From: an uncultured Latescibacterota bacterium | GTDB lineage: Bacteria > Latescibacterota > UBA2968 | DNA length: 64,000 nucleotides | Reading direction: 5' to 3' | NCBI GenBank assembly: GCA_958295785.1 | Contig: OY282377.1 | Location: 2,556,394-2,620,393, forward strand | Shown here: in pieces, positions 1 to 64,000 of the stretch | How the letters are laid out: each line of letters begins with the position of its first letter | Numbering within the stretch: the first letter of the stretch is position 1 | The notes under the pieces: model-generated | What the model was told of the DNA's origin: nothing | Database searches by the model: none | The model's input: only the letters and a program-made list of their open reading frames with translations | Made by a program: the position numbers and the translations under genes

Positions 1-311
1 TGGCGTAAATTTATTAAAACAGCTTGGGCGCGTTGCACGCACTCCGTCCAGAAATACCAATCGTTATAGTCTTCTTGATAATCGACCCCCACAAATTCCA
101 AGTCATTGATTTTTTTTTCGTATGCTTGAAAAGAAAGACCATATTTCTTTTCGTACTGTTCCAAATAGCCCTGTCCTTCTCTGATTTCCTCCTCGACCTG
201 AACCATGCGGTACTCAACAGCACCTCTCAGCGCACGCCCCATGAGAAGTGCCTGTTCTTTTTTCGGCAAATCCGTCAGAACATCCGGAATATTCAATGTA
301 ATTTCGCTCAT
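1..311 (-). CDS. Small acidic hypothetical protein, C-terminus cut by window edge
   Basis: Reading from the ATG at 311 down to base 1 gives an open frame of at least 103 codons with no stop, so the gene runs off the left edge. It is preceded by an AAGAGAG ribosome-binding site. The protein starts MSEITLNIPDVLTDLPKKEQ and is rich in Glu, Lys and Tyr, with a helical, coiled-coil-like middle and a Trp/Tyr-rich segment near residues 85-95. I do not recognise a named family. The layout (short, acidic, a YEKKYG-like segment followed by DYxxDYxxWYFW) resembles small antitoxin-like proteins that sit beside toxins, but that is only an impression; the partner gene would lie outside the window. It is AT-richer than the neighbouring housekeeping genes. 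Confidence 0.6.
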   Translation of the reverse strand, partial: MSEITLNIPDVLTDLPKKEQALLMGRALRGAVEYRMVQVEEEIREGQGYLEQYEKKYGLSFQAYEKKINDLEFVGVDYQEDYNDWYFWTECVQRAQAVLINLR

Positions 312-472
312 TTATATCTCTCTTAAAATCGGCGGATGGGGTTATTTTGGCTCCTGATCTTAAATGTAACGCATTTCTACCCTCTCTGCAAGCCCCTGAC
401 CTTTGAGAATCAGCCATCCGCCTCCCCTCATCGCTAAGTACGAGGACTGGTCACCGACCACTGATTGTTGTC

Positions 473-1282
473 TCAAACAATCGCAATTTCCGGCAAGTCG
501 CTCTCTCGTTCTCTCAATGCCTCGACAACGCACGCGGCAATCTCGGCAAACACATGGTCTCCATCCAGCGCAATGGGCATGCCCGCATCGCCGCGTTCGC
601 AAATGTCGGGCTGAATGGGGATTTGTCCGAGAAGCGGCAGGCCAAACGCATCGGCGATTTGCCGACCGCCATCTGCGCCGAACAGGGGCGTGCGGTCTCC
701 GCAACACGGGCACGAAAAATAGCTCATGTTTTCTATGATGCCGAGCATGGGCACTTCCACTTTGTGAAACATCTCAATGCTGCGGTGGACATCTTCCAAC
801 GCGACCTTTTGCGGCGTGGTGACAATAACCGCGCCGGCGAGGGGCACGGTTTGGGCAAGGGTGAGTTGTGCATCGCCCGTGCCGGGGGGCAAATCGACCA
901 CGAGATAGTCGAGCGCGCCCCATATCACGTCGATCATAAATTGCTGAATCATTTTGCCCACAATGGGCCCGCGCCAGATGATGGGGGCATTTTCGCCCGC
1001 AATGAGGCCGAGAGACATCAATTTGACATTGTGATTTTCAAGGGGCAGAATTTTTTGTCCGCGCGCTTTGGGTTGCGCCCTCGCGCCCATCATCAGCGGC
1101 ACATTGGGGCCGTAAATATCCGCGTCGAGCAGGCCAACCGCCGCGCCCTGTTTGGCGAGCGAAACAGCGAGATTGACGCTCACAGTTGTCTTTCCCACGC
1201 CGCCTTTGCCACTGGCAACAGCGACGATATTTTTTACGTCGGGCAAAATTTCAGCGCGTTTGGGAGCAGGGGGTGTTGGCAT
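473..1282 (-). CDS. apbC: Mrp/ApbC-type iron-sulfur carrier P-loop ATPase
   Basis: Cytosolic ATPase of the Mrp/NBP35 family, which carries Fe-S clusters to apoproteins. About 269 residues. The N-terminus holds a deviant Walker A, SGKGGVGKTT (about residues 24-33), followed by LLDADIYGPNVP, the family-typical IWRGP and DLPPGTGD segments, and a CPCCG cysteine motif near residue 180 that would form the intersubunit cluster site. The frame is open for 62 more codons upstream, but those codons are built from intergenic repeat DNA; the ATG at 1282 has a GGAG ribosome-binding site and starts directly before the conserved domain. The N-terminal DUF59 domain of longer Mrp proteins is absent, as in many short forms. 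Its neighbour on the same strand is a cysteine desulfurase, which fits Fe-S assembly. Confidence 0.93.
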   Translation of the reverse strand: MPTPPAPKRAEILPDVKNIVAVASGKGGVGKTTVSVNLAVSLAKQGAAVGLLDADIYGPNVPLMMGARAQPKARGQKILPLENHNVKLMSLGLIAGENAPIIWRGPIVGKMIQQFMIDVIWGALDYLVVDLPPGTGDAQLTLAQTVPLAGAVIVTTPQKVALEDVHRSIEMFHKVEVPMLGIIENMSYFSCPCCGDRTPLFGADGGRQIADAFGLPLLGQIPIQPDICERGDAGMPIALDGDHVFAEIAACVVEALRERESDLPEIAIV

Positions 1283-1319
1283 TCGTAACTCCAGTGATAA
1301 GTCTGTAAATTTGAAAAAA

Positions 1320-1560
1320 TAAAAGCGGGCACGGGGGCATCGCCTCAATCTGCGTTCATCTGTGCAATCCGTGTCATCCGCGATTCGCCTTGTATCTTTG
1401 GGCGAGCACGGGGGCATCGCCCCTACATTTCTCTCCTCGCCTCTTGCCTTGCCTTTCATCCGCGTCATCCGCGCAATCCGTGTAATCCGCGATCCGCCTT
1501 TCGCCTTTCATCCGCGCAATCCGCGCAATCTGCTTAATCCGCGATCTGCCTTTCTTCTGC
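1320..1560. repeat. Degenerate tandem repeat of short GC-rich units plus one REP-like unit
   Basis: The space between the Mrp and cysteine desulfurase genes is filled with reiterated short words such as ATCCGCG, CAATCCG and TAATCCGCGATC, and holds REP-like units near 1327-1345 and 1397-1427 (GGGCACGGGGGC followed by GCCCCTAC). The array runs into the 3' end of the desulfurase gene and supplies its last codons. A related word set (TCTGCG, ATCCGCG, TTCATCTGTG) recurs at about 8415-8450. Confidence 0.75.
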
Positions 1561-2728
1561 GGATGTTTTTGTAATTCGGCGAGATCTCTCGAAGCCGGTT
1601 GACTTCCCGAATCGCGCGGTCTGCAACATAGTCGATCTCTGCTTCGGTATTGAAACGCCCAATGCCAAAGCGGATGCTACTTTGCGCCATATCATCGCCA
1701 ACGCCAATGGCTTTGAGCACATAAGACGGCTCCAAAGAAGCCGAGGTACACGCCGAGCCAGACGAGAGGGCCACATCGCACAAGCCCATCAGCAGGCTTT
1801 CGCCATCCACGCCGGCAAAGCTGATGTTGAGATTGCCCGGCAAACGCCGTTCCGGGTGGCCGTTGAGTTGGAGTTGATCCAGCGCGTTGAAGAGATGGTC
1901 GCGCAAGCGATGGCACAATTTCCGACAGTGTTCGGCTTCCGCCGCGAGGTGTTGTTGTGCGAGCGCGCAGGCTTCCCCAAGCCCCACGATGCCCGGCACG
2001 TTGAGCGTGCCCGACCGCATGCCTTTTTCATGGCCGCCGCCATCCACCTGCCCCACCAAGCGCACGCGCGGGCGGCTCCGCACATAGAGCGCGCCCATGC
2101 CTTTGGGGCCATAGCCCTTGTGCGCGGAAATGGAGAGCAGATCGATGTGCATGGCTTCCACGTCGAGCGGCACTTTGCCAATGGCCTGCGCGGCATCCGT
2201 GTGAAAATAAATGTCTTTTTTTTCACAAAGCGCGCCGATTTCTCCTATCGCCTGACAGGTGCCGATTTCGTTGTTGGCCGCCATGATCGAGACCAGAACG
2301 GTGTTGTCCGTGATGGCGTTTGCAATATCCGATGGATCGACAATGCCCTGCGCGTCCACGGGCAAGACCGTGACCGCAACGCCAGCGCGTTCCACTGCGC
2401 GGCACGAATCGAGCACGGCGTGGTGTTCGGTTGCCTGGGTGATGATGTGCGGAGCCTGCGCCGCGGCCGCCACGCCTTTGATGGCGAGGTTATCGGATTC
2501 CGTGGCCCCGCTGGTAAAAATAATGTCTTTGGGCTGTGCGTTGATGAGGCAGGCAATTTGTTCCCGCGCCCTATCGACGGCATCTTCGGCCTCCCACCCA
2601 AAGGCGTGCGTGCGGCTGGCGGCATTGCCAAAGCGGTCTTTGAAATAGGGCAACATCGCCTCGAGCACCCGTTCATCCACGGGCGTGGTGGCGTTGTTGT
2701 CGAGATATATGGGCAGTTGGATGGACAT
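1508..2728 (-). CDS. iscS: Cysteine desulfurase, IscS/NifS type
   Basis: PLP enzyme that takes sulfur from cysteine to build Fe-S clusters and thiolated cofactors. About 406 residues. Visible family hallmarks: YLDNNATTP at the N-terminus, TSGATESDN, the ATEHHAVL histidine segment, SISAHKGYGPKG with the PLP lysine, and SSGSACTSAS with the persulfide cysteine. The start at 2728 has an AGAAGAG ribosome-binding site and gives the classic N-terminus; the upstream open frame belongs to another reading of the cysS gene. The last codons (RRRKADRGLSRLRGLRG) are encoded by the intergenic tandem repeat, so the natural C-terminus has probably been replaced or extended. No scaffold (IscU/NifU) gene lies beside it. 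Confidence 0.94.
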   Translation of the reverse strand: MSIQLPIYLDNNATTPVDERVLEAMLPYFKDRFGNAASRTHAFGWEAEDAVDRAREQIACLINAQPKDIIFTSGATESDNLAIKGVAAAAQAPHIITQATEHHAVLDSCRAVERAGVAVTVLPVDAQGIVDPSDIANAITDNTVLVSIMAANNEIGTCQAIGEIGALCEKKDIYFHTDAAQAIGKVPLDVEAMHIDLLSISAHKGYGPKGMGALYVRSRPRVRLVGQVDGGGHEKGMRSGTLNVPGIVGLGEACALAQQHLAAEAEHCRKLCHRLRDHLFNALDQLQLNGHPERRLPGNLNISFAGVDGESLLMGLCDVALSSGSACTSASLEPSYVLKAIGVGDDMAQSSIRFGIGRFNTEAEIDYVADRAIREVNRLREISPNYKNIRRRKADRGLSRLRGLRG

Positions 2729-2798
2729 TTCTCTTCTCACCTCATCTGGCGGGCACGGGGGCCTGTCCCTACGACCAATGGACAGGGCACTGGCCGAT

Positions 2799-4289
2799 CT
2801 ACGCCAACTTCTTAACCGCGACCGTGCCCTCCGGCGTGGAGCGCACTTCAAAGCCCGCGTCGATGAGTTCTTGGCGCAATCGGTCGGCAACATCGTAATT
2901 TTTGGCTGCGCGCGCTTCGTCAATTTGTTTGCAAAGCACCGCGCTGTTGTCTTTGTCAAGGGATTCCGATGCGTCGGAAAGATCGGCAATGCCGAGCACG
3001 CTGTCGATTTTGTCGAACACGGCCCGCGCTTCGGACGGGTCGTCTGGCGTTTGACCGATCCAAGTGTGGACGACCGCGAGTGCCGCGCTGATGTTGAGAT
3101 CGCTGGACAGCGCGCCGAGGAAATCGGCGATGACCGGGTGTGCGTTATCCACCTCGGCCGCGTTGCCCGCCTGGGCGAGGCCCTGCCCAAATTCGCAAAA
3201 CCGCCGCACGGCATTGGCCGAGTCTCGAATGCCTTTTTGCGTAAAATTGGTCTGCGTGCGGTAATGCGTCTTGATGAGTTCGTAACGCAGAACAGCCGGG
3301 TGAACCGGACGCCCGGTGACTTTGCCCTCGAGCACGTCTCGCACCGTGAAAAAATTGCCCTTGCTCTTGGACATTTTTTCGCCTTCAACCATCAAATAGC
3401 GCGGGTGAATCCAGTATTTGGCAAAATGCGATTGGCCCGTGGCGCACCGCGATTGGGCAATTTCGCATTCGTGGTGTGGGAAGATATTGTCTTCGCCCCC
3501 GGTGTGAATGTCGATCACCTCGCGGCGCAACATTTTCATCGCCATCGCCGAGCATTCGATATGCCAGCCCGGATAGCCTTCGCCCCAGGGAGAAGGCCAT
3601 TTCATGATGTGGGATGGATCGGGTTTCCACAAAAAGAAATCAGCGGGATCGCGCTTGGTGGCTTGGTGTTCTTTTAGGACGCGGCCGCCCGACCCCGCCA
3701 CGAGTTGCGCGAGGTCATTGCCCGAGAGCCGTCCGTATTCGGGGAAGGATCGGACGCTGAAATAAACCACGCCATCATCGGCGATATAGGCGTGGCCCTT
3801 GTCCAAGAGCTTTTGGATCATCGCCTGTATGGCGTCGATGTGTTCGGTGGGCCGCGGCATGTTGCGCGGATAGTCACGCGCCACTTCGATCCCGAGCGCG
3901 CACGCATCTTCGACAAATGCGTCTGTGAAGTATTGCGCGACCTGATAGGGATCGTCGGGGTTGGCAACCCCACCGGGCAACGCGCCCGATTTTTTGGCCT
4001 CTTTGAGTTTGCGCGCAGCCACCGCGATTTTGTCTTCGCCCGCGGCATCGGCCACCTCGTCGTCGGTCATGTGCCCCACGTCGGTGATGTTCATGACATG
4101 CGCGACGCGATAGCCGGCCAGTTCCAAGAAGCGGCGGAGCAAATCGGAGAACAAAAAGGATTTGAAATTGCCGATGTGGGCAAAATCGTACACGGTTGGG
4201 CCGCAGGTATACATTGCCACATGGGGCGGATCGAGCGGTTCAAAAATTTCCGTGCGATTGGTCAGGGTATTGTAAAATCGAATGTCCAT
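2799..4289 (-). CDS. cysS: Cysteinyl-tRNA synthetase
   Basis: Class I aminoacyl-tRNA synthetase charging tRNA-Cys. About 496 residues, normal for the family. The N-terminus carries [15 protein letters not shown] (zinc cysteine plus HIGH-type motif), then [10 protein letters not shown] and the [16 protein letters not shown] zinc-site segment, and KMSKSKGN (the KMSKS loop). The C-terminal part is the helical DALR region, ending with a short basic tail. The ATG at 4289 is chosen because it begins the family-typical sequence [14 protein letters not shown]; its ribosome-binding site is weak. A REP-like repeat separates it from the downstream desulfurase gene. Confidence 0.95.
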
Positions 4290-4397
4290 AATTGAGTTCA
4301 AGGTGTGGGGTTTAATGCGGGATTTGAAAAAAATATCTCGCACACCCGGTTTTGTCAATCAATATAGATTCAACGCATCCATTCCATTTTCATCGTT

Positions 4398-5150
4398 TTA
4401 TCCTTGGATAGAATTTTTGTTCCTGCACAACGCGATGATGTAAAGCCCGACGAGCGCAAGGCCAATGCTGACCCACTGATGCACGCTGAGACTCAAAAAA
4501 ACTTCGGGGGTCAGGCGTGCAAATTCGACAACAAAGCGCGCAAGGGCCATCAAAACGAGATACAGGCCAAAAGTCACACCGGGCCTTAGACGACCGCGCA
4601 AAGCCCACAAAATGCCGAAAATGCAGACCATCTGGATCATTTCGTAAATCGGCGTGGGATGCACAACTTCAAACGTGGGCACAAGGCCCTTGGAATAGGT
4701 TTTGCCCCACGGCAGATCAGTGGGCGTGCCATAGCAACCATCGCCTGAGAGTTCGCATCCCCCGCGTCCAAAAAAGTAGCCCACGACAAGGGCCGGCGCA
4801 AAGGCGTCCAAAGCGGGCCAATCCAAGGCGTTGTGCCGGCGAAGCGCGAGGAGCACAATGACTGCGCCGCCCAAAAACCCGCCATACCACGCCCAACCCA
4901 GCGTGGAAAAAATCGTGCCAAAAGGATCGGCGATAAAGGGGTGGGGATATTCGAGAACGTGAAAAATTTTGCTGCCCACAATGCCGCCGATCATCGCGGC
5001 AAACGCAATGCGGTCCGACAGCGCGGGATCGAGTGCCAGCCGCCGAAATTCGCGTTTGAGCACCCACGATGCAAAAAGCAATCCCACGGCGAGCATTGTG
5101 CCGTAAACGCCGATGCGAAGGGGGCCGTATTCAAAGAGGATTGGAGACAT
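4398..5150 (-). CDS. lgt: Prolipoprotein diacylglyceryl transferase
   Basis: Inner-membrane enzyme that attaches diacylglycerol from phosphatidylglycerol to the lipobox cysteine of prelipoproteins. 250 residues with about seven hydrophobic segments. Family features: an N-terminal PLRIGVYGTM segment, GWAWYGGFLGG, and the signature region GRGGCELSGDGCYG followed by PTDLPWG. The window encodes several lipoproteins that would be substrates (both substrate-binding proteins, the SCO1 protein, the cytochrome, the TroA-like protein). No Shine-Dalgarno motif is visible: the bases just before the ATG are repeats of an ACCACTGA word that continue into the adjacent tandem array. Confidence 0.94.
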   Translation of the reverse strand: MSPILFEYGPLRIGVYGTMLAVGLLFASWVLKREFRRLALDPALSDRIAFAAMIGGIVGSKIFHVLEYPHPFIADPFGTIFSTLGWAWYGGFLGGAVIVLLALRRHNALDWPALDAFAPALVVGYFFGRGGCELSGDGCYGTPTDLPWGKTYSKGLVPTFEVVHPTPIYEMIQMVCIFGILWALRGRLRPGVTFGLYLVLMALARFVVEFARLTPEVFLSLSVHQWVSIGLALVGLYIIALCRNKNSIQG

Positions 5151-5345
5151 GAGTCAGTGGTTAGTGGAGAGTGGTCAGTGGTCAGTGGTCAAAGGACCCG
5201 TAGGGGCGATGCCCCTGTGCTCGCCCAAATAGATGAAACGTAGGGGCGCGGCCCCCGTGCTCGCCCGAATAGACAAAACGTAGGGGCGATGCCCCCGTGC
5301 TCGCCCGAATAGATGAAACGTAGAGGCGATGCCCCCGTGCCTGTC
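5151..5345. repeat. ACCACTGA-type repeat and 3.5 copies of a 40-bp REP-like tandem repeat
   Basis: Bases 5154-5190 carry reiterated GTGGTCAGTG words. From 5201 a 40-bp unit beginning TAGGGGCGATGCCCC and ending GAATAGATGAAACG repeats at exactly 5201, 5241 and 5281, with a half copy from 5321. Each unit contains a GGGGC/GCCCC inverted repeat. The same unit is found singly or in pairs at many other intergenic sites of the window. Confidence 0.95.
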
Positions 5346-5437
5346 CTCGTACCTCTTGAAAGCCCCCATCGGTGGTTTTCCCTTTCGCGTCTTTTTCGCG
5401 TCTTTCGTAGTTCCGCGCCTTTCATATCGCCGTTCTA

Positions 5438-6577
5438 TCAGGCACGTTGCTTTTCGAGCAAGAACAAGAACTCTCGGTTTGATTGATCGACCTCTCGCAG
5501 CCATTCATGCGTCCACGTCATGCCCGCCATCACGTTTTTCTGGTAATTGATCGCGACCACATCCAAAAGCCTGCCGTGACGCCGCATCACATCGTTCAAC
5601 GCACTGGCCGTCGCCCGTCCGCCAGAACTGTACGACAGAATGACATAGCGCGCTCGCGTCGCCGCGATGAGTTTCTCAATGGCTTCGACCGCGATGAAGC
5701 GGCCCTTCGCGTCGCGTCTGAACTCTTCGAATGCGGATGTTGCCACGGGGTCAGACGTATCAACACGGCGATTGGCCTTGCCGAAAAGGGCGGGCTTATC
5801 GCAGAGAATGACGCTCTTCCAGATGTGGTAATAAGACGCATAGCGCACGCGCGATGGCGGCATTTTTTCGTTATTCGACCCATACGGCGGATCGAAATAC
5901 GCCAAGTCAACGGGGATATTGGGCGCGAGATCAAAAATGTCCTTTCGGAACACGCGGTGTTTCCCAGAGGACGGAAAGACAGATGGCACTTTGAGATCGA
6001 GTTCCTTATAGGATCGCGGGGACCAGTCTTTGAGATACGAGACAAAGTGCCCGAGGCTGCTATCTACGCGGTCGAGTGCCAAAATCAGGCTCGTCAGTGC
6101 CACCGCCTTATCGACGGGATCGAGCGCGAGGGCTTCGATCTCCTCCCGGATCGCATCGAGTTTTCGGGTGTTGTGAATCTGCCATGGCCGCTTGCGCCCA
6201 TCGCGCTGAATCGCGCAACCCTTGTTGGGATGCCCGCCATAGTGCTGTGTGAACCACCCATCTGCGGGCGGCACGGCATTGAGGTGATCGATGAGCGGTT
6301 GGTAATCCTCAGCTTTCCTTTTGTTGAGCAAATAGCACGTCCCAAAAATTTCAGACCACGCGGCAATATCGTTGCAGACGACCGTATAACCGAGTCGAGC
6401 GAGTGCCTGCGACACCCTTGTCGTCCCCGAGAACCCATCCAACACCGTCTTCGCACCAACTTTTGCGATTAGTTGCAAGATATGCGGGAGAAGTTTCAAC
6501 TTGGACCCAGCATACTTGATCCCCTCTGTGGGCGGCGCGGCGAGAACGAGATCGCCAAAGAGCGGAAGTTGCGTCAT
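5438..6577 (-). CDS. DNA adenine N6-methyltransferase, D12 class
   Basis: Methylates adenine in a specific DNA site, probably as the modification half of a type II restriction system. 379 residues. An N-terminal GIKYAGSKLKLLPHI segment is typical of D12 (Dam-like) methylases; DGFSGTTRVSQAL is the SAM-binding FxG region (motif I) and YFDPPYGSN, near residue 220, is catalytic motif IV of the DPPY type. The start ATG overlaps the stop of the preceding reading frame by four bases (ATGA), so translation is probably coupled to the damaged endonuclease gene upstream. Codon and base use are mixed, and the 3' side abuts the 40-bp repeat array. The recognition site cannot be read from sequence. Confidence 0.9.
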   Translation of the reverse strand: MTQLPLFGDLVLAAPPTEGIKYAGSKLKLLPHILQLIAKVGAKTVLDGFSGTTRVSQALARLGYTVVCNDIAAWSEIFGTCYLLNKRKAEDYQPLIDHLNAVPPADGWFTQHYGGHPNKGCAIQRDGRKRPWQIHNTRKLDAIREEIEALALDPVDKAVALTSLILALDRVDSSLGHFVSYLKDWSPRSYKELDLKVPSVFPSSGKHRVFRKDIFDLAPNIPVDLAYFDPPYGSNNEKMPPSRVRYASYYHIWKSVILCDKPALFGKANRRVDTSDPVATSAFEEFRRDAKGRFIAVEAIEKLIAATRARYVILSYSSGGRATASALNDVMRRHGRLLDVVAINYQKNVMAGMTWTHEWLREVDQSNREFLFLLEKQRA

Positions 6578-7422
6578 GTTCTCACCTCCACGCCCTGTCG
6601 CAATAGCGCAATATCTTCTTTTATTTTTGCAAGTGCTGATACATGCCCGGCCTCTGAGGATACCAGTGCATGGGAAAACAGCTTGACGAGGAACTGGTTG
6701 TGGGAATAATCAATCCATCCCCCGGTTATGCTATCAAAATACTGTAACCCGTTTCTAGTATGGGTCCACAGACCACGTTGAAGCGCGTTTGCAGTAGCAC
6801 TGCCATAGCGCACTTCGCATATATAGTTTTCGGCTATATCGTAAAAACGGTAGACAGGATGCTTTCGACCTCTTCGACCTTCCTCTCTAATAATGCGGAA
6901 AGTTTCCCGCATCGCACGGTCGTAATCAAACACAAGTATATTGCAACGTTGATTCTTTTCGTCGTATATCAACGGCAGTACATTGATGTTGCGAAACTCA
7001 GCGAAAGCAGGGTCTTTTAGAACTTTTTGGACAGCAGTTTGCCCTTCCACTTCAACACCCTCTTGTTATAACCTTGGAAACATGCGGAAGTTTTTGTCCG
7101 TGGAAAGTTGGAGGGGACCATCTCCATATGCTTTGAGACTAACAGGAAACTCAGCTTTGGTAATCTCGTTGATGATTTTAATATCTTCCTCTTTTGACTT
7201 CGCTCGGTAGAGATCTTTGCCGACGTGAATAGATCTAAAGTCGTACATATATTGATTGATAAATTCAGCAATGGCTATCTCCGCTAGATCACCGTGAGTT
7301 TTGTTTCCGATGAGACGCATGGTGAAAATGTTACTGAGTGTAGTTGTGATCAAATGCGGATGTTTGCTGATCAGTATCTTCAAGCGATCAGTGAAGTCTT
7401 TGTATGGATTATAATTATTCAT
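6574..7422 (-). pseudogene. Probable type II restriction endonuclease interrupted by an in-frame TAA
   Basis: Two same-frame open segments, 7422-7066 (118 aa) and 7065-6574 (about 162 codons), are separated only by one TAA at 7066-7068; without it they form a single protein of about 282 residues. The first half contains an EEDIKI acidic segment and FPVSLKAYG, a possible PD-(D/E)XK-like core; the second half is rich in aromatic residues and ends ATGA-coupled to the methylase. The second half could restart at the GTG at 7050. Endonuclease identity is inferred from the coupling with a D12 methylase and from the core-like motif; I do not recognise a named family. The region is clearly AT-richer than its neighbours, suggesting transfer. 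Confidence 0.65.
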
Positions 7423-7467
7423 GTATGATACCGTTCCTTTCTACGGATCTAATGTTTATTTTTTTAG

Positions 7468-7507
7468 AAATGTAAAGCGAATGGTCAATGAGATACCCCG
7501 CGGCGCG
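7468..7507. repeat. Displaced copy of part of the SCO1-like gene
   Basis: About 36 of 40 bases match 7860-7899, which lies inside the SCO1-like gene and encodes its YLIDHSLYI segment. The fragment stands alone between the restriction cassette and the orphan antitoxin gene. Confidence 0.75.
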
Positions 7508-7511
7508 GTTG

Positions 7512-7730
7512 TCAAACGCAACTGTCCATGTCAATGCCTTGCTCCATTTCATCCAATGTCCAGCGTTTGGCGGGATTCTCCAAGCGATTTAATGCCAAGT
7601 ATTTATCTTCCAGTTCATCCAAGTATTCCATGATGGCTTCCTCAATGTAGGAAGTCTCGGTGCGGCCAGTTCGAGCGGCGAGGTCCGCAATGCGTTGCTC
7701 GATTTCAGAAGGTAAATGGACAGTAATCAA
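7512..7730 (-). CDS. Ribbon-helix-helix antitoxin (RelB/CopG-like), apparently without toxin
   Basis: 72 residues. The N-terminal MITVHLPSEIEQRIADLAARTGRTET followed by SYIEEAIMEYLDELED has the beta-strand plus two-helix pattern of RHH DNA-binding antitoxins that pair with RelE/ParE toxins and repress their own operon. In such operons the toxin usually follows directly; here the downstream bases (7423-7511) hold only the displaced SCO1 fragment, so the toxin is missing or was deleted. The last residues (DMDSCV) may be altered by that junction. A promoter would lie in 7731-7764. Confidence 0.75.
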   Translation of the reverse strand: MITVHLPSEIEQRIADLAARTGRTETSYIEEAIMEYLDELEDKYLALNRLENPAKRWTLDEMEQGIDMDSCV

Positions 7731-7764
7731 AGTAGCACTCCTTTGTTATCGTGAAGGTTTGAGG

Positions 7765-8430
7765 TCAGCGGAACAGTTGTCGGGCGACAGTGGCGATTTC
7801 TTCGGCGGTGTGGGAGGGGCGAAAGAAGAATCGCAAATCGCCTTTGTGATCGATGAGATAAATGTAGAGCGAATGGTCGATGAGATACCCTGCGGCGGAG
7901 TTCTGATCGTTGATTTCATAGTGGGCCGCATAGCGTTTGACCACAGCGTCAATCCTGTCCTGCGACCCCGTCAGGCCAATGGCGGGCACGTCAAAGTGCG
8001 ACAAATAGGTTTTGAGCACCTCGGGCGAATCGCGTTTGGAATCCACGCTGACAAAGAGCGCGGTGAGATCGCGTGCATCTTCGCCCAAAAGCGCGTACAC
8101 ACGAGCGAGACGCGCCAGCGTTTGCGGACAGGCATCGGGACAACTCGCATAGCCAAAAAAGAGGAGAAATGGACGCTGTTGATCGGCCAAGCGAAACGCA
8201 TTGCCATCGTGATCGACCAGCGTAAAATCGCCCCCAAACGAATGGGGTTCGGCAGAGAGGGTGAGATCGGGATCACCTTGCGGCGTGCGTTCAAGGGGTT
8301 GGCAGGCGAACAAAAACAAGTGCAGCGTGCAAAGTGCAAGGTACAGCGTGCAGCGTCTGCCGCCCCACCACCGCCTCGCCTTGTGCGTTAAAAGCAATAC
8401 TTTGATTTTTTGCATTCTATCTGCGTCCAT
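7765..8430 (-). CDS. SCO1/SenC-family copper chaperone lipoprotein
   Basis: Membrane-anchored thioredoxin-fold protein that delivers copper to, or reduces, the CuA site of cytochrome c oxidase. About 221 residues from 8430, or 216 from the ATG at 8415. A hydrophobic stretch ends in LFAC (lipobox), and the mature part carries GYASCPDACPQTL, the CxxxC copper site, plus the partner histidine in YLIDHSLYI near residue 185. It is the third gene of a minus-strand group with the cytochrome c and PCuAC genes and overlaps the PCuAC gene by 14 bases. Its first codons come from intergenic repeat words, so the exact start is uncertain. Confidence 0.9.
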   Translation of the reverse strand: MDADRMQKIKVLLLTHKARRWWGGRRCTLYLALCTLHLFLFACQPLERTPQGDPDLTLSAEPHSFGGDFTLVDHDGNAFRLADQQRPFLLFFGYASCPDACPQTLARLARVYALLGEDARDLTALFVSVDSKRDSPEVLKTYLSHFDVPAIGLTGSQDRIDAVVKRYAAHYEINDQNSAAGYLIDHSLYIYLIDHKGDLRFFFRPSHTAEEIATVARQLFR

Positions 8431-8866
8431 CCGCGTTCATCTGTGGATTTGAAACAATGCGTGCCCGAACCGTCTGGATCTGCCCATTTGCAAACGCGAC
8501 CGTTAGATCGAGTGAATCGCCCGGTGCCAAGTCGCGCTTGAGGCCGATGAGCATCAGGTGATTGCCGCCCGGTTGCAGGGTTGCCGAGCCGTTTGCGGGA
8601 ATGGGCAAACGGTCGATCTTTTTCATCCGCATCATATTGCCATCGGTGGTCATCACATGGATTTCTGCGATCTCAGCCACAGGTGTTGAGGCCGAAATAA
8701 GCGCGTTAGCAGGGCCGCGATTGTGAATCGACACATAAGCCGCAGTGATCCTCTGCGGCGGAATATTTTGACGCACTCGTGCGTTTTTGATGGTGAGAGA
8801 TGCCGGGATCTGTTCCCTGCATCCCATCCCCAAAAGCACGAGGGGTATCAAAAGAAAAAGGTACAT
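8417..8866 (-). CDS. Periplasmic copper chaperone PCu(A)C
   Basis: Small exported Cu(I) chaperone of the PCuAC family. 149 residues. The signal sequence ends in LLGMGC, a lipobox, so it is probably a lipoprotein. The copper-binding histidines and methionines are visible: EIHVMTTDGNMMRM (about residues 72-85) and GGNHLMLIGL (about residues 106-115), matching the HxxM...M...HxM pattern of the family. The neighbours, a cytochrome c and SCO1, point to cytochrome oxidase copper loading. The last residues (QMNADGRR) are encoded by repeat DNA shared with other intergenic regions. Confidence 0.9.
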   Translation of the reverse strand: MYLFLLIPLVLLGMGCREQIPASLTIKNARVRQNIPPQRITAAYVSIHNRGPANALISASTPVAEIAEIHVMTTDGNMMRMKKIDRLPIPANGSATLQPGGNHLMLIGLKRDLAPGDSLDLTVAFANGQIQTVRARIVSNPQMNADGRR

Positions 8867-8877
8867 CCTTCAATCCT

Positions 8878-9270
8878 TTAATTTTTACCCTGAAGGGAGA
8901 CGATAAACGCGGCGATAGCCTTGCGTTCTCCTTCGGGAATTTGGGGATAGCCTGGCATGCCCATGCCCCGTTCATTCAGCGCGCCTTTGAGGATGGTGCG
9001 CGACACAGCCGCAACCGAGCGGCCGTATTTGTACACCGTGGGATCGTGAAAGTCGCGTGGCCTCGGGTTGAGCGTGCGCGCGATCTGCCCATTGCCGCGG
9101 CCATTGCGCCCGTGGCAAACCGCACACCCGTATTTTTTGTACAAAGCCTGACCTTTTTCGAGTTCTGCCGCAGTGAATTGCGGGCGTTGCGGGGGTTCGG
9201 CTTTCTGTTTTGGCGGATCTTGGCACGCCATCAACAGGCTGAAGAGTGCCGCGAAATAGAGGCGGGTCAT
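8878..9270 (-). CDS. Lipoprotein c-type cytochrome
   Basis: About 130 residues from the ATG at 9270, which has a GGGAGAG ribosome-binding site; an upstream in-frame start at 9294 is less likely. The signal peptide ends with LLMAC, a lipobox. The mature domain is a small class I cytochrome c: a single haem motif CAVCHG near residue 50, and GMPGYP with a candidate axial methionine near residue 106. It opens a three-gene operon with PCuAC and SCO1 proteins, so it probably carries electrons toward an oxidase encoded elsewhere. Confidence 0.9.
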   Translation of the reverse strand: MTRLYFAALFSLLMACQDPPKQKAEPPQRPQFTAAELEKGQALYKKYGCAVCHGRNGRGNGQIARTLNPRPRDFHDPTVYKYGRSVAAVSRTILKGALNERGMGMPGYPQIPEGERKAIAAFIVSLQGKN

Positions 9271-9341
9271 GCGCTCTCCCAATGTCGTTATCATTCCAAA
9301 CCGGTGTGAATATATCCAAAATGCGGGGGTTGTAAAAGCGA

Positions 9342-10385
9342 TCAGTCGCCTCTGCGATTGGCCTGCGATTGTGGGGTGAGGTCAAACCACGTTTCGTGGC
9401 CGTGAAAAAACCGGTGGAGTTCATCGACCATCAGCGCGAAAAAGGGCGGATAATCGTCGCCGGTGACGCCGGCAAAATGCGGGCTTAAGAACACGTTGGG
9501 CAGGTGGATGATCTCGCTGTCTGCGGGAATGGGTTCGGGATCGAACACCTCCAAGCCCGCGGTGATGTCGCCCCGTTTCAGGCGCGCGATGAGGGCGTTG
9601 GAATCGACTATCGCCCCGCGCGAGACATTGACAAAAACCGAGCCGGGGCGGATGAGGTCGAGTTCGCGTTTGCCGATCATCCCCTCGGTGCGCGGCGTGA
9701 GCGGAGCGACGCAGACGATGACGTCGCATTGGGAAAAGACATTGTCTATCGCGGTTTGCGTAAAGCCCACAATTTCGGCAATGTCGCGGGACAAGTACGG
9801 GTCGTGTACCCATATATCGACATTGAACGGGCGCAAAAAAGAAATGAGACGACGCCCCATGTGGCCGCAGCCGATGAGGCCGACGCGCTTGCCGGTCAGC
9901 ATGCCGCGCATGTTCTCGCGCTTTTCGGCCCCGGATGGGGTGTTGCCCGAGATGATGCGGCGAAAGGCCGCGCCCGCATTGCGTAGCGCGATGAGAATGA
10001 GGGCGAGGGCCCATTCGGCAACCGGATAAGACGATCCCTGCGTGGTATCCACCGTGCGGATGCCGTGCGCCCATGCGGCTTCGAGGTCCATACGCGCGGC
10101 AAAGCGGTCGCCCTCGAGTTCGCCAATGAATTTCAAGCGCGGTGCGCGATCCATCACTTCGGCGCCAAGGGTGGGTGCCCCGTGGCAGACGACAATGGCA
10201 TCGACATCCCCCACGCGCTCGGTCAAGCGGGCGAGGATTTCGGGATCGCGATGGGCTTCGTAAATGCCCCCGCCTTGGCATTCAAACCAATCCCATGTGG
10301 CAAAGGTTTCGAGGCGGGCGAGTTCTTCGGGCGGAATATAGCTTTCGCGGACGCGCTTGTTAAACGCGAGGAGGACTTTTGGCAT
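9342..10385 (-). CDS. D-isomer-specific 2-hydroxyacid dehydrogenase
   Basis: NAD-dependent reduction of a 2-oxoacid, cytosolic. About 347 residues from the ATG at 10385 (AGAGGT ribosome-binding site). The Rossmann motif GLIGCGHMG lies near residue 170. The catalytic triad is visible as Arg in NVSRGAIVDS, Glu in FDPEPIP and His in LSPHFAG. The substrate cannot be told from sequence. It is 11 bases downstream of a sulfatase gene on the same strand and may act in catabolism of a sulfated or sugar-derived compound. Confidence 0.92.
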   Translation of the reverse strand: MPKVLLAFNKRVRESYIPPEELARLETFATWDWFECQGGGIYEAHRDPEILARLTERVGDVDAIVVCHGAPTLGAEVMDRAPRLKFIGELEGDRFAARMDLEAAWAHGIRTVDTTQGSSYPVAEWALALILIALRNAGAAFRRIISGNTPSGAEKRENMRGMLTGKRVGLIGCGHMGRRLISFLRPFNVDIWVHDPYLSRDIAEIVGFTQTAIDNVFSQCDVIVCVAPLTPRTEGMIGKRELDLIRPGSVFVNVSRGAIVDSNALIARLKRGDITAGLEVFDPEPIPADSEIIHLPNVFLSPHFAGVTGDDYPPFFALMVDELHRFFHGHETWFDLTPQSQANRRGD

Positions 10386-10395
10386 GGCTGACCTC

Positions 10396-11847
10396 TCAAT
10401 GGTTGGGTTCAGGCAACGAGACTCGGTCATTCGTCCGCGCCTGCCACTGGCGAATGCGGGCGGTCAGGTCGCGGATGCGGGCGCGGTGTTTGGGGTCGTC
10501 AAAGTGATTGATCGTCTCATTGGGATCGGCGTTGAGATCGTAGAGTTCGCACTGGTCGTGGGCACTCAAATTGAGTTTCCAGCGGTCCGCAGAGATGATG
10601 CACCGCCAAGGCGTGCCCATCGCGGGATTGACTTCGGCCTCGCCCGGGCGCGGATGGCCGTCGCTGCGGTTCCACTGGATGAACACATCGTTTTTGGACA
10701 GCGTTGCATCGCCTTTCAGAACGGGCACGCGGCTCTCGCCTTGCAGGTGATCGGGGATGGGTTCGCCCATCAGATCGAGCAGGGTGGGCACGAGGTCGAT
10801 ATGCGAGACGTTGCCGGGGATCATCCGCTGCGGTTTGGACAGCCATGGGACGTGGACGAGAAGCGGAACTTTGACGGATTCTTCGTAGAGCACAGTCTTG
10901 CCCAAAATGCCGTGATCGCCGACCATTTCGCCGTGATCGCTGCTGAAAACGACGATGGTATTATCCGCCTGCCCGCTTTCTTTGAGCGCAGTCAGGATTT
11001 TGCCGACGGAGCGATCCACCAACGTCACATTGCCGCAATAGCGCGCGCGCACCGCACGCCAGCCCGCATCCGTGCGAAGGTCGTAGCCGTATTCTTCCGA
11101 TTCCATGTAGTAGGCGGCCAAAACGCGGTTGAGGAGCGAGGCATTGGCGGGTGGTTTTTGGCGAAACGCGGGGCCAACCGGAAGGTTGGCCGGGTCGTAA
11201 TAATCGTCAAATGGCCCGGTATGCGGCGGGTGTGGTTCCAGATAGGAAACCGCGAGCACAAAGGGTTGATCCCCGCATGCGCGGATAAATTGCGCTGCGC
11301 GGTCGCCTTGGAAAGCGGCTTTGGTAAAGGGTTCGTCCATGCTGGCTTCCACATGGCGCGAAAAAACGCGCTGGCCTTCGGATTCGGCATCGGGTTCAAA
11401 GCCATTTTCCACGAGAAAGTGATGGTAGGCACTGCGGTATTGGCGGCGTTCCGCGCTTGAGAAGAACCGGCGGTAGGAGTCCTCTGTGCCGACCCATTCA
11501 TCAAATCCGTGTTGCGGAAAAATTTCATCGCCCAAGTGCCACTTGCCATTGTAACAACGGCGATAATCCAAAGACACCATTTCGGCGAGGGTCTGCACAT
11601 CGCGCGGCAATGGCACATTACACGCCGGCACGCGGGCCGTATGCGGGTACAGGCCACACAGCATGGTCGCGCGCGACGGACTGCACACGGGCTGGCTGAT
11701 ATATGCGTTTTCAAACACAAAACTTTCGTCCGCAAGCGCGTTGAGATGCGGCGTGTCGAGATGATCGTTGCCATAACACCGCAGGGTATCGGCGCGTTGC
11801 TGATCGGTGAAGATGAATAACAGATTCGGTTTTTTCGATGGCTTCAT
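10396..11847 (-). CDS. Type I (formylglycine-dependent) sulfatase
   Basis: 483 residues. Hydrolyses sulfate esters. The active-site signature CSPSRATMLCG near residues 55-65 contains the cysteine converted to formylglycine; metal-binding segments are NLLFIFTDQQRADT at the N-terminus and FSSDHGEMVGDHG near residue 295. No signal peptide is obvious, so it may act in the cytosol on imported sulfated substrate. It lies directly upstream of a 2-hydroxyacid dehydrogenase and downstream of an MFS carrier, all on the minus strand. No formylglycine-generating enzyme is in the window. Confidence 0.94.
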   Translation of the reverse strand: MKPSKKPNLLFIFTDQQRADTLRCYGNDHLDTPHLNALADESFVFENAYISQPVCSPSRATMLCGLYPHTARVPACNVPLPRDVQTLAEMVSLDYRRCYNGKWHLGDEIFPQHGFDEWVGTEDSYRRFFSSAERRQYRSAYHHFLVENGFEPDAESEGQRVFSRHVEASMDEPFTKAAFQGDRAAQFIRACGDQPFVLAVSYLEPHPPHTGPFDDYYDPANLPVGPAFRQKPPANASLLNRVLAAYYMESEEYGYDLRTDAGWRAVRARYCGNVTLVDRSVGKILTALKESGQADNTIVVFSSDHGEMVGDHGILGKTVLYEESVKVPLLVHVPWLSKPQRMIPGNVSHIDLVPTLLDLMGEPIPDHLQGESRVPVLKGDATLSKNDVFIQWNRSDGHPRPGEAEVNPAMGTPWRCIISADRWKLNLSAHDQCELYDLNADPNETINHFDDPKHRARIRDLTARIRQWQARTNDRVSLPEPNH

Positions 11848-11861
11848 TTTGAACCTCTTCG

Positions 11862-11893
11862 GACGGGCGCGGGGGGCCTGTCCCTACGGTTGA
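11862..11893. repeat. Single REP-like GC-rich unit
   Basis: GACGGGCGCGGGGGGCC followed by TGTCCCTACGG, a divergent copy of the 40-bp unit arrayed at 5201-5345, lying between the MFS and sulfatase genes. A CTGCTGACCGCT word, another recurring intergenic motif, follows near 11960. Confidence 0.7.
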
Positions 11894-11990
11894 TGGGGAC
11901 AGGGCGATGGAACTGACAACTGAAAGTCAATTATCAGCATCCGTCCATCTGATTTTTCTGACTGCTGACCGCTTGGGATGCGGGGTTCGT

Positions 11991-13244
11991 CTATTCGCTT
12001 CCCAACCGCCACTGCGACTTGGGAATGAGGACCGCGAGGATCGCCAGAACCGCGCACCCCGCAGTGGCAAAAGCCGCGCTCGCGCCAAGTGCATGGGACA
12101 CTATGTCCGCGCCAGTAGAAGTCGCGGAGGAGGCGAGCAGGGCGAGGCAGAGCGAAAATGCCAAGCGGCCGATCAGGCTTTGGATGGAGAGATAGGTGGC
12201 GCGATGGTGTTGTTGCAGGCGGGGAACCGTTGCCGCATTGAGGGGCGCGATCATCAATGCACGCGGGACCGAACGAAATCCCAACAGCAGCGCGACGATG
12301 GGATGGAGAAACAAGCTCATCGCCCATATCAGAAACCCCTGGATCCCCGCGCTGAGCATCAGGGCCAATCGCGTGCCCAAACAATCGGACAGGCGAACAC
12401 TGCGCTTTGCAAACCACGCCGCAATGACCATTGTCAACGCCGTGTGGCATCCCGTGACCAACGGGGTGGGCACCGCGTGTTGCCCTCTTAGCAAGTCGAT
12501 GTAGGGTTGGTAAAATTCATACGGGATATGGTTGATAACCGTCATAAAAACAGAGAACAACATCAACCACGCGAGCGCGGGCTGCATGAGATAGGCCAAA
12601 CATGCGCGAATCTGTGCAAAAAATCCCCGCGCCACAAAGCGGCGTTTGGGGTCTCGGATCGGTTCGGCAAATGCAAAGACCAGCGCGAATGCCACACACG
12701 CGCCCAACAGGGAGAGACAATACGCGAGGCGCAAGGCATAGATGGCGACTGCGCCACCTACGAGTGCTGCCCCGGCCGAGGCAAAAAAAATATTGCGCGT
12801 AACGCGCGCTTCGCGGTTGGCGTACTCGGCCTCTTTGCCCAAACACGCGAGCAGGTCGTAGTGAAATGACGTGTCTGTGCCCGACCGAAACGCCACGCTT
12901 GCGGCCAAGCCAATTTGCGCCAGCACAAAGACGCCAAAAGTGTGACCCGCAAAAAACAGGATGTAGGCAAAGATCGCTGAGAGGGTGGAGATCAAAAGGG
13001 TGAGATGGCGGCCCAAGGTGTCGGACAAATACCCAGAAGGCACTTCGAGAATCACCACAGCGACGTAGTAAATGGCTTCGAGACGCAGCACTTGATCGAT
13101 AGACATGTGCTGGTTAAAATACAAAAAAAACACGGGCAACCAGAAATACGCCTGCGCGATGGGCGCGTAAATCGGATACAAGCGAACGCTACGGGTGAGT
13201 TTAGAATGTGACATTGCGAATGTGCGATGGGGGTTCGATGGCAT
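11991..13244 (-). CDS. Major facilitator superfamily transporter
   Basis: 417 residues (407 if started at the ATG at 13214). About eleven or twelve hydrophobic segments are visible, with the conserved loop between helices 2 and 3 as SGYLSDTLGRHLTLL (about residues 70-84), the hallmark of MFS carriers. The segment RSGTDTSFHYDLL near 121 resembles the export-type MFS subgroup. The substrate is unknown; the sulfatase and dehydrogenase downstream on the same strand may share it. No clear ribosome-binding site supports either start. Confidence 0.9.
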   Translation of the reverse strand: MPSNPHRTFAMSHSKLTRSVRLYPIYAPIAQAYFWLPVFFLYFNQHMSIDQVLRLEAIYYVAVVILEVPSGYLSDTLGRHLTLLISTLSAIFAYILFFAGHTFGVFVLAQIGLAASVAFRSGTDTSFHYDLLACLGKEAEYANREARVTRNIFFASAGAALVGGAVAIYALRLAYCLSLLGACVAFALVFAFAEPIRDPKRRFVARGFFAQIRACLAYLMQPALAWLMLFSVFMTVINHIPYEFYQPYIDLLRGQHAVPTPLVTGCHTALTMVIAAWFAKRSVRLSDCLGTRLALMLSAGIQGFLIWAMSLFLHPIVALLLGFRSVPRALMIAPLNAATVPRLQQHHRATYLSIQSLIGRLAFSLCLALLASSATSTGADIVSHALGASAAFATAGCAVLAILAVLIPKSQWRLGSE

Positions 13245-13436
13245 TTTGGTCGCTTATCTGCCATCGGATTAGCACCTGCGTTGCTTGCTTGTTCAGGGGC
13301 TTAATGGTTGATCTGAATACTGCGTAACGTCAGTGAATAACGCCATTGCCTCGCCTTTGTTCCTCCGTGCCCGTGAACTGCTATCGCAGTTGTACACCGC
13401 CCAGTGCCCTTCGCGGATCTGACCGTGCTCTGATCA

Positions 13437-13781
13437 CTAATTGTGCCTGAAATGGACCAGCGCGCGGTTCACAGTGCGATACGTTTGAAAAGCCGACGCC
13501 AGGGAAGTGACCATGAAAATGCTTTCGATTCTTTTGGTAATGCCCACGAGGTAGAGATCGCCACCGGCCTCTCTCACGGTTGCCAAAGACGCGGTGAGCA
13601 CGCCGAGCATCGCGCTGCCAAACCATCTGATGGCAGAAAAATCGACAATTACGCGATTGATGTTGCTGTCGACGAGTTTTTTGATGTGCGCGTGAAATGG
13701 CGAGACTTCAGGCCCATCCATCAAGTCTCCCGTGAGGGTGAGGATCGCGATGTCGTCCTTGATCTCTTCTTTGATGGTCAT
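13437..13781 (-). CDS. STAS-domain anti-anti-sigma factor-like protein
   Basis: 114 residues forming one STAS domain of the SpoIIAA/RsbV kind, which binds anti-sigma kinases or scaffolds regulatory complexes. TLTGDLMDGPEV and the following helix match the family, and FSAIRWFGSAMLGVL carries the conserved serine position (Gly-Ser-Ala) that is phosphorylated in regulators. No partner kinase or phosphatase is next to it, so its target is unknown. It diverges from the DUF2283 gene, with a shared 140-bp control region between. Confidence 0.85.
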   Translation of the reverse strand: MTIKEEIKDDIAILTLTGDLMDGPEVSPFHAHIKKLVDSNINRVIVDFSAIRWFGSAMLGVLTASLATVREAGGDLYLVGITKRIESIFMVTSLASAFQTYRTVNRALVHFRHN

Positions 13782-13921
13782 AACGCATTCCTTTGTTGAA
13801 TGTGATTGAATGTCCCTTGCACAGCGACAACATACATCTCTGAACCCGATTTTACAACCCTTTCTTTTTTTATATTGGGAATAATTACATCGTCACCGCG
13901 TATCAAAAAGAGGTCGGATAA

Positions 13922-14287
13922 ATGGACAAACCCAATTTCAACTACGACAAAAAAAGTGACACGCTCTACGTGTCATTTGAACCCCAGATGGAAGCGACGG
14001 GCATTGAGTTGAACGATCACATCCTGCTTCGGATCAATAAGGCGGAGCGCAAAGCGGTTGGCGTGACATTTTTCGAGTATTCGATTTTGGCGCAACAAAC
14101 CGATATTGGGCCGCGCAGTTTTCCCCTGACGGGCCTGTGTAACCTGTCCGATGCCCTCAAAGAGATGGTGATGGATATTCTCCAACGCTCGCCCATCAAA
14201 GAAATCCTCCCGCTCTCGGCCTATACGCCCTCTGCTATTGAAACGATTCCCACCGCGTCGCCGAGGTCGCGCAACGGCGCGTTGTGA
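13922..14287 (+). CDS. DUF2283-family protein
   Basis: 121 residues. The segment FNYDKKSDTLYVSFEPQ at the N-terminus followed by GIELNDHILLRIN and AVGVTFFEYS is the DUF2283 pattern, a small beta-rich family of unknown function. The C-terminal 35 residues, rich in Pro, Ser and Thr, extend beyond the usual domain. An ATAAATGG context starts the gene; no strong ribosome-binding site is seen. It ends against a bidirectional terminator. Confidence 0.8.
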   Translation: MDKPNFNYDKKSDTLYVSFEPQMEATGIELNDHILLRINKAERKAVGVTFFEYSILAQQTDIGPRSFPLTGLCNLSDALKEMVMDILQRSPIKEILPLSAYTPSAIETIPTASPRSRNGAL

Positions 14288-14310
14288 AGCGAGAAGGCCA
14301 TCGCTTCAGC

Positions 14311-14355
14311 GCATAAAAAATCGGGACATGCGCGACATGCCCCGATTTTTTATGC
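14311..14355. terminator. Bidirectional intrinsic terminator
   Basis: Perfect 15-bp inverted repeat, GCATAAAAAATCGGG at 14311-14325 and its complement at 14341-14355, with a 15-base loop containing a second CATG/CATG pairing. A/T tracts on both arms suit termination of both convergent genes. It overlaps the stop codon of the minus-strand oxidoreductase gene. Confidence 0.9.
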
Positions 14356-15462
14356 CATCGGATCTCTTTTGAGCAAAGGCAGGGGATGGGGCACAACGAG
14401 CACACCGCCATTTTCGTAGGATTCAATCGCGGCCCAGGTGTATTCGAGCGCGGCCAGGGCATCGTGCCCGGAAGCGCGGAGTTCCTCGCGGGGCACGCCT
14501 CGGGTGACATCTTCGAGAAATGCGTGGATGCGATTGGGAAATGTGGAACCAAAATCCGCAATCCCCGAATCATTGACGATGGGATCGGGCGCGGCGCCGT
14601 GCGACATATTTTCCGGCATAGGCGCCGTGCCGGGCGCGGGCCAAAAGGTGATTTTTTCCACGCAGTTCTCAATGCAAAACGTGCCGCGCGTGCCGCCCAC
14701 TTCAACGCTCCACCACCCGCCCAGGCCAAATGTGGTATCGCCGCGCTGGCTGAGCAAATAGCCCATCGCGCCGCTTTCAAACCGCACGTGAATGCTGTTG
14801 AGGGAAATCATGAGATCGCCCGCTTGTTTGCGAAAACTCGGGCGGTCAAAAAACGCCTGCACATGCGCGATGTCGCCGCAAAACTCGCGCATCACGCTGA
14901 AGGGATGCGTGAGAAAGGCTTTGACGTGAAAATAGGGATGGCCCCATGACTTAGGCCCTTTGCTGGGCCGATAGGTCGCTTCGCCGCCCGCAAAACCCAT
15001 TTTGTGGATGCAGTAAATTTGTTCGCCCACCATGCCTTCGGCGAGATATTCCCGCGCTTTGTCCGCAGGTTGCGAGAAGTGATGGTTGAGGTTGCAACCG
15101 AGGTAGCGGTTTTGTTCTGCGGCATAGGCGACCATATCCCGGGCTTCGTCAATGTCGTTGGACAGGGGTTTCTCGCACAGAACGTGTTTGCCAGCCGCGA
15201 GTGCCTCCATCGTGGGTTCGCAGTGCCAACTGCCGTTCTCATTGCCCCCGGTCGTCACATCGACAATGTCCAAGTCTTCGTTCTCAAGCATGTCTTTGAG
15301 GCTGTAATACGCCTTAACGCCGTGTCGTTCGGCAGCCGCATCTGCGGATGCTTTAACGACATCGCACACCGCGACGAGGTCTGCGAGATCGTCTGCTGCA
15401 TAACAAGCCGCATGCCGGTTGCCAATGCCGCCCATACCAACAACGCCAACTTTTAGTGCCAT
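14350..15462 (-). CDS. Gfo/Idh/MocA-family oxidoreductase
   Basis: About 370 residues. NAD(P)-dependent dehydrogenase of the glucose-fructose oxidoreductase/inositol dehydrogenase family, acting on a sugar, cyclitol or derivative. The N-terminal Rossmann motif is GVVGMGGIGNRHA, and the family-typical CEKPLS segment with the catalytic lysine is near residue 95. The start at 15462 is supported by a GGAGAG ribosome-binding site; 15 in-frame codons upstream are not needed. The substrate is unknown, though the fold and neighbours fit catabolism of plant or algal carbohydrates. Confidence 0.92.
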   Translation of the reverse strand: MALKVGVVGMGGIGNRHAACYAADDLADLVAVCDVVKASADAAAERHGVKAYYSLKDMLENEDLDIVDVTTGGNENGSWHCEPTMEALAAGKHVLCEKPLSNDIDEARDMVAYAAEQNRYLGCNLNHHFSQPADKAREYLAEGMVGEQIYCIHKMGFAGGEATYRPSKGPKSWGHPYFHVKAFLTHPFSVMREFCGDIAHVQAFFDRPSFRKQAGDLMISLNSIHVRFESGAMGYLLSQRGDTTFGLGGWWSVEVGGTRGTFCIENCVEKITFWPAPGTAPMPENMSHGAAPDPIVNDSGIADFGSTFPNRIHAFLEDVTRGVPREELRASGHDALAALEYTWAAIESYENGGVLVVPHPLPLLKRDPMA

Positions 15463-15503
15463 TGTATTCTCTCCAAAAAAGGTGAAAACGCACGCTGACC
15501 ACC

Positions 15504-16685
15504 TCAACGCATCGCGGAACGCTCGAACCGCTCCAGCACGGCCCTCAATCCGGGCAGCGGCACGACCTCGCCATCGCGGCGGGATTGCCGCTCTGCGCCC
15601 CCATAGACGACCACTTTGCCCGAGATTTGCGGCAACACCCGTGCAACCCGGTTGAGGGCGTTGAAATAGTCCGAGGCAACAGTCGCGCCGGGCTTGATCT
15701 CGATGGCGCCGATGCCATTGCCATTTTCATACAAAAGGTCGCACTCCAACCCGCGGGCGTCTCGGAAGAACGACAGGTTGGACCGATAGCCCCGGTTGAA
15801 ACGGTGCTTGAGGGCCTCCGCGATGACCGCATTTTCAAACAGCGCGCCGCGAAGCGGATGGGTGGCAATCTGCCCGGCGTGCTCAATGCCGATGAGATAA
15901 CTCGCCAGCCCCACGTCGTAAAAGTAGAGCTTGGGGGACTTGACCAACCGCTTGCGAATATTGGCGTAAAACGGCGGGAGTTGGAAAACCACGTAGCTCG
16001 CTTCCAAAACCGTCAGCCAGTGCCGCGCTGTGGTGTGCGAGACGCCAGCGTCTGCGCCCAACGCAGAGAGATTGGCGAGTTGCCCCACGCGCCCGGCGCA
16101 CAAGCGCACAAAGCGACGGAAATTGGACAGATTGCGAATTTCCCCGATCCGGCGCACATCGCGCTCGACATAGGTTTCAAAATAATCGCCGAGGGCTTGC
16201 CGCGGTTCGAGTTTTTGATCGTGAATGCGCGGATAACAACCCGAGTACAAAATGTCATCTATGCGGTCACGCGCGCCGGTTTGCCGCCGTTCATCGAGCG
16301 AGAAGGGCAGGAGGCGGAGCAATGCCGTGCGCCCGGCCAGCGATTGGCTAATCGCATCGGAAAGCCTGAATTGCTCGCTGCCCGTGAGCACGAAGAGGCT
16401 GTTCCCGCGCTGTTCGTCAGCGAGGACTTGCAGGTAGGACAACAGCTCGGGCACGCGCTGGATCTCGTCCAAGATGGCCCCCTCGCCGAGTTGTGCGAGA
16501 AAGCCCCGGGGGTCAGACTCGGCAAATTCCCGCTGATCCGGGGCTTCCAAGTTGACGTACTCGAGATGGGAAAACGCCGCCCGGCAAAGCGTGGTCTTCC
16601 CAGACTGACGCGGCCCGGTCACGGTGACAAAGGGATAGTTGTCGAAAAGCTCGAGCAAGCAGGGTGTAATTTCGCGCGTAATCAT
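15504..16685 (-). CDS. AAA ATPase with DUF4143 nuclease-like domain
   Basis: 393 residues. Order: AAA_14 ATPase with Walker A TGPRQSGKTT (residues 22-31) and Walker B GAILDEIQRVPEL; a middle winged-helix-like part; and a C-terminal DUF4143 domain with a PD-(D/E)XK-like set of residues, LECDLLYENGNGIGAIEIKPG near 300-325. The family is common in genomes with many mobile elements and its role is unknown. All the key residues are intact. A single gene, separated from both neighbours by short gaps. Confidence 0.9.
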   Translation of the reverse strand: MITREITPCLLELFDNYPFVTVTGPRQSGKTTLCRAAFSHLEYVNLEAPDQREFAESDPRGFLAQLGEGAILDEIQRVPELLSYLQVLADEQRGNSLFVLTGSEQFRLSDAISQSLAGRTALLRLLPFSLDERRQTGARDRIDDILYSGCYPRIHDQKLEPRQALGDYFETYVERDVRRIGEIRNLSNFRRFVRLCAGRVGQLANLSALGADAGVSHTTARHWLTVLEASYVVFQLPPFYANIRKRLVKSPKLYFYDVGLASYLIGIEHAGQIATHPLRGALFENAVIAEALKHRFNRGYRSNLSFFRDARGLECDLLYENGNGIGAIEIKPGATVASDYFNALNRVARVLPQISGKVVVYGGAERQSRRDGEVVPLPGLRAVLERFERSAMR

Positions 16686-16813
16686 GCTGTGCTTTGAAAA
16701 TGAAAGTCAATTAGACTGCTCAAAGGTCATCGCGGAATCTCACTGAGAAATGGAAGGGGTTGTTTTTAAGTTAGCCAGTTGTCTATTTGCAATTTGGGGA
16801 GTTGTTGACGCAT

Positions 16814-17401
16814 TCATCTTTCACTCCTTTGCGGCAGATCGATGCCGGCAAATCCCGCCAATTGCGCGACCATGCGATAGGTGAGGCCCCACAGCACCGG
16901 GCGGTTGGGGCCGAGCAAATCGAGCGCGGGCATGTCGCGCCAGCCTTCGAGATCGAGCACTTGTCGGCGAGCGGGATCGGCCAGATGTGCAAAAGGCGTC
17001 CAAAAAACATCGCGGACCTCTGCATTGCGCGCACATGCAACGCCTTGATGGATGGCATAGACAAAACAGGATACTTGGATGGGCAGGGTCGCGCCCGTCA
17101 CATCGTCCAAACGACCGAGAACTTGCGCGCGGCGCAAATCGAGGCCGAGTTCCTCGCGGGTCTCGCGCTCGGCCGTGTGTCTGAGGTCGCGATCACCGGG
17201 TTCGGCTGTGCCGCCGGGAAAGGCGATATGGCCCGACCACGGATCGGTCGGATGCGCGGCGCGTTCGATGAAGAGGAGATAGAGATCGTCCGGGCGCGGG
17301 TGGAAAATCGCAGCGACAGCCGCCTGCGTTTTATCCGGTTCCGGATGGATATGGGGTCGGTACGCGGATAGGGATTGTGCGAGGATTTGGAATGCCGTCA
17401 T
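16814..17401 (-). CDS. Nudix hydrolase, CoA pyrophosphatase-like (NudL type)
   Basis: 195 residues. The Nudix box is complete: GGTAEPGDRDLRHTAERETREELGL (only key residues noted here: G, E of AEPGD, and REELGL), preceded by SGHIAFPGG, the segment typical of CoA/acyl-CoA pyrophosphatases. It cleaves the pyrophosphate bond of CoA or related nucleotides. The start overlaps the pyrE stop by four bases (ATGA), so it is translated with pyrE. Confidence 0.88.
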   Translation of the reverse strand: MTAFQILAQSLSAYRPHIHPEPDKTQAAVAAIFHPRPDDLYLLFIERAAHPTDPWSGHIAFPGGTAEPGDRDLRHTAERETREELGLDLRRAQVLGRLDDVTGATLPIQVSCFVYAIHQGVACARNAEVRDVFWTPFAHLADPARRQVLDLEGWRDMPALDLLGPNRPVLWGLTYRMVAQLAGFAGIDLPQRSER

Positions 17402-17913
17402 TTCAGTTCGCTCATCCGAAACAGCGCGTGCAATTCAACGCCCGCTTTGGCGAGATTCTCCGCGCCGCCCGATTCGCGGTCAATCGCGCATAAGGCGTGC
17501 GAAACCCGGGCGCCGAGGTTGCGGAGGTCTTGCGTGGAAAGGGCAATTTGACCGCCGGACGTGACGACGTCTTCAACGATCAGAAGTTGCTTGCCCGCGA
17601 TGTCGCCCCCCTCGGCGAGTTTGCAAGTGCCATAAGTTTTGGCTTCTTTTCGCACAAAGCAGGCGGGCAAGCCGCAAAGGTGAGAGAGCATGGTTGCGAT
17701 GGGGACGCCGCCGAGCTCGAGACCTGCGAGGATGTCCGTCTCGTCCGGAATGAGGGGCTGAAGGTGCACGGCGATTTCGCGGAGGAGTTCGGGATCGGTT
17801 TCAAACTGGTACTTGTCGAAATACTCCGTTGCAGTCACCCCCGACCGCAGCGTGAATTGCCCGGTCAGATAAGATGTCTGATAAATGCGCCGCGCGAGGT
17901 CGAGTCGGGTCAT
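17398..17913 (-). CDS. pyrE: Orotate phosphoribosyltransferase
   Basis: 171 residues. Transfers phosphoribose from PRPP to orotate in de novo pyrimidine synthesis. GQFTLRSGVTATEYFDKYQ is the family N-terminal substrate loop, VRKEAKTYGT is the flexible catalytic loop, and LLIVEDVVTSGGQ is the PRPP-binding motif. It overlaps the Nudix gene downstream and the DUF5615-like frame upstream, each by an ATGA junction, an unusual coupling of a core gene to a toxin-antitoxin locus. Confidence 0.94.
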   Translation of the reverse strand: MTRLDLARRIYQTSYLTGQFTLRSGVTATEYFDKYQFETDPELLREIAVHLQPLIPDETDILAGLELGGVPIATMLSHLCGLPACFVRKEAKTYGTCKLAEGGDIAGKQLLIVEDVVTSGGQIALSTQDLRNLGARVSHALCAIDRESGGAENLAKAGVELHALFRMSELK

Positions 17914-18212
17914 TGCGTGGGATCCTGAGAAATGTGAAAAAGTGTACCAGAGCCAATGGTGTGAAGCAACCCGTTGACCTGCGTCATTAGCGGTTCAACA
18001 TCTACTCGCCGATTACTAGATGCTTGTAGCAGAATAATGGATATGCTTTGATCCATTGTTATGAATACGTCAAATTCGCGCAGTGCAAGGCTCAAAAGTT
18101 CTCCATTTTTTTTCCAGACCAACCGCATTCTTGTACGGTTAGGATGGTGTGTGTTAAGTCGAGAGATCTCTTCAGCCTCCGACTCCATGTTTTCATCGAA
18201 CAAGATACGCAT
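17910..18212 (-). pseudogene. DUF5615 PIN-like toxin, frame-damaged
   Basis: Reads MRILFDEN at the N-terminus and KKNGELLSLALREFDVFITMDQS further on, both typical of DUF5615 (PIN-like) proteins. Between about residues 12 and 34 the open frame gives unfamiliar sequence, while the +1 frame gives RRLKRSLDLTHTILTVQE followed by CGWSGKK, which is what the family normally has there. The two frames meet at an A8 run near 18105-18112. A stretch of about a dozen residues usually following the MDQ motif is also missing. I infer two compensating frameshifts plus a small deletion. The open frame nevertheless reaches the pyrE start. Confidence 0.65.
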
Positions 18213-18227
18213 ACCCAACTTCTTTCT

Positions 18228-18355
18228 CAAGTTGTATTAAAATTATCGGGTCCTGCCTCCTGTCCCCCGTTATTCACGCCGCTCATTGTAGGCTACGCCC
18301 GTGCCTGTGAGGAAGGGGGAGGGGCCATATTTCGTTTTAAGACAGCTTCTCAGAA
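18228..18355. mobile_element. MITE-like element, copy 1
   Basis: Left end AAGTTGTATTAAAATTATCG and right end CGTTTTAAGACAGCTT form imperfect terminal inverted repeats and match the ends of a second copy at 21822-21990. The interior holds CATTGTAGGCTACGCC and a GAAGGGGGAGGGGCC purine tract. It lies between the antitoxin and toxin genes and supplies the 3' end of the antitoxin coding region. Confidence 0.65.
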
Positions 18356-18551
18356 GAGATTCTTGGGCGAGTGCTAAAAATACGCACGCTTGCTCGCGGC
18401 TTACTGAGGGAAATCCATCTAAGAAATCTTCGAGACTATCGCCTGCCTTTAGACGATCTATCAGGGATTGTAAGGGTACGCGAGTCCCCTTAAAGACGGG
18501 TGTGCCGCCGAGGAGCTCTTTGTCACAAGTGATAATTTGATCGGGTTTCAT
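18270..18551 (-). CDS. DUF433 antitoxin with altered C-terminus
   Basis: 93 residues. The first 70 or so, CDKELLGGTPVFKGTRVPLQ onward through SLEDFLDGFPSVSREQACVFL, are a classic DUF433 (VapB-like helix-turn-helix) antitoxin, normally paired with DUF5615 toxins. The final part, from LKTKYGPSPF to the stop, is encoded by the MITE-like element and does not look like the family, so the original end was lost. The two genes are normally adjacent or overlapping; here the element pushes the toxin 58 bases away. Confidence 0.82.
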   Translation of the reverse strand: MKPDQIITCDKELLGGTPVFKGTRVPLQSLIDRLKAGDSLEDFLDGFPSVSREQACVFLALAQESLLRSCLKTKYGPSPFLTGTGVAYNERRE

Positions 18552-18554
18552 TTT

Positions 18555-18617
18555 CTACTCGAACAAGAAAAGTTCAAGTCGTTGCTCAATGAGGGATAGG
18601 TCTTCGTTTGGAGGCAT
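18555..18617 (-). CDS. Possible 20-codon leader peptide or gene remnant
   Basis: A short frame MPPNEDLSLIEQRLELFLFE ends four bases before the DUF433 start. The same frame stays open upstream to the end of the substrate-binding protein gene. It may be a leader, or the tail of a decayed gene; there is no other support. Confidence 0.2.
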   Translation of the reverse strand: MPPNEDLSLIEQRLELFLFE

Positions 18618-18657
18618 AGAGACGTTGGCCTTGGGGTTATGGCGATAATTGAAAACA

Positions 18658-20169
18658 CTACGGATCGATCAATTTATGGAACACAGCCTCGCCATCGACG
18701 ATGCGGTTGATAACCGCGCTCTTGACCGTGTGTCGGTTTTCATCGTAGCCCGAGACAATTGTCGCGCCGCTGTAGTTTTGGGTCGCCGCGATTTGGTCGC
18801 GAATCGCCTCGGGCGTTAAGTCCTCTGCGCGCCGCATCGCCCGAACCACCAAGCGCAGGGCATCGTATCCCAGCGCGCCGCCGCCATCGGGCGCGATGCC
18901 ATACCGAGCCGTGTACGCGTCGATGAATTGATGGGCGTCTGCACTCAAAGTGCCCGGCGCGGCATTGGACGAGAAAAGACTGGAAAAAAAACTGCCTTCG
19001 AGGATCGCGCCACTCGTGGCAATCAACTGCGAGTTGTCCCAGCTATCGCCGCCGAGGAAGGTCGCCGTGATGCCAATGTCTCGTTTGGCCTGTTGGACTA
19101 CCAGGGGAATCTCGCCGATGAAGCCCGGCAAAAAGACCACATCTGGCGCAGCCTGGGCAATGGCGGTCAATTGCGCGGTGAAATCCGTATCCCCGGCCAT
19201 GTAAAATTGATGCGCCGCAACCTGTCCCCCAAGTTCGCCAAAGTTGTCGGCGAAAATTTGCGACAAGCCCTCGGAATAAACATCGCCTTTGTGGGTGAGG
19301 ATGGCAGCGGTATTCGCGCTCAATGTTTGAACGGCAAACTCGGCCATCACCTCGCCCTGAAAATCATCGGTCGCAGACGCCATAAACACAAAATCGCCCG
19401 CCGCCGTGACGCTTGGATTGGTCGCAGAGGTGGTCATCATCGGTATCCTGTGGCGTTGTGCAATTTCCGCGGCGATCACCGCATGGCGCGAGCGGTTGGG
19501 GCCGACAATCGCCGCGACTTTTTCGCCGGCAATCAGTTTCTCGGTCAATGCTGCGACATAGTCGGTATCGCTCGCGTTATTTTTAACGAGGGTTTGTATG
19601 GGGATGCCCCCATCAACGAGTTCTATCCGCGCACCCCGCACGCCGCCTTCTGCGTTGAGTTGCATCGCCGCCAATGTCGCGCCCTGGATGCTGCTGATTC
19701 GATTTGGCGTGGTATAGATGAAGCCGATTTTAATGGTCAACGGGGATGATCCCATCACGCGCGCCTTCCCGCCGATAGGCAAATTGAGCAACACCTCATT
19801 GCCCGCATTGATCGGGATGCTCGACCACGATCCAATGTCGCGCCCGTCTTGCAAGGCGCGTGCGAGATAATAGCCCGTCACACCGCCAGACGCGATCTCC
19901 ACCCGCGCCCGACCTTCCTCATCGGTCATGCCAAACCACTGATACGCTGCGACCCGTCCCGCGATGGAACGCGAAAATTCCACCCTTGCACCGCTCACGG
20001 GCGCGTCATCCTGTCGCAAAGTCGCCACCACCACCGCCCGCGGCGCGGCTTGTGCAATCGCTTTGCTCAAAGGTTGCCCGACCTGTTGCTCGCCTGACTG
20101 CATCACGCGCTCGCCGCCACAGCCCCACATCATCGCAAACACCAGCACCATCGTACAACGCCTCGACAT
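18658..20169 (-). CDS. Branched-chain amino-acid-type ABC substrate-binding lipoprotein, copy 1
   Basis: About 503 residues from the ATG at 20169, which has a strong AAAGGAGG ribosome-binding site. The signal peptide ends in MMWGC, a lipobox. Residues 35-130 form a small beta-rich domain (SGARVEFSRSIAGRVAAYQW, then FGMTDEEGRARVEI) like carboxypeptidase-regulatory or Ig-like modules; the rest is a periplasmic binding fold of the Leu/Ile/Val (Peripla_BP_6) type with IVGPNRSRHA, TTSATNPSVT and GYDALRLV. The ligand is unknown. No permease or ATPase gene is near, so it may serve a transporter elsewhere or act as a sensor. It is a tandem paralogue of the next gene. Confidence 0.9.
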   Translation of the reverse strand: MSRRCTMVLVFAMMWGCGGERVMQSGEQQVGQPLSKAIAQAAPRAVVVATLRQDDAPVSGARVEFSRSIAGRVAAYQWFGMTDEEGRARVEIASGGVTGYYLARALQDGRDIGSWSSIPINAGNEVLLNLPIGGKARVMGSSPLTIKIGFIYTTPNRISSIQGATLAAMQLNAEGGVRGARIELVDGGIPIQTLVKNNASDTDYVAALTEKLIAGEKVAAIVGPNRSRHAVIAAEIAQRHRIPMMTTSATNPSVTAAGDFVFMASATDDFQGEVMAEFAVQTLSANTAAILTHKGDVYSEGLSQIFADNFGELGGQVAAHQFYMAGDTDFTAQLTAIAQAAPDVVFLPGFIGEIPLVVQQAKRDIGITATFLGGDSWDNSQLIATSGAILEGSFFSSLFSSNAAPGTLSADAHQFIDAYTARYGIAPDGGGALGYDALRLVVRAMRRAEDLTPEAIRDQIAATQNYSGATIVSGYDENRHTVKSAVINRIVDGEAVFHKLIDP

Positions 20170-20319
20170 CACGTCCTCCTTTGGAAGGATAAATCAACTC
20201 CGACCAACCCGGCCACCAAGCGACCAACCCCCGCCCACCACCAGCCCCAAAACCCGACTCACTTCGCATCCGTCGATTCGCTGATTCGCACATGCGTTTG
20301 GGCGGGTATTCCGAAAAAT

Positions 20320-21804
20320 TTACGGCGTGATCAACTGATAGAACGCGACCTTGCCATCGACAATGCGGTTGATAACCGCGCTCTTGGTCGGGTGGCGGTT
20401 TTCGTCGTAGCGAGCGATCATCGTCGCGCCGCTGTAGTTTTGGGTCGCCGCGATTTGATCGCGGATCGCCTCGGGCGTCAAGTCCTCTGCGCGACACATC
20501 GCCTGAGCCACCAAGCGCAGGGCGTCGTATCCCATCGCAGCACCCCCAGGGGCCGTGACGCCAAACGCCGAGGTATAGGCGGCGATGAATTGATGGGCTT
20601 CTTCACTCAAATCGCCCGGGCCCACCTGAGATGAAAAGTGACCGCTAAAAAAACTCCCTTCGAGCGTTGGTCCATTCATAGAAAGCAACATCGCGTTGTC
20701 CCAACTATCGCCGCCGAGAAAGGTCGCCATGAGGCCGATGTCTCGTTCGGCTTGCCCAACGATGAGCGGTATCTCGGGAAAGAAGCCCGACAAAAAGACC
20801 ACCTCCGGCGCGGCTCGGGCAAGGGCAGTCAATTGCGCGGTGAAGGTGGTATCCGCATCCATGTAAAATTCCCGCGCCACGAGCGCGCCGCCAGAGGCAT
20901 TAAAGTTGTCGGCGAAAGTTCGCGCCAATCCCTCTGAATAGATCGCGCCTTCTTGGGCGATGATCGCCGCGGATTCCGCCCCCAACTCTCGGGCCGCAAA
21001 CTGCGCCATCACCCTGCCCTGAAAGTCGTCTGTAAAAGCCGCCATAAACACAAAGTCGCCCGCAGCGGTCACGCTCGGGTTGGTCGCGGTGGTGGTCATC
21101 ATCGGAATGCCATGGCCTTGCGCGACCGCCGCGACCGCCACCGCATGCGCCGAGCGGTTGGGGCCGACGAGTGCCATGACCTCCGCTTGGGCGATCAATT
21201 CTTCTGCGGCCTCTGCGGCGTATTCGGGGGTTGTCAGGCCGCCTCGAGGGATAATCTCAATGGGCGTACCGCGCACGCCGCCCGCTTCGTTCATTTGCAT
21301 CGCGGCCAATTCCGCACCTCTCAACGTGTTGCTTCGGGAGAGCGCGGTATAGAGAACGCCGATTTTAATGATCAGGGGGGACGACCGCGTCACGCGCGCC
21401 TTCCCGCCGATAGGCAAATCGAGACGCGCCTCGTACCCGCGGTTGATCGGGATGCTCGACCAGGTGCCGATCTCGCGGCTGTCCAGCGATGCGCGTGCGA
21501 GATAATAACCCGTCACATCGCCCGACGCGATCTCCACCCGCGCCCGACCTTCCCCATCGGTCATGCCAAACCACTGATACGCTGCGACCCGCCCCGCGAT
21601 GGAACGCGAAAATTCCACCCTTGCACCGGTCACAGGCCGATCATCTCGCCGCACGGTCGCCACCACCACCGCCCGCGGCGCGGCTTGTGCAATCGCTTTG
21701 CTCAAAGGCTGCCCGACCTGTTGCTCGTCTGACTGCATCACGCGCTCGCCGCCACAGCCCCACACCATCGCAAGCACCAGCACCATCATACAACGCCTCG
21801 ACAT
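20320..21804 (-). CDS. Branched-chain amino-acid-type ABC substrate-binding lipoprotein, copy 2
   Basis: About 494 residues. The ATG at 21804 has the same AAAGGAGG ribosome-binding site as copy 1; the open frame upstream is MITE-like repeat DNA and is excluded. Lipobox MVWGC, then the same N-terminal beta-rich module and the Peripla_BP_6 fold. The signal and first 80 residues are almost identical to copy 1, while the ligand-binding part has diverged (different cleft residues around NPRGGLTTPE and the TTATNPSVT segment), suggesting the two proteins bind different ligands. Confidence 0.9.
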   Translation of the reverse strand: MSRRCMMVLVLAMVWGCGGERVMQSDEQQVGQPLSKAIAQAAPRAVVVATVRRDDRPVTGARVEFSRSIAGRVAAYQWFGMTDGEGRARVEIASGDVTGYYLARASLDSREIGTWSSIPINRGYEARLDLPIGGKARVTRSSPLIIKIGVLYTALSRSNTLRGAELAAMQMNEAGGVRGTPIEIIPRGGLTTPEYAAEAAEELIAQAEVMALVGPNRSAHAVAVAAVAQGHGIPMMTTTATNPSVTAAGDFVFMAAFTDDFQGRVMAQFAARELGAESAAIIAQEGAIYSEGLARTFADNFNASGGALVAREFYMDADTTFTAQLTALARAAPEVVFLSGFFPEIPLIVGQAERDIGLMATFLGGDSWDNAMLLSMNGPTLEGSFFSGHFSSQVGPGDLSEEAHQFIAAYTSAFGVTAPGGAAMGYDALRLVAQAMCRAEDLTPEAIRDQIAATQNYSGATMIARYDENRHPTKSAVINRIVDGKVAFYQLITP

Positions 21805-21821
21805 CACAACCTCCTTTGGAA

Positions 21822-21990
21822 GCTGTCTGAAAATTATCGGGTCGTTGTAGGGTATGGCCATGCCTGCGGCGTAGCCATACCCTACAAGGAAGGGGGGAAT
21901 CGAGCCCTCCCGACAAGAAAAGGTGGCAGAACATCTCCCCTCCCCGTTGCGAGGAGGGGCCGGAGGAGGGGTCATCTTTCGTTTTAAGAT
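21822..21990. mobile_element. MITE-like element, copy 2
   Basis: Begins AAGCTGTCTGAAAATTATCG and ends CGTTTTAAGATGGCCCC, matching copy 1 at 18228-18355. The interior has a perfect 14-bp inverted repeat, TTGTAGGGTATGGC with its complement GCCATACCCTACAA, around a 15-base loop, then purine/pyrimidine tracts. It lies just upstream of the second substrate-binding protein gene and may carry or disturb its promoter. Confidence 0.7.
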
Positions 21991-22065
21991 GGCCCCTGAC
22001 AAATCCTTTCAGAGTCAGCCTGCGAGGGCTTGTGTCGTTAGTGACGCTTTCTCATGACCAGCCGG

Positions 22066-22834
22066 TTAGGGAACCGCGTCAATCCGATAATCGTTGCCCA
22101 CCCGAGTCCCCCTAAAGCCGTTCAAATTGAAACGACCAGTGCAAACCGTGCCACTGCCGAAGGGGGTATAAACGAAGCACCCACTGCCGATATTTCTAAA
22201 CTCTCCACCGCTGATCCTACAACTCTGGTTGGGACGTACGACCATCCCCACACTGCAAGCACCGAGACTACCCGTTGGTGGTGGTGGCGGAGTACTACTG
22301 CTCACCGTGACGCGCATGCCGGTTGAGCAGTTGTTATTGGCATTGCTCTCGCCGCTAACGCTTGCCACACACGCGCCGTAGTAATACGTGCCAGAACTCG
22401 ATGGGGCAGTCAGGCTGATCGACTCAGCACTCGTGCCAGAAGCCGACAGCCCGCTGACCGAATCCGTGCCGACTTGCGTATCGCTCGTGGAGATCGACGA
22501 ATTTGACGAGCGGTAATAGCGCAGGGTCGTCGAGGCCGACCGTCCCGCACCCGAGTTGCGAACCGTGGCACGCAGGGTGAAGGATTGCCCGGTTGTCAGC
22601 GTGTTATCGCTGACCGAAGGCGATTGAACAATCAGATCGGGACGACTACTGCCACCACCGCCACCACCGCTCACAAAACGCGCATGAAGGGTATAGCTTC
22701 CAGTTACTCCTGAATGAAGCCCTTTGACTTCAACATAATACGTGCCCGCACTCACGGCGCGGGCGATGCTGAAATTAGTGCCATCCCCATCATCGTCATC
22801 ATTTTCCAAAGCGGAACCGGAACTGTTTTGTAGC
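22066..22834 (-). pseudogene. Detached C-terminal module of LRR protein 1 (after frameshift)
   Basis: This frame continues LRR protein 1 after a one-base shift near 22831-22840. In this frame LQNSSGSALENDDDDGDGTN resumes the pre-peptidase C-terminal (PPC) domain, followed by a Gly/Ser linker, a CARDB domain beginning RPDLIVQSPSVSDNTLTTGQ, a Pro-rich linker, and a terminal Cys-containing domain with ACSVGMVVRPNQSCRISGGE and GSGCFVYTPFGSGTVCTG. About 247 codons if started at the internal ATG at 22809. It has no signal peptide of its own and is almost certainly not an independent gene. Confidence 0.75.
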
Positions 22835-25673
22835 GTCCATAAGTATCGATGTTGCCTGTGGTGTAAACCGTCAGGGTACCAGAAGTGCTGACTTGCACCC
22901 TGAAGTAATCAACATCGCCACCGGTTTCTATCTGTCCTGAACGTGAGCCGACTAAAGAAAGACTGGTCGCGCCAGATCGGGTATTGCTGTGGTCATCGCC
23001 ACCACCGCCGCTGACAGCACCACCGATCACTGTAACCCCTCTGGCCTGAAGGGCTGGAATATGCGTATTGATCGATGTGGCACTCAGAGGGTTGTTGGAA
23101 AGATACAGCCTTTCCAGACTGGTCAATCCCGATAGTGCAGATATATTCGAGATGCTATTGTCGGAAAGATACAGCGTTTCCAGACTGGTCAATCCCGATA
23201 GTGCAGATATATCTGAAATTTGGTTGTTGTAAAGCCATAACCTTGTCAGACTGGTCAATCCGGATAGCGCAGATATATCCGAGATGCTGTTGTTGTGAAG
23301 ATACAGCCTTTCCAGACTGGTCAATCCGGATAGCACAGATATATCCGAGATGCTGTTGTTGCGAAGATACAGCCTTTCCAGACTGGTCAATCCGGATAGT
23401 GCAGATATATTCGAGATGCTATTGTCGGAAAGATGCAGCGTTTCCAGACTGGTCAATCCCGATAGTGCAGATATATCTGAAATTTGGTTGTTGTAAAGCC
23501 ATAACCTTGTCAGACTGGTCAATCCGGATAGCGCAGATATATCCGAGATGCTGTTGTTGTGAAGATACAGCCTTTCCAGACGGGTCAATCCGGATAGCGC
23601 AGATATATTCGAGATGCTATTGTCGGAAAGCCACAGCGTTTCCAGACGGGTCAATCCGGATAGTGCAGATATATTCGAGATGCTGTTGTTGTGAAGATAC
23701 AGCCTTTCCAGACTGGTCAATCCGGATAGCGCAGATATATCCGAGATGCTGTTGCGGGAAAGAGACAGCCATTCCAGACTGGTCAATCCGGATAGCGCAG
23801 ATATATTCGAGATGCTATTGTCGGAAAGATACAGCCATTCCAGACGGGTCAATCCGGATAGCGCAGATATATCCGAGATGCTGGTGTGGGAAAGCCGCAA
23901 CGTTTCCAGACGGGTCAATCCGGATAGCACAGATATATCCGAGATGCTGGTGGAGGAAAGATACAGCCATTCCAGACGGGTCAATCCGGATAGCACAGAT
24001 ATATCCGAGATGCTGGTGGAGGAAAGCCGCAGCGTTTCCAGACGGGTCAATCCGGATAGCACAGATATATCCGAGATGCTGGTGTTGTGAAGAGACAGCG
24101 TTTCCAGACTGGTCAATCCGGATAGCACAGATATATCCGAGATGCTGTTGGACCAAAGATACAGCGTTTCCAGACGGGTCAATCCGGATAGCGCAGATAT
24201 ATCCGAGATGCTGTTGTTGCGAAGCCACAGCGTTTCCAGACTGGTCAATCCCGATAGTGCAGATATATTCGAGATGCTGTTGTTGTCAAGATCCAGCAGT
24301 TTCAGACTGGTCAATCCGGATAGCGCAGATATATCCGAGATGCTGTTGTTGCGAAGATACAGCCTTTCCAGACGGGTCAATCCCGATAGTGCAGATATAT
24401 TCGAGATGCTGTTGAAGGAAAGAGACAGCGTTTCCAGACTGGTCAATCCCGATAGTGCAGATATATCCGAGATGCTGTTGTCGGAAAGAGACAGCCAGTC
24501 CAGACGGGTCAATCCGGATAGCACAGATATATTCGAGATGCTGTTGTCGGAAAGATCCAGATATGTTAGGCTGGTTGCGAATTCAAGCCCGGTCAAATCG
24601 CTAATGCCTAAAGAGTCCGCATCAAAGCTGATCAAGGTCGCCATCTCCGATCTGGTGATCGGCGCGCCGGGTGCCTTGCCCAAACTGTCCGCAATCACAG
24701 CGCGCAGGTTGGCGTCTGAAATGTCAACGGTTATATTTCCGCCGCCAGGAGGCGATCCTAACCCGCCATAACTGCCGGCAAAACTGAGAAAATCCTGAAA
24801 GTCTATCGCGCCATCGCCATTCAAATCATACCTAACTTGGTATTTGCCATCCCCGCGGCTTGACCCATACTGCCCTGCAAACGCCAAAAAGTCGGAAAAG
24901 CCAACTGTGCCATCACCATCAAAATCCGGCGTCCGGGCAGTCGTCGCATTAAACTCGATTCGGTTTGTCGTGGTGAGCATGTCGCTCGATGACGAACTTT
25001 CAGAAAGCGTCACCGACGCAATGCCAATGGAAAATTCCCTGCCCGTGACATCGGTCGCTGTGGTGAACTCTGCCCGTGTTAGAAAACCCGATGATGGCAA
25101 TGTAACCGGCGAAGTCGCCGCGAAGTCTGTGCCCGTTGAAGCTAGAAGTGGCAAGGCAAATGCGCTGTTCTCGGCTATGTCATAGGTCAGCAGAGTCGCA
25201 TCAAAGTCAAAGCGGATTTGCATGCCGACCAAAGAGGTGGTCACGCCGGTTGCGAAAACTTCAATGGCAATTTTGGTGCCCTGTCCAGACACGGTGCCCG
25301 AAGTCACGCCATCATTTCGCCGATTGCCCGACCCGCCATTGGGAATCAGATCCAGCGACAGACGCGCATTGGCATTGGGGCCTGCGGCAACTTTTGCGCG
25401 CTGTGCCATGTCATCCGAACGCCAGGCTTCTGCCTCGTCCTCGGCGATCCGTTCAAGCATCTGCCGCGCTTTTTCCTCGTCCTCGGCGAGCAGGGCGTGC
25501 AAACGCGCATCGTGCGCCTCGGCGATTTTCGCACGCAGGTCAGAACTCGGGGAAGATTCCCCAGGGGTCGCGCCCGCATTGGCATCGGGTTCAGCAGCGG
25601 CCTGCCTGCCCACAAAGACCAGCACGGTCAGTGCGGTCATCAACAAGCCCATTGCCACAATCCGTTTACGCAT
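22752..25673 (-). CDS. Secreted LRR protein 1 with cohesin/dockerin-like N-terminus (frameshifted end)
   Basis: 973 residues in this frame. Start at 25673 has AAAGGAGA at ideal spacing; the signal peptide MRKRIVAMGLLMTALTVLVF ends near GRQAAAE. Order: Ala/Glu-rich helical segment (30-95), cohesin-like beta domain (100-235), two dockerin-like EF-hands, DFDGDGTVGFSDFLAFAGQ and DLNGDGAIDFQDFLSFAGS (about 245-305), 23 internalin-type LRRs of 22 residues (about 350-865), then the start of a PPC domain. The last 25 residues are frameshift product. It probably sits outside the cell as a binding or adhesion protein. Neighbour to a close paralogue; both share leader and signal sequences, showing a tandem duplication. 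Confidence 0.85.
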   Translation of the reverse strand: MRKRIVAMGLLMTALTVLVFVGRQAAAEPDANAGATPGESSPSSDLRAKIAEAHDARLHALLAEDEEKARQMLERIAEDEAEAWRSDDMAQRAKVAAGPNANARLSLDLIPNGGSGNRRNDGVTSGTVSGQGTKIAIEVFATGVTTSLVGMQIRFDFDATLLTYDIAENSAFALPLLASTGTDFAATSPVTLPSSGFLTRAEFTTATDVTGREFSIGIASVTLSESSSSSDMLTTTNRIEFNATTARTPDFDGDGTVGFSDFLAFAGQYGSSRGDGKYQVRYDLNGDGAIDFQDFLSFAGSYGGLGSPPGGGNITVDISDANLRAVIADSLGKAPGAPITRSEMATLISFDADSLGISDLTGLEFATSLTYLDLSDNSISNISVLSGLTRLDWLSLSDNSISDISALSGLTSLETLSLSFNSISNISALSGLTRLERLYLRNNSISDISALSGLTSLKLLDLDNNSISNISALSGLTSLETLWLRNNSISDISALSGLTRLETLYLWSNSISDISVLSGLTSLETLSLHNTSISDISVLSGLTRLETLRLSSTSISDISVLSGLTRLEWLYLSSTSISDISVLSGLTRLETLRLSHTSISDISALSGLTRLEWLYLSDNSISNISALSGLTSLEWLSLSRNSISDISALSGLTSLERLYLHNNSISNISALSGLTRLETLWLSDNSISNISALSGLTRLERLYLHNNSISDISALSGLTSLTRLWLYNNQISDISALSGLTSLETLHLSDNSISNISALSGLTSLERLYLRNNSISDISVLSGLTSLERLYLHNNSISDISALSGLTSLTRLWLYNNQISDISALSGLTSLETLYLSDNSISNISALSGLTSLERLYLSNNPLSATSINTHIPALQARGVTVIGGAVSGGGGDDHSNTRSGATSLSLVGSRSGQIETGGDVDYFRVQVSTSGTLTVYTTGNIDTYGRYKTVPVPLWKMMTMMGMALISASPAP
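23085..24590. repeat. 66-bp tandem repeat array encoding LRRs (22 units plus one variant)
   Basis: A 66-bp unit recurs 22 times; each encodes ISDISALSGLTSLExLxLxxN. The part reading TCAATCCGGATAGCGCAG and ATATATCCGAGATGCTG is almost unchanged between units, including third codon positions, whereas the short piece just before each TTCCAGAC word varies. No spacers, so not a CRISPR. Confidence 0.97.
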
Positions 25674-25756
25674 AGCTATCTCCTTTGCGTTGGGGATACA
25701 GGGGGCCATCTCACGAGTAGATGGCGGTCTTGACGAGAGGCAATATATAACCTGCG

Positions 25757-25807
25757 GAAAAAAACAAAACAAAAAAAACCGAATGTCACAATACAGTGAC
25801 ACTCGGT
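25757..25807 (-). terminator. Terminator-like hairpin with T tract ahead of LRR gene 1
   Basis: On the minus strand ACCGAGTGTCAC, loop, GTGACATTCGGT form a 12-bp stem with one mismatch, followed by a long T-rich tract ending about 85 bases before the LRR1 start. It could end transcription from LRR gene 2, or act as an attenuator in the LRR1 leader. An identical structure precedes LRR gene 2. Confidence 0.75.
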
Positions 25808-25930
25808 TGATTTTCTGATAGACCGATCAAATGCCACAGGCGGCCTGTTTGAAAATTCCGGTGAAAAAATCGCCCATCCCAATGTGGCGCGATCTGCTCA
25901 AAACGCCGCTCGCATTTCCATACCAGCCGG

Positions 25931-26323
25931 TTAGGGAACCGCGTCAATCCGATAATCGTTGCCCACCCGAGTCCCCCTAAAGCCGTTCAAATTGAAACCA
26001 CCAGTGCAAAACGTGCCACTGCCGAAGGGGGTATAAACGAAGCACCCACTGCCGATATTTCTAAACTCTCCACCGCTGATCCTACAACTCTGGTTGGGAC
26101 GCACGACCATCCCCACACTGCAAGCACCGAGACTACCCGTTGGTGGTGGTGGCGGAGTACTACCGCTCACCGTGACGCGCACACCGGTTGAGCAGTTGTT
26201 ATTGGAATTGCTCTCGCCGCTAACGCTTGCCACACACGCGCCGTAGTAATACGTGCCAGAACTCGATGGGGCAGTCAGGCTGATCGACTCAGAACTGGTC
26301 GCCGAAGCCGAAAGCCCGCTCAC
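25931..26323 (-). pseudogene. Detached C-terminal part of LRR protein 2 (after amber codon)
   Basis: Continues LRR protein 2 in the same frame after the TAG at 26324-26326. It holds the last part of the CARDB domain and the Cys-containing terminal domain (ACSVGMVVRPNQSCRISGGE), almost identical to the tail of protein 1. At the stop position protein 1 has TCG (Ser), so this is a TCG-to-TAG change. Without readthrough it would need a GTG restart with no ribosome-binding site. Confidence 0.75.
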
Positions 26324-29300
26324 CTAATCCGTGCCCACTTGCGTATCGCTCGTGGCGATCGTGGAATTAGACGAGCGGTAATAGCGCAGGGTCGTCGCGG
26401 CCGACCGTCCCGTACCCGAGTTGCGAACCGTCGCACGCAGGGTAAAGGATTGCCCGGTTGTCAGCGTGTTGTCACTGACCGAAGGCGATTGAACAATCAG
26501 ATCGGGACGACTACTGCCACCGCCACCACTACTGATAGACCCTGAAGTATCCAGCGCGATGCCATACGGCCTGTCCAATCCTGTGGTGACGAGGTCTTCG
26601 ACATTGCTGCCATTGAGGTTGGCACGCTGAATCTTAGCCGTGCCCTGGTCCACCCAATACATCTTGCCCCTGGCTATGTCCAGTGCGATGCCAACTGGCA
26701 CCGACAATCCTGTGGTGATGAGGTCTTCGACATTAGACCCATCGAGGTTGGCACGCTGAATCTTATCCGTGCCATAGTCCGTCCAGTACATCTTTCCGCG
26801 CCCCACATCCAGTGCGATGCTTTCTGGCTCCGTCAATCCTGTGGTGACGAGGTCTTCGACATTGCTACCATTGAGGTTGGCACGCTGAATCTTATCCGTG
26901 CCCTGGTCCACCCAATACATCTTGCCCCTGGCTATGTCCAGCGCGATGCCCCTTGGCTCCTCCAATCCTGTGGTGATGAGGTCTTCGACATTGGAGCCAT
27001 CGAGGTTGGCACGCTGAATCTTATCCGTCCACCTGTCCGTCCAGTACATCTTTCCGCGCCCCACATCCAGCGCGATGTCTTGTGGGTCCGACACTCCTGT
27101 GGTGATGAGGTCTTCGACATTGGAGCCATCGAGGTTGGCACGCTGAATCTTAGACGTGAAAATGCCCAACCAGTACATCTTTCCGCGTCCCACATCCAGC
27201 GCGATGCCAGTTGGCCCCCACGCTGTGGCGAGGTCTTCGATGTTGCTGCCGTCGAGGTTGGCGCGTTGAATCTTTTCCGTGCTCCAGTCCGTCCAGTACA
27301 TCTTCGGCGGGACGCCGCCACCGCTACCACCACTGCTATTAAAAAGCACGCTAACTTCTCTGGCCTGAAGGGCCGGAATATGTGTCCTGCGCGATGTGGC
27401 ACTCAGCGGGTTGTTGTAAAGAAACAGCCTTTCCAGACTGGTCAATCCCGATAGCACAGATATATCTGAAATTTGGTTGTTGTGAAGATACAGCCTTTCC
27501 AGACTGGTCAATCCGGATAGCGCAGATATATCCGAGATGCTGTTGTTGTGAAGATCCAGCCATTCCAGACTGGTCAATCCGGATAGCGCAGATATATCCG
27601 AGATGCTGGTGTTGGAAAGATACAGCGATTCCAGACGGGTCAATCCGGATAGCGCAGATATATTCGAGATGCTGTTGTTGAAAAGAGACAGCGATTCCAG
27701 ACGGGTCAATCCGGATAGCACAGATATATCCGAGATGCTGTTGTTGGAAAGCCACAGCGATTCCAGACTGGTCAATCCGGATAGCACAGATATATCCGAG
27801 ATGCTGTTGTTGGAAAGCCACAGCGATTCCAGACGGGTCAATCCGGATAGCACAGATATATCCGAGATGCTGTTGTTGGAAAGCCACAGCGATTCCAGAC
27901 GGGTCAATCCGGATAGCACAGATATATTCGAGATGCTGTTGTTGGAAAGCCACAGCGATTCCAGACGGGTCAATCCGGATAGCACAGATATATTCGAGAT
28001 GCTGTTGTTGTGAAGATGCAGCCTTTCCAGACTGGTCAATCCGGATAGCACAGATATATCCGAGATGCTGTTGGACCAAAGATACAGCGTTTCCAGACTG
28101 GTCAATCCGGATAGCACAGATATATCCGAGATGCTGTTGTCGGAAAGATACAGCGTTTCCAGACTGGTCAATCCGGATAGCACAGATATATCCGAGATGC
28201 TGTTGGACCAAAGAGACAGCGTTTCCAGACGGGTCAATCCGGATAGCGCAGATATATTCGAGATGCTGTTGTTGTAAAGATACAGCAGTTTCAGACTGGT
28301 CAATCCGGATAGCACAGATATATCCGAGATGCTGTTGTTGTAAAGATACAGCGTTTCCAGACTGGTCAATCCGGATAGCGCAGATATATTCGAGATGCTG
28401 TTGCGGGAAAGAGACAGCCATTCCAGACTGGTCAATCCGGATAGCGCAGATATATTCGAGATGCTGTTGTTGGAAAGAGACAGCGTTTCCAGACTGGTCA
28501 ATCCGGATAGCGCAGATATATTCGAGATGCTGGTGTTGTGAAGATCCAGCCATTTCAGACTGGTCAATCCGGATAGTGCAGATATATTCGAGATGCTGGT
28601 GTTGCGAAGCAACAGCGTTTCCAGACTGGTCAATCCGGATAGCGCAGATATATTCGAGATGCTGGTGTTGTAAAGATACAGCGTTTCCAGACTGGTCAAT
28701 CCGGATAGTGCAGATATATTCGAGATGCTGTTGGACCAAAGAGACAGCGTTTCCAGACTGGTCAATCCGGATAGCGCAGATATATCCGAGATGCTGTTGT
28801 GGGAAAGAGACAGCCAGTCCAGACGGGTCAATCCGGATAGTGCAGATATATTCGAGATGCTGTTGTGGGAAAGATCCAGATATGTTAGGCTGGTTGCGAA
28901 TTCAAGCCCGGTCAAATCGCTAATGCCTAAAGAGTCCGCATCAAAGCTGATCAAGGTCGCCATCTCCGATCTGGTGATCGGCGCGCCGGGTGCCTTGCCC
29001 AAACTGTCCGCAATCACAGCGCGCAGGTTGGCGTCTGAAATGTCAACGGCTATATTTCCGCCGCCAGGAGGCGATCCTAACCCGCCATAACTGCCGGCAA
29101 AACTCAGAAAATCCTGAAAGTCTATCGCGCCATCGCCATTCAAATCATACCTAACTTGGTATTTGCCATCCCCGCGGCTTGACCCATACTGCCCTGCAAA
29201 CGCCAAAAAGTCGGAAAAGCCAACTGTGCCATCACCATCAAAATCCGGCGTCCGGGCAGTCGTCGCATTAAATTCGATCCGGCTTGTCGTGGTGAGCAGG

Positions 29301-29950
29301 TCGCTCGATGACGAGCTTTCAGAAAGTGTCACCGACGCAATGCCAATGGAAAATTCCCTGCCCGTGACATTGGTCGCTGTGGTGAACTCTGCCCGTGCCA
29401 AAAAACCCGACGAACCCAAGTTGACCGGCGAAGTCGCCGCGAAGTCTGTGCCCGTTGAAGCTAGAAGTGGCAAGGCAAATGCGCTGTTCTCGGCTTTGAC
29501 AAAGGTCAGCACAGACGCATCAAAGTCAAAGCGGATTTGCATGCCGACCAAAGCGGTGGTCACGCCGGTTGCGAAAACTTCAATGGCAATTTTGGTGCCC
29601 TGTCCAGACACGGTGCCCGAAGTCACGCCATCATTTCGTTGATTGCCCGACCCGCCATTGGGAATCAAATCCAGCGACAGCCGCGCATTGGCATTGGGGC
29701 CTGCGGCAACTTTTGCGCGCTGTGCCATGTCATCCAAACGCTCTGCTTCTGCCTCGTCCTCGGCGAGCAGGCCGTGCAACCCCGCATCGTGCGCCTCGGC
29801 AATTTTCGCACGCAGGTCAGAACTCGGGGAAGATTCCCCAGTGGTCGCGCCCGCATTGGCATCGGGCTCAGCAACGGCCTGCCTGCCCACAAAGACCAGC
29901 ACGGTCAATGCGGTCATCAACAAGCCCATTGCCACAATCCGTTTACACAT
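26324..29950 (-). CDS. Secreted LRR protein 2 with cohesin/dockerin-like domains and YWTD beta-propeller (ends at amber codon)
   Basis: 1208 residues. Start at 29950 with AAAGGAGA. Signal peptide and N-terminal half (helical segment, cohesin-like domain, two dockerin-like EF-hands at about 235-290) match protein 1. Then 23 LRRs (about 350-850), and, unlike protein 1, six YWTD-type repeats (MYWTD...KIQRANLDGSNVEDL, about 880-1135) that should form a complete six-bladed LDL-receptor-type propeller, then a CARDB domain cut short by TAG at 26324-26326. The PPC domain of protein 1 is absent. Probably exported and involved in binding surfaces or partners; the cohesin/dockerin-like modules suggest assembly with other proteins. 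Confidence 0.85.
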   Translation of the reverse strand: MCKRIVAMGLLMTALTVLVFVGRQAVAEPDANAGATTGESSPSSDLRAKIAEAHDAGLHGLLAEDEAEAERLDDMAQRAKVAAGPNANARLSLDLIPNGGSGNQRNDGVTSGTVSGQGTKIAIEVFATGVTTALVGMQIRFDFDASVLTFVKAENSAFALPLLASTGTDFAATSPVNLGSSGFLARAEFTTATNVTGREFSIGIASVTLSESSSSSDLLTTTSRIEFNATTARTPDFDGDGTVGFSDFLAFAGQYGSSRGDGKYQVRYDLNGDGAIDFQDFLSFAGSYGGLGSPPGGGNIAVDISDANLRAVIADSLGKAPGAPITRSEMATLISFDADSLGISDLTGLEFATSLTYLDLSHNSISNISALSGLTRLDWLSLSHNSISDISALSGLTSLETLSLWSNSISNISALSGLTSLETLYLYNTSISNISALSGLTSLETLLLRNTSISNISALSGLTSLKWLDLHNTSISNISALSGLTSLETLSLSNNSISNISALSGLTSLEWLSLSRNSISNISALSGLTSLETLYLYNNSISDISVLSGLTSLKLLYLYNNSISNISALSGLTRLETLSLWSNSISDISVLSGLTSLETLYLSDNSISDISVLSGLTSLETLYLWSNSISDISVLSGLTSLERLHLHNNSISNISVLSGLTRLESLWLSNNSISNISVLSGLTRLESLWLSNNSISDISVLSGLTRLESLWLSNNSISDISVLSGLTSLESLWLSNNSISDISVLSGLTRLESLSLFNNSISNISALSGLTRLESLYLSNTSISDISALSGLTSLEWLDLHNNSISDISALSGLTSLERLYLHNNQISDISVLSGLTSLERLFLYNNPLSATSRRTHIPALQAREVSVLFNSSGGSGGGVPPKMYWTDWSTEKIQRANLDGSNIEDLATAWGPTGIALDVGRGKMYWLGIFTSKIQRANLDGSNVEDLITTGVSDPQDIALDVGRGKMYWTDRWTDKIQRANLDGSNVEDLITTGLEEPRGIALDIARGKMYWVDQGTDKIQRANLNGSNVEDLVTTGLTEPESIALDVGRGKMYWTDYGTDKIQRANLDGSNVEDLITTGLSVPVGIALDIARGKMYWVDQGTAKIQRANLNGSNVEDLVTTGLDRPYGIALDTSGSISSGGGGSSRPDLIVQSPSVSDNTLTTGQSFTLRATVRNSGTGRSAATTLRYYRSSNSTIATSDTQVGTD
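27405..28895. repeat. 66-bp tandem repeat array encoding LRRs of protein 2 (22 units plus one variant)
   Basis: Same 66-bp unit as in gene 1, again 22 LSGLT units plus one divergent first unit. The order of variant pieces differs from gene 1. Four neighbouring units at about 27740-28010 share the LExLWLSNNS form, showing local expansion. Confidence 0.97.
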
Positions 29951-30032
29951 AACTATCTCCTTTGCGTTGGGGATACAGGGGGCCATCTCACGAGTAGATG
30001 GATGTATTGACGAAAGGGAATATATAACCTGC

Positions 30033-30083
30033 GGAAAAAAACAAAACAAAAAAACCGAATGTCACAATACAGTGACACTCGGT
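30033..30083 (-). terminator. Terminator-like hairpin with T tract ahead of LRR gene 2
   Basis: Same 12-bp stem and T-rich tract as at 25757-25807, at the same distance from the start codon. The nearest upstream minus-strand gene ends 395 bases earlier, so here an attenuator role is as likely as simple termination. Just upstream, ACAGGCGGCCTGT is a second small dyad shared by both leaders. Confidence 0.7.
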
Positions 30084-30478
30084 TGATTTTCTGATAGACC
30101 GCCCAAATGCCACAGGCGGCCTGTTTGAAAATCCCGACAAAAAAATCGCCCATCCCAATGTGGCGATTCCTGCTCATCGCTAAACTCAACGGTCGGCCCG
30201 AGGGCTTTACAGACGGTGAACGTCTCATCGCGCAACCCGGCCCGACTGCGCCGACGCATTGATCCGCTCTTTGGCACCGCCACCAACGACGGACGGTACG
30301 CACATTGCACCCCAAAAGTGCTACGACAACAATTCATCTCGTCTTTGTGTCAATACACAGGTATGGGATGCTTCGTCAGCTTGTCGGCTACCTCAGCAGA
30401 ACAGCGTGTTTAAGCCCGATGCTTTACGGGTGGTCAGCGATCAGCCCGTCCAGCCATCTTGCCTTTCTTATGCCTGAT
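30084..30478. other. Intergenic region without a recognisable gene
   Basis: The first 90 bases repeat the upstream leader found before LRR gene 1 (25808-25900), marking the edge of the duplication. The rest has only short unconvincing frames, for example a plus-strand frame near 30160 beginning MWRFLLIAKLNGRPEG that stops after about 33 codons and could be a gene remnant. Promoters for LRR gene 2 should lie here. Confidence 0.6.
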
Positions 30479-31741
30479 TCATCTGCGGATGCCTTCCATT
30501 CGCGATCTCACTGGGGATTTTCGCGCTGTGTTGTACAAGCGGTCAAACGTTTTTGTGCCATCGTCTTCAATCACGTCGAGCGATGAGCCGGGTTCTGAAA
30601 TGGGCTGGGCATCTCGGGGATAGACGTGGTGCAAGTCCTGTTTTGTGCAGGCGTAGTAGGTCACTTCCCCGCTTTGGCGGCGGTACGCGTACAAGTGGCG
30701 CGGGGGATTGACCCATGTATCGTCTGTGGCGTATCGTTTTATCGCTGCGAGGTCAATGTCAACGCCGAGGCCCAGGGTTTCCGCGACGCGATAAAAGCCG
30801 CCGCGAACTTCGATTGCGGGTTTTACGAGTTGCGATTCCCATATATTCATGCAGGTAATGGCCGGCCATTTGGCTTGCGGAAGTACCGCGCCTAAGTGTG
30901 CGGCCCACGCGGTTGTGATGCCCGAGCCGACGAGTTGCAGCCAGAAGGGCTTGTTCCACTGCTCGCAAACAGCGGCTTGTTTGAGGATGTGCGCCGCGCC
31001 TGCACAAATGACAAAGCCATCGGCAACATCTTCTCTGAGGGTCGTTTCAATGGGCGGGTTGTTGTAGTGCATGGCAATGGGCCGGGCGATCAGATTTCTG
31101 ATTTGCTTGTTGCCCGCTACATCGCTTTGCGGAATCGGCGTTTCGATCATCGCCACTTCGGGATAGGCTTCCAACTCGCGCAGGTGCGGAATGGCATTGG
31201 CCGAGTTGTCCAGCGTGCCGTTGTAGTCGAGGTCGAGGTGAAAGCCGGGGGGAACTGCGTCTCGAACGGCTCGAATGCCCGCGTGCAGGTCAAACCACGG
31301 GCGGGCTTTGAGTTTCGCGCTGGTATATCCGGCCTGCACGGCCTGCCGGCATTCCTCTGCCCATCCCATCGGCGGCATGTCCATGTTCCACCACGAAATG
31401 GGGCAGCAGTCGCGCACTTTTGTGCCGAGCAACCGGTAGATGGGCACGCCTTGCGCCCTTGCAACCGCGTCGAACAAAGCCATCTGCACGCCCGCGCCCA
31501 CGCTGTCATCCCACATCAATTCCGCGGCGGGACGCCCGACAATTCTGTCTTCAATATCGGGCGGCACTTTTGCCCAAGTGTAGTTGGGCATGGTTTCGCC
31601 CCATCCCTCAACGCCATTTTCGAGCGCGATGTGGCAAAGCTCATGGATGCGCCAATGGGGCAACCAATAGCCGAGGTGTTGCTGGCTGTGTTCGGTAAAG
31701 GGCACGTCGAGAGAGATGCGTTCAACGGTTTTGATTTTCAT
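30479..31741 (-). CDS. Enolase-superfamily (mandelate racemase/muconate-lactonizing-like) enzyme
   Basis: 420 residues. Two-domain fold: an N-terminal capping domain beginning MKIKTVERISLDVPFTEHS and a barrel with SAKLKARPW (catalytic Lys-x-Lys), HLDLDYNGT (metal Asp), and MIETPIPQ (metal Glu). It likely abstracts a proton next to a carboxylate, as in acid-sugar dehydratases or racemases; the exact substrate is unknown. The start ATG sits at the edge of a short, AT-rich intergenic spacer. It faces a glutamine-synthetase-like gene divergently, 151 bases apart. Confidence 0.88.
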   Translation of the reverse strand: MKIKTVERISLDVPFTEHSQQHLGYWLPHWRIHELCHIALENGVEGWGETMPNYTWAKVPPDIEDRIVGRPAAELMWDDSVGAGVQMALFDAVARAQGVPIYRLLGTKVRDCCPISWWNMDMPPMGWAEECRQAVQAGYTSAKLKARPWFDLHAGIRAVRDAVPPGFHLDLDYNGTLDNSANAIPHLRELEAYPEVAMIETPIPQSDVAGNKQIRNLIARPIAMHYNNPPIETTLREDVADGFVICAGAAHILKQAAVCEQWNKPFWLQLVGSGITTAWAAHLGAVLPQAKWPAITCMNIWESQLVKPAIEVRGGFYRVAETLGLGVDIDLAAIKRYATDDTWVNPPRHLYAYRRQSGEVTYYACTKQDLHHVYPRDAQPISEPGSSLDVIEDDGTKTFDRLYNTARKSPVRSRMEGIRR

Positions 31742-31892
31742 ATTTCCCCCGCGAAAAGTTTAATCGCACAATAGGGCACATCGCGCAATCTGTCAAGCAC
31801 AACAAAAAAAAAGAAAACGTGAAAAAATCAAAAAGTTGGGTTATATTCAACCGCTATTCGCTTTCCTTTTCACTCAGCCCGCAGGAGTTTTT

Positions 31893-33266
31893 ATGACAAC
31901 CCCCGCGCCAGCCGGTATGCTCACCCTCGCACAACTCCGCGAACAAGTCGCGTCCGGCCACATCGACACGATCCTCGCCGTCTTTCCCGACTTGTATGGC
32001 CGCCTCATTGGCAAGCGCATCAACGCCGAGTTCTTCCTCGAGCAGACCGCCCCCCACGGCATGCACGCCTGCGACTACCTGCTCACCGTCGATATGGAAA
32101 TGGATGTTGTGGAGGGCTACAATTTCGCCAACTGGGAAAAGGGCTACGGCGACTTCCACTGCATCCCGGACATGAACACCCTCCGCCGCCTCACTTGGCT
32201 CGACCGCTCGGCCCTCATTTTTTGCGACCTCGCCCATGAAGCAACCCACCAATCCGTGGACCAGGCGCCGCGTTCCATGCTCAAAACACAACTCCGCCGA
32301 TTGGCCGACTTGGGCATGAGTGCCGTGGGCGGCTCTGAACTCGAATACTACTTGTTCAAGGATTCCTATGAGCGCGCCCACGCCAAACACTACGAAGACC
32401 TCGAACCCTTTGGGTGGTACATCGAGGATTACCACATCCTTCAAGGCACCCGCGAAGAGGGCATCAACGGGGCCGTGCGGCGGCACATGCACGCCAGCGG
32501 CATCCCCGTAGAATTTAGCAAGGGCGAATGGGGACCGGGCCAGCACGAACTCAACCTGCGCTGCGCCGAGGTCTTAGAAATGGCCGACCGCCACGCCCTG
32601 TACAAGCACGGCTTCAAAGAGATCGCCCTGAGCCAGGGCCTGTCCGTATCCTTTATGGCGAAGTGGCATGCGGACTTGGCCGGCTCCAGCATGCACTTGC
32701 ACCTGAGTTTGTGGGATGGGGAAGGCCGCAACGCCTTTGTCGGCGAGGCCGAGCACTCCGATACCTTCCGCCACTTTCTCGGCGGCTGGATGGCCCACGC
32801 CCGCGCTATCGCCCCCTTTTACGCCCCCTATCCCAACTCGTACAAGCGTTACGCATACCAGTCATGGGCGCCCACCCGCATCGCTTGGAGCTATGACAAT
32901 CGCACCGCGGGCTTCCGCATTGTGGGCCGCGGCCCTTCGCTGCGTATCGAATGCCGCCTGCCCGGCGCAGACGCCAACCCCTACCTGGCCTACGCCGCGA
33001 CCCTGGCCGCGGGCCTCGACGGCTTGGCGAACCAGATCGATCCCCCCGTCCCCTTCAGCGGCGATGTGTACCAGGCCGCCGAATTGCCCCGTGTACCGGC
33101 CAATCTGCGCGAGGCCACAGACGAATTGGAAGGCAGCACCATGTTGCGCCGCGCCTTTGGCGACGAGGTGATCGACCACTACGTCCACTTCTTCCGCACG
33201 GAACAGCGCAAATTCGACGAGGCCGTCACCACTTGGGAACGGGCGCGCTACTTTGAACGCGGGTAA
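31893..33266 (+). CDS. Glutamine synthetase family protein
   Basis: 457 residues from the ATG at 31893, which has AGGAG five bases upstream; an upstream in-frame ATG has no such site. Catalytic landmarks are present: GSELEYYLF, a GPGQHELNL segment, AGSSMHLHLSLWD, and RIVGRGPSLRIECRLPGADA with NPYLAYAATLAAGLDG. Length and sequence style resemble the GS-like ligases that amidate glutamate or gamma-glutamylate amines (PuuA-type) rather than the classic nitrogen-assimilating GlnA; the adenylylation loop of GlnA is not recognisable. It is followed 78 bases later by a Gfo/Idh gene on the same strand. Confidence 0.88.
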   Translation: MTTPAPAGMLTLAQLREQVASGHIDTILAVFPDLYGRLIGKRINAEFFLEQTAPHGMHACDYLLTVDMEMDVVEGYNFANWEKGYGDFHCIPDMNTLRRLTWLDRSALIFCDLAHEATHQSVDQAPRSMLKTQLRRLADLGMSAVGGSELEYYLFKDSYERAHAKHYEDLEPFGWYIEDYHILQGTREEGINGAVRRHMHASGIPVEFSKGEWGPGQHELNLRCAEVLEMADRHALYKHGFKEIALSQGLSVSFMAKWHADLAGSSMHLHLSLWDGEGRNAFVGEAEHSDTFRHFLGGWMAHARAIAPFYAPYPNSYKRYAYQSWAPTRIAWSYDNRTAGFRIVGRGPSLRIECRLPGADANPYLAYAATLAAGLDGLANQIDPPVPFSGDVYQAAELPRVPANLREATDELEGSTMLRRAFGDEVIDHYVHFFRTEQRKFDEAVTTWERARYFERG

Positions 33267-33344
33267 AAAGAAAATGTGGAAAGAAAAAACTTGGGTTATA
33301 TTGGGCGCGATACCATCGGATATTCACAATTTAAGGAGGCAGAT

Positions 33345-34334
33345 ATGGCAGTGCAGTGCATTCACATGGGCGTTGGCGGGCGGGGAAAATGGCCCGTGCA
33401 GATGTTCGCGGAGCGGGACGATGTGGCAAGTGTGGCCTTTGTCGATATTCACGAAGACAACATGAACGCCGCGATGGCGGTGTCGGGATTGCCCGAGTCG
33501 AAGTGTTTCAGAACGCTCGAGCAGGCCCTGAACAATGTGGCGGCGGATTGCGTGGTCCTCATCACCCCCCCAGACGCGCACGCGCCGATGATGTTGGAAG
33601 CAATCAAAGCCGGGAAGCACGTTCTGGTTGAAAAGCCATTTACGAAAACCCTATCGTCGGCCAAGCAGGTGGTTGCAGAAGCCGAGCGCGCGGGGGTCAA
33701 AGTGGGCGTGAGTCAAAATGCCAAATACAACGCGACCACAATGACGCTCGCCCGCCACCTGCGGGAAGAGACATACGGCAAGGCGAGTTTTGGGCTGTTC
33801 ACCAAAATGGGCTGGCGCAGCAAGGGCGTCCACCATTCGGGTCGCGACGATCATGCCTATTTGTGGGAGCGGGGCATTCACGACTTGGATACCACGCGCT
33901 ATATTTTTGGCGCGTTGCCCACGCGCATGTGGGCGCACAGTTTCAATCCGCCGTGGAGTCCGTACAAAGGCGGGGCCGGGGTTTCCGGGTGGATCGAATT
34001 TGACGGGGGCGCGACCGCGACTTATTTTGCGACTTTTGAACCGCACAAATCGGGCGGCGAGACCCGGGTGGATGTGGATGAAGGCACGCTGTCCATTGAA
34101 CGAGGCGAACTCATTTTGACGCGCCGCAAAGCCGATCCCGAAGTCTTGCCGTTGGATGCAGGCCCCACTTCGACAACCCTCATCGTGGATCAATTTCTCG
34201 CGTGGATAAATGGCGGTGACGAACCCGAATTTTCAGGGCGCAACAATCTGGTGACCGTGGCGATGGTCGAAGGCATGGGCATTTCCTCTGAATCCGGGCG
34301 GATCGTGTCGCTCAAAGAGTTGGTCAATGTGTGA
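33345..34334 (+). CDS. Gfo/Idh/MocA-family oxidoreductase
   Basis: 329 residues. The start at 33345 is fixed by a strong TTAAGGAGG ribosome-binding site. Rossmann motif HMGVGGRGKWP at the N-terminus, PPDAHAPMM and the catalytic lysine segment VEKPFTK near residue 100, then HSGRDDHAYLWERGIHDLD carrying the histidine and aspartate expected in the active site. The substrate is unknown; together with the enolase-family and GS-like genes it suggests breakdown of an amino or acid sugar. Confidence 0.9.
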   Translation: MAVQCIHMGVGGRGKWPVQMFAERDDVASVAFVDIHEDNMNAAMAVSGLPESKCFRTLEQALNNVAADCVVLITPPDAHAPMMLEAIKAGKHVLVEKPFTKTLSSAKQVVAEAERAGVKVGVSQNAKYNATTMTLARHLREETYGKASFGLFTKMGWRSKGVHHSGRDDHAYLWERGIHDLDTTRYIFGALPTRMWAHSFNPPWSPYKGGAGVSGWIEFDGGATATYFATFEPHKSGGETRVDVDEGTLSIERGELILTRRKADPEVLPLDAGPTSTTLIVDQFLAWINGGDEPEFSGRNNLVTVAMVEGMGISSESGRIVSLKELVNV

Positions 34335-34391
34335 GCACGCCCGCGTTGGCGAGGTGTAAAAATCGCATCTCGATATAGGACGCGAAGGAAT

Positions 34392-35462
34392 ATGAATTAT
34401 ATTGGAAGCAAGTATTCTCTGCTTTCCTTTCTCGAAGAGGGGATCACAAAAAACGCAGGTGCAGATTGTGAGGTATTCTGCGATGTGTTCGCGGGGACCG
34501 GCGTTGTCGGGTCTCATTTTAAGCAGAAGGGTTTCAACATTATCGCCAACGACATTCAGTACTACGCCTATTGCCTCAATCGCGCACTCGTGGGCATTAA
34601 CCGCATGCCCACATTTGCCGGCGTTCTAAATGATCTAAAACTTGCCCCGACAACACTGTTCCACAATGCCGTTGACATTGTATTGGACCATCTCAACACC
34701 TTGAAGGGAAAGCCCGGGTTCATCTATCGCAATTACTGCCCCGAAGGGACGGCGCGATCACAATTCAAAAGGCAGTACTTCTCCGATGAAAATGGCATGC
34801 GATGCGATGCCATCCGGATGCAAATAGAGGACTGGCGGCTGGCGGGCAAACTGACCGAGGACGAGTATTTTTACCTTTTGGCGAGCTTGATCGAGGCGAC
34901 AGATCGGGTTGCAAACACAGCTTCGGTCTATGGTGCATTTTTGAAGCAGGTAAAAAAAAGCGCGAGGAAACCCCTACATCTGGCGCGGCACGCCATTGTC
35001 GAGGGCGATGAGAATCACGAAATACACAATGCGAATGGGCAGCAGTTGGTCGAAAACCTATCTTGCGACGTGCTCTATATGGATCCTCCCTATAACCATC
35101 GCCAGTACTGTGCGAATTACCATGTGCTGGAGACCATTGCCCGGTACGATGCCCCAAACTTGAGAGGCGTAACCGGTCTGCGTCCAAATGACGATCAAAA
35201 ATCGGATTTCTGTATGAAGAAACGGGCCTTGCCCGCGCTTGAGAAGATGATCAAAAAGACATCCGCACGGTATGTATTCCTCAGCTATAACAGCGAGGGG
35301 ATTATGGGAAAGGATGAGATTTTACAGACGATGGGGCAATACGGGCAAGTGGATCTGCTAACGCGAGATTACCAGCGTTTTCGGGCGGATATAGACCGGG
35401 AGAATCGGATTTACAAATCTGATCGGGTGGAGGAATATCTGTTCTGCTCAAAAAAAGGGTGA
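34392..35462 (+). CDS. DNA adenine N6-methyltransferase, D12 class, orphan
   Basis: 356 residues. MNYIGSKYSLLSFLEEGI is the N-terminal signature of D12 methylases; DVFAGTGVVGSHF is SAM motif I and LYMDPPYNHRQY near residue 230 is the catalytic DPPY motif. The start has a GAAGGA ribosome-binding site. No endonuclease gene follows: the next feature is a truncated IS5-family element. It could be a solitary methylase, or the survivor of a restriction pair disrupted by that element. It is not closely similar to the D12 methylase at 5438-6577. Confidence 0.88.
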   Translation: MNYIGSKYSLLSFLEEGITKNAGADCEVFCDVFAGTGVVGSHFKQKGFNIIANDIQYYAYCLNRALVGINRMPTFAGVLNDLKLAPTTLFHNAVDIVLDHLNTLKGKPGFIYRNYCPEGTARSQFKRQYFSDENGMRCDAIRMQIEDWRLAGKLTEDEYFYLLASLIEATDRVANTASVYGAFLKQVKKSARKPLHLARHAIVEGDENHEIHNANGQQLVENLSCDVLYMDPPYNHRQYCANYHVLETIARYDAPNLRGVTGLRPNDDQKSDFCMKKRALPALEKMIKKTSARYVFLSYNSEGIMGKDEILQTMGQYGQVDLLTRDYQRFRADIDRENRIYKSDRVEEYLFCSKKG

Positions 35463-35625
35463 GATGCAGAGACCTTTTATCCAAAAGAGCACGTAAAACC
35501 CCGTTCCTTCTTAAAACCCTGTCCGTTAAGCGAGCCGCTTGAGCAAGAGAGGACTCATAGATAGGTGAATAAAGGCTTCACTGCTGCGGGTCAAGACTTC
35601 GTAATCCTTTTGACTTGATATCGGC

Positions 35626-36185
35626 CTATTTATTTGAAATGACGTCCTGAAATGCTTGTGAATCATCGCCCTTATCCGCGATGACATAAGAACTCTCATA
35701 CCCAGCGATTAACGCCTCTGCTTGGGTTTGATCGTGGGCTTGTCCCGGGGTGAGTCGAAACCTGAGCGGGATGCCTTGTGCATCGGTGCAAAGGTGGACT
35801 TTGGTGCTGAACCCGCCCCGGCTTCTGCCGAGGGCTTGCGCGGCTTGTCCCCCTTTTTTTTTGGGGCCCCCGCTGCACAGGAATGAGCCCGCACAACAGG
35901 GCTGTCAATGATCACAGACGCCAAATCTGGATCAGAGGTAAAATGCTGGTGCATGTGTTCCCACACGCCATGCTCAACCCAGCGGGCAAAGCGTTTATAG
36001 ACCGAGTGCCACTTCCCATAGTGCTTCGGCAATTGACGCCACTGACGACCCGAGCGCATCCCCCACACAACCGCCGCAATGAAAAGTTTGCAGTTGGCCT
36101 CCTTCCCGACATAGACATGCGGGCATTCCCGAATAAAAGCGAGAATTTTAGGCCACTGTTTCGCAGGGAGAGTATATTTTGACAT
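35626..36185 (-). mobile_element. Truncated IS5-family transposase with -1 frameshift site
   Basis: The first frame (from the ATG at 36185) gives the DUF4096 head, WPKILAFIRECPHVYVG and the first catalytic Asp in VIIDSPVVRAHS. At an A9 run (35863-35871) a -1 shift continues as QALGRSRGGFSTKVHLCTDA and LTPGQAHDQTQAEALIAGYE with the second Asp in VIADKGDDS, then stops at 35626. IS5/IS427-group elements are known to use such a frameshift. The last third, with the catalytic Glu, is missing, and no clear terminal inverted repeat is seen, so the copy is dead. The unshifted frame alone ends at 35709. Confidence 0.85.
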
Positions 36186-36289
36186 ACACACAGAATAACA
36201 CACATATCTCAAGTGTCAACACGACCTCGTATTACGCGCTCGCTCAAGGCGATAAAAATAGACATGATGCAAGCCATCAAAGGAGCCAT

Positions 36290-36400
36290 GCTCCCCCCCC
36301 TTGACCTTTAAGAGAGTATCTTTCCTGTTAGGAAAGGGGGCCGGGGGGATAGGTCCCATTGCCCCCCCTAACCCCCTGAATTTGCTGACCGCTGATGAAC
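36290..36400. repeat. C/G-tract intergenic repeat with small hairpin
   Basis: Contains CTTTCCTGTTAGGAAAG (6-bp stem), C8 and C7 runs, a GGGGGCCGGGGGGATAGG tract, then TTTGCTGACCGCTGATGAAC, one of the recurring CTGACCGCTGAT words seen also near 11960 and 57775. It lies directly ahead of the MmeI-like gene. Confidence 0.55.
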
Positions 36401-36423
36401 AAGGCGTAACCATAAATTAAGCC

Positions 36424-39264
36424 ATGATACCAGATACGTTTATCGCCAAGTGGCGGGCCTCCGAACTCAAGGAGCGTTCCGCGGCGCAGGAACACTTTAT
36501 CGACCTGTGTCGCATGATCGACGAGGCAACGCCCGCAGACGCCGACCCCACGGGCGAATGGTACTGTTTTGAGCGCGGGGCGCGCAAGGACACGGGTGCC
36601 AAAGGCTGGGCCGATGTGTGGAAGCGCGATCACTTCGCTTGGGAATACAAGGGCAAACACGCCAACTTGGACATGGCCTTTGACCAACTTAGGCAATACG
36701 CACTCGCGTTGGAAAGCCCTCCGCTTTTAATCGTCTCGGATATGACGCGGTTTCGCATTCACACGACTTGGACAAATAGCGTGAGCGAGACGCACGAGTT
36801 CGAGATCGGCGATCTGACCGATGCCCGAGTTCGCAACAAGCTGAAGTGGGCACTTTCCGCCCCAGAGAAATTGCGCCCTAGCGAGACCCGGCAGATGCTG
36901 ACCGGGCGTGCAGCGCAGAATTTCGCGCAGTTGGCGCAGGGCTTGCGGGAGCGCGGCTGCGACCCCCAAGCCGTGGCGCATTTTGTCAACCGACTCGTCT
37001 TTTGCATGTTCGCCGAAGATGTGGATTTGTTGCCCAATAAGATGTTCACGCGGATGCTGGAACAGGCCCGTACTCAGCCAGAGGAATTTGTCGATATGGC
37101 TCGCGGTCTGTTTGCAGCGATGGCGACCGGCGGTAGAGTGGGTTTTGAGAAGGTGGCGTGGTTCAACGGCAGATTGTTTGACGATGACGCTACCCTACCG
37201 CTGGACAAGGCCGAGATCGATGCCGTGCTTCAGGTTGCAAGACTGGAGTGGGCAGAGGTCGATCCTTCTATTTTGGGCACGCTGTTTGAACGCGGGCTCG
37301 ATCCCAATAAGCGGGCACAACTGGGGGCGCACTATACGGACAGTGACAAGGTCATGGCGATTGTCGAGCCGGTGATACGCCGCCCATGGCTTGCGGAGTG
37401 GGAGATGGCAAAAGCCGAGATCGCGGCTTGTTTGGAAAAGGTGAGTGCGACCAAGTCGCGCGCTGTGAAAACGCGACAACGCGGACAAGCGGACCGGCTG
37501 TTGGGGGAATTTCTCGAACGGTTGCGAAAATTCACCGTGCTCGATCCGGCCTGTGGATCGGGCAATTTCCTCTATCTGGCCCTGCAAACGCTCAAGGATG
37601 TGGAGCATCAGGTGCAGATAGAGGCCGAGGCAATGGGCTTTCAACGGGGGATTCCCACGGTTGGTCCGGCCAATGTCAAGGGCATTGAGGTCAACCCCTA
37701 CGCCGCCGAATTGGCCCGCGTGTCCGTGTGGATCGGCGAACTTCAGTGGCTGAGGGATCACGGATTTCGGGGATCGAGCACCCCCATTCTGAAACCGCTC
37801 AACACCATCGAATGCCGCGATGCGATCCTGACCCCCGAAGGCGAGGAACCGGTGTGGCCGCAAGCCGATGTGGTGATCGGCAACCCGCCTTTTCTCGGTG
37901 GGAAATTGTTGCGCCGGGGATTGGGCGGCGACTATGTCGAGTCTTTGCAGAGACTTTACGGATCGCGGATTCACGGCGAGGCCGATCTCGTATGCTACTG
38001 GTTTGACAAAGCATCGCGCTTGGTTGCCGAGGGAAAGCTCGCTCGCGCAGGTCTCGTTGCGACGAACTCGATTCGGGGTGGGCGCAATCGTTCGGTGCTG
38101 GATCGGATCGTTGAGCACGGGATCATCTTCAACGCCTATTCGGATGAACCTTGGGTGATTGAGGGCGCGGCTGTTCGCGTTTCCCTTGTCTGTTTCACTG
38201 GGCCAGGGCAACGTGTTCCCTTCACCTTGGACGGGACGAGGGTGACGGGTATTCAGGCCGATTTGACGGCAGGGACCCTCGATCTGACAAAGGCGCGGAA
38301 AATAGCACGGAATTTAGGTGCCGCCTTCATGGGCGACATCAAGAACGGTGCGTTCGACATTCCAGGCGACCTCGCACGCGCATGGCTCTGCTTGCCCGCA
38401 AATCCAAACGGCAGGCCCAATGCCGATGTTCTCAAGCCTTGGATCAACGGCATGGATCTGACGCGGCGTTCCACCGGAAAGTGGATTATTGATTTCGGCC
38501 CTTTGATGGACGAAGCCGATGCTGCACTCTACGAAGTGCCATTTGCCCATGTTCTGGAATATGTCAAGCCAGTAAGACAGAGGAACCGGGCAAAAAAGGT
38601 CAGGGAATTTTGGTGGCGACATGAAGCCTCGAGGCCTGGCATGTGGCAGGCGTTAAAAGGGCTGTCGCGCTACATCGCCACGCCCCGTGTCGCCAAGCAT
38701 CGGCTGTTCGTATGGCTCGACGCCCGCGTTTGTCCCGATAGCCAACTGATCGTCATTGCTCGCGACGACGATACGACGCTTGGCATTTTGCACAGCAGGT
38801 TTCACGAGCTTTGGGCACTGCGGCTTGGAACAAGTCTTGGCGTGACGCCGCGCTACACGCCGACCACGACCTTTGCAACATTCCCGTTCCCGGAAGGACT
38901 GACGCCCGACATTCCCGCTGCCGAGTACGCAAAAGATCCACGCGCCATTGCCATTGCCGAGGCCGCACGGCGGCTTGTCGAACTCCGCGACCACTGGCTC
39001 AACCCGCCCGAATGGATGGCGTGGATAGATGAGCCGGTCGCTGGTTATCCCCAGCGTCCGGTGCCCCGGGACGAGGCGGCGGCGACAGAACTCAAAAAGC
39101 GCACGCTGACCAACCTCTACAACGCCCGGCCGCAATGGCTGGCCAATGCCCACGCCGCGCTCAATGCCGCTGTCGCCGCCGCCTACGGTTGGCCCGCCGA
39201 CATATCTGACGCCGCCGCGCTCCGCGAATTGCTGGCGTTGAATTTGGCGGATGGAAGCGGATAA
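36424..39264 (+). CDS. MmeI-like single-chain restriction-modification enzyme (type IIL)
   Basis: 946 residues. Order as in MmeI: N-terminal endonuclease domain with D64-X9-E74-Y-K76 (DVWKRDHFAWEYK), the exact spacing of the MmeI catalytic motif; a helical connector with GAHYTDSDKVMAIV; the gamma-class adenine methyltransferase with VLDPACGSGNFLYLAL (about 370) and the catalytic VVIGNPPFLGG (about 485); a target-recognition region (about 620-850) including TPRVAKHRLFVW; and a C-terminal helical domain. All catalytic motifs look intact, so it should both methylate and cut. The start ATG has no strong ribosome-binding site. It is followed 31 bases later by the NDT-like gene, apparently in one operon. 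Confidence 0.88.
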   Translation: MIPDTFIAKWRASELKERSAAQEHFIDLCRMIDEATPADADPTGEWYCFERGARKDTGAKGWADVWKRDHFAWEYKGKHANLDMAFDQLRQYALALESPPLLIVSDMTRFRIHTTWTNSVSETHEFEIGDLTDARVRNKLKWALSAPEKLRPSETRQMLTGRAAQNFAQLAQGLRERGCDPQAVAHFVNRLVFCMFAEDVDLLPNKMFTRMLEQARTQPEEFVDMARGLFAAMATGGRVGFEKVAWFNGRLFDDDATLPLDKAEIDAVLQVARLEWAEVDPSILGTLFERGLDPNKRAQLGAHYTDSDKVMAIVEPVIRRPWLAEWEMAKAEIAACLEKVSATKSRAVKTRQRGQADRLLGEFLERLRKFTVLDPACGSGNFLYLALQTLKDVEHQVQIEAEAMGFQRGIPTVGPANVKGIEVNPYAAELARVSVWIGELQWLRDHGFRGSSTPILKPLNTIECRDAILTPEGEEPVWPQADVVIGNPPFLGGKLLRRGLGGDYVESLQRLYGSRIHGEADLVCYWFDKASRLVAEGKLARAGLVATNSIRGGRNRSVLDRIVEHGIIFNAYSDEPWVIEGAAVRVSLVCFTGPGQRVPFTLDGTRVTGIQADLTAGTLDLTKARKIARNLGAAFMGDIKNGAFDIPGDLARAWLCLPANPNGRPNADVLKPWINGMDLTRRSTGKWIIDFGPLMDEADAALYEVPFAHVLEYVKPVRQRNRAKKVREFWWRHEASRPGMWQALKGLSRYIATPRVAKHRLFVWLDARVCPDSQLIVIARDDDTTLGILHSRFHELWALRLGTSLGVTPRYTPTTTFATFPFPEGLTPDIPAAEYAKDPRAIAIAEAARRLVELRDHWLNPPEWMAWIDEPVAGYPQRPVPRDEAAATELKKRTLTNLYNARPQWLANAHAALNAAVAAAYGWPADISDAAALRELLALNLADGSG

Positions 39265-39295
39265 TTTGGGCGAAACACGAAAGTGAGGAAACATC

Positions 39296-39997
39296 ATGAA
39301 CAACTTCACCAATCCGGCAGTACAGGCGATGAATCTCATTCGATTCATTGGAGATGAAGTGGCGCAATCGGGCGAACCAATTTCTCACCTTCCGGTTACT
39401 GTTATCCAAAATGCCATTGGTGCGCCTAGTGAGAAATTTGCCGAACAACTCGTCGAAGAATTATCCGAAAATGCTGTCATAAAAATGGCAGAGCCAATGA
39501 TAGTGCAACAACAAGGCCCCATATTTCGATATGTTAATCTTACTCTTAAAGGATGGGAACAGTACGAGACGGAAAAGCGCGGCGAGTTTGCTGGAAACCA
39601 AGGTTTCCTCGCCATGCAGTTCAACGACGATGATCTCGACGCTTTTGTGCGGGATGTTGTAAAACCGGCGGTGAAAGATGAGACCGGCTATGATCTCGTC
39701 GATATGCGCGATGTCGGGAGGGCAGGTATCATTGATAATATCATGCGCGTTCAGATTAGAGATTCAGCATTTGTGATCGCCGACCTTACCCACGATAACT
39801 ACGGCGCGTATTGGGAGGCCGGTTACGCGGAGGGCCTGGGCAAGCCCGTCATTTATATTTGCGAAAAGGAAAAGTTTGAGAGCAAAACAACCCACTTTGA
39901 TACGAACCACTGCACGACCGTTCTTTGGTCTATGGATAACGTCGAGGGTTTCAAGAAAGAATTGATTGCCACAATTCGCAGGTCTCTCAAATCATAA
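39296..39997 (+). CDS. Nucleoside 2-deoxyribosyltransferase-like (NDT/TIR-like fold) protein
   Basis: 233 residues. Residues 1-100 look like a winged-helix-type module; from 100 on comes GFLAMQFNDDDLDAFVRDVV, VDMRDVGRAGIIDNI, and FVIADLTHDNYGAYWEAGYA followed by EGLGKPVIYIC. The Asp and the Glu of the last segment match the nucleotide-base-exchange site of the NDT superfamily; the DTNH motif near residue 200 is common in the uncharacterised, stand-alone branch. Such domains often act on nucleotides or NAD-like molecules in defence systems. Start ATG 31 bases after the MmeI-like stop, with GAGGAAAC as ribosome-binding site. It is AT-richer than its neighbours. Confidence 0.8.
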   Translation: MNNFTNPAVQAMNLIRFIGDEVAQSGEPISHLPVTVIQNAIGAPSEKFAEQLVEELSENAVIKMAEPMIVQQQGPIFRYVNLTLKGWEQYETEKRGEFAGNQGFLAMQFNDDDLDAFVRDVVKPAVKDETGYDLVDMRDVGRAGIIDNIMRVQIRDSAFVIADLTHDNYGAYWEAGYAEGLGKPVIYICEKEKFESKTTHFDTNHCTTVLWSMDNVEGFKKELIATIRRSLKS

Positions 39998-40114
39998 AAA
40001 ATATTGAGCGGGTTGGCGTATGAGCCAACCATTATCACGAGTATCATTACGAGCATTGCGTATCGTTTCAGCATTTGTCTTACGTCTCACCTTTCACCAC
40101 CAACCACTGAATCC

Positions 40115-41587
40115 ATGCCACTTCTCTCTGCCATACTTCTCGTTCCCGTCACCACGCTCGTCGTGCTTTTGCTGATGCCCAAGCGCGCTGTGCGGGGCAT
40201 TCGTTTGATCTGTGCGTGCAGTGGCTTGTTGACCTGTGCGTTGGGGTTGCAACTCTGGGTGGGATATGACCCCGCAATGGGCGGCATTCAGTTTGAGGAG
40301 ATGATCCCATGGGTCGCGGCGATGGGCATTTCCTATCACCTCGGCGTGGATGGATTTGGCACGGTTCTCGTGATGCTCAACGCCATTGTCTATTTCACTG
40401 GGGTGCTCACCATGTGGGACCTCAAAACGCGCGTAAAAGAATACTTCGCGTTTATGGTGCTCTTGGTCATCGGCGTGTTTGGCGTGTTTATGTCGCTGGA
40501 TCTGTTTTTCTTTTTCTTTTTTTATGAAATCGCGGTCGTGCCCATGTACCCCCTCATCCTGATATGGGGCAGCGGAAACAAAGAATACGCTGGGATGAAA
40601 CTCATGCTCTTTCTCTTGGCCGGCAGCGCGCTTCTCTTTCCCGGCCTGTTGGCGATTTATCACCACGCGGGCCTCAACACCTTTGACCTCATCGCCTTGT
40701 CCCAACACGCCTTCGATGCCGAATTTCAGATTTTTGTCTATCCCTTCCTCTACATTGGCTTTGGGGTTTTGGCCGGGCTGTTCCCCTTCCACGGCTGGTC
40801 GCCCACGGGCCACGTTGCGGCGCCATCTGCGGTTTCCATGCTGCACGCGGGCGTTTTGATGAAACTCGGCGCGTTTGGCGTGCTCAACATTGGCATGCGC
40901 TTGCTGCCCGAAGGGGCCGCGTATTGGGCGCCTGCCTTTTCGGTCTTGGCTGTGGTTGGAATTATCTACGGCGCGTTTGTCGCCATGCGGCAGACCGATT
41001 TCAAATTTGTAATCGGCTTTTCATCCGTGTCGCACATGGGCATTGTCTTGCTCGGCCTCAATCTCGCGGTTTTGGGCACCGCAGGCGCAGACGCGCTCAA
41101 TGGCGCGGTTTTTCAGATGTTCGCGCACGGCATCATGACTGCCCTGTTTTTCAGCACGGCGGGGTATATCTACGACAAAGCCCATTCCAAAACCCTCGCG
41201 GATTTCGGGGGCTTGGGCACGCAAATGCCCCGTGCGGTGTCCATTTTTATTCTCGCGGGTCTATGCGGTGCAGGGCTGCCCGGGCTGGCGAGTTTCTGGG
41301 CGGAATTGCTCGTGTTTCTCGCCGCGCTGAAAATCTATCCCATCGCCGGGGCGATCATTATTATCGGCCTCGTGCTCACGGCCATTTACATTTTGCGCGT
41401 CTTCAATGTGGCCTTTTTTGGCCCGCCCAATCCCAAATGGGAAAATCTGCGGGCGATGGACATGTCCGGCCTGCACTTGCTGCCGCGCGCCATTTTGATC
41501 GCCGCGCTCGTGATCTTTGGCTTTGTGCCGCGCCTCATGCTCGATTTGATCAACAGCACGACGATGGCTTTTTTGGATGCGTTTTGA
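40115..41587 (+). CDS. nuoM: NADH-quinone oxidoreductase subunit M
   Basis: 490 residues from the ATG at 40115, an antiporter-like proton-pumping membrane subunit of complex I with about 14 transmembrane helices. Family landmarks: DGFGTVLVMLNAIV, the functional Glu in FFYEIAVVPMYPLI, a Lys in NKEYAGMKLMLF, and HGWSPTGHVAAPSAVSMLHAGVLMKLGAFG. No Shine-Dalgarno site is seen; the bases before the ATG are an ACCAACCACTGA word like that before lgt. nuoN follows. The other complex I genes, including nuoL normally just upstream, are not in the window; the NDT-like gene occupies that place. Confidence 0.95.
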   Translation: MPLLSAILLVPVTTLVVLLLMPKRAVRGIRLICACSGLLTCALGLQLWVGYDPAMGGIQFEEMIPWVAAMGISYHLGVDGFGTVLVMLNAIVYFTGVLTMWDLKTRVKEYFAFMVLLVIGVFGVFMSLDLFFFFFFYEIAVVPMYPLILIWGSGNKEYAGMKLMLFLLAGSALLFPGLLAIYHHAGLNTFDLIALSQHAFDAEFQIFVYPFLYIGFGVLAGLFPFHGWSPTGHVAAPSAVSMLHAGVLMKLGAFGVLNIGMRLLPEGAAYWAPAFSVLAVVGIIYGAFVAMRQTDFKFVIGFSSVSHMGIVLLGLNLAVLGTAGADALNGAVFQMFAHGIMTALFFSTAGYIYDKAHSKTLADFGGLGTQMPRAVSIFILAGLCGAGLPGLASFWAELLVFLAALKIYPIAGAIIIIGLVLTAIYILRVFNVAFFGPPNPKWENLRAMDMSGLHLLPRAILIAALVIFGFVPRLMLDLINSTTMAFLDAF

Positions 41588-41631
41588 ATCACAGCACAGT
41601 ACGCGACAAAAATAGAACTATGGAAAAATAA

Positions 41632-43056
41632 ATGGAATACGCCCTTCTTTTCGCGCCAGAGCTCGTTTGCCTCCTTGTGGGGTTGGTGCTCTTTTTCGCT
41701 GTCGTACTGGGCTGGTCTTACAGCGCGAGCCGGGGCATTGCCATGGTCTTCGGCATTGTGATGGTCGCGGCTTGTCTGTGGACGCTTTCCCTTCAGGGCG
41801 AACCCTTTTTCCCCGGCATATACGCGGTTGATTTCTTTTCCCAACTGCTCAAAACAGCACTCGCGGTCGGGTTCTTATTTGTCGTGGTTGCCAGTGCAGA
41901 ACCGCTCACAGTTGACCGCAGTGGCTGGGGCGAGATGCCGCTCTTTTTGGTCTGTTCCACGCTCGGCATGATGATGATGGTCAGCGCGACCGAACTCCTC
42001 ACCCTCTACGTGGCGATGGAATTGACCGCGTACCCGGTCTATATCGCGGTTGCCCTGCACCGCAATGTGGATACCGGCGGCGAGAGTGCCACCAAATACA
42101 TGGTGCAGGGCATGGCGGCCTCGGCCATTTCGCTCTACGGCATGAGTTTCCTCTTCGGCGCGTTTGGATCGACCTACCTCGCGGACATCAGCCTGTCACA
42201 AGCCACATCGCAACCCATTTTCTATTTGGGCCTGTTTCTCACGCTCGCGGGATTCTTCTTCAAACTCGGCGCGTTTCCCTTCCACTTTTGGGCACCGGAC
42301 ACGTACCAAACCGCGCCCCATCCCGTGATTGCGTTCATCGCCACGGTTTCCAAAATCGCCGCCATCGGTATTTTGTGCCGCTTGTTGTCGCTGGCAATGC
42401 CCGGCGGCTGGGAAGTTGCCCATGCACAAACCGCGCTGATGTGGGCGAGTGTCATTGCGATGAGCTTGGGCAATTTGGCCGCGCTTGTACAACGCGACCT
42501 CAAACGCCTGCTCGGCTACTCCACAGTCGCGCACGCGGGATACGTGCTCCTCGCCTTGCAGACTTTTGCCGAATCCGGGCTGACCGCGGCCCTGTTTTAC
42601 GCGCTCGGGTATTTTGCCATGTCCTTTGCGTGCTTCCTCGTGATCTGCGAAGTGGGCCGCAGCGAAGACCGAATCCCCATCAACGCGGTCTCTGGCCTTT
42701 ACAAACGCGCGCCCTTTCTTTGCTTTACATTGCTCATCGGCCTGTTTGGCCTCATTGGCCTGCCGCCCACAGTGGGCTTTGTCGGCAAATGGTTCCTCTT
42801 TTCTGCGGCCCTGCAACGCGGTCAATTCTATCTCGTCCTCGTCGCCGCGATCAATGCCACAGTCGCCATGTATTATTATCTCCTCATCATCCGCCAACTC
42901 TATTGGGCCGAACCCGCGACCCAAGAGACGATCAAACCCACGCCCCTCGTCGCGCTTACTGCACTGGCGACCATCATCATCGTGGTCGCAATGGGCACGT
43001 TGCCAGGCCCGTTCTGGGATATGGCGGCTCGCGCGGCCCGTGCTCTGATTGGTTGA
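41632..43056 (+). CDS. nuoN: NADH-quinone oxidoreductase subunit N
   Basis: 474 residues, about 14 transmembrane helices, antiporter-like subunit of complex I. Landmarks: a functional Glu in YVAMELTAYPVYIAVALHR, KYMVQGMAASAISLYGMSFL, FKLGAFPFHFWAPDTY with the key lysine, and LKRLLGYSTVAHAGYVLLAL. It starts 44 bases after nuoM and was likely transcribed with it. The terminal nuoMN pair of a nuo operon is retained here without the rest. Confidence 0.95.
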   Translation: MEYALLFAPELVCLLVGLVLFFAVVLGWSYSASRGIAMVFGIVMVAACLWTLSLQGEPFFPGIYAVDFFSQLLKTALAVGFLFVVVASAEPLTVDRSGWGEMPLFLVCSTLGMMMMVSATELLTLYVAMELTAYPVYIAVALHRNVDTGGESATKYMVQGMAASAISLYGMSFLFGAFGSTYLADISLSQATSQPIFYLGLFLTLAGFFFKLGAFPFHFWAPDTYQTAPHPVIAFIATVSKIAAIGILCRLLSLAMPGGWEVAHAQTALMWASVIAMSLGNLAALVQRDLKRLLGYSTVAHAGYVLLALQTFAESGLTAALFYALGYFAMSFACFLVICEVGRSEDRIPINAVSGLYKRAPFLCFTLLIGLFGLIGLPPTVGFVGKWFLFSAALQRGQFYLVLVAAINATVAMYYYLLIIRQLYWAEPATQETIKPTPLVALTALATIIIVVAMGTLPGPFWDMAARAARALIG

Positions 43057-43113
43057 TCTCATAGGCGCGTCTCGCCTCCCGCGTCCCATCAACATTTATC
43101 TGAAAGGAAAATT

Positions 43114-43866
43114 ATGCCGACAGAAATGGAAGATTATTTGTTTGACCTGAGAGGGTATTTGATCCTCGAGCAAGCACTCTCAGCGGGGGAAGTCGATGAA
43201 TTAAACGAACGCTTAGATCGGCTGTTTGCGTCGCGAGAACCATCCGATCCAAATCTGAACCCAAAAAAGGGGTATGAAAATTTTGGTCGATCACTTGGGG
43301 ATATTGTGGAATGCGGCGAACCGTTTGAGCGGTTGATCGATCATCCGTCTTGGACCGATCATTTGCATCGGTACATCGGGGGTGAAGATCGGCCCATTTT
43401 GGAGGCATGTAGCGCGATCTTTCGCGGCCGGGATCAGGCGTCGCGTTTGCATTCGGGCGCGCACAAACGCAGGATGTACACGCAGTTTCGCTATCACAAC
43501 AACGAATTTCGGTGTGGCGAAATCAATATCATGATCGCGCTCAATGATTGGCGACCGGGAGACGGTGCGACCATGGTCGTGCCGGGCAGTCACAAGTCGA
43601 ACATCATCCATCCGGCATTTGCAACACCCGCTCATAAACCGGGTGGATCACTCGATACAGTGGAAGGCGCGGTTGAGGTTTTGATGAATGCGGGCGATGC
43701 ACTCCTATTTGTCGATTGCATGGCGCACGGTTCGGGAAAGCGCGTCAATCCTGGCGTGCGGCGGTCCATTTTATATCGCTACGGCCCAAGGTGGCAGACC
43801 TATCAGCCCAATCGAGACTTGATGGATCGATTAACGCCCGAGCGACGTGCGTTTATGAATGTGTGA
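43114..43866 (+). CDS. Phytanoyl-CoA dioxygenase family protein
   Basis: 250 residues. Fe(II)/2-oxoglutarate-dependent oxygenase of the PhyH type. The distal histidine and 2-oxoglutarate arginine are in CMAHGSGKRVNPGVRRSILYRYG; IALNDWRPGDGATMVVPGSHK is the typical double-stranded beta-helix core. The usual first H-x-D pair is not clear: LHSGAHKRRM and FRYHNNEFR are the only candidates, so the metal site needs care. AAAGGAAA ribosome-binding site before the ATG at 43114. Its substrate is unknown; such proteins are expanded in this type of genome. Confidence 0.82.
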   Translation: MPTEMEDYLFDLRGYLILEQALSAGEVDELNERLDRLFASREPSDPNLNPKKGYENFGRSLGDIVECGEPFERLIDHPSWTDHLHRYIGGEDRPILEACSAIFRGRDQASRLHSGAHKRRMYTQFRYHNNEFRCGEINIMIALNDWRPGDGATMVVPGSHKSNIIHPAFATPAHKPGGSLDTVEGAVEVLMNAGDALLFVDCMAHGSGKRVNPGVRRSILYRYGPRWQTYQPNRDLMDRLTPERRAFMNV

Positions 43867-43998
43867 TCAACTCCTAAACTGCCCAGATATAAAACTCCGA
43901 AAAAGAACCCGCAGTTTTAGCGCGATTGCGGATTCACGCAGCCGACAGCCGATAGAGTCGCTGTTCAGTTGGACAAACAAAAAACCTAGGATCGCCCA

Positions 43999-45174
43999 AT
44001 GTCTCAAAACGGATTAACGCTCCGATACGGTTGCAACCCACATCAATCTCAGGCGCGGGCGCACGCGCGCAATGGCGAGTTGCCCTTTGCCGTGCTCAAT
44101 GGCGCGCCCGGGTATATCAACCTGCTCGACGCCCTCAATGCGTGGCAACTCGTGCGCGAACTCAAAGACGCGCTCAACTTGCCCGCAGCGGCGTCTTTCA
44201 AACACATCAGCCCCGCGGGTGCGGCGGTTGCCGTGCCCATGTCCGACGCGCTTCAACGGGCGTATTTTGTCCATGACCTCGATCTCTCGCCCCTGGCGAC
44301 GGCTTATGCGCGCGCGCGCGGTGCGGATCGGCTTTCATCATTTGGCGACTGGGTCGCGTTGAGCGATGAAGTGGATGAATCAACGGCGCGCGTACTCAGC
44401 CGCGAAGTCTCGGATGGCATTATTGCCCCGGCCTATCGCGCCGAGGCACTCGATATTCTCAAAAAGAAAAAACGCGGCGCGTATATCATTCTCCAGATGG
44501 ATGAGACCCACGCGCCGACCGGCACGGAAACCCGCGATGTTTTCGGCATTGTGCTGGAACAAACGCGCAACACCCAACCGATTACCCCAGACATTTTCGC
44601 GCATATTGTGACCCAAAACAAAGAGATCCCTCCCGAAGCCCAGCGCGATATGCTCATAGCGACGATCGCTTTGAAATACACGCAGTCCAACTCGATGTGC
44701 TTTGCGCTTGACGGACAGGTGATCGGCAATGGCGCGGGGCAGCAAAATCGCTTGGCCTGCACGGAAATTGCCGCGGGCAAGGCCGAGACATGGTACTTGC
44801 GCCAGCATCCGCACATTCTCGATTTCAAGTTCAAGAAAAGGCTCAAACGCCCGGCAAAGATCAACGCCATCGAAGCGTATTTGCGCGGCAATATGACCGA
44901 TCAAGAGCGCGGGGTTTGGGAAGCCTGTTTCGACGCCGTGCCCCCTCCTTTGGGCGAAGACGCCCGTCAGGCGTGGCTCGGGCAAATGCGCGATATCGCG
45001 CTCAGTTCCGATGCGTATATCCCCTTCCGAGACAATATCGACCGCGCCGCGCGCACGGGCGTCAAGTACGTGGTCGAGACCGGCGGCTCCATGCGCGATG
45101 ATGAGGTGATCGCGGCGTGCGATGAATACGGGATGCTTTTGGCAATGACCGGGGTGCGGTTGTTTCATCACTGA
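43999..45174 (+). CDS. AICAR transformylase, single-domain (PurH C-terminal type)
   Basis: 391 residues. Formylates AICAR with 10-formyl-THF in purine synthesis. LRYGCNPHQSQA at the N-terminus, SFKHISPAGAAVAVP (catalytic Lys-His), and VIGNGAGQQNRLACTEIAA are diagnostic. The usual bacterial PurH is about 520 residues with an N-terminal IMP cyclohydrolase domain; that domain is wholly absent and no gene for it is near. A stand-alone cyclohydrolase must exist elsewhere if the pathway is complete. Start ATG at 43999 with a weak ribosome-binding site. Confidence 0.9.
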   Translation: MSQNGLTLRYGCNPHQSQARAHARNGELPFAVLNGAPGYINLLDALNAWQLVRELKDALNLPAAASFKHISPAGAAVAVPMSDALQRAYFVHDLDLSPLATAYARARGADRLSSFGDWVALSDEVDESTARVLSREVSDGIIAPAYRAEALDILKKKKRGAYIILQMDETHAPTGTETRDVFGIVLEQTRNTQPITPDIFAHIVTQNKEIPPEAQRDMLIATIALKYTQSNSMCFALDGQVIGNGAGQQNRLACTEIAAGKAETWYLRQHPHILDFKFKKRLKRPAKINAIEAYLRGNMTDQERGVWEACFDAVPPPLGEDARQAWLGQMRDIALSSDAYIPFRDNIDRAARTGVKYVVETGGSMRDDEVIAACDEYGMLLAMTGVRLFHH

Positions 45175-45220
45175 CGAATGGACACACAGCAAGCGTTAGC
45201 CACCCGCGGTTTTTCAAACC

Positions 45221-45296
45221 TTAACGTAACGTCAAAGTTTTTCATTGACAGCGATGTTGCGTTAAGGTATATTTTTGCGTGCAACTTTTACGTAGC
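45221..45296 (+). promoter_or_regulatory. Sigma-70-type promoter with inverted CCTTAACG/CGTTAAGG half-sites
   Basis: TTGACA at 45245-45250 and TATATT at 45268-45273 are separated by exactly 17 bases. CCTTAACG at 45219-45226 and CGTTAAGG at 45260-45267 are inverted copies flanking the -35 box, and a third half-site, GCGTTAAAG, lies downstream near 45295. It points at the MerR-sigma factor operon; the half-sites could be bound by the MerR protein. Confidence 0.75.
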
Positions 45297-45341
45297 GTTA
45301 AAGTTCGTCCCTTTTCCATTTTTTGAACGAGGTCATGCGTT

Positions 45342-45836
45342 GTGTCAAAATGCAATGACGGTCTGATGCACATTGGGAAATTGGCCAAAGAAGCCGGCAC
45401 GACCACGCGCACTGTGCGCTATTACGAAGAGATGGGGCTGATCTGTCCCGAATGCCGGAGCAGCGGCGGTTTTCGGTGTTATTCTCAGGAACAACTGACG
45501 CGGTTACGCATGATTTTGACCTTGAAAGAGATGGAGTTCGATCTCGAGCACATCAAGCTCATCATCGACAAACGCGAAAAACACAAAACCGCAGGCGAAC
45601 TCGCGCACGACATTCTCCACGACCTCAATGGCCGCCTGCGGGACATTGAAGAACAGATCGCCCACTACAATCAGATCCGCGAAACCCTGACCCAAACCAT
45701 AGATAGCATCTGCGCGTGTTTGCCCTGTGACCTCCGAGTTGAAGAACGCCTGTGTACAGCCTGTCAGACGCTCACCCAGTCAACATGCCCGTCCATCCCA
45801 TTTTTTCATTCACCTGCATTAGAAATCAAGTCATGA
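45342..45836 (+). CDS. MerR-family transcriptional regulator with C-terminal Cys cluster
   Basis: 164 residues from GTG at 45342 (GAGG nine bases upstream), or 156 from the ATG at 45366. N-terminal helix-turn-helix: IGKLAKEAGTTTRTVRYYEEMGL, then the wing, and a long dimerisation helix (LEHIKLIIDKREKHKTAGEL). The C-terminus has at least five cysteines, CACLPCDLRVEERLCTAC, a metal- or redox-sensing arrangement. Its stop overlaps the ATG of a sigma-70-type gene by ATGA, so the two are translated together. Its promoter is shown separately. Confidence 0.88.
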   Translation: MSKCNDGLMHIGKLAKEAGTTTRTVRYYEEMGLICPECRSSGGFRCYSQEQLTRLRMILTLKEMEFDLEHIKLIIDKREKHKTAGELAHDILHDLNGRLRDIEEQIAHYNQIRETLTQTIDSICACLPCDLRVEERLCTACQTLTQSTCPSIPFFHSPALEIKS

Positions 45837-46729
45837 CCAAAACGCCGCAATCCACACAGACCCGTAGGGCAAAAAAAACAGCGCGCGAGCACCTCCCCGG
45901 TTCGCCTGCGGGCAATCCGCCTCGGGGCGAACTCACGGACCTGTACTTGCGCGACATTCGCAAATACGCGCCCCTTTCCCGCGAAGACGAGGGCAAAGCC
46001 ATCAACGCCGCGCGCAACGGCGATCAAAACGCGCTGAATCATCTCATCACGGCCAATTTGCGCTTTGTCGTGCGCGTGGCCGGCGAATACACGGGCCGCG
46101 GCCTGCCCTTTTCCGACCTCATCGCCGAAGGCAACATGGGCCTGATTCGCGCGACCCAAACCTTTGAGCCAGAGCGCGGCACCAAATTCATCACGTACGC
46201 GGTTTGGTGGATTCGCCAAGCCATTCTCACGGCGATCAACCGGCAGACGCACGCGGTCGCGTTTCCGGTCAATCAGTTGGACGACCGCGACGCACTCAAC
46301 AAAGTGTCTGCGGCCCTCGCGCAGGAATACGGTCGCGTTCCCGATATGGATGAATTGATTTCGGAAACCGATTTTTCACCGCGCCGGGTCCACAGAGCAC
46401 TTCAAACGAGTCAAACATCTGTTTCACTCGACAGCGCGGTATATGCAGACGGGGTTCGCCAGTTCGCCGACATTGTTCCCGACGATGCACCACTTCCCGA
46501 CGAACAGATGCAGACCAACCGCTTGCGCGACCGCTTGCACCAAAGCCTGTCCGACCTGCCCGAGCGCGAAGCCGAAATTATCAACCGCTATTTCGGTCTC
46601 GACATGGACAACGCGGAATCGCTCACGCAAGTGGGCAAGCGGTTTCACATCAGCCGCGAGCGCGTGCGCCAACTCAAAGACCGCGCCCTGGGCCGCTTGC
46701 GCGAGCACTTGGAAGACATTGCGGTGTGA
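45833..46729 (+). CDS. Sigma-70-family RNA polymerase sigma factor (RpoD/RpoS-like)
   Basis: 298 residues. Region 1.2 (LTDLYLRDIRKYAPLSREDE), region 2 (ANLRFVVRVAGEYTGRGLP, then FITYAVWWIRQAI), region 3, and region 4 with the helix-turn-helix (VGKRFHISRERVRQLKDRAL). It lacks region 1.1, so it is a group 2 or 3 type rather than the housekeeping factor. ATGA overlap with the MerR gene. Together they look like a stress or metal responsive sigma module. It ends next to a REP-like array. Confidence 0.9.
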   Translation: MTKTPQSTQTRRAKKTAREHLPGSPAGNPPRGELTDLYLRDIRKYAPLSREDEGKAINAARNGDQNALNHLITANLRFVVRVAGEYTGRGLPFSDLIAEGNMGLIRATQTFEPERGTKFITYAVWWIRQAILTAINRQTHAVAFPVNQLDDRDALNKVSAALAQEYGRVPDMDELISETDFSPRRVHRALQTSQTSVSLDSAVYADGVRQFADIVPDDAPLPDEQMQTNRLRDRLHQSLSDLPEREAEIINRYFGLDMDNAESLTQVGKRFHISRERVRQLKDRALGRLREHLEDIAV

Positions 46730-46749
46730 AAGGCGAAAAGCAGGTAGGG

Positions 46750-46815
46750 TCCTGTGCCCGCCCGAATAGATGAAACGTAGGGGCGATGCCCCTATGCTCG
46801 CCCGAATAGATGATA
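46750..46815. repeat. REP-like 40-bp unit, about 1.7 copies
   Basis: CCTGTGCCCGCCCGAATAG then TAGGGGCGATGCCCC and CTCGCCCGAATAGATGA: two units in tandem with the same period as at 5201-5345. Confidence 0.85.
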
Positions 46816-46823
46816 CCAAACGG

Positions 46824-47261
46824 ATCATGGGTTGCTTGTCTCAAGCGTTTGGCCCTACCGCATCGTTTGTTGCCTTCGATGCGTTGGCTACGCCTGTGCC
46901 TACGGCGTGCGGCGTCAAACGCTCAAATTATTCGCGTTTTCATACTTGTTTTCAACAGCAAAAAAAAGTAGGCGAGCGGGGTACAACTGCCTTAGCAGTT
47001 CAAAAATGCCGCTCTCATGCGCCGAGAGGCTGGCACAGCGCAAATCGCTTTGCGGGTCGCACAACATGCGTTGGCCTGCCAAGTGGGTTGCAAGAGGGAG
47101 GTTGGTTGCGAGATGGCCTTGCGCGCTGTGCGCGATGGGTTTATCTGATGGTCTTTTGCGATGGCCTTATTGCAATGGCTCTTCTGAATGACTGCGTAAC
47201 GTCAAGGGAATCATTTGCGGGTCGCATATCGCATTACATGAGGCCAACTGAAAATCAATTT
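46824..47261. repeat. Long intergenic element, copy A
   Basis: About 440 bp shared with 51777-52090 (inverted) and 55081-55522. Contains GCGTTGGCTACGCCTGTGCC, an A8 tract, AACTGCCTTAGCAGTT (perfect 6-bp arms), AAAATGCCGCTCTCATGCGC, and TGAATGACTGCGTAACGTCA near the right end. No protein-coding content is convincing. It fills the space between the sigma factor and the amidohydrolase genes. Confidence 0.85.
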
Positions 47262-47271
47262 GGTATGAAAC

Positions 47272-47304
47272 GTAGGGGCGATGCCCCGTGCTCGCCCGAT
47301 AATC
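47272..47304. repeat. Single REP-like unit
   Basis: TAGGGGCGATGCCCCGTGC then TCGCCCGATAAT, one unit of the 40-bp family, immediately after long element copy A and ahead of the amidohydrolase gene. Confidence 0.8.
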
Positions 47305-47355
47305 CTGAAAATTCTCTAATCCTCCAAGCCTGATTCAGAAGGGGTTTTTTGTCCT

Positions 47356-48186
47356 ATGATCATCGACACACACATCCATATTTACGATCCCACGCGCCCA
47401 CAGGGCGTGCCCTTTCCCGAACCCGATGACGAGATTTATCGCCGCGTGATGCCCGAAGATTACAGGGCATTGGTCGCGTCTGAAGGGGTTGATGGCGCGA
47501 TCATCGTCGAAGCGAGTACCTGGGTTGCAGACAACCAATGGGTGCTCGATGTGATAGAAAGCGATCCGTTTATCAAAGGGCTGGTCGGCAACCTCGATCC
47601 ACGCGCTGATGACTTTGGCGATCACCTCAATCGCTTGGCGGCCAATCCGCTCTTTTTGGGCATTCGCCCGCGCACCCATCCGTGGGAACGCGAAGATGTG
47701 GGCAAAATGGCTGGGGCTTTTGAAAAACTCGTTGAACGCGATCTCGAACTCGATACCGGAATCAGCGAGGCCGTTGTCGAACTCGCCCGGCGATTGCCCG
47801 CGCTCCGCATGGTGATCAACCACTGCGGCAATATCCCCGCAGACGGCAAACCCATCGCGCCCGCGCAAATGGAACTCATGGCAAAAGCCGCCGAACAGCC
47901 CAATATTTTTTGCAAAGTGTCGGGCTTGATGGATCTGCGTTGCCAAGTCCGCCCCGCACCTACGGATCTCGACTTTTACATTTATTTGCTCGACGCGCTG
48001 TGGAATCTGTTCGGCGAAGACCGCGTGATTTACGGCAGCGATTGGCCCGTGCTCGAACGCAGTGGCCGCACGCCTGCCGACGCGCAACGCCTCGTGTATC
48101 ACTACTTTTCCCAAAAGGGCGACGCGGTGTTGGAGAAATATTTTTGGAAAAATGCCAAGCTCGCGTATCAATGGCCCGATAGATAA
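47356..48186 (+). CDS. Metal-dependent amidohydrolase (amidohydro_2/TIM-barrel)
   Basis: 276 residues. IIDTHIHIYDP gives the first metal-binding His-x-His; a third histidine lies in INHCGN (about residue 155), and the catalytic Asp in IYGSDWPVLE (about 237). This is the family of 2-pyrone-4,6-dicarboxylate lactonase- and fucono-lactonase-like hydrolases, acting on lactones or related cyclic acids. It is followed 11 bases later by a TauD-like dioxygenase gene, apparently one operon. Confidence 0.9.
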   Translation: MIIDTHIHIYDPTRPQGVPFPEPDDEIYRRVMPEDYRALVASEGVDGAIIVEASTWVADNQWVLDVIESDPFIKGLVGNLDPRADDFGDHLNRLAANPLFLGIRPRTHPWEREDVGKMAGAFEKLVERDLELDTGISEAVVELARRLPALRMVINHCGNIPADGKPIAPAQMELMAKAAEQPNIFCKVSGLMDLRCQVRPAPTDLDFYIYLLDALWNLFGEDRVIYGSDWPVLERSGRTPADAQRLVYHYFSQKGDAVLEKYFWKNAKLAYQWPDR

Positions 48187-48196
48187 GGAATTGCCC

Positions 48197-49000
48197 ATGC
48201 AAATCATCCCTTCTAATGGCGCGCTCGGGGCGGAAATCCGGGGCGTGGATCTTTCGCAGGCACTCGACGATGATGCTGTCCAAGCCATTCGCCGCGCATT
48301 GCGCGATTATTGCGTCGTGTATTTTCGCGATCAGGTGTTGCGCGATGAAGATCAAATTCGCTTTACCAATTATTTTGGCCGCGCCGTTGAACACGTTCGC
48401 AAACAGCGCGACCGCGAGCACAAAGAAATTTTCATCGTTTCCAATATCGAGGAAAACGGCGAGCCTATCGGCGCGTTGGGCGATAGCGAAATCGGCTTTC
48501 ACTCCGATTTGTCGTATCTCAAACGCCCCGGCACCATCTCTGTGCTCTACGCGCTTGAAATCCCCCGCACGGGCGGCAATACGCAGTGGTGCAACTGCTA
48601 TGCCGCGTACGAAGCCTTGGATGCAGACACAAAAAAACGGCTCACAGGGCTGCGAGCCGTACACCGCCATTATGTTGAAGCACAAAATCCTCCCGAGCGC
48701 GTGGACCACCCGGTTGTGCGTACTCATCCGGAAACCGGGCGCAAATCGCTTTATGCAGGGCCTCACCTGACCAAATATATCCTCGGCATGCCCGCCGATG
48801 AGAGCCGCGCGCTTCTCAACGCCCTGTTTGAACACGCGGCCCGTCCGGAATTTATTTGGACGCACACATGGCGCGTTGGCGATCTGGTCATGTGGGACAA
48901 CCGCCCCACCATGCATCGCCGCGAACCCTTCCCCCCATCGGAACGCCGCCTGATGAAACGCACGCAGGTTTTCAATGCGGATGATATACCTTATGCGTAA
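48197..49000 (+). CDS. TauD/TfdA-family Fe(II)/2-oxoglutarate dioxygenase
   Basis: 267 residues. The ATG at 48197 has an AAGGA ribosome-binding site and starts the classic MQIIPSNGALGAEIRGVDLS. Metal site: FHSDLSY (His-x-Asp near residue 103) and the distal His in TMHRREPF; the 2-oxoglutarate Arg follows in MKRTQVF. Family members hydroxylate taurine, sulfonates, phenoxyacetates or similar acids. The neighbouring amidohydrolase suggests breakdown of a ring acid or an organosulfur compound. Confidence 0.92.
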   Translation: MQIIPSNGALGAEIRGVDLSQALDDDAVQAIRRALRDYCVVYFRDQVLRDEDQIRFTNYFGRAVEHVRKQRDREHKEIFIVSNIEENGEPIGALGDSEIGFHSDLSYLKRPGTISVLYALEIPRTGGNTQWCNCYAAYEALDADTKKRLTGLRAVHRHYVEAQNPPERVDHPVVRTHPETGRKSLYAGPHLTKYILGMPADESRALLNALFEHAARPEFIWTHTWRVGDLVMWDNRPTMHRREPFPPSERRLMKRTQVFNADDIPYA

Positions 49001-49030
49001 AAAGGCTGGCGTGGAAAGGTGGTAATTGGC

Positions 49031-49066
49031 AAGAGGGGCACGCGATATCCGTGCCCCTCTTTTTTA
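49031..49066. terminator. Intrinsic terminator shared by convergent genes
   Basis: AGAGGGGCACG (49032-49042), a 7-base loop and CGTGCCCCTCT (49050-49060), then a T-rich run. A-rich bases precede the left arm less strongly, so it acts chiefly on the plus strand; its T run abuts the stop codon of the minus-strand oxygenase. Confidence 0.9.
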
Positions 49067-49954
49067 TACGCGATGCAAATGGATGCCCTTGCTCGTTCTC
49101 AGATCCGTGATCCAGCGTTTGCACCATTCGTCAAAGCTGTCTTGCACGCAGGCGGGATTTGCTTTGCTGTGGACGATGAACTCGGGCCAAAACGGGCGTC
49201 CCGTGGGCGTGCCCGTTTTTTGAAAGCGCAAATCCATGCTCCAGCGCACGAGGTTTGAGCGATTGGGCTGTCCCCTGTGCGGCGTGTACGCGCTCATCAG
49301 CAACACGTCGCCGCGCTTCATCGCGCAGTTGACGGGCTCGCGCTCGGGCATAAACTGGGGCTTGATCATGGTGCCGCCCTCGCGCTGGTGTTCGAGCAGG
49401 CCCATGGGCACCACGCGCGGCAACACTTGTAGGCACCCGCGTTCCGGCGTCACATCCACGAGTGGAATCCAGCAAGTGATGATTTCTGAAACATCGGCCT
49501 CTTCTTTGGTCACGCCCTGATCCTGGTGCCACGGCACTTGCCCGGGCTGTTTTTCGCGCGCGGGCAAATAGGGCCGAAAGTGTTGAATGGGACTCAAGGT
49601 GATCTCCGGGCCGATCAGGGACGCCACTGCGGACAACAAATTTTCATTGAAAAAAATATCGAACATCGGTTTCACGCGTGCGTGCATAATGTCCAACCCA
49701 CCTGTAAAACCGCGCAGTGCGTCGTATCCCTCGTCGTCCAACTCTTGGGCTATCGCGGCCAGCCGATAGCGAAATGGCGCGTCTGCATGCACAGACGAAA
49801 TCGCGCCTTCTGCCAAGAGCGTTTGCGCCTTTTGATTGATCAGCACGTCATAAGCGCGTTCAATCGGTTCAAAGGCATCATCGCCCAACACGCCCTCCGC
49901 AATCAAAAACCCCTGCTCGCGATAACGACCAACCTGCTCTTGCGTCAATGACAT
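49064..49954 (-). CDS. Phytanoyl-CoA dioxygenase family protein
   Basis: 296 residues. Starts MSLTQEQVGRYREQGFLIAE, the typical PhyH N-terminal segment. Metal ligands are clear: VPWHQDQGV (His-x-Asp) near residue 141, and the distal His in YTPHRGQPNRSN near 225, with the 2-oxoglutarate Arg in LVRWSMDLRF. A complete, probably active Fe(II)/2-oxoglutarate oxygenase with unknown substrate. GGAGAAAGAGA ribosome-binding site. Confidence 0.92.
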   Translation of the reverse strand: MSLTQEQVGRYREQGFLIAEGVLGDDAFEPIERAYDVLINQKAQTLLAEGAISSVHADAPFRYRLAAIAQELDDEGYDALRGFTGGLDIMHARVKPMFDIFFNENLLSAVASLIGPEITLSPIQHFRPYLPAREKQPGQVPWHQDQGVTKEEADVSEIITCWIPLVDVTPERGCLQVLPRVVPMGLLEHQREGGTMIKPQFMPEREPVNCAMKRGDVLLMSAYTPHRGQPNRSNLVRWSMDLRFQKTGTPTGRPFWPEFIVHSKANPACVQDSFDEWCKRWITDLRTSKGIHLHRV

Positions 49955-50117
49955 GATCTCTTTCTCCTAAAAAAATGGGGGAATCGCGTTTTCAATGAGA
50001 AAATAGCGGAGAAAATAAAAAGCGCAAGACAAAGCCTCGCGCTGTGGTTTCAATCGCTGTTCTGTTGATGGTCTTTGGGCACGGGGGCCGCACTCCTACT
50101 CACTATGTCTTTTGCCT

Positions 50118-51167
50118 TCACACCGCCATTTTCGCGCGGATGGTCGGGTGGTGCTGGTAATTGACCAGTTCAAAATCGTCCATCTCAAAATCGTCGATCT
50201 CGGTTTGACCGCGGTCTGCAATCCGCAACTGGGGCAGGGGATACGGCGTGCGAGACAGTTGCGCTTTGACCGCGTCGAGATGGTCGAGATAAATGTGTGC
50301 ATCGCCGAGGACGTGAATAAATTCGTGCGGCACGAGCCCTGTGATTTTGGCGACCATGTGCAACAATGTGGAATAGGACGCGATGTTGAGGGGCACGCCC
50401 AAAAACATATCGCCTGATCGCTGATACATCTGCAAAGACAAGTTGCCCTCTGCCACGTAAAATTGGAATAGGACATGACACGGGGGCAGGGCCACTTTCT
50501 GAGGGCTTATTTCAGCCGCATTCCACGCATTGACCAAAATGCGCCGCGATTCGGGATTTTCTCGAATCAAATCTATCGCCTCTTGAAGTTGATCCACTTT
50601 CTTGCCAAAGCGGTCCTGCCAGCGCCGCCATGGATGACGTGTCACTTTCTTTTTTTGATCGTCCCACTGGTACTCCCACTGCTCACCAGAATTAATTTCT
50701 TTTTTTTTTCCGTTCACTTTTTTCTTTTGATCGTCCCACAGGCACCGCCACTTCTCACCAAAATCAATTTCTTTTTGTCGCTCGTCCACCTCACTTGAGT
50801 CCTCTTTCTTTCCATAGCAAGTCTGATATTCCCGCCACTGCATACCGTAAATGCGCCCCATTTCACCGTCTTCTTTGTACACCCTTCTACCATTCGAACA
50901 ATAATCCTTGTAATTGCCATCCCACAGCCGATTGCTTTTCAAATAAGTCGTCAAATCGTGAATGTTGTCTGATCCCGACACAAACCACAGCAATTCCGAG
51001 AGCATGGACTTCCACACCAGTCGCTTGGTCGTCACGGCCGGAAATCCATCGGCCATCGCGTAACGCGCCTGAAGGCCAAAACACGAGATCGTGCCCACGC
51101 CCGTGCGGTCATTTTTTTGCACGCCGTGGTCGAGAATATATCGCAGTTGATCGAGATATGTGTGCAT
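50118..51167 (-). CDS. thyA: Thymidylate synthase with a duplicated charged insertion
   Basis: 349 residues; the usual enzyme is about 264. Makes dTMP from dUMP and methylene-THF. Family core is intact: KNDRTGVGTISCFG, LLWFVSGSDNI, the catalytic Cys in LPPCHVLFQFYVAEG, YQRSGDMFLGVPLNIASY, HVLGDAHIYLDHLD, and the NYQHHPTIRAKMAV end. Between GRIYGMQWREYQ and HPWRRWQDRFGKKVDQ an extra stretch of about 60 residues contains two copies of a 24-residue unit (WDDQKKKV, with EKW or EQW). It is upstream of folA, the usual partner that regenerates THF. Confidence 0.94.
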   Translation of the reverse strand: MHTYLDQLRYILDHGVQKNDRTGVGTISCFGLQARYAMADGFPAVTTKRLVWKSMLSELLWFVSGSDNIHDLTTYLKSNRLWDGNYKDYCSNGRRVYKEDGEMGRIYGMQWREYQTCYGKKEDSSEVDERQKEIDFGEKWRCLWDDQKKKVNGKKKEINSGEQWEYQWDDQKKKVTRHPWRRWQDRFGKKVDQLQEAIDLIRENPESRRILVNAWNAAEISPQKVALPPCHVLFQFYVAEGNLSLQMYQRSGDMFLGVPLNIASYSTLLHMVAKITGLVPHEFIHVLGDAHIYLDHLDAVKAQLSRTPYPLPQLRIADRGQTEIDDFEMDDFELVNYQHHPTIRAKMAV

Positions 51168-51200
51168 AAAAACCCCATTTATGATTCAAAGCGGTTTCTT

Positions 51201-51665
51201 CTACTTTTCGCGTTCGTAATATACCACGGTGAATTGGTCGCGCAACTCTTTTTGCGATATCGTCCATTCTCGTTCATCAAACTCGGGAAAGTAGGCATCG
51301 CCTTCGTACTCAGCGTGGATATGCGACAGGATCATACGGTCGGCTTTTGGGAGGGTTGCGCGGTAAATTTCACCGCCCCCGCATATAAATACTTCCCGTC
51401 CGTAAGACTCGGCCTTTTCTATTCCTTCTTTCACAGACCGGCAAACATCCACGTCTTTCGCGGCGGGCATGGATCGGCTCACAATCACATGCGGGCGGCC
51501 CGGCAGGGGTTTGCCCCCGATAGATTGATATGTCTTGCGCCCCATTAAAATGACGTGTCCGCTTGTCGTGCGCCGAAAGTGCTTCGCCTCTGCCGAAATA
51601 TGCCAGGGCATTTTGTTGTCTTTTCCAATCACGCGGTTTTTGTCCATGGCTGCGATGATGGTCAT
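51201..51665 (-). CDS. folA: Dihydrofolate reductase
   Basis: 154 residues. NADPH-dependent reduction of dihydrofolate. IIAAMDKNRVIGKDNKMPWHI contains the catalytic loop; ILMGRKTYQSIGG and FICGGGEIYRATL are NADPH-binding segments. Order thyA after folA on the same strand (folA upstream), 33 bases apart: a classic folate operon. GGAGAAAA ribosome-binding site before the ATG at 51665. Confidence 0.95.
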   Translation of the reverse strand: MTIIAAMDKNRVIGKDNKMPWHISAEAKHFRRTTSGHVILMGRKTYQSIGGKPLPGRPHVIVSRSMPAAKDVDVCRSVKEGIEKAESYGREVFICGGGEIYRATLPKADRMILSHIHAEYEGDAYFPEFDEREWTISQKELRDQFTVVYYEREK

Positions 51666-51717
51666 GATTTTTCTCCTGAGAAGCGGTTAGTTGCCAGCAA
51701 AACAAGCTGTCTTCAGT

Positions 51718-51748
51718 GGGCGGGCACAGGGGCCGCGCCCCTACGATT
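51718..51748. repeat. Single REP-like unit
   Basis: GGGCGGGCACAGGGGCCGCG followed by CCCCTACGATT, a 40-bp-family unit between folA and long element copy B. Confidence 0.75.
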
Positions 51749-51776
51749 CTATCCTCTGCCCTGATGTGATGCGATA

Positions 51777-52090
51777 TGTTGCCAGCAAATGATTCCCTTG
51801 ACCTTACGCAGTCATTCAGAAAAGCCATTGCAACCAGGCCATCCCAAAAGACCATCAGATAAAACCATCACGCACAGCGCGCAAGTCCATCCGCAACCCA
51901 CATCCATTTTGCAACCCACCTTGCAGGCCGGCGCATGTCGTGCTGTTACAAAAGCGCTTTGCGCTGTGCAAGCCTCTCGGCGTTTGAGAGCGGCATTTTT
52001 TGCCTACTTTTTTTTGCTGTTGAAAAAAAGTCGGTCGCCGAAGGCATCAAAGGCAACCCACAATGCTATACGTCTGTTCCTTATTCCTCA
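51777..52090. repeat. Long intergenic element, copy B (inverted, shortened)
   Basis: Reverse-complement copy of the element at 46824-47261 and 55081-55522, lacking an internal part of about 100 bases around the AACTGC/GCAGTT hairpin. Shares TTGACCTTACGCAGTCATTC, the GGCGCATGTCGTGC region and the T-rich/A-rich hairpin. Confidence 0.8.
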
Positions 52091-52095
52091 TACAC

Positions 52096-52190
52096 TGCGG
52101 GCGGGCACGGGGGCCGCGGCCCTACACACACCGCTCGTCTTGTCTCTTGCATTTTCGGGCGGGCACAGGGGCCGCGCCCCTACGATTCGC
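52096..52190. repeat. Two REP-like units
   Basis: GGGCGGGCACGGGGGCCGCG at about 52098 and GGGCGGGCACAGGGGCCGCG at about 52157, each followed by a CCCTAC word; 60 bases apart. Confidence 0.8.
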
Positions 52191-52205
52191 CTTTCTTCGT
52201 GCCCC

Positions 52206-53564
52206 TTAGTGGCCTTCGTGGATCGTCCCTCTCGCTTCTGCGATTTCTAACAGAGCATTGGTTTTTACCACCTGCCCGATCAAATCGTGCTCGGTTGCAT
52301 CGGTGATTTGGACTTCGACGAAGTCGCCGATTTGTGCGGGGCCGGTGAAGAACACGGCGCCGTCGATCTCGGGCGCGTCCATGCGCGTGCGACCAACATA
52401 GTCATAAGTCGGATCGTCTGAGACCTCATCTACCAGCACTTTGAACGCGCGCCCAATGTGTGCGGCGTTCAATTCCCCCGAGATGCGCGCTTGCAATGCC
52501 ATCAGGTCGTTCAGCCGGTCGCGCTTGACCTCTTCGGGCACGTCATCGGTCAGGTGACCGGCTTGCGTGCCATCTTCGTGGGAATAGGTGAAGCCGACGA
52601 GGCGATTGAATTGCATTTCATCGACAAAATCCATCAATTCCGCGACGTGTTCATCGCGCTCTCCCGGAAATCCCGCGATGATCGACGACCGCAGGGTCAA
52701 ATTCGGGATGCGTGCGCGCAAGGTGTGGATCAACTTGCGGATGCCCGCCTGCGTGGTGCTGCGGTTCATCGCCTTCAAAATGGGGTCGGATGCGTGCTGA
52801 ATGGGCAGGTCGATGTACCCGCACAATTTCTCTTCGCTCGCCAACAGGTCGATCAACTCATCGCGCCAACCCGTCGGATAGGCGTACAGCAACCGCACCC
52901 AATCGAGGCCCTCGATTTGGATCAATTCCCCGAGCAAATCCGTCAATCGGGGCCTGCCGTACACATCCGCGCCATAGCGCATGGTGTCCTGCGCGATAAG
53001 GGCGATTTCGCGCACGCCATGGGCCACCATGCGATGGGCTTCGGCGACCAAGCGATTCAGGTCTTCGCTTTTGTTTTTCCCGCGAAAATTGGGAATGGCG
53101 CAAAACGCACACGTTCGGTCGCATCCATCCGAGATTCGCAAATACGCCCAGTGTTTTGGCGTGAGCAAGTGCCGAGACTCCGCGTCTCGAATCGTCTGAA
53201 TGCGCGATGTGCCCAGCAAGTGATCGCAATGCGCCACGATGTCGCGCTCGCCCACAAGGCCCACGATCAGGTCCGCCTCCACGAGTTCAGCTTCCAATTC
53301 TTTGCGGTATCGCTCGGCCAAACAACCGGTGACAATAACGCCTCGGCACCGCCCTTTGTCTTTGTATTCGGCGGCGTCCATCACGGTTGCAATGGATTCT
53401 TCTTTGGCGGGTTCGATGAATCCGCAGGTATTGACGACAATGATATCGGCGTCTTCGGCTTTGTCCGAGAGGTCGTACCCATTGAGCGCGAGAAGGCGGT
53501 GCATGCGCTCGGAATCGACCGTGTTTTTCGGGCAGCCCAGGGTGATGAGGTTGATCGTCGGCAT
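52206..53564 (-). CDS. rimO: Ribosomal protein S12 methylthiotransferase
   Basis: 452 residues. Radical-SAM enzyme that adds a methylthio group to Asp-89 of ribosomal protein S12. N-terminal MTTase domain: INLITLGCPKNTVDSE with the first cluster cysteine, NTCGFI and VTGCLAER with the other two. Radical SAM motif CDRTCAFCAIPNFRG (CxxxCxxC) near residue 150, and a C-terminal TRAM domain with VGRTRMDAPEIDG. The CPKNTVD sequence separates RimO from MiaB. The right edge is near the psd operon. Confidence 0.95.
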   Translation of the reverse strand: MPTINLITLGCPKNTVDSERMHRLLALNGYDLSDKAEDADIIVVNTCGFIEPAKEESIATVMDAAEYKDKGRCRGVIVTGCLAERYRKELEAELVEADLIVGLVGERDIVAHCDHLLGTSRIQTIRDAESRHLLTPKHWAYLRISDGCDRTCAFCAIPNFRGKNKSEDLNRLVAEAHRMVAHGVREIALIAQDTMRYGADVYGRPRLTDLLGELIQIEGLDWVRLLYAYPTGWRDELIDLLASEEKLCGYIDLPIQHASDPILKAMNRSTTQAGIRKLIHTLRARIPNLTLRSSIIAGFPGERDEHVAELMDFVDEMQFNRLVGFTYSHEDGTQAGHLTDDVPEEVKRDRLNDLMALQARISGELNAAHIGRAFKVLVDEVSDDPTYDYVGRTRMDAPEIDGAVFFTGPAQIGDFVEVQITDATEHDLIGQVVKTNALLEIAEARGTIHEGH

Positions 53565-53612
53565 AGATGGTGTTGGGAAAAAGGGTGGAAAGACGAGTAA
53601 TGCAGAGGGACA

Positions 53613-54128
53613 TTATCTAAAAATCGCCCACACATAGACTGCGATAAGCAACGCGATAAGGGCAGCGAATGCGATCCCTTTGGATTTGCGCGTGGGTACA
53701 GGTAGGAGCATCGCCGCGATCATCAACCCATAAGCCACGAATAAAATTTGCCTGACCCACTCGTCGGGCAAGACAAAGCGCGTGGTAAATGCCAGCGGGA
53801 GAAAGACCGTCGAGATCGGCACGACGTCGCGGTCTGATTCGGCCAATCGCGCGGCGCAAACCCCCATATATCCAATGAGCAAGGCGATGGATAGCGTGCC
53901 CCTCAACCCAAAGCAATAGGCAAAAATAGCGGGCGCGAAACCACAAGTACACATGGCAACGAGGCGGTTGAGCGCGATCTGTTTGGGATCGGTCCCCAAA
54001 TTGACCAGCGCGGCGAACAGCAGACATACGAGGGCGACTTCAAATTGCGCCTGCATGGCAAACATCGCCATACCAAAGCCAAAGAACAGACCCGAGAGCG
54101 CGATCAGGTTGGATGCCTTCAAGGTCAT
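53613..54128 (-). CDS. PssA-like membrane protein lacking the CDP-alcohol transferase motif
   Basis: 171 residues with about six hydrophobic helices. The end of the expected motif region reads NRLVAMCTCGFAPAIFAYCFG, which matches the DSLADxxSFGxAPAxxxY part of phosphatidylserine synthases; but the essential D-G-x2-A-R-x8-G-x3-D-x3-D set is not present: the aligned Asp positions are Asn and Ala, and the segment upstream is about ten residues shorter. Its gene overlaps psd by ATGA, the usual pss-psd arrangement, so an origin as PssA is likely, but the protein is probably not an active synthase. Confidence 0.7.
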   Translation of the reverse strand: MTLKASNLIALSGLFFGFGMAMFAMQAQFEVALVCLLFAALVNLGTDPKQIALNRLVAMCTCGFAPAIFAYCFGLRGTLSIALLIGYMGVCAARLAESDRDVVPISTVFLPLAFTTRFVLPDEWVRQILFVAYGLMIAAMLLPVPTRKSKGIAFAALIALLIAVYVWAIFR

Positions 54129-55018
54129 GGACTGACACCCAGTTGCGAACCCATCAGAACTTGGACCTCGATGCCCGCCCGCGTGTCGCGGATCAAGTCC
54201 GCGTCAAAGACGATGCGCCCGGGCTCGAACAGGAGAACCACAGTGGATCCGCCAAATTGGAAATAGCCCTTTTCGCGGCCGCGCGCAACCCTGCCCGACG
54301 GGTGTGTTTGGACGATGCGCCCCACGGCCCAGCCCGCGATTTCTATGATCATCACGCGGCCAAAGTACGCGGTTTCGAGGGATGTCATTGCGCGCTTGTT
54401 GTGGGCGAACAAATCGGGTTTGACAGCGAGCAAAATGGGATTGACCAAATAATAGCGTCCAGAAATTTCAGTCGGCGGCGTTGCAATGCCGTCAACCGGA
54501 AAGTGAAAGCGGTGATAGTCTGCCGGCGCCAATCGGATCACCAGCGCGGCGCCATTGCAATACGGCGTTGCCGATGTTTTTGACGCCATCAGAGATGCGA
54601 TATCCACATGCGACCCCTTGACGGGCAAACGGGTTTGTTCACAGAGTTTGGGATAGGCCAACACCTTGCCATCGGCGGGCGAACAAAAGACGGTCGGGTC
54701 GGCCGCAAAGGGGCGCGCGCCGGGTTTGAGCGCGCGCGCGAAAAACGCATTCAAATTTTTGTACTGCTCAACGGGCAACGCGACTTCGTCGAGATCGATA
54801 TCGTATTTTTTCACAAAGGATCGAATTTTTTTCCGCGATCCCACCCAATCCATGCCCTTGCCCAGCAGCCAGCAAAAGGCGTGTGTATTGAGAAGCATAT
54901 CGCAAACAAACATCGCCACGCGAGACCGCGCAAGGGCGTATTGCACCCTGGGCAAAATCAGCGGTTCGGAAATCATCTCGCCCGTTTTGCGGTCGCGGTA
55001 GATCACCTGATCGGTCAT
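54125..55018 (-). CDS. psd: Phosphatidylserine decarboxylase
   Basis: 297 residues. Pyruvoyl enzyme making phosphatidylethanolamine from phosphatidylserine at the membrane. Self-cleavage motif FGGSTVVLLF near residue 257 (usual LGST; here GGST, still with the Ser that becomes pyruvoyl), plus the His in YHRFHFPVDG and the ADGKV segment. ATGA overlap with the PssA-like gene downstream. Gram-negative-type membrane lipid synthesis is implied. Confidence 0.92.
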   Translation of the reverse strand: MTDQVIYRDRKTGEMISEPLILPRVQYALARSRVAMFVCDMLLNTHAFCWLLGKGMDWVGSRKKIRSFVKKYDIDLDEVALPVEQYKNLNAFFARALKPGARPFAADPTVFCSPADGKVLAYPKLCEQTRLPVKGSHVDIASLMASKTSATPYCNGAALVIRLAPADYHRFHFPVDGIATPPTEISGRYYLVNPILLAVKPDLFAHNKRAMTSLETAYFGRVMIIEIAGWAVGRIVQTHPSGRVARGREKGYFQFGGSTVVLLFEPGRIVFDADLIRDTRAGIEVQVLMGSQLGVSP

Positions 55019-55080
55019 GATGATCCTTTCAACAGGTGCGTAATACCAATTTGATTTTTATTTTTCCGCATCCCATCAGG

Positions 55081-55522
55081 GAGGAATGAGGAACAGACAT
55101 TCTGTACGGATCATGGGTTGCTTGTCTCAAGCATTTGGTCCTATAGCATCGTTTGTTGCCTTTGATGCGTTGGCTACGCCTGTGCCTACGGCGTGCGGCG
55201 ACCTACTTTTTTTCAACAGGAAAAAAAAGTAGGCGAGCGGGGTACAACTGCCCCAGCAGTTCAAAAATGCCGCTCTCATGCGCCGAGGGGCTTGCACAGC
55301 GCAAATCGTTTTTCTAGTAGTACGGCATGCGCTGGCCTGCAAGGTGGGTTGCAAGAGGGCGGTTCGTTGCGAGACGGCCTTGCGCGCTGTGCGTGATGGT
55401 TTTATCTGATGGTCTTTTGGGATGGCCTTGTTGCAATGGCTTCTCTGAATGATGGCGTAACGTCAAGAGAATCATTTGCGGGTCGCATATCGCACCACAT
55501 CAGGCTAACAGAAAATCAATTT
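55081..55522. repeat. Long intergenic element, copy C
   Basis: Matches copy A over about 430 bp, with GAGGAATGAGGAACAGAC at its left end (shared with copy B). Internal hairpin CTACTTTTTTT with AAAAAAAGTAG around CAACAG, plus a second AACTGCCCCAGCAGTT hairpin. The right end supplies the stop codon of the pseudouridine synthase gene. Confidence 0.85.
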
Positions 55523-56165
55523 ATATAAATCCCTTGGGCCAAAATGCTTCTGGCGCGGCCTCAAAGGTCATGCGTTCTTTTTGGGTCGGATGCGCCACGG
55601 TGAGCGATAGCGCGTGGAGGGCGATGGCGCGGTTGGGAAATGGCGCGCGCGATCCGTATTTGAAATCGCCCCACACGGGATGCCCGATATGCGCGAATTG
55701 CACGCGAATTTGATGGTGGCGGCCCGTGGCGAGGTTCACGCGGATGTGGGATATGCCCCGGCGATATGCCACCCGCTCAAACGAGAGTTCAGCGCGTTGG
55801 CCACCGCGCGTCACGATGCGGCTTTTGGTCTGCCGCCGCGCAATGTCATGCACCAGCCGACCGGTTTTGGCAACTTTGCCCTCCACCAGTGCCACATAGC
55901 ATTTTTCAACGGTTCGCTTTCTGAACTGATCCGACAGACGGCGCGCTGCTGTTGACGTGCGCGCAAAGACCACCACGCCAGAGACCGGGCGGTCCAAGCG
56001 GTGGACCAATCCGAGAAACACATTGCCGGGTTTGTTGAATTTGACCTTGAGAAAAGCTTTGCCCCTGTCGAGCAAATTCTCATCGGCGGTGTGGTTGCCC
56101 TGTATGAGCATGCCAGCGGGTTTTCGCGCGACCAGCAGATGGTTGTCCAAATAGAGAATATTCAT
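55521..56165 (-). CDS. RluA-family pseudouridine synthase
   Basis: 214 residues from the ATG at 56165, where MNILYLDNHLLVARKPAGM begins the family; an upstream in-frame ATG is ignored. Catalytic Asp lies in LVHRLDRPVSGVVVFA. It also carries LATGRHHQIRVQFAHIGHPV and the KYVALVEG segment. It isomerises uridine in rRNA or tRNA; the exact site is unknown. No N-terminal S4 domain. Its last codons and stop lie in the border of long element copy C. Confidence 0.9.
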   Translation of the reverse strand: MNILYLDNHLLVARKPAGMLIQGNHTADENLLDRGKAFLKVKFNKPGNVFLGLVHRLDRPVSGVVVFARTSTAARRLSDQFRKRTVEKCYVALVEGKVAKTGRLVHDIARRQTKSRIVTRGGQRAELSFERVAYRRGISHIRVNLATGRHHQIRVQFAHIGHPVWGDFKYGSRAPFPNRAIALHALSLTVAHPTQKERMTFEAAPEAFWPKGFI

Positions 56166-56299
56166 ACACTGCAATTTACACGCGAAACGCCAAAAGCGCA
56201 ACCGCCGCGCCCATTTTGAGATTGACCGCGAGAGGCGAATGGGGTATAAATGGCGGGCCCGAGATGCAACCACCTAAGAACGCGAATAAAAGGTGATCG

Positions 56300-57760
56300 A
56301 TGAAAAAACTCCTCATCCTGCTCATCCTCGTCAGCGCGCCACTTTTCGCCGATGAAGCCCATCGCCGAGCCGCGGTTGACGCGATGGCGCGGGCGACGCG
56401 CTATTTTCGCACGCATGTCGCCACAAATGGCGGGTATTTGTGGCGATACAAAACCGACTTTTCCATGCGCGAAGGCGAAGGCGCGGCGGCGGCCACGTCG
56501 ATATGGGTGCAACCGCCCGGCACGCCTGCGGTGGGCATGGCCTTTCTCGCGGCTTATGAAGCCACGCGCGATACGCTGTTTCTCAACGGCGCGGTTGACG
56601 CGGCACACGCGCTCGTTTGGGGGCAACTCGCGTCGGGCGGTTGGGATTATCGCATCGAGTTTGACGCCCAACAAAGCAAACGCTGGCACTATCGGCGGGA
56701 TGTCGAGCGGGGCGATGTGCAGACGGGCGACCGCCGCAATCGCACCACGCTGGACGACAACACCACGCAAAGCGCGTTGCAATTGCTGATGCGCGTTGAC
56801 AAAGCGCGCGATTTCAAGGATGAGAAAATCCACAAGGCCGTGCAATTTGGCCTCGATGCCCTGCTCAAAGCGCAGTATCCAAATGGCGCGTGGCCGCAGC
56901 GGTTTGAAGCGTTTCCCGATCCGGAAAAGTTTCCAATCAAAAAAGCGCGCTATCCCAAAACTTGGCCGCGAACCCATCCCAATACGCGCTATGTGGGCTA
57001 TTACACGTTCAACGACAATGCCATTGCCGATGTGATCGAAACAATGGTTGAAGCACATGACATTTACGGCGACACGCGCTATTTGGACGCGGCCATACGC
57101 GGGGGCGATTTTATTTTGCTCGCACAGATGCCCGCGCCGCAACCCGCGTGGGCGCAACAGTACAATCTGGACATGGAGCCGACTTGGGCGCGGCGATTTG
57201 AACCGCCGGCCATTACGGGGGGAGAAAGTTTTGGGATTATGCAAACGCTTTTGGACTTGTACGTTCAAACCGGGGTGCAACGCTTTCTCGATCCCATTCC
57301 CCACGCACTCGATTGGGCCCACCGCTCGCGCTTGCCCGATGGGCGCATGGCCCGTTTTTACGAACTCCAGACGAATCGCCCCCTGTATTTTACCCGCGAT
57401 TACGCGCTCGCGTACAGCGATTCGGATATGCCCACGCATTACGCATTCAAAGTGAGTGGCAACCGAATCGAGCGGATTGAAGCCCTTTACCAGCGCGTCA
57501 CAGCAGAGGGCCGCGAAAAACTATTGGCAGAACGCGAGCGCGTCTCGGCTCCCAGTGTTGAACAGGTTAAAAAAATCATCGCCACACTCGACGAACAAGG
57601 CCGCTGGGTGGAACGCGGATCATTGCGAAATCCGCAAAACCGGCGAGAACGCATTGAGGCCGAAATTCTCTCGTGCCGCACGTTCAACCGCAATCTCGAG
57701 ATGTTGGCGCGCTACGTCAAAACCCGTGCTGACGAGACGAATCGACGAATCGGCGAATAG
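56300..57760 (+). CDS. Secreted pectate lyase-like protein (PL10 family)
   Basis: 486 residues with a signal peptide MKKLLILLILVSAPLFAD. The middle (about 190-310) has PNGAWPQRFEAFPDPEKF, then GYYTFNDNAIADVIETMV and the repeated helix pairs of an (alpha/alpha) barrel, as in PL10 pectate lyases. It would cleave polygalacturonate by beta-elimination outside the cytosol. The extra N-terminal 180 residues (GGYLWRYKTDFSMREGEG, PPGTPAVGMAFLAAYE) are also alpha-barrel-like. The start has an AAAGGTGAT ribosome-binding site. Fits a plant- or alga-degrading lifestyle. Confidence 0.82.
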   Translation: MKKLLILLILVSAPLFADEAHRRAAVDAMARATRYFRTHVATNGGYLWRYKTDFSMREGEGAAAATSIWVQPPGTPAVGMAFLAAYEATRDTLFLNGAVDAAHALVWGQLASGGWDYRIEFDAQQSKRWHYRRDVERGDVQTGDRRNRTTLDDNTTQSALQLLMRVDKARDFKDEKIHKAVQFGLDALLKAQYPNGAWPQRFEAFPDPEKFPIKKARYPKTWPRTHPNTRYVGYYTFNDNAIADVIETMVEAHDIYGDTRYLDAAIRGGDFILLAQMPAPQPAWAQQYNLDMEPTWARRFEPPAITGGESFGIMQTLLDLYVQTGVQRFLDPIPHALDWAHRSRLPDGRMARFYELQTNRPLYFTRDYALAYSDSDMPTHYAFKVSGNRIERIEALYQRVTAEGREKLLAERERVSAPSVEQVKKIIATLDEQGRWVERGSLRNPQNRRERIEAEILSCRTFNRNLEMLARYVKTRADETNRRIGE

Positions 57761-57891
57761 ACGGATGGTCTCACCGCTGATCGCTGACTGCTTCTCATAT
57801 CTTCGGGCGGGCACGGGGGCTACGGTCTCACATCTCGATTTTAGGGGTGGCGGGGTGGACTGACTGCTGATCGCTTTTCGCAACTTTGCAC

Positions 57892-57948
57892 TTGACACGA
57901 GACCAACATTTGGTTTATGTTTCTATCAGTTGTTTTATGAACAAAACA
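57892..57948 (+). promoter_or_regulatory. feo operon promoter and dyad operators
   Basis: TTGACA at 57892-57897, a 17-base spacer, and TTATGT at 57915-57920. The spacer is itself the dyad ACCAACATTTGGT (57902-57914). A second dyad, TGTTTTATGAACAAAACA, lies at 57931-57948, just past the expected start. Both could bind the DtxR-type regulator encoded by the first gene, giving metal-dependent self-control. Confidence 0.65.
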
Positions 57949-57970
57949 TCAGTTTGAAGGGAAGGTCGTT

Positions 57971-58495
57971 ATGATGGCATCGGATGTTTGGAAAGAATAC
58001 GAGAGCAATGAGATTTCCCACAGTGTTGCCCATCATCTGGTTGCCATTCACGAATTGATGGGCGATTTGGGCTATGCGCGGGTATCGGATGTGGCCCGCG
58101 TGCTGGAGATTACGCGGGGCAGCGCGTCTTTGACGCTCAAAGCCCTCAAGGCGCGCGGTCTGGTTTTGGAAGATCGCAATAAGTTTTTGAAATTGTCCGA
58201 AGATGGGCATAGCATTGTCAATTCCGTTTTGGCAAAACGCGCCATTGTTCGCAAATTTCTCAACGAGGTGCTCAAACTGGACGCGCATCAGGCCGAGGTG
58301 GATGCGTGCAAGGTCGAGCATCTCTTGAGCGCGAAAACCGGCGCGCAATTGTTGCAATTTGTGCGTTTCTTGCTCTCTGATGATTCCACTGCGCGGCAAT
58401 TTCTCACGGAATTTTGGCGCGAGTTGGCGCGAAATGAGGACGGGCAATGGCCCATTCAAGATGTCGATCAATTGTTTGAATTGGAGTTTCGATAA
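57971..58495 (+). CDS. DtxR/MntR-family metal-dependent regulator
   Basis: 174 residues. N-terminal winged helix: YLMGDLGYARVSDVARVLEI and GSASLTLKALKARGLV; then a dimerisation domain with the metal ligands VLKLDAHQAEVDACKVEHLLS (Cys, His, Glu, as in MntR/IdeR). It would repress iron (or manganese) uptake genes when metal is plentiful. First gene of the feo operon: its stop overlaps the feoA ATG by one base, so all three genes share one transcript. Two dyads upstream are possible operators. Confidence 0.9.
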   Translation: MMASDVWKEYESNEISHSVAHHLVAIHELMGDLGYARVSDVARVLEITRGSASLTLKALKARGLVLEDRNKFLKLSEDGHSIVNSVLAKRAIVRKFLNEVLKLDAHQAEVDACKVEHLLSAKTGAQLLQFVRFLLSDDSTARQFLTEFWRELARNEDGQWPIQDVDQLFELEFR

Positions 58496-58737
58496 TGGCA
58501 AAGACAAGGGAAACCGCAACGCCGCTTTCGGGATGGTGTCAGGGAGATGAAGGCGTTATTGAACGCATTTTAGAGACGAATCACCTCGCGGCGCGATTGC
58601 GCGAGTTCGGCGCGATGCCGGGGATGCCCGTGCGCGTGTTGCGCGTGGGTTGCCCCTTGGTCATTCAGGTGGGGGCCAGCAGATTTTGCTTGCGAAAAGC
58701 CGATGCCGCGTGCATTGAAGGAAAAAAAGCGGCTTGA
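58495..58737 (+). CDS. feoA: Ferrous iron transport protein A
   Basis: 80 residues, a single SH3-like FeoA domain: LREFGAMPGMPVRVLRVGCP and LVIQVGASRFCLRKADAACI. It interacts with FeoB and helps ferrous iron uptake. It shares one base with the regulator's stop codon and ends seven bases before feoB. Length and composition are normal for the family. Confidence 0.92.
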   Translation: MAKTRETATPLSGWCQGDEGVIERILETNHLAARLREFGAMPGMPVRVLRVGCPLVIQVGASRFCLRKADAACIEGKKAA

Positions 58738-58743
58738 TTGCTT

Positions 58744-60924
58744 ATGGCAACGGATATAACAGATCAAAAACGGGCGTCTGCCGGGCAGACGACAGTCGCC
58801 GTAGTCGGCAATCCCAATACGGGCAAGACAACGCTTTTTAACGCGCTGACCGGGCTTTCGCAGCGCGTGGGAAATTTCCCCGGCGTGACGGTCGAGCGCA
58901 AAATTGGGCAACTAACCTTGCCCCAAGTGGGCGCGGTTAACCTGCTGGATTTGCCCGGTACCTACAGCCTTTCGGCGCAATCTCCGGACGAAGTCATCGC
59001 GGTGGAAGCCCTGATGGGTATTCTGGAGGGAGAGCGCGATATTCAAGCCGTGCTCGTGGTGCTCGACGCCAGCAATTTGCGGCGCAATTTATACATTGTA
59101 TCGCAACTTCTCGAACTGGATTTGCCCCTGGTCTTGGCCCTCAATATGTCGGATGTGGCCAAAGCCAGGGGCATTGTTATTGACGCGGACGCGCTGACCG
59201 CACGACTGGGCGTGCCGGTCATTCCCGTGCAGGCCAACAAACGTTTGGGCCTCAACGACTTAAAAGACGCGCTTTCCCGCGCGCTCGACAAGGGCATGGC
59301 GCCAGCGCGCAGTGGGGCATTGCCGCAATTTTTGTGGGCAGAAGTCGATCTGGTGGCGCGAAAATACGCAGGCGCGTCTGCGGGCTTGGTGCTGCGCGCG
59401 TTGATCGACGATCGGCGCGCGGGTGCATCCGCGGTTTTGAAACGCTTTGGCGATGGCTTTGCAGCGGATATTCGCGCATTGCGCGTACGGGTCAAGGCAC
59501 GAGGCACGCTGGCGAGTTGGGAGAGCGAATCGCGCTATCAATGGATCGACGAGGTGCTCGACGGCGCGTTGCGCGATCCCGAACCCCTTCGCAAAACCCG
59601 GTCTGATCGGTTGGATCGCGTGCTGACGCATCCGCTCGGCGGGATCCTGGGTTTTGCCGCGGTGATGGCCCTCGTTTTTCAGGCGATTTTTTTCTGGGCA
59701 ACGCCGCTCATGGATGGGATAGACGCGCTGTTTGGGACGCTCGGCGACTGGATTTCGGGGTATCTTCCCGACGGCGCGCTACAAAGCATGGTGGTCGATG
59801 GGGCCATTGCCGGCGTGGGCGGCGTGGTCATTTTTTTGCCGCAAATTTGCATCCTATTTCTCTTTATCGGCCTGCTCGAAGATTGCGGTTATATGGCCCG
59901 CGCCGCGCTGTTGATGGATCGGTTGCTCACGCCTTGTGGGTTGTCGGGCAAGTCGTTTATCCCCCTGTTGTCGAGTTTTGCCTGCGCGATTCCAGGGGTG
60001 ATGGCAACGCGCACGATTGACGATTCCAAAGACCGCATTGCCACGATGCTGGTCGCGCCGCTGATGAGTTGCTCGGCGCGGTTGCCGGTGTACGCGATTT
60101 TTATTGGGGCATTTATCCCCGATCAAACGATTTGGGGGGGATTTGGTTTGCAAGGGCTCGCGCTTTTCGCGCTGTATTGCGTGGGGGTTGTCGTGGCGAT
60201 TCCGGTTGCGTGGATCTTAAAAAAGACGCTCCTGAAAGGGCAACCCGCGCCGTTTGTGCTCGAGATGCCATCCTACAAGATACCCGATGTGGGCACGGTT
60301 GGCATGCGCGTTTATCAAAGTGCGCGGCATTTTTTAGAACGCGCAGGCACCTTGATCCTCGCCGCGACCATTGTGATGTGGGCACTGGCGTATTTCCCGC
60401 GGTCTGAAACCATTGCCGCGCATTACGAGGCCGAGCGCGTGCGATTGGCCGGGGCGCCGCAGGAGGTGCTGGCCGACTTGCACGCCCGAGAAGCCGGCGC
60501 GATGCTCGAACAGAGTTTTTTGGGGCGGATGGGGCACGCGATTGAACCCGTCGTAAAGCCGCTGGGATGGGATTGGCGGATCGGCATGGCCGCGCTGGCA
60601 TCTTTTCCGGCTCGGGAAGTGATCGTCGCGGTTTTGGGCACGATTTACAGCTTGGGCGAGGTGGATGAGGAATCCACCTCGCTGCGAGACGCGCTTCGGT
60701 CTGCGACATGGTCAGATGGGCGAAAGGTGTTCAACATCCCGGTCGCCCTTTCGATTATGGTATTTTTCGCGCTGTGCGCGCAGTGCGTTTCCACACTCGC
60801 GGTCATCCAACGCGAAACGGGCCGCTGGCGGTGGCCCGTGCTGACGTTTGCCTATATGACGCTGCTCGCCTATATCGGCGCGTTTGTGACGTATCAACTC
60901 GGCGTGGCAATCGGATGGGGGTGA
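58744..60924 (+). CDS. feoB: Ferrous iron transport protein B
   Basis: 726 residues from the ATG at 58744. Inner-membrane Fe(II) transporter with a cytosolic GTPase: G1 GNPNTGKTTLFNALTG, G2/G3 LDLPGTYSL, and G4 NMSD. The membrane part has about eight helices with the Cys-containing segment PLLSSFACAIPGVMATR and a second gate GRMGHAIEPVVKPLGWDWR. Operon with regulator, feoA and a small Cys-rich gene. No odd features. Confidence 0.95.
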   Translation: MATDITDQKRASAGQTTVAVVGNPNTGKTTLFNALTGLSQRVGNFPGVTVERKIGQLTLPQVGAVNLLDLPGTYSLSAQSPDEVIAVEALMGILEGERDIQAVLVVLDASNLRRNLYIVSQLLELDLPLVLALNMSDVAKARGIVIDADALTARLGVPVIPVQANKRLGLNDLKDALSRALDKGMAPARSGALPQFLWAEVDLVARKYAGASAGLVLRALIDDRRAGASAVLKRFGDGFAADIRALRVRVKARGTLASWESESRYQWIDEVLDGALRDPEPLRKTRSDRLDRVLTHPLGGILGFAAVMALVFQAIFFWATPLMDGIDALFGTLGDWISGYLPDGALQSMVVDGAIAGVGGVVIFLPQICILFLFIGLLEDCGYMARAALLMDRLLTPCGLSGKSFIPLLSSFACAIPGVMATRTIDDSKDRIATMLVAPLMSCSARLPVYAIFIGAFIPDQTIWGGFGLQGLALFALYCVGVVVAIPVAWILKKTLLKGQPAPFVLEMPSYKIPDVGTVGMRVYQSARHFLERAGTLILAATIVMWALAYFPRSETIAAHYEAERVRLAGAPQEVLADLHAREAGAMLEQSFLGRMGHAIEPVVKPLGWDWRIGMAALASFPAREVIVAVLGTIYSLGEVDEESTSLRDALRSATWSDGRKVFNIPVALSIMVFFALCAQCVSTLAVIQRETGRWRWPVLTFAYMTLLAYIGAFVTYQLGVAIGWG

Positions 60925-60928
60925 CGAC

Positions 60929-61108
60929 ATGAGCGACTGGCAAAATTGGATCGCGGTTGCGGTGGCCCTGTGGTGTGCGTGGCGCGTTGTGCGCGAGATC
61001 GTGAGGCCGTTTGTCGCGCCATCTTCGGGATGTGGCGGCGCGTGCAAAAGCGCGAAATCGCAGACGCCCTGCTCATCTCCCCGCGAGGAGTTGCTCGAGA
61101 TCGAGTGA
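60929..61108 (+). CDS. Small Cys-rich FeoB-associated membrane protein
   Basis: 59 residues, MSDWQNWIAVAVALWCAWRV, then a basic stretch and GCGGACKSAKSQTPCSSP before an acidic end. One N-terminal membrane helix followed by a Cys-rich cytosolic tail (four Cys) is the plan of the small FeoB-associated proteins (FeoC-like or "FeoB-associated Cys-rich") that bind Fe-S clusters or help FeoB assembly. It begins four bases after the feoB stop, with GGGGGTGA as ribosome-binding site. Confidence 0.8.
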   Translation: MSDWQNWIAVAVALWCAWRVVREIVRPFVAPSSGCGGACKSAKSQTPCSSPREELLEIE

Positions 61109-61119
61109 CGCACGGAGTT

Positions 61120-61422
61120 TCACTTGCCCATCTCGGACAGTTCTAAAACGCTTTCCAACTGTTTCGCCATCGCTGGCTCGGCTGTTCGCAGGTCATAGGT
61201 CGTCTGCAAATTGAGCCAGTACTGGGGCGATTGGTCGAAGGCACGCCCCAATAGAAGTGCCAATTCTGCTGTCACCGGGCGAGAGCCACTGACCACATGC
61301 GACACGCGCATCGGCGAAATGCCAATCGCTCGAGCCAATCGCGCCTGCGAGATGTTCAATTCGTCTAATATTTCGCGCAGAAATTGTCCGGGATGAATCG
61401 GAGGTAGGCCATTCTCAATCAT
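61120..61422 (-). CDS. higA: HigA-type antitoxin (XRE helix-turn-helix)
   Basis: 100 residues. HPGQFLREILDELNISQARL and ARAIGISPMRVSHVVSGSRPV form the HTH of HigA/VapI antitoxins, with ALLLGRAFDQSPQYWLNLQ as the family-typical end. It neutralises the HigB RNase and represses the operon. Preceded by higB with a 12-base gap, the reverse toxin-first order typical of higBA. Confidence 0.92.
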   Translation of the reverse strand: MIENGLPPIHPGQFLREILDELNISQARLARAIGISPMRVSHVVSGSRPVTAELALLLGRAFDQSPQYWLNLQTTYDLRTAEPAMAKQLESVLELSEMGK

Positions 61423-61434
61423 CGGTATTTTTCC

Positions 61435-61716
61435 TTAATGATAGTCAACAATTTCAACGCCAAACGCGTCGCCATCTACAAAACGAAAACACACGCGCCA
61501 CTGGTTGTTGATGCGAATACGCCATTGATCGCCGCGGTCCCCCTTCAAAGCCTCCAATCGGTTTGATGGGGGCAAACGCAGATCACTTGGTTGCGTCGCA
61601 GCGTCGAGTTGTATAAGCCGCATAGCGGCTCTTTGTTGAATAACCGGAGGGTAACGACGGGACTTTCCAGTCCTGAAGAATCGTCTGGTTTCTGAATCGG
61701 CAAAAGATCGAATCAC
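61435..61716 (-). CDS. higB: HigB-type mRNA interferase toxin
   Basis: 93 residues. MIRSFADSETRRFFRTGKSR and PPSNRLEALKGDRGDQWRIR followed by INNQWRVCFRF are the RelE/HigB fold with conserved basic residues. It cleaves mRNA on the ribosome when HigA is lost. No damage is visible. A promoter should lie between 61717 and 61775; no other gene uses that strand there. Confidence 0.92.
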   Translation of the reverse strand: MIRSFADSETRRFFRTGKSRRYPPVIQQRAAMRLIQLDAATQPSDLRLPPSNRLEALKGDRGDQWRIRINNQWRVCFRFVDGDAFGVEIVDYH

Positions 61717-61778
61717 AAAAAATAATAACCATGTTGTTTGTTGTCGTCAAGAGGCCAAAAAAACAGCCGTCTATCGCG

Positions 61779-61813
61779 CAACCCCCAATCTATTGGATTG
61801 GGGGTTTTTGTTT
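61779..61813 (+). terminator. Intrinsic terminator or attenuator upstream of the metal transporter genes
   Basis: AACCCCCAATC (61780-61790), loop TATTG, GATTGGGGGTT (61796-61806), then TTTTTGTTTT. Perfect 11-bp stem. It acts on the plus strand and isolates the transporter from anything upstream, or attenuates read-through. Confidence 0.85.
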
Positions 61814-61837
61814 TGCTTTCGCTTTGGGATTTTATAT

Positions 61838-61855
61838 ATTTAGTCATGGCTAAAT
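61838..61855. promoter_or_regulatory. DtxR-like operator
   Basis: ATTTAGTCATGGCTAAAT, an 18-bp dyad with one mismatch, 22 bases before the transporter gene. Its TTAG...CTAA arms resemble DtxR/MntR-type operators, so the regulator at 57971 (or a paralogue) may control the importer. Confidence 0.6.
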
Positions 61856-61876
61856 TTTATTTTTTAGGGGGGTGTA

Positions 61877-62791
61877 ATGTACCGACTGTTCGTTATGGCG
61901 GGTGTTTTGTTGTTTTGCGCGTGTGGCGGCGGTGAAACGCCATCGGTTGCAAAAAACAAAAAACGGGTGGTGTGTACGACCGGGATGATCGGCGATATGG
62001 CGCGCCATATCGCAGGAGATCGCGCCGAGGTGATTGCCCTGATGGGGCCGGGCATCGACCCGCATTATTACAAGGCCACGCAGGGCGATTTGCAACGCCT
62101 GTCGCGGGCGGATGTGATCTTTTACAACGGCCTGTTTTTGGAGGGCAAGTTGGAAGATATTTTTGAAAAAATGGCGCGCAGCAAGACCGTGGTTGCCGTG
62201 TCGCGGGATATTCCCAAAGACCGGTTGCGGAAACCGATGGCTGGGCAAGGCGAGTACGACCCGCACATCTGGTTTGACGTGGGCCTGTGGGCAGAAACCT
62301 CGCGCGTGGTTGTCGAGACCCTGAGCGAACTCGACGCCGAAGGCGCCGATGTGTTTCGCGCCAATGCCGAGGCGTATCGCAAGCAGTTGCGCGATCTGCA
62401 CGTTTGGGCAAAAGCGCAACTCGAGCGCGTGCCCAAGGATCAGCGCGTGCTGATCACCGCACACGATGCGTTTGGGTATTTTGGCCTCGCTTACGGCATT
62501 GAGGTGCGCGGGCTTCAGGGGATTTCGACCGTGGCGGAATACGGGGTCAATGACGTATCGCGCTTGGTCAATTTTATTGTGCAGCGGCGCGTGAAAGCCA
62601 TTTTTGTGGAAAGCAGTGTGCCCGAGCGGTCGATCAATGCCGTGCGCGAGGGGTGCAAAGCGCGCGGGTGGGATGTCGCAGTGGGCGGCACGCTGTATTC
62701 AGACGCGATGGGCCCTGCGGGAAGCGGCGCGGATACATATTTAGGCATGGTGCGGTCAAATGTGAACACGATTGTCGAGGCGTTGAAATAA
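61877..62791 (+). CDS. TroA/ZnuA-type metal ABC transporter substrate-binding lipoprotein
   Basis: 304 residues with a lipobox LLFCAC. Metal-binding residues: GIDPHYYKAT (first His), YDPHIWFD (second His), TAHDAFGYFG (third His), and TLYSDAMG (Asp), as in Mn/Zn/Fe-binding TroA, MntC and ZnuA. No His-rich loop, so Mn or Fe is likelier than Zn. Followed by an ATPase and a permease gene in one operon; a GGGGGG tract serves as ribosome-binding site. Confidence 0.92.
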   Translation: MYRLFVMAGVLLFCACGGGETPSVAKNKKRVVCTTGMIGDMARHIAGDRAEVIALMGPGIDPHYYKATQGDLQRLSRADVIFYNGLFLEGKLEDIFEKMARSKTVVAVSRDIPKDRLRKPMAGQGEYDPHIWFDVGLWAETSRVVVETLSELDAEGADVFRANAEAYRKQLRDLHVWAKAQLERVPKDQRVLITAHDAFGYFGLAYGIEVRGLQGISTVAEYGVNDVSRLVNFIVQRRVKAIFVESSVPERSINAVREGCKARGWDVAVGGTLYSDAMGPAGSGADTYLGMVRSNVNTIVEALK

Positions 62792-62829
62792 TAGAAGTTC
62801 GCAGATTCGCCGTTCCGCTGGAGAAAACC

Positions 62830-63615
62830 ATGTTACACACGGTCGATGAATCCATAACCCCCATCCACATCCACGATATGACGGTGGCGTATCACAAAAA
62901 ACCCGTTTTATGGGATGTCGATCTCGCCGTGCCAGAGGGCAAACTCGTAGGGGTTGTGGGGCCGAATGGCGCGGGCAAGAGCACGATGATCAAAGCCATT
63001 ATGGACCTCGTTCCCAAAGCGTCTGGGTGGGTTCGCATCTACGGAAAGCCATATCCGCGCGCGCGGCGGGCTATCGGCTATGTGCCGCAACGCGAATCGG
63101 TCGATTGGGATTTTCCCATCCATGCCTTAGACGTGGTGCTCATGGGGCGCTATGGGCATGTGGGATGGGTGCGGCGGCCGGGCAAGCGCGACCGGGAACG
63201 GGCCGAAGAAGCCCTCGAAAAGGTCGGCATGGTCGATTTTGGGCACCGGCAGATCAATCAGCTTTCGGGGGGGCAACAACAGCGCGTTTTCTTGGCGCGT
63301 GCGCTGGCACAAGACGCGCAAATTTATTTGATGGACGAACCCTTTGCCGGGGTCGATGCGGCGACCGAGCGCGCGATTATCGACATTTTGATGGACCTGC
63401 GGGCGCGAAAAAAAACCATGCTGGTCGTACACCACGACTTGCACACGGTCAGGCAGTATTTTGACTGGCTGGTTTTGATCAACATGCGCGTGGTTGCCGC
63501 GGGCGAAACCCGAGACGTGTTCACCGAAGAAAATTTGAACAAAACTTATGGCGGGCGGTTGACCGTGCTTTCCGAAGCCGCGCAGGCCGTTGCGGATCAC
63601 CGCGGAGGGCTATGA
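62830..63615 (+). CDS. Metal ABC transporter ATP-binding protein (TroB/MntB type)
   Basis: 261 residues. Walker A VGPNGAGKSTMIK, signature LSGGQQQRVFLAR, Walker B IYLMDEPFAGVD and the His switch VVHHDLHTV. The ATG at 62830 is chosen because the next codons start the domain; upstream in-frame codons overlap the binding-protein gene. It energises the importer together with the next permease. Confidence 0.94.
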   Translation: MLHTVDESITPIHIHDMTVAYHKKPVLWDVDLAVPEGKLVGVVGPNGAGKSTMIKAIMDLVPKASGWVRIYGKPYPRARRAIGYVPQRESVDWDFPIHALDVVLMGRYGHVGWVRRPGKRDRERAEEALEKVGMVDFGHRQINQLSGGQQQRVFLARALAQDAQIYLMDEPFAGVDAATERAIIDILMDLRARKKTMLVVHHDLHTVRQYFDWLVLINMRVVAAGETRDVFTEENLNKTYGGRLTVLSEAAQAVADHRGGL

Positions 63616-63616
63616 G

Positions 63617-64000
63617 GTGATTTGGGACGCGACATTTCAATTCGTGTTGATCGGCGCGTTGTTGATCGGCGCGACCTCAGGCACGCTGGGCGCGTTTGCC
63701 GTGTTGCGGCGGCGAAGCCTGTTGGGCGATGCCCTGGCCCATGCCGCGCTTCCGGGCGTGGCACTGGCATTTTTGTGGACGCAGAGCAAGGCGTTGCCCA
63801 TCCTGCTTTTGGGCGCGACTGTGTCCGGCGTCATAGGCGTGCTCGTCATCGAGGTCATTGTCAATTACACGCGCATCAAAGCCGACGCGGCCTTGGGCAT
63901 TGTGCTTTCGGTGTTTTTTGGGATCGGCATTGTGTTGCTCACGCACATTCAGCAAAGTGCGGTGGGCAATCAAAGCGGTCTGGACAAATTTCTGTTTGGG
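63617..64000 (+). CDS. Metal ABC transporter permease, partial
   Basis: At least 128 codons from a GTG at 63617; runs off the right edge. Hydrophobic helices with SGTLGAFAVLRRRSLLGDALAH near residue 23, the family signature, then LLLGATVSGVIGVLVIEVI and DAALGIVLSVFFGIGIVLLT. It is the ABC-3 type permease of the Mn/Fe/Zn importer. A GAGG directly precedes the start and it almost overlaps the ATPase gene's stop. Later operon genes lie outside the window. Confidence 0.92.
   Translation, partial: MIWDATFQFVLIGALLIGATSGTLGAFAVLRRRSLLGDALAHAALPGVALAFLWTQSKALPILLLGATVSGVIGVLVIEVIVNYTRIKADAALGIVLSVFFGIGIVLLTHIQQSAVGNQSGLDKFLFG

Follow-up and report, generated by a model that had tools for sequence, protein, structure and literature searches.

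The window analysed here is a stretch of 64,000 nucleotides from the genome of an uncultured Latescibacterota bacterium (G000; a single contig of 5.66 Mb). It encodes a phosphatidylserine decarboxylase gene (psd), which is followed directly by an open reading frame for a protein of 171 amino acids that resembles phosphatidylserine (PS) synthase (Table 1). The decarboxylase matched PF02666 (E 1.1e-51) and the NF001941/PRK00723 type (E 8.5e-87), the latter with 291 bits, which is below the model cut-off of 371. The ATGA overlap between both genes, pointed out in an initial annotation of the locus, lies where it was described and is the same in all four genomes that carry the small gene. Read by eye, an RluA-like open reading frame lies upstream of psd in all seven genus loci displayed and in G013. 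The block of rimO, the small gene and psd is flanked by an inverted repeat of roughly 290-310 bases (51760-52045 and 55191-55504) with three arm pairs that are 84-91% complementary. The window also encodes a thymidylate synthase gene (50118-51167, minus strand; TIGR03284, 325.6 bits, in two stretches) with an internal insert that keeps the frame and contains a 72-base tandem repeat of 1.9 copies (50642-50776).

Table 1. Features of the psd region, with positions given in the window.
Feature	Position	Strand	Basis
rimO, next gene downstream of the putative pseudo-synthase	52206..53564	-	TIGR01125, 479.6 bits (cut-off 356.95); synteny
Putative motif-less PssB-like pseudo-synthase, 171 aa	53613..54128	-	ORF; orthologues; intact homologue; omega about 0.35
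Acidic [ED]xDRD loop, codons 97-101, at the TM4-TM5 junction	53826..53840	-	two alignments
Collapsed catalytic segment, codons 43-58	53955..54002	-	alignment: N43 = D1 slot, N54 = D3 slot, A58 = D4 slot; D2 deleted
ATGA stop/start overlap of psd and pseudo-synthase	54125..54128	-	same ATGA in G001, G003, G007
psd, phosphatidylserine decarboxylase, 297 aa	54125..55018	-	PF02666 and NF001941 matches
RluA-type pseudouridine synthase, upstream of psd	55521..56273	-	PF00849, E 1.7e-31
Orthologues of the motif-less gene			L008-L010 in G003, G007, G001

The helix pattern and the CGFAPAIFAYCFGL block of the 171 amino acid protein are those of PS synthase, a likeness that the initial annotation had read from the helices and the CGFAPAIFAY stretch. 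That annotation had also claimed that the aspartates of the CDP-alcohol transferase motif and their spacing were lost, and alignment with intact homologues bears this out. All four aspartates, which bind metal in the family, are gone: the first is replaced by asparagine, the second is deleted, the third is replaced by asparagine and the fourth by alanine. The D3 and D4 slots are anchored without gaps by the invariant L56, C60 and GFAPA columns; the positions of D1 and D2 hang on gap placement, on which two alignments concur. Identical replacements and gap positions occur in all four motif-less proteins of the genus (G000, G001, G003, G007). At the motif the shared gaps are 9 and 4 columns long. 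The losses extend beyond those described initially, since a gap of 14 columns removes the TM4-TM5 loop, the last helix is shortened by 3 columns and SPILRQ has disappeared from the N-terminus. By comparison, the homologues in G014, from the same family as the window's genome, and G021, from the same class, encode the full motif, e.g. LIDLFDGFFAKRAKRTPEASAAGPELDSLIDICAFGFAPA. A copy of the motif shifted elsewhere, which the initial annotation had named as grounds for giving up its claim, was sought across the 171 residues, and neither a DG dipeptide nor GxxxDxxxD was found. The protein contains just seven acidic residues (E30, D47, E97, D99, D101, D122, E123). An acidic [ED]xDRD loop, absent from the intact homologues aligned, is present in all four motif-less proteins at the place where the TM4-TM5 loop was deleted, and the block GFAPAIF[AV]YCFGL is retained in all four. 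Taken together, the protein is probably catalytically dead, and judged by the defining motif DxxDGxxAR(x8)GxxxDxxxD it falls outside the enzyme family.

Profile searches with the 171 amino acid protein listed neither PF01066 (Pfam) nor TIGR00473 (NCBIfam) at E<=10, where it should be kept in mind that the HMMER filters remove most matches above about E 0.1. The sole NCBIfam row was archaetidylserine synthase at chance level (E 0.9), and the G003 orthologue gave the same negative result with both profiles. As a single query the window protein matched no solved structure, and no relative was found in the genome-contig or plasmid collections. Its match to the intact G014 homologue had an E value of 5.4e-28, and a profile built from the window protein and five intact homologues matched the solved type II PS synthase MjPSS at E about 1e-6. 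In a tree of both kinds of synthase protein, the motif-less proteins form a clade (support 100/100) that is sister to the G014 protein (96/97). The stem of this clade has a length of 1.0 compared to 0.11 for G014, followed by 0.18 for G000 and 0.36 for the stem of the other three. The genus psd genes are likewise sister to the psd of G014 (100/99) in a tree of 24 of 26 rows, from which G017 and G024 were left out. By homology and phylogeny, the 171 amino acid protein thus clearly descends from the CDP-alcohol phosphotransferase / type II PS synthase family.

Structure prediction added little. The family fold comprises six to eight TM helices; the AlphaFold model of the 171 amino acid protein predicts seven but is poor (mean pLDDT 56.3, pTM 0.43), too poor to help with a structure-based search for a shifted motif. 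Foldseek and VIA-align searches with this model listed unrelated helical proteins, among them 14-3-3, TPR and designed bundles, and no CDP-alcohol phosphotransferase was among the 50 rows of either listing, which is uninformative given the model. For the model of the intact G014 homologue (pLDDT 68.9), MjPSS made up the three top Foldseek rows, although weakly (E 0.013-0.038, TM-score 0.36). The dimer interface of MjPSS is described as consisting of helices 1, 3 and 4 (PMC8633023). With helix boundaries taken from the poor model, identity between the G000 and G014 proteins was 15/20 in TM4, 17/26 in TM3, 12/21 in TM1, 11/20 in TM6, 9/21 in TM7, 5/17 in TM2 and 4/15 in TM5, so that TM1, TM3 and TM4 are the best preserved by fraction, narrowly above TM6. 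Between G000 and the three other motif-less proteins only TM3 (19-22/26) stands out, and TM1 (13/21) and TM4 (12/20) are no better than TM6 (12-15/20) and TM5 (9-10/15). Since TM1 and TM4 are not specially conserved inside the genus, the argument for a retained dimer interface is weakened.

Among 60 genomes, the window's own included, clear matches to the 171 amino acid protein were found in G001, G003 and G007 (62-67% identity), G014 (52%; 50% over the aligned positions in a later alignment) and G021 (47%), and all remaining rows had E values above 0.02. Three states of the locus can be distinguished. G014 encodes desaturase, cdsA, psd and an intact synthase gene in a row. In four of the eleven genus genomes the motif-less gene lies between psd and rimO, and in the other seven (G002, G004, G005, G006, G008, G009, G010) the open reading frame is cleanly absent and rimO starts roughly 20-25 bases after psd. 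The genes of the intact G014 pair are spaced by about 30 bases instead of overlapping. A genus tree of psd, pssA and rimO, in which none of the nine inner branches was starred and G000 sits on a long branch, gives no number or order for the losses of the motif-less gene.

We refer to the intact, motif-bearing relatives as PssB. They were identified in G014 (L011/L077), G021 (L078), Symploca (L079), Planktothrix (L080), Argonema (L081) and Pleurocapsa (L082). The Pleurocapsa gene is split over two frames, and was left out of the two later alignments for this reason; it sits at the end of its contig, where no cdsA or psd was seen, and its motif was read from the open reading frames. In five of the six loci cdsA and/or psd adjoin pssB: a cdsA-like gene in G014, G021, Symploca and Planktothrix, and psd in G014, where pssB is directly downstream of it, Symploca and Argonema. 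A desaturase gene occurs at the G014 and G021 loci. A search of 64 genomes of the phylum (E<=1e-18) found an intact close homologue solely in G014 and G021, the G023 row being its canonical PssA. In a survey of ten genomes a close relative of the G014 cdsA was similarly restricted to G014 and G021, and seven genus genomes had a distant match only. Both PssB proteins passed PF01066 (45.5 bits in G014 and 48.2 in G021, cut-off 22) but stayed below the TIGR00473 cut-off (69.0 and 62.4 versus 107 bits) with the motif intact. PssB is probably a PS synthase, a reading that is helped by its linkage to psd and by the case of G021 (a metagenome-assembled genome, 91% complete), in which psd is present and PssB is the sole PssA-like match besides a weak match in another protein.

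The initial annotation had suggested a genome search for another pss gene. Six PF01066 loci were found elsewhere in the window's genome and one of them, L003, encodes a canonical PssA with the complete motif (TIGR00473, 114.9 bits, cut-off 107). This PssA is present in all eleven genus genomes, the ten others being 80-84% identical to that of the window's genome, and psd gave one match per genome in all eleven. Because intact PssA and psd occur together in every genome of the genus, the route to phosphatidylethanolamine (PE) is complete without the 171 amino acid protein. Of the proposal that the gene is a decaying synthase replaced by another, the replacement is supported, since intact PssA is found in 11 of 11 genomes. 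Simple decay is disfavored by the frame, which is intact in four genomes, and by purifying selection, although relaxed constraint and the lack of the gene in seven of the eleven genomes leave it some probability.

The 171 aligned codons of the four motif-less genes contain no indel between them, no frameshift and no stop, whereas in a simple neutral simulation that placed all changes on one lineage only 7 of 300 copies were free of stops at equal divergence. NG86 estimates of dN/dS were 0.27-0.28 for G000 versus the three others (95% bootstrap 0.17-0.43, with upper limits of 0.40-0.43). Within the trio of G001, G003 and G007 they were 0.34, 0.42 and 0.53, the last being indistinguishable from 1, and the confidence interval of the pair G003-G007 (0.22-1.45) includes 1. 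In a GY codon model over the four genomes the log-likelihood was -1387.42 with omega free and -1408.28 with omega fixed at 1 (best of six kappa values), a difference that rejects omega=1 with a 2dlnL of about 41.7. For the trio alone omega was about 0.5, and omega=1 was worse by a 2dlnL of about 7.7 with kappa at the grid edge. The grid optimum of omega was 0.35 for the motif-less gene compared to 0.15 for psd, 0.10 for pssA and 0.05 for rimO, truncated by the end of the locus to 312-314 codons in each of the four dN/dS rows. The base composition of G000 differs from that of the rest, which neither the simple dN/dS nor the codon models take into account. By these estimates the motif-less gene is kept by selection, more loosely than psd, pssA and rimO. 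It thus combines two features of a pseudoenzyme, namely the absence of conserved catalytic residues and maintenance by selection, here relaxed relative to its neighbours.

We lean, with little more than moderate confidence, towards the explanation that the 171 amino acid protein is a pseudoenzyme derived from PssB as a redundant second synthase, retained for a non-catalytic role as a partner in the membrane that some species can do without. PssB, linked to psd, would belong to the CDP-alcohol phosphotransferase family, probably as a type II PS synthase, and in an ancestor of the Latescibacterota genus the canonical PssA at another locus would have made it redundant. It would have lost its cytoplasmic active-site elements, namely the N-terminal segment and the loops between TM2 and TM3 (with the motif) and between TM4 and TM5, and retained its membrane helices and the tight coupling to psd. 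The pseudo-PssB is presumably translated together with Psd. Given the ATGA overlap in all four genomes, a putative membrane partner of Psd or PssA is the simplest functional reading. Most likely the helix bundle would position or stabilise Psd, or couple it to PssA, for PE synthesis; a heterodimer with PssA that aids PE synthesis might be an alternative, and the [ED]xDRD loop is a candidate contact site. Such a role would be useful rather than essential. Of the two options offered in the initial annotation, the scaffold derivative would accordingly be the best remaining. The more specific proposal is of a bacterial CDP-alcohol phosphotransferase pseudoenzyme whose translation is coupled to that of Psd, for which it would be a membrane scaffold or an allosteric partner, and which would link Psd to the distant PssA, possibly via the [ED]xDRD loop; it is tentative, and we would not call it probable.

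The strongest competitor, which we regard as rather doubtful though well worth considering, is slow decay, i.e. a redundant synthase without an active site is being lost and the open reading frames are relics of it. The remaining constraint would then reflect selection against a misfolded or toxic membrane protein, or selection on psd-coupled translation, rather than any function of the relics themselves. Such a process would fit the clean deletion in seven of eleven genus genomes, the redundant PssA, the long stem branch of the motif-less clade and the relaxed omega of the trio with one pair indistinguishable from 1. However, it has to contend with the rejection of omega=1 over the four genomes and its poorer fit in the trio (there with kappa at the grid edge), with reading frames that stay open in four of four genomes when neutral copies rarely do, and with the retention of GFAPAIF[AV]YCFGL in all four proteins. 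It is far less probable that the protein is still an enzyme that has formed its active site anew, perhaps around the [ED]xDRD loop, and that possibly acts on a new substrate. The new acidic cluster, shared by the four motif-less proteins and absent from the aligned intact ones, would suit this idea, but no CDP-binding DG..A[RK] element is left and the D3 and D4 slots hold asparagine and alanine in all four. An annotation or assembly artefact, in which a sequencing error or a wrong start removed the catalytic segment, can practically be dismissed, since even though nine of eleven genus genomes are multi-contig assemblies, the same gaps recur in four separate genomes, including one assembled as a single contig, and the deletions are in-frame and internal.

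The protein preferred here as a pseudoenzyme shares with the type II PS synthase PssA (PF01066; MjPSS, PDB 7B1K/7POW) common descent, a predicted multi-helix membrane architecture, the GFAPA block after the motif position and psd as partner, but differs from it in lacking the four aspartates, the DG..A[RK] element, the TM4-TM5 loop, the N-terminal segment and a PF01066 match. The intact PssB proteins (L077-L082) are its closest relatives, and that of G014 is also encoded directly downstream of psd; in contrast to the window protein they retain the motif, and a cdsA-like gene borders L077-L080, joined by a desaturase at the first two of these loci. Many enzyme families are known to include pseudoenzymes, and an inactive homologue of AdoMet decarboxylase activates its enzyme by heterodimerisation (both PMC10211241). 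Like that case, the window protein would be a dead paralogue under selection beside an active enzyme of the pathway; it differs in being polytopic in the membrane, in belonging to a phospholipid pathway and in having a partner that is putative. The parts of the open-licence literature available to us contained no description of a dead CDP-alcohol phosphotransferase member that is maintained by selection, or of one at a psd locus, and we found no joint treatment of Latescibacterota and phosphatidylserine in the open-licence literature. Dead paralogues beside active enzymes are thus of a known kind, and the CDP-alcohol phosphotransferase case looks new. With intact, motif-less and cleanly absent forms at related loci and the active paralogue identified, the path by which a redundant enzyme may turn into a pseudoenzyme and finally disappear becomes traceable. 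In bacteria PS is a low-abundance intermediate, and the locus opens the testable question of how it passes from synthase to decarboxylase.

Some further observations concern related genes. Of the 16 genomes outside the genus that were searched for psd, 13 had it. In G011 and G012 (same family) and G022 (same class), with completeness of 95%, 91% and 90%, a canonical PssA-type match was present while psd gave no match at E<=1e-5, which might reflect membranes that accumulate PS, a different decarboxylase or a gap in the assembly. In the window's genome, L006 (G000:C1:752297-755590) encodes a nucleotidyltransferase, by reading, fused to a CDP-alcohol phosphotransferase that resembles inositol-phosphate cytidylyltransferase/transferase (NF041135 at E 1.4e-27, with a score well short of the model cut-off). 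Cyanobacteria are usually said to lack PE. The cyanobacterial pssB loci might possibly constitute a dedicated cassette for PS/PE-type, perhaps ether, lipids, and no title on such a cassette was found in the open-licence literature. By reading, L079 contains a PKS. L080 contains a thioester reductase, an acyltransferase (PF01553) and an FAD-linked oxidase, and the latter looks, again by reading, like alkyl-DHAP synthase.
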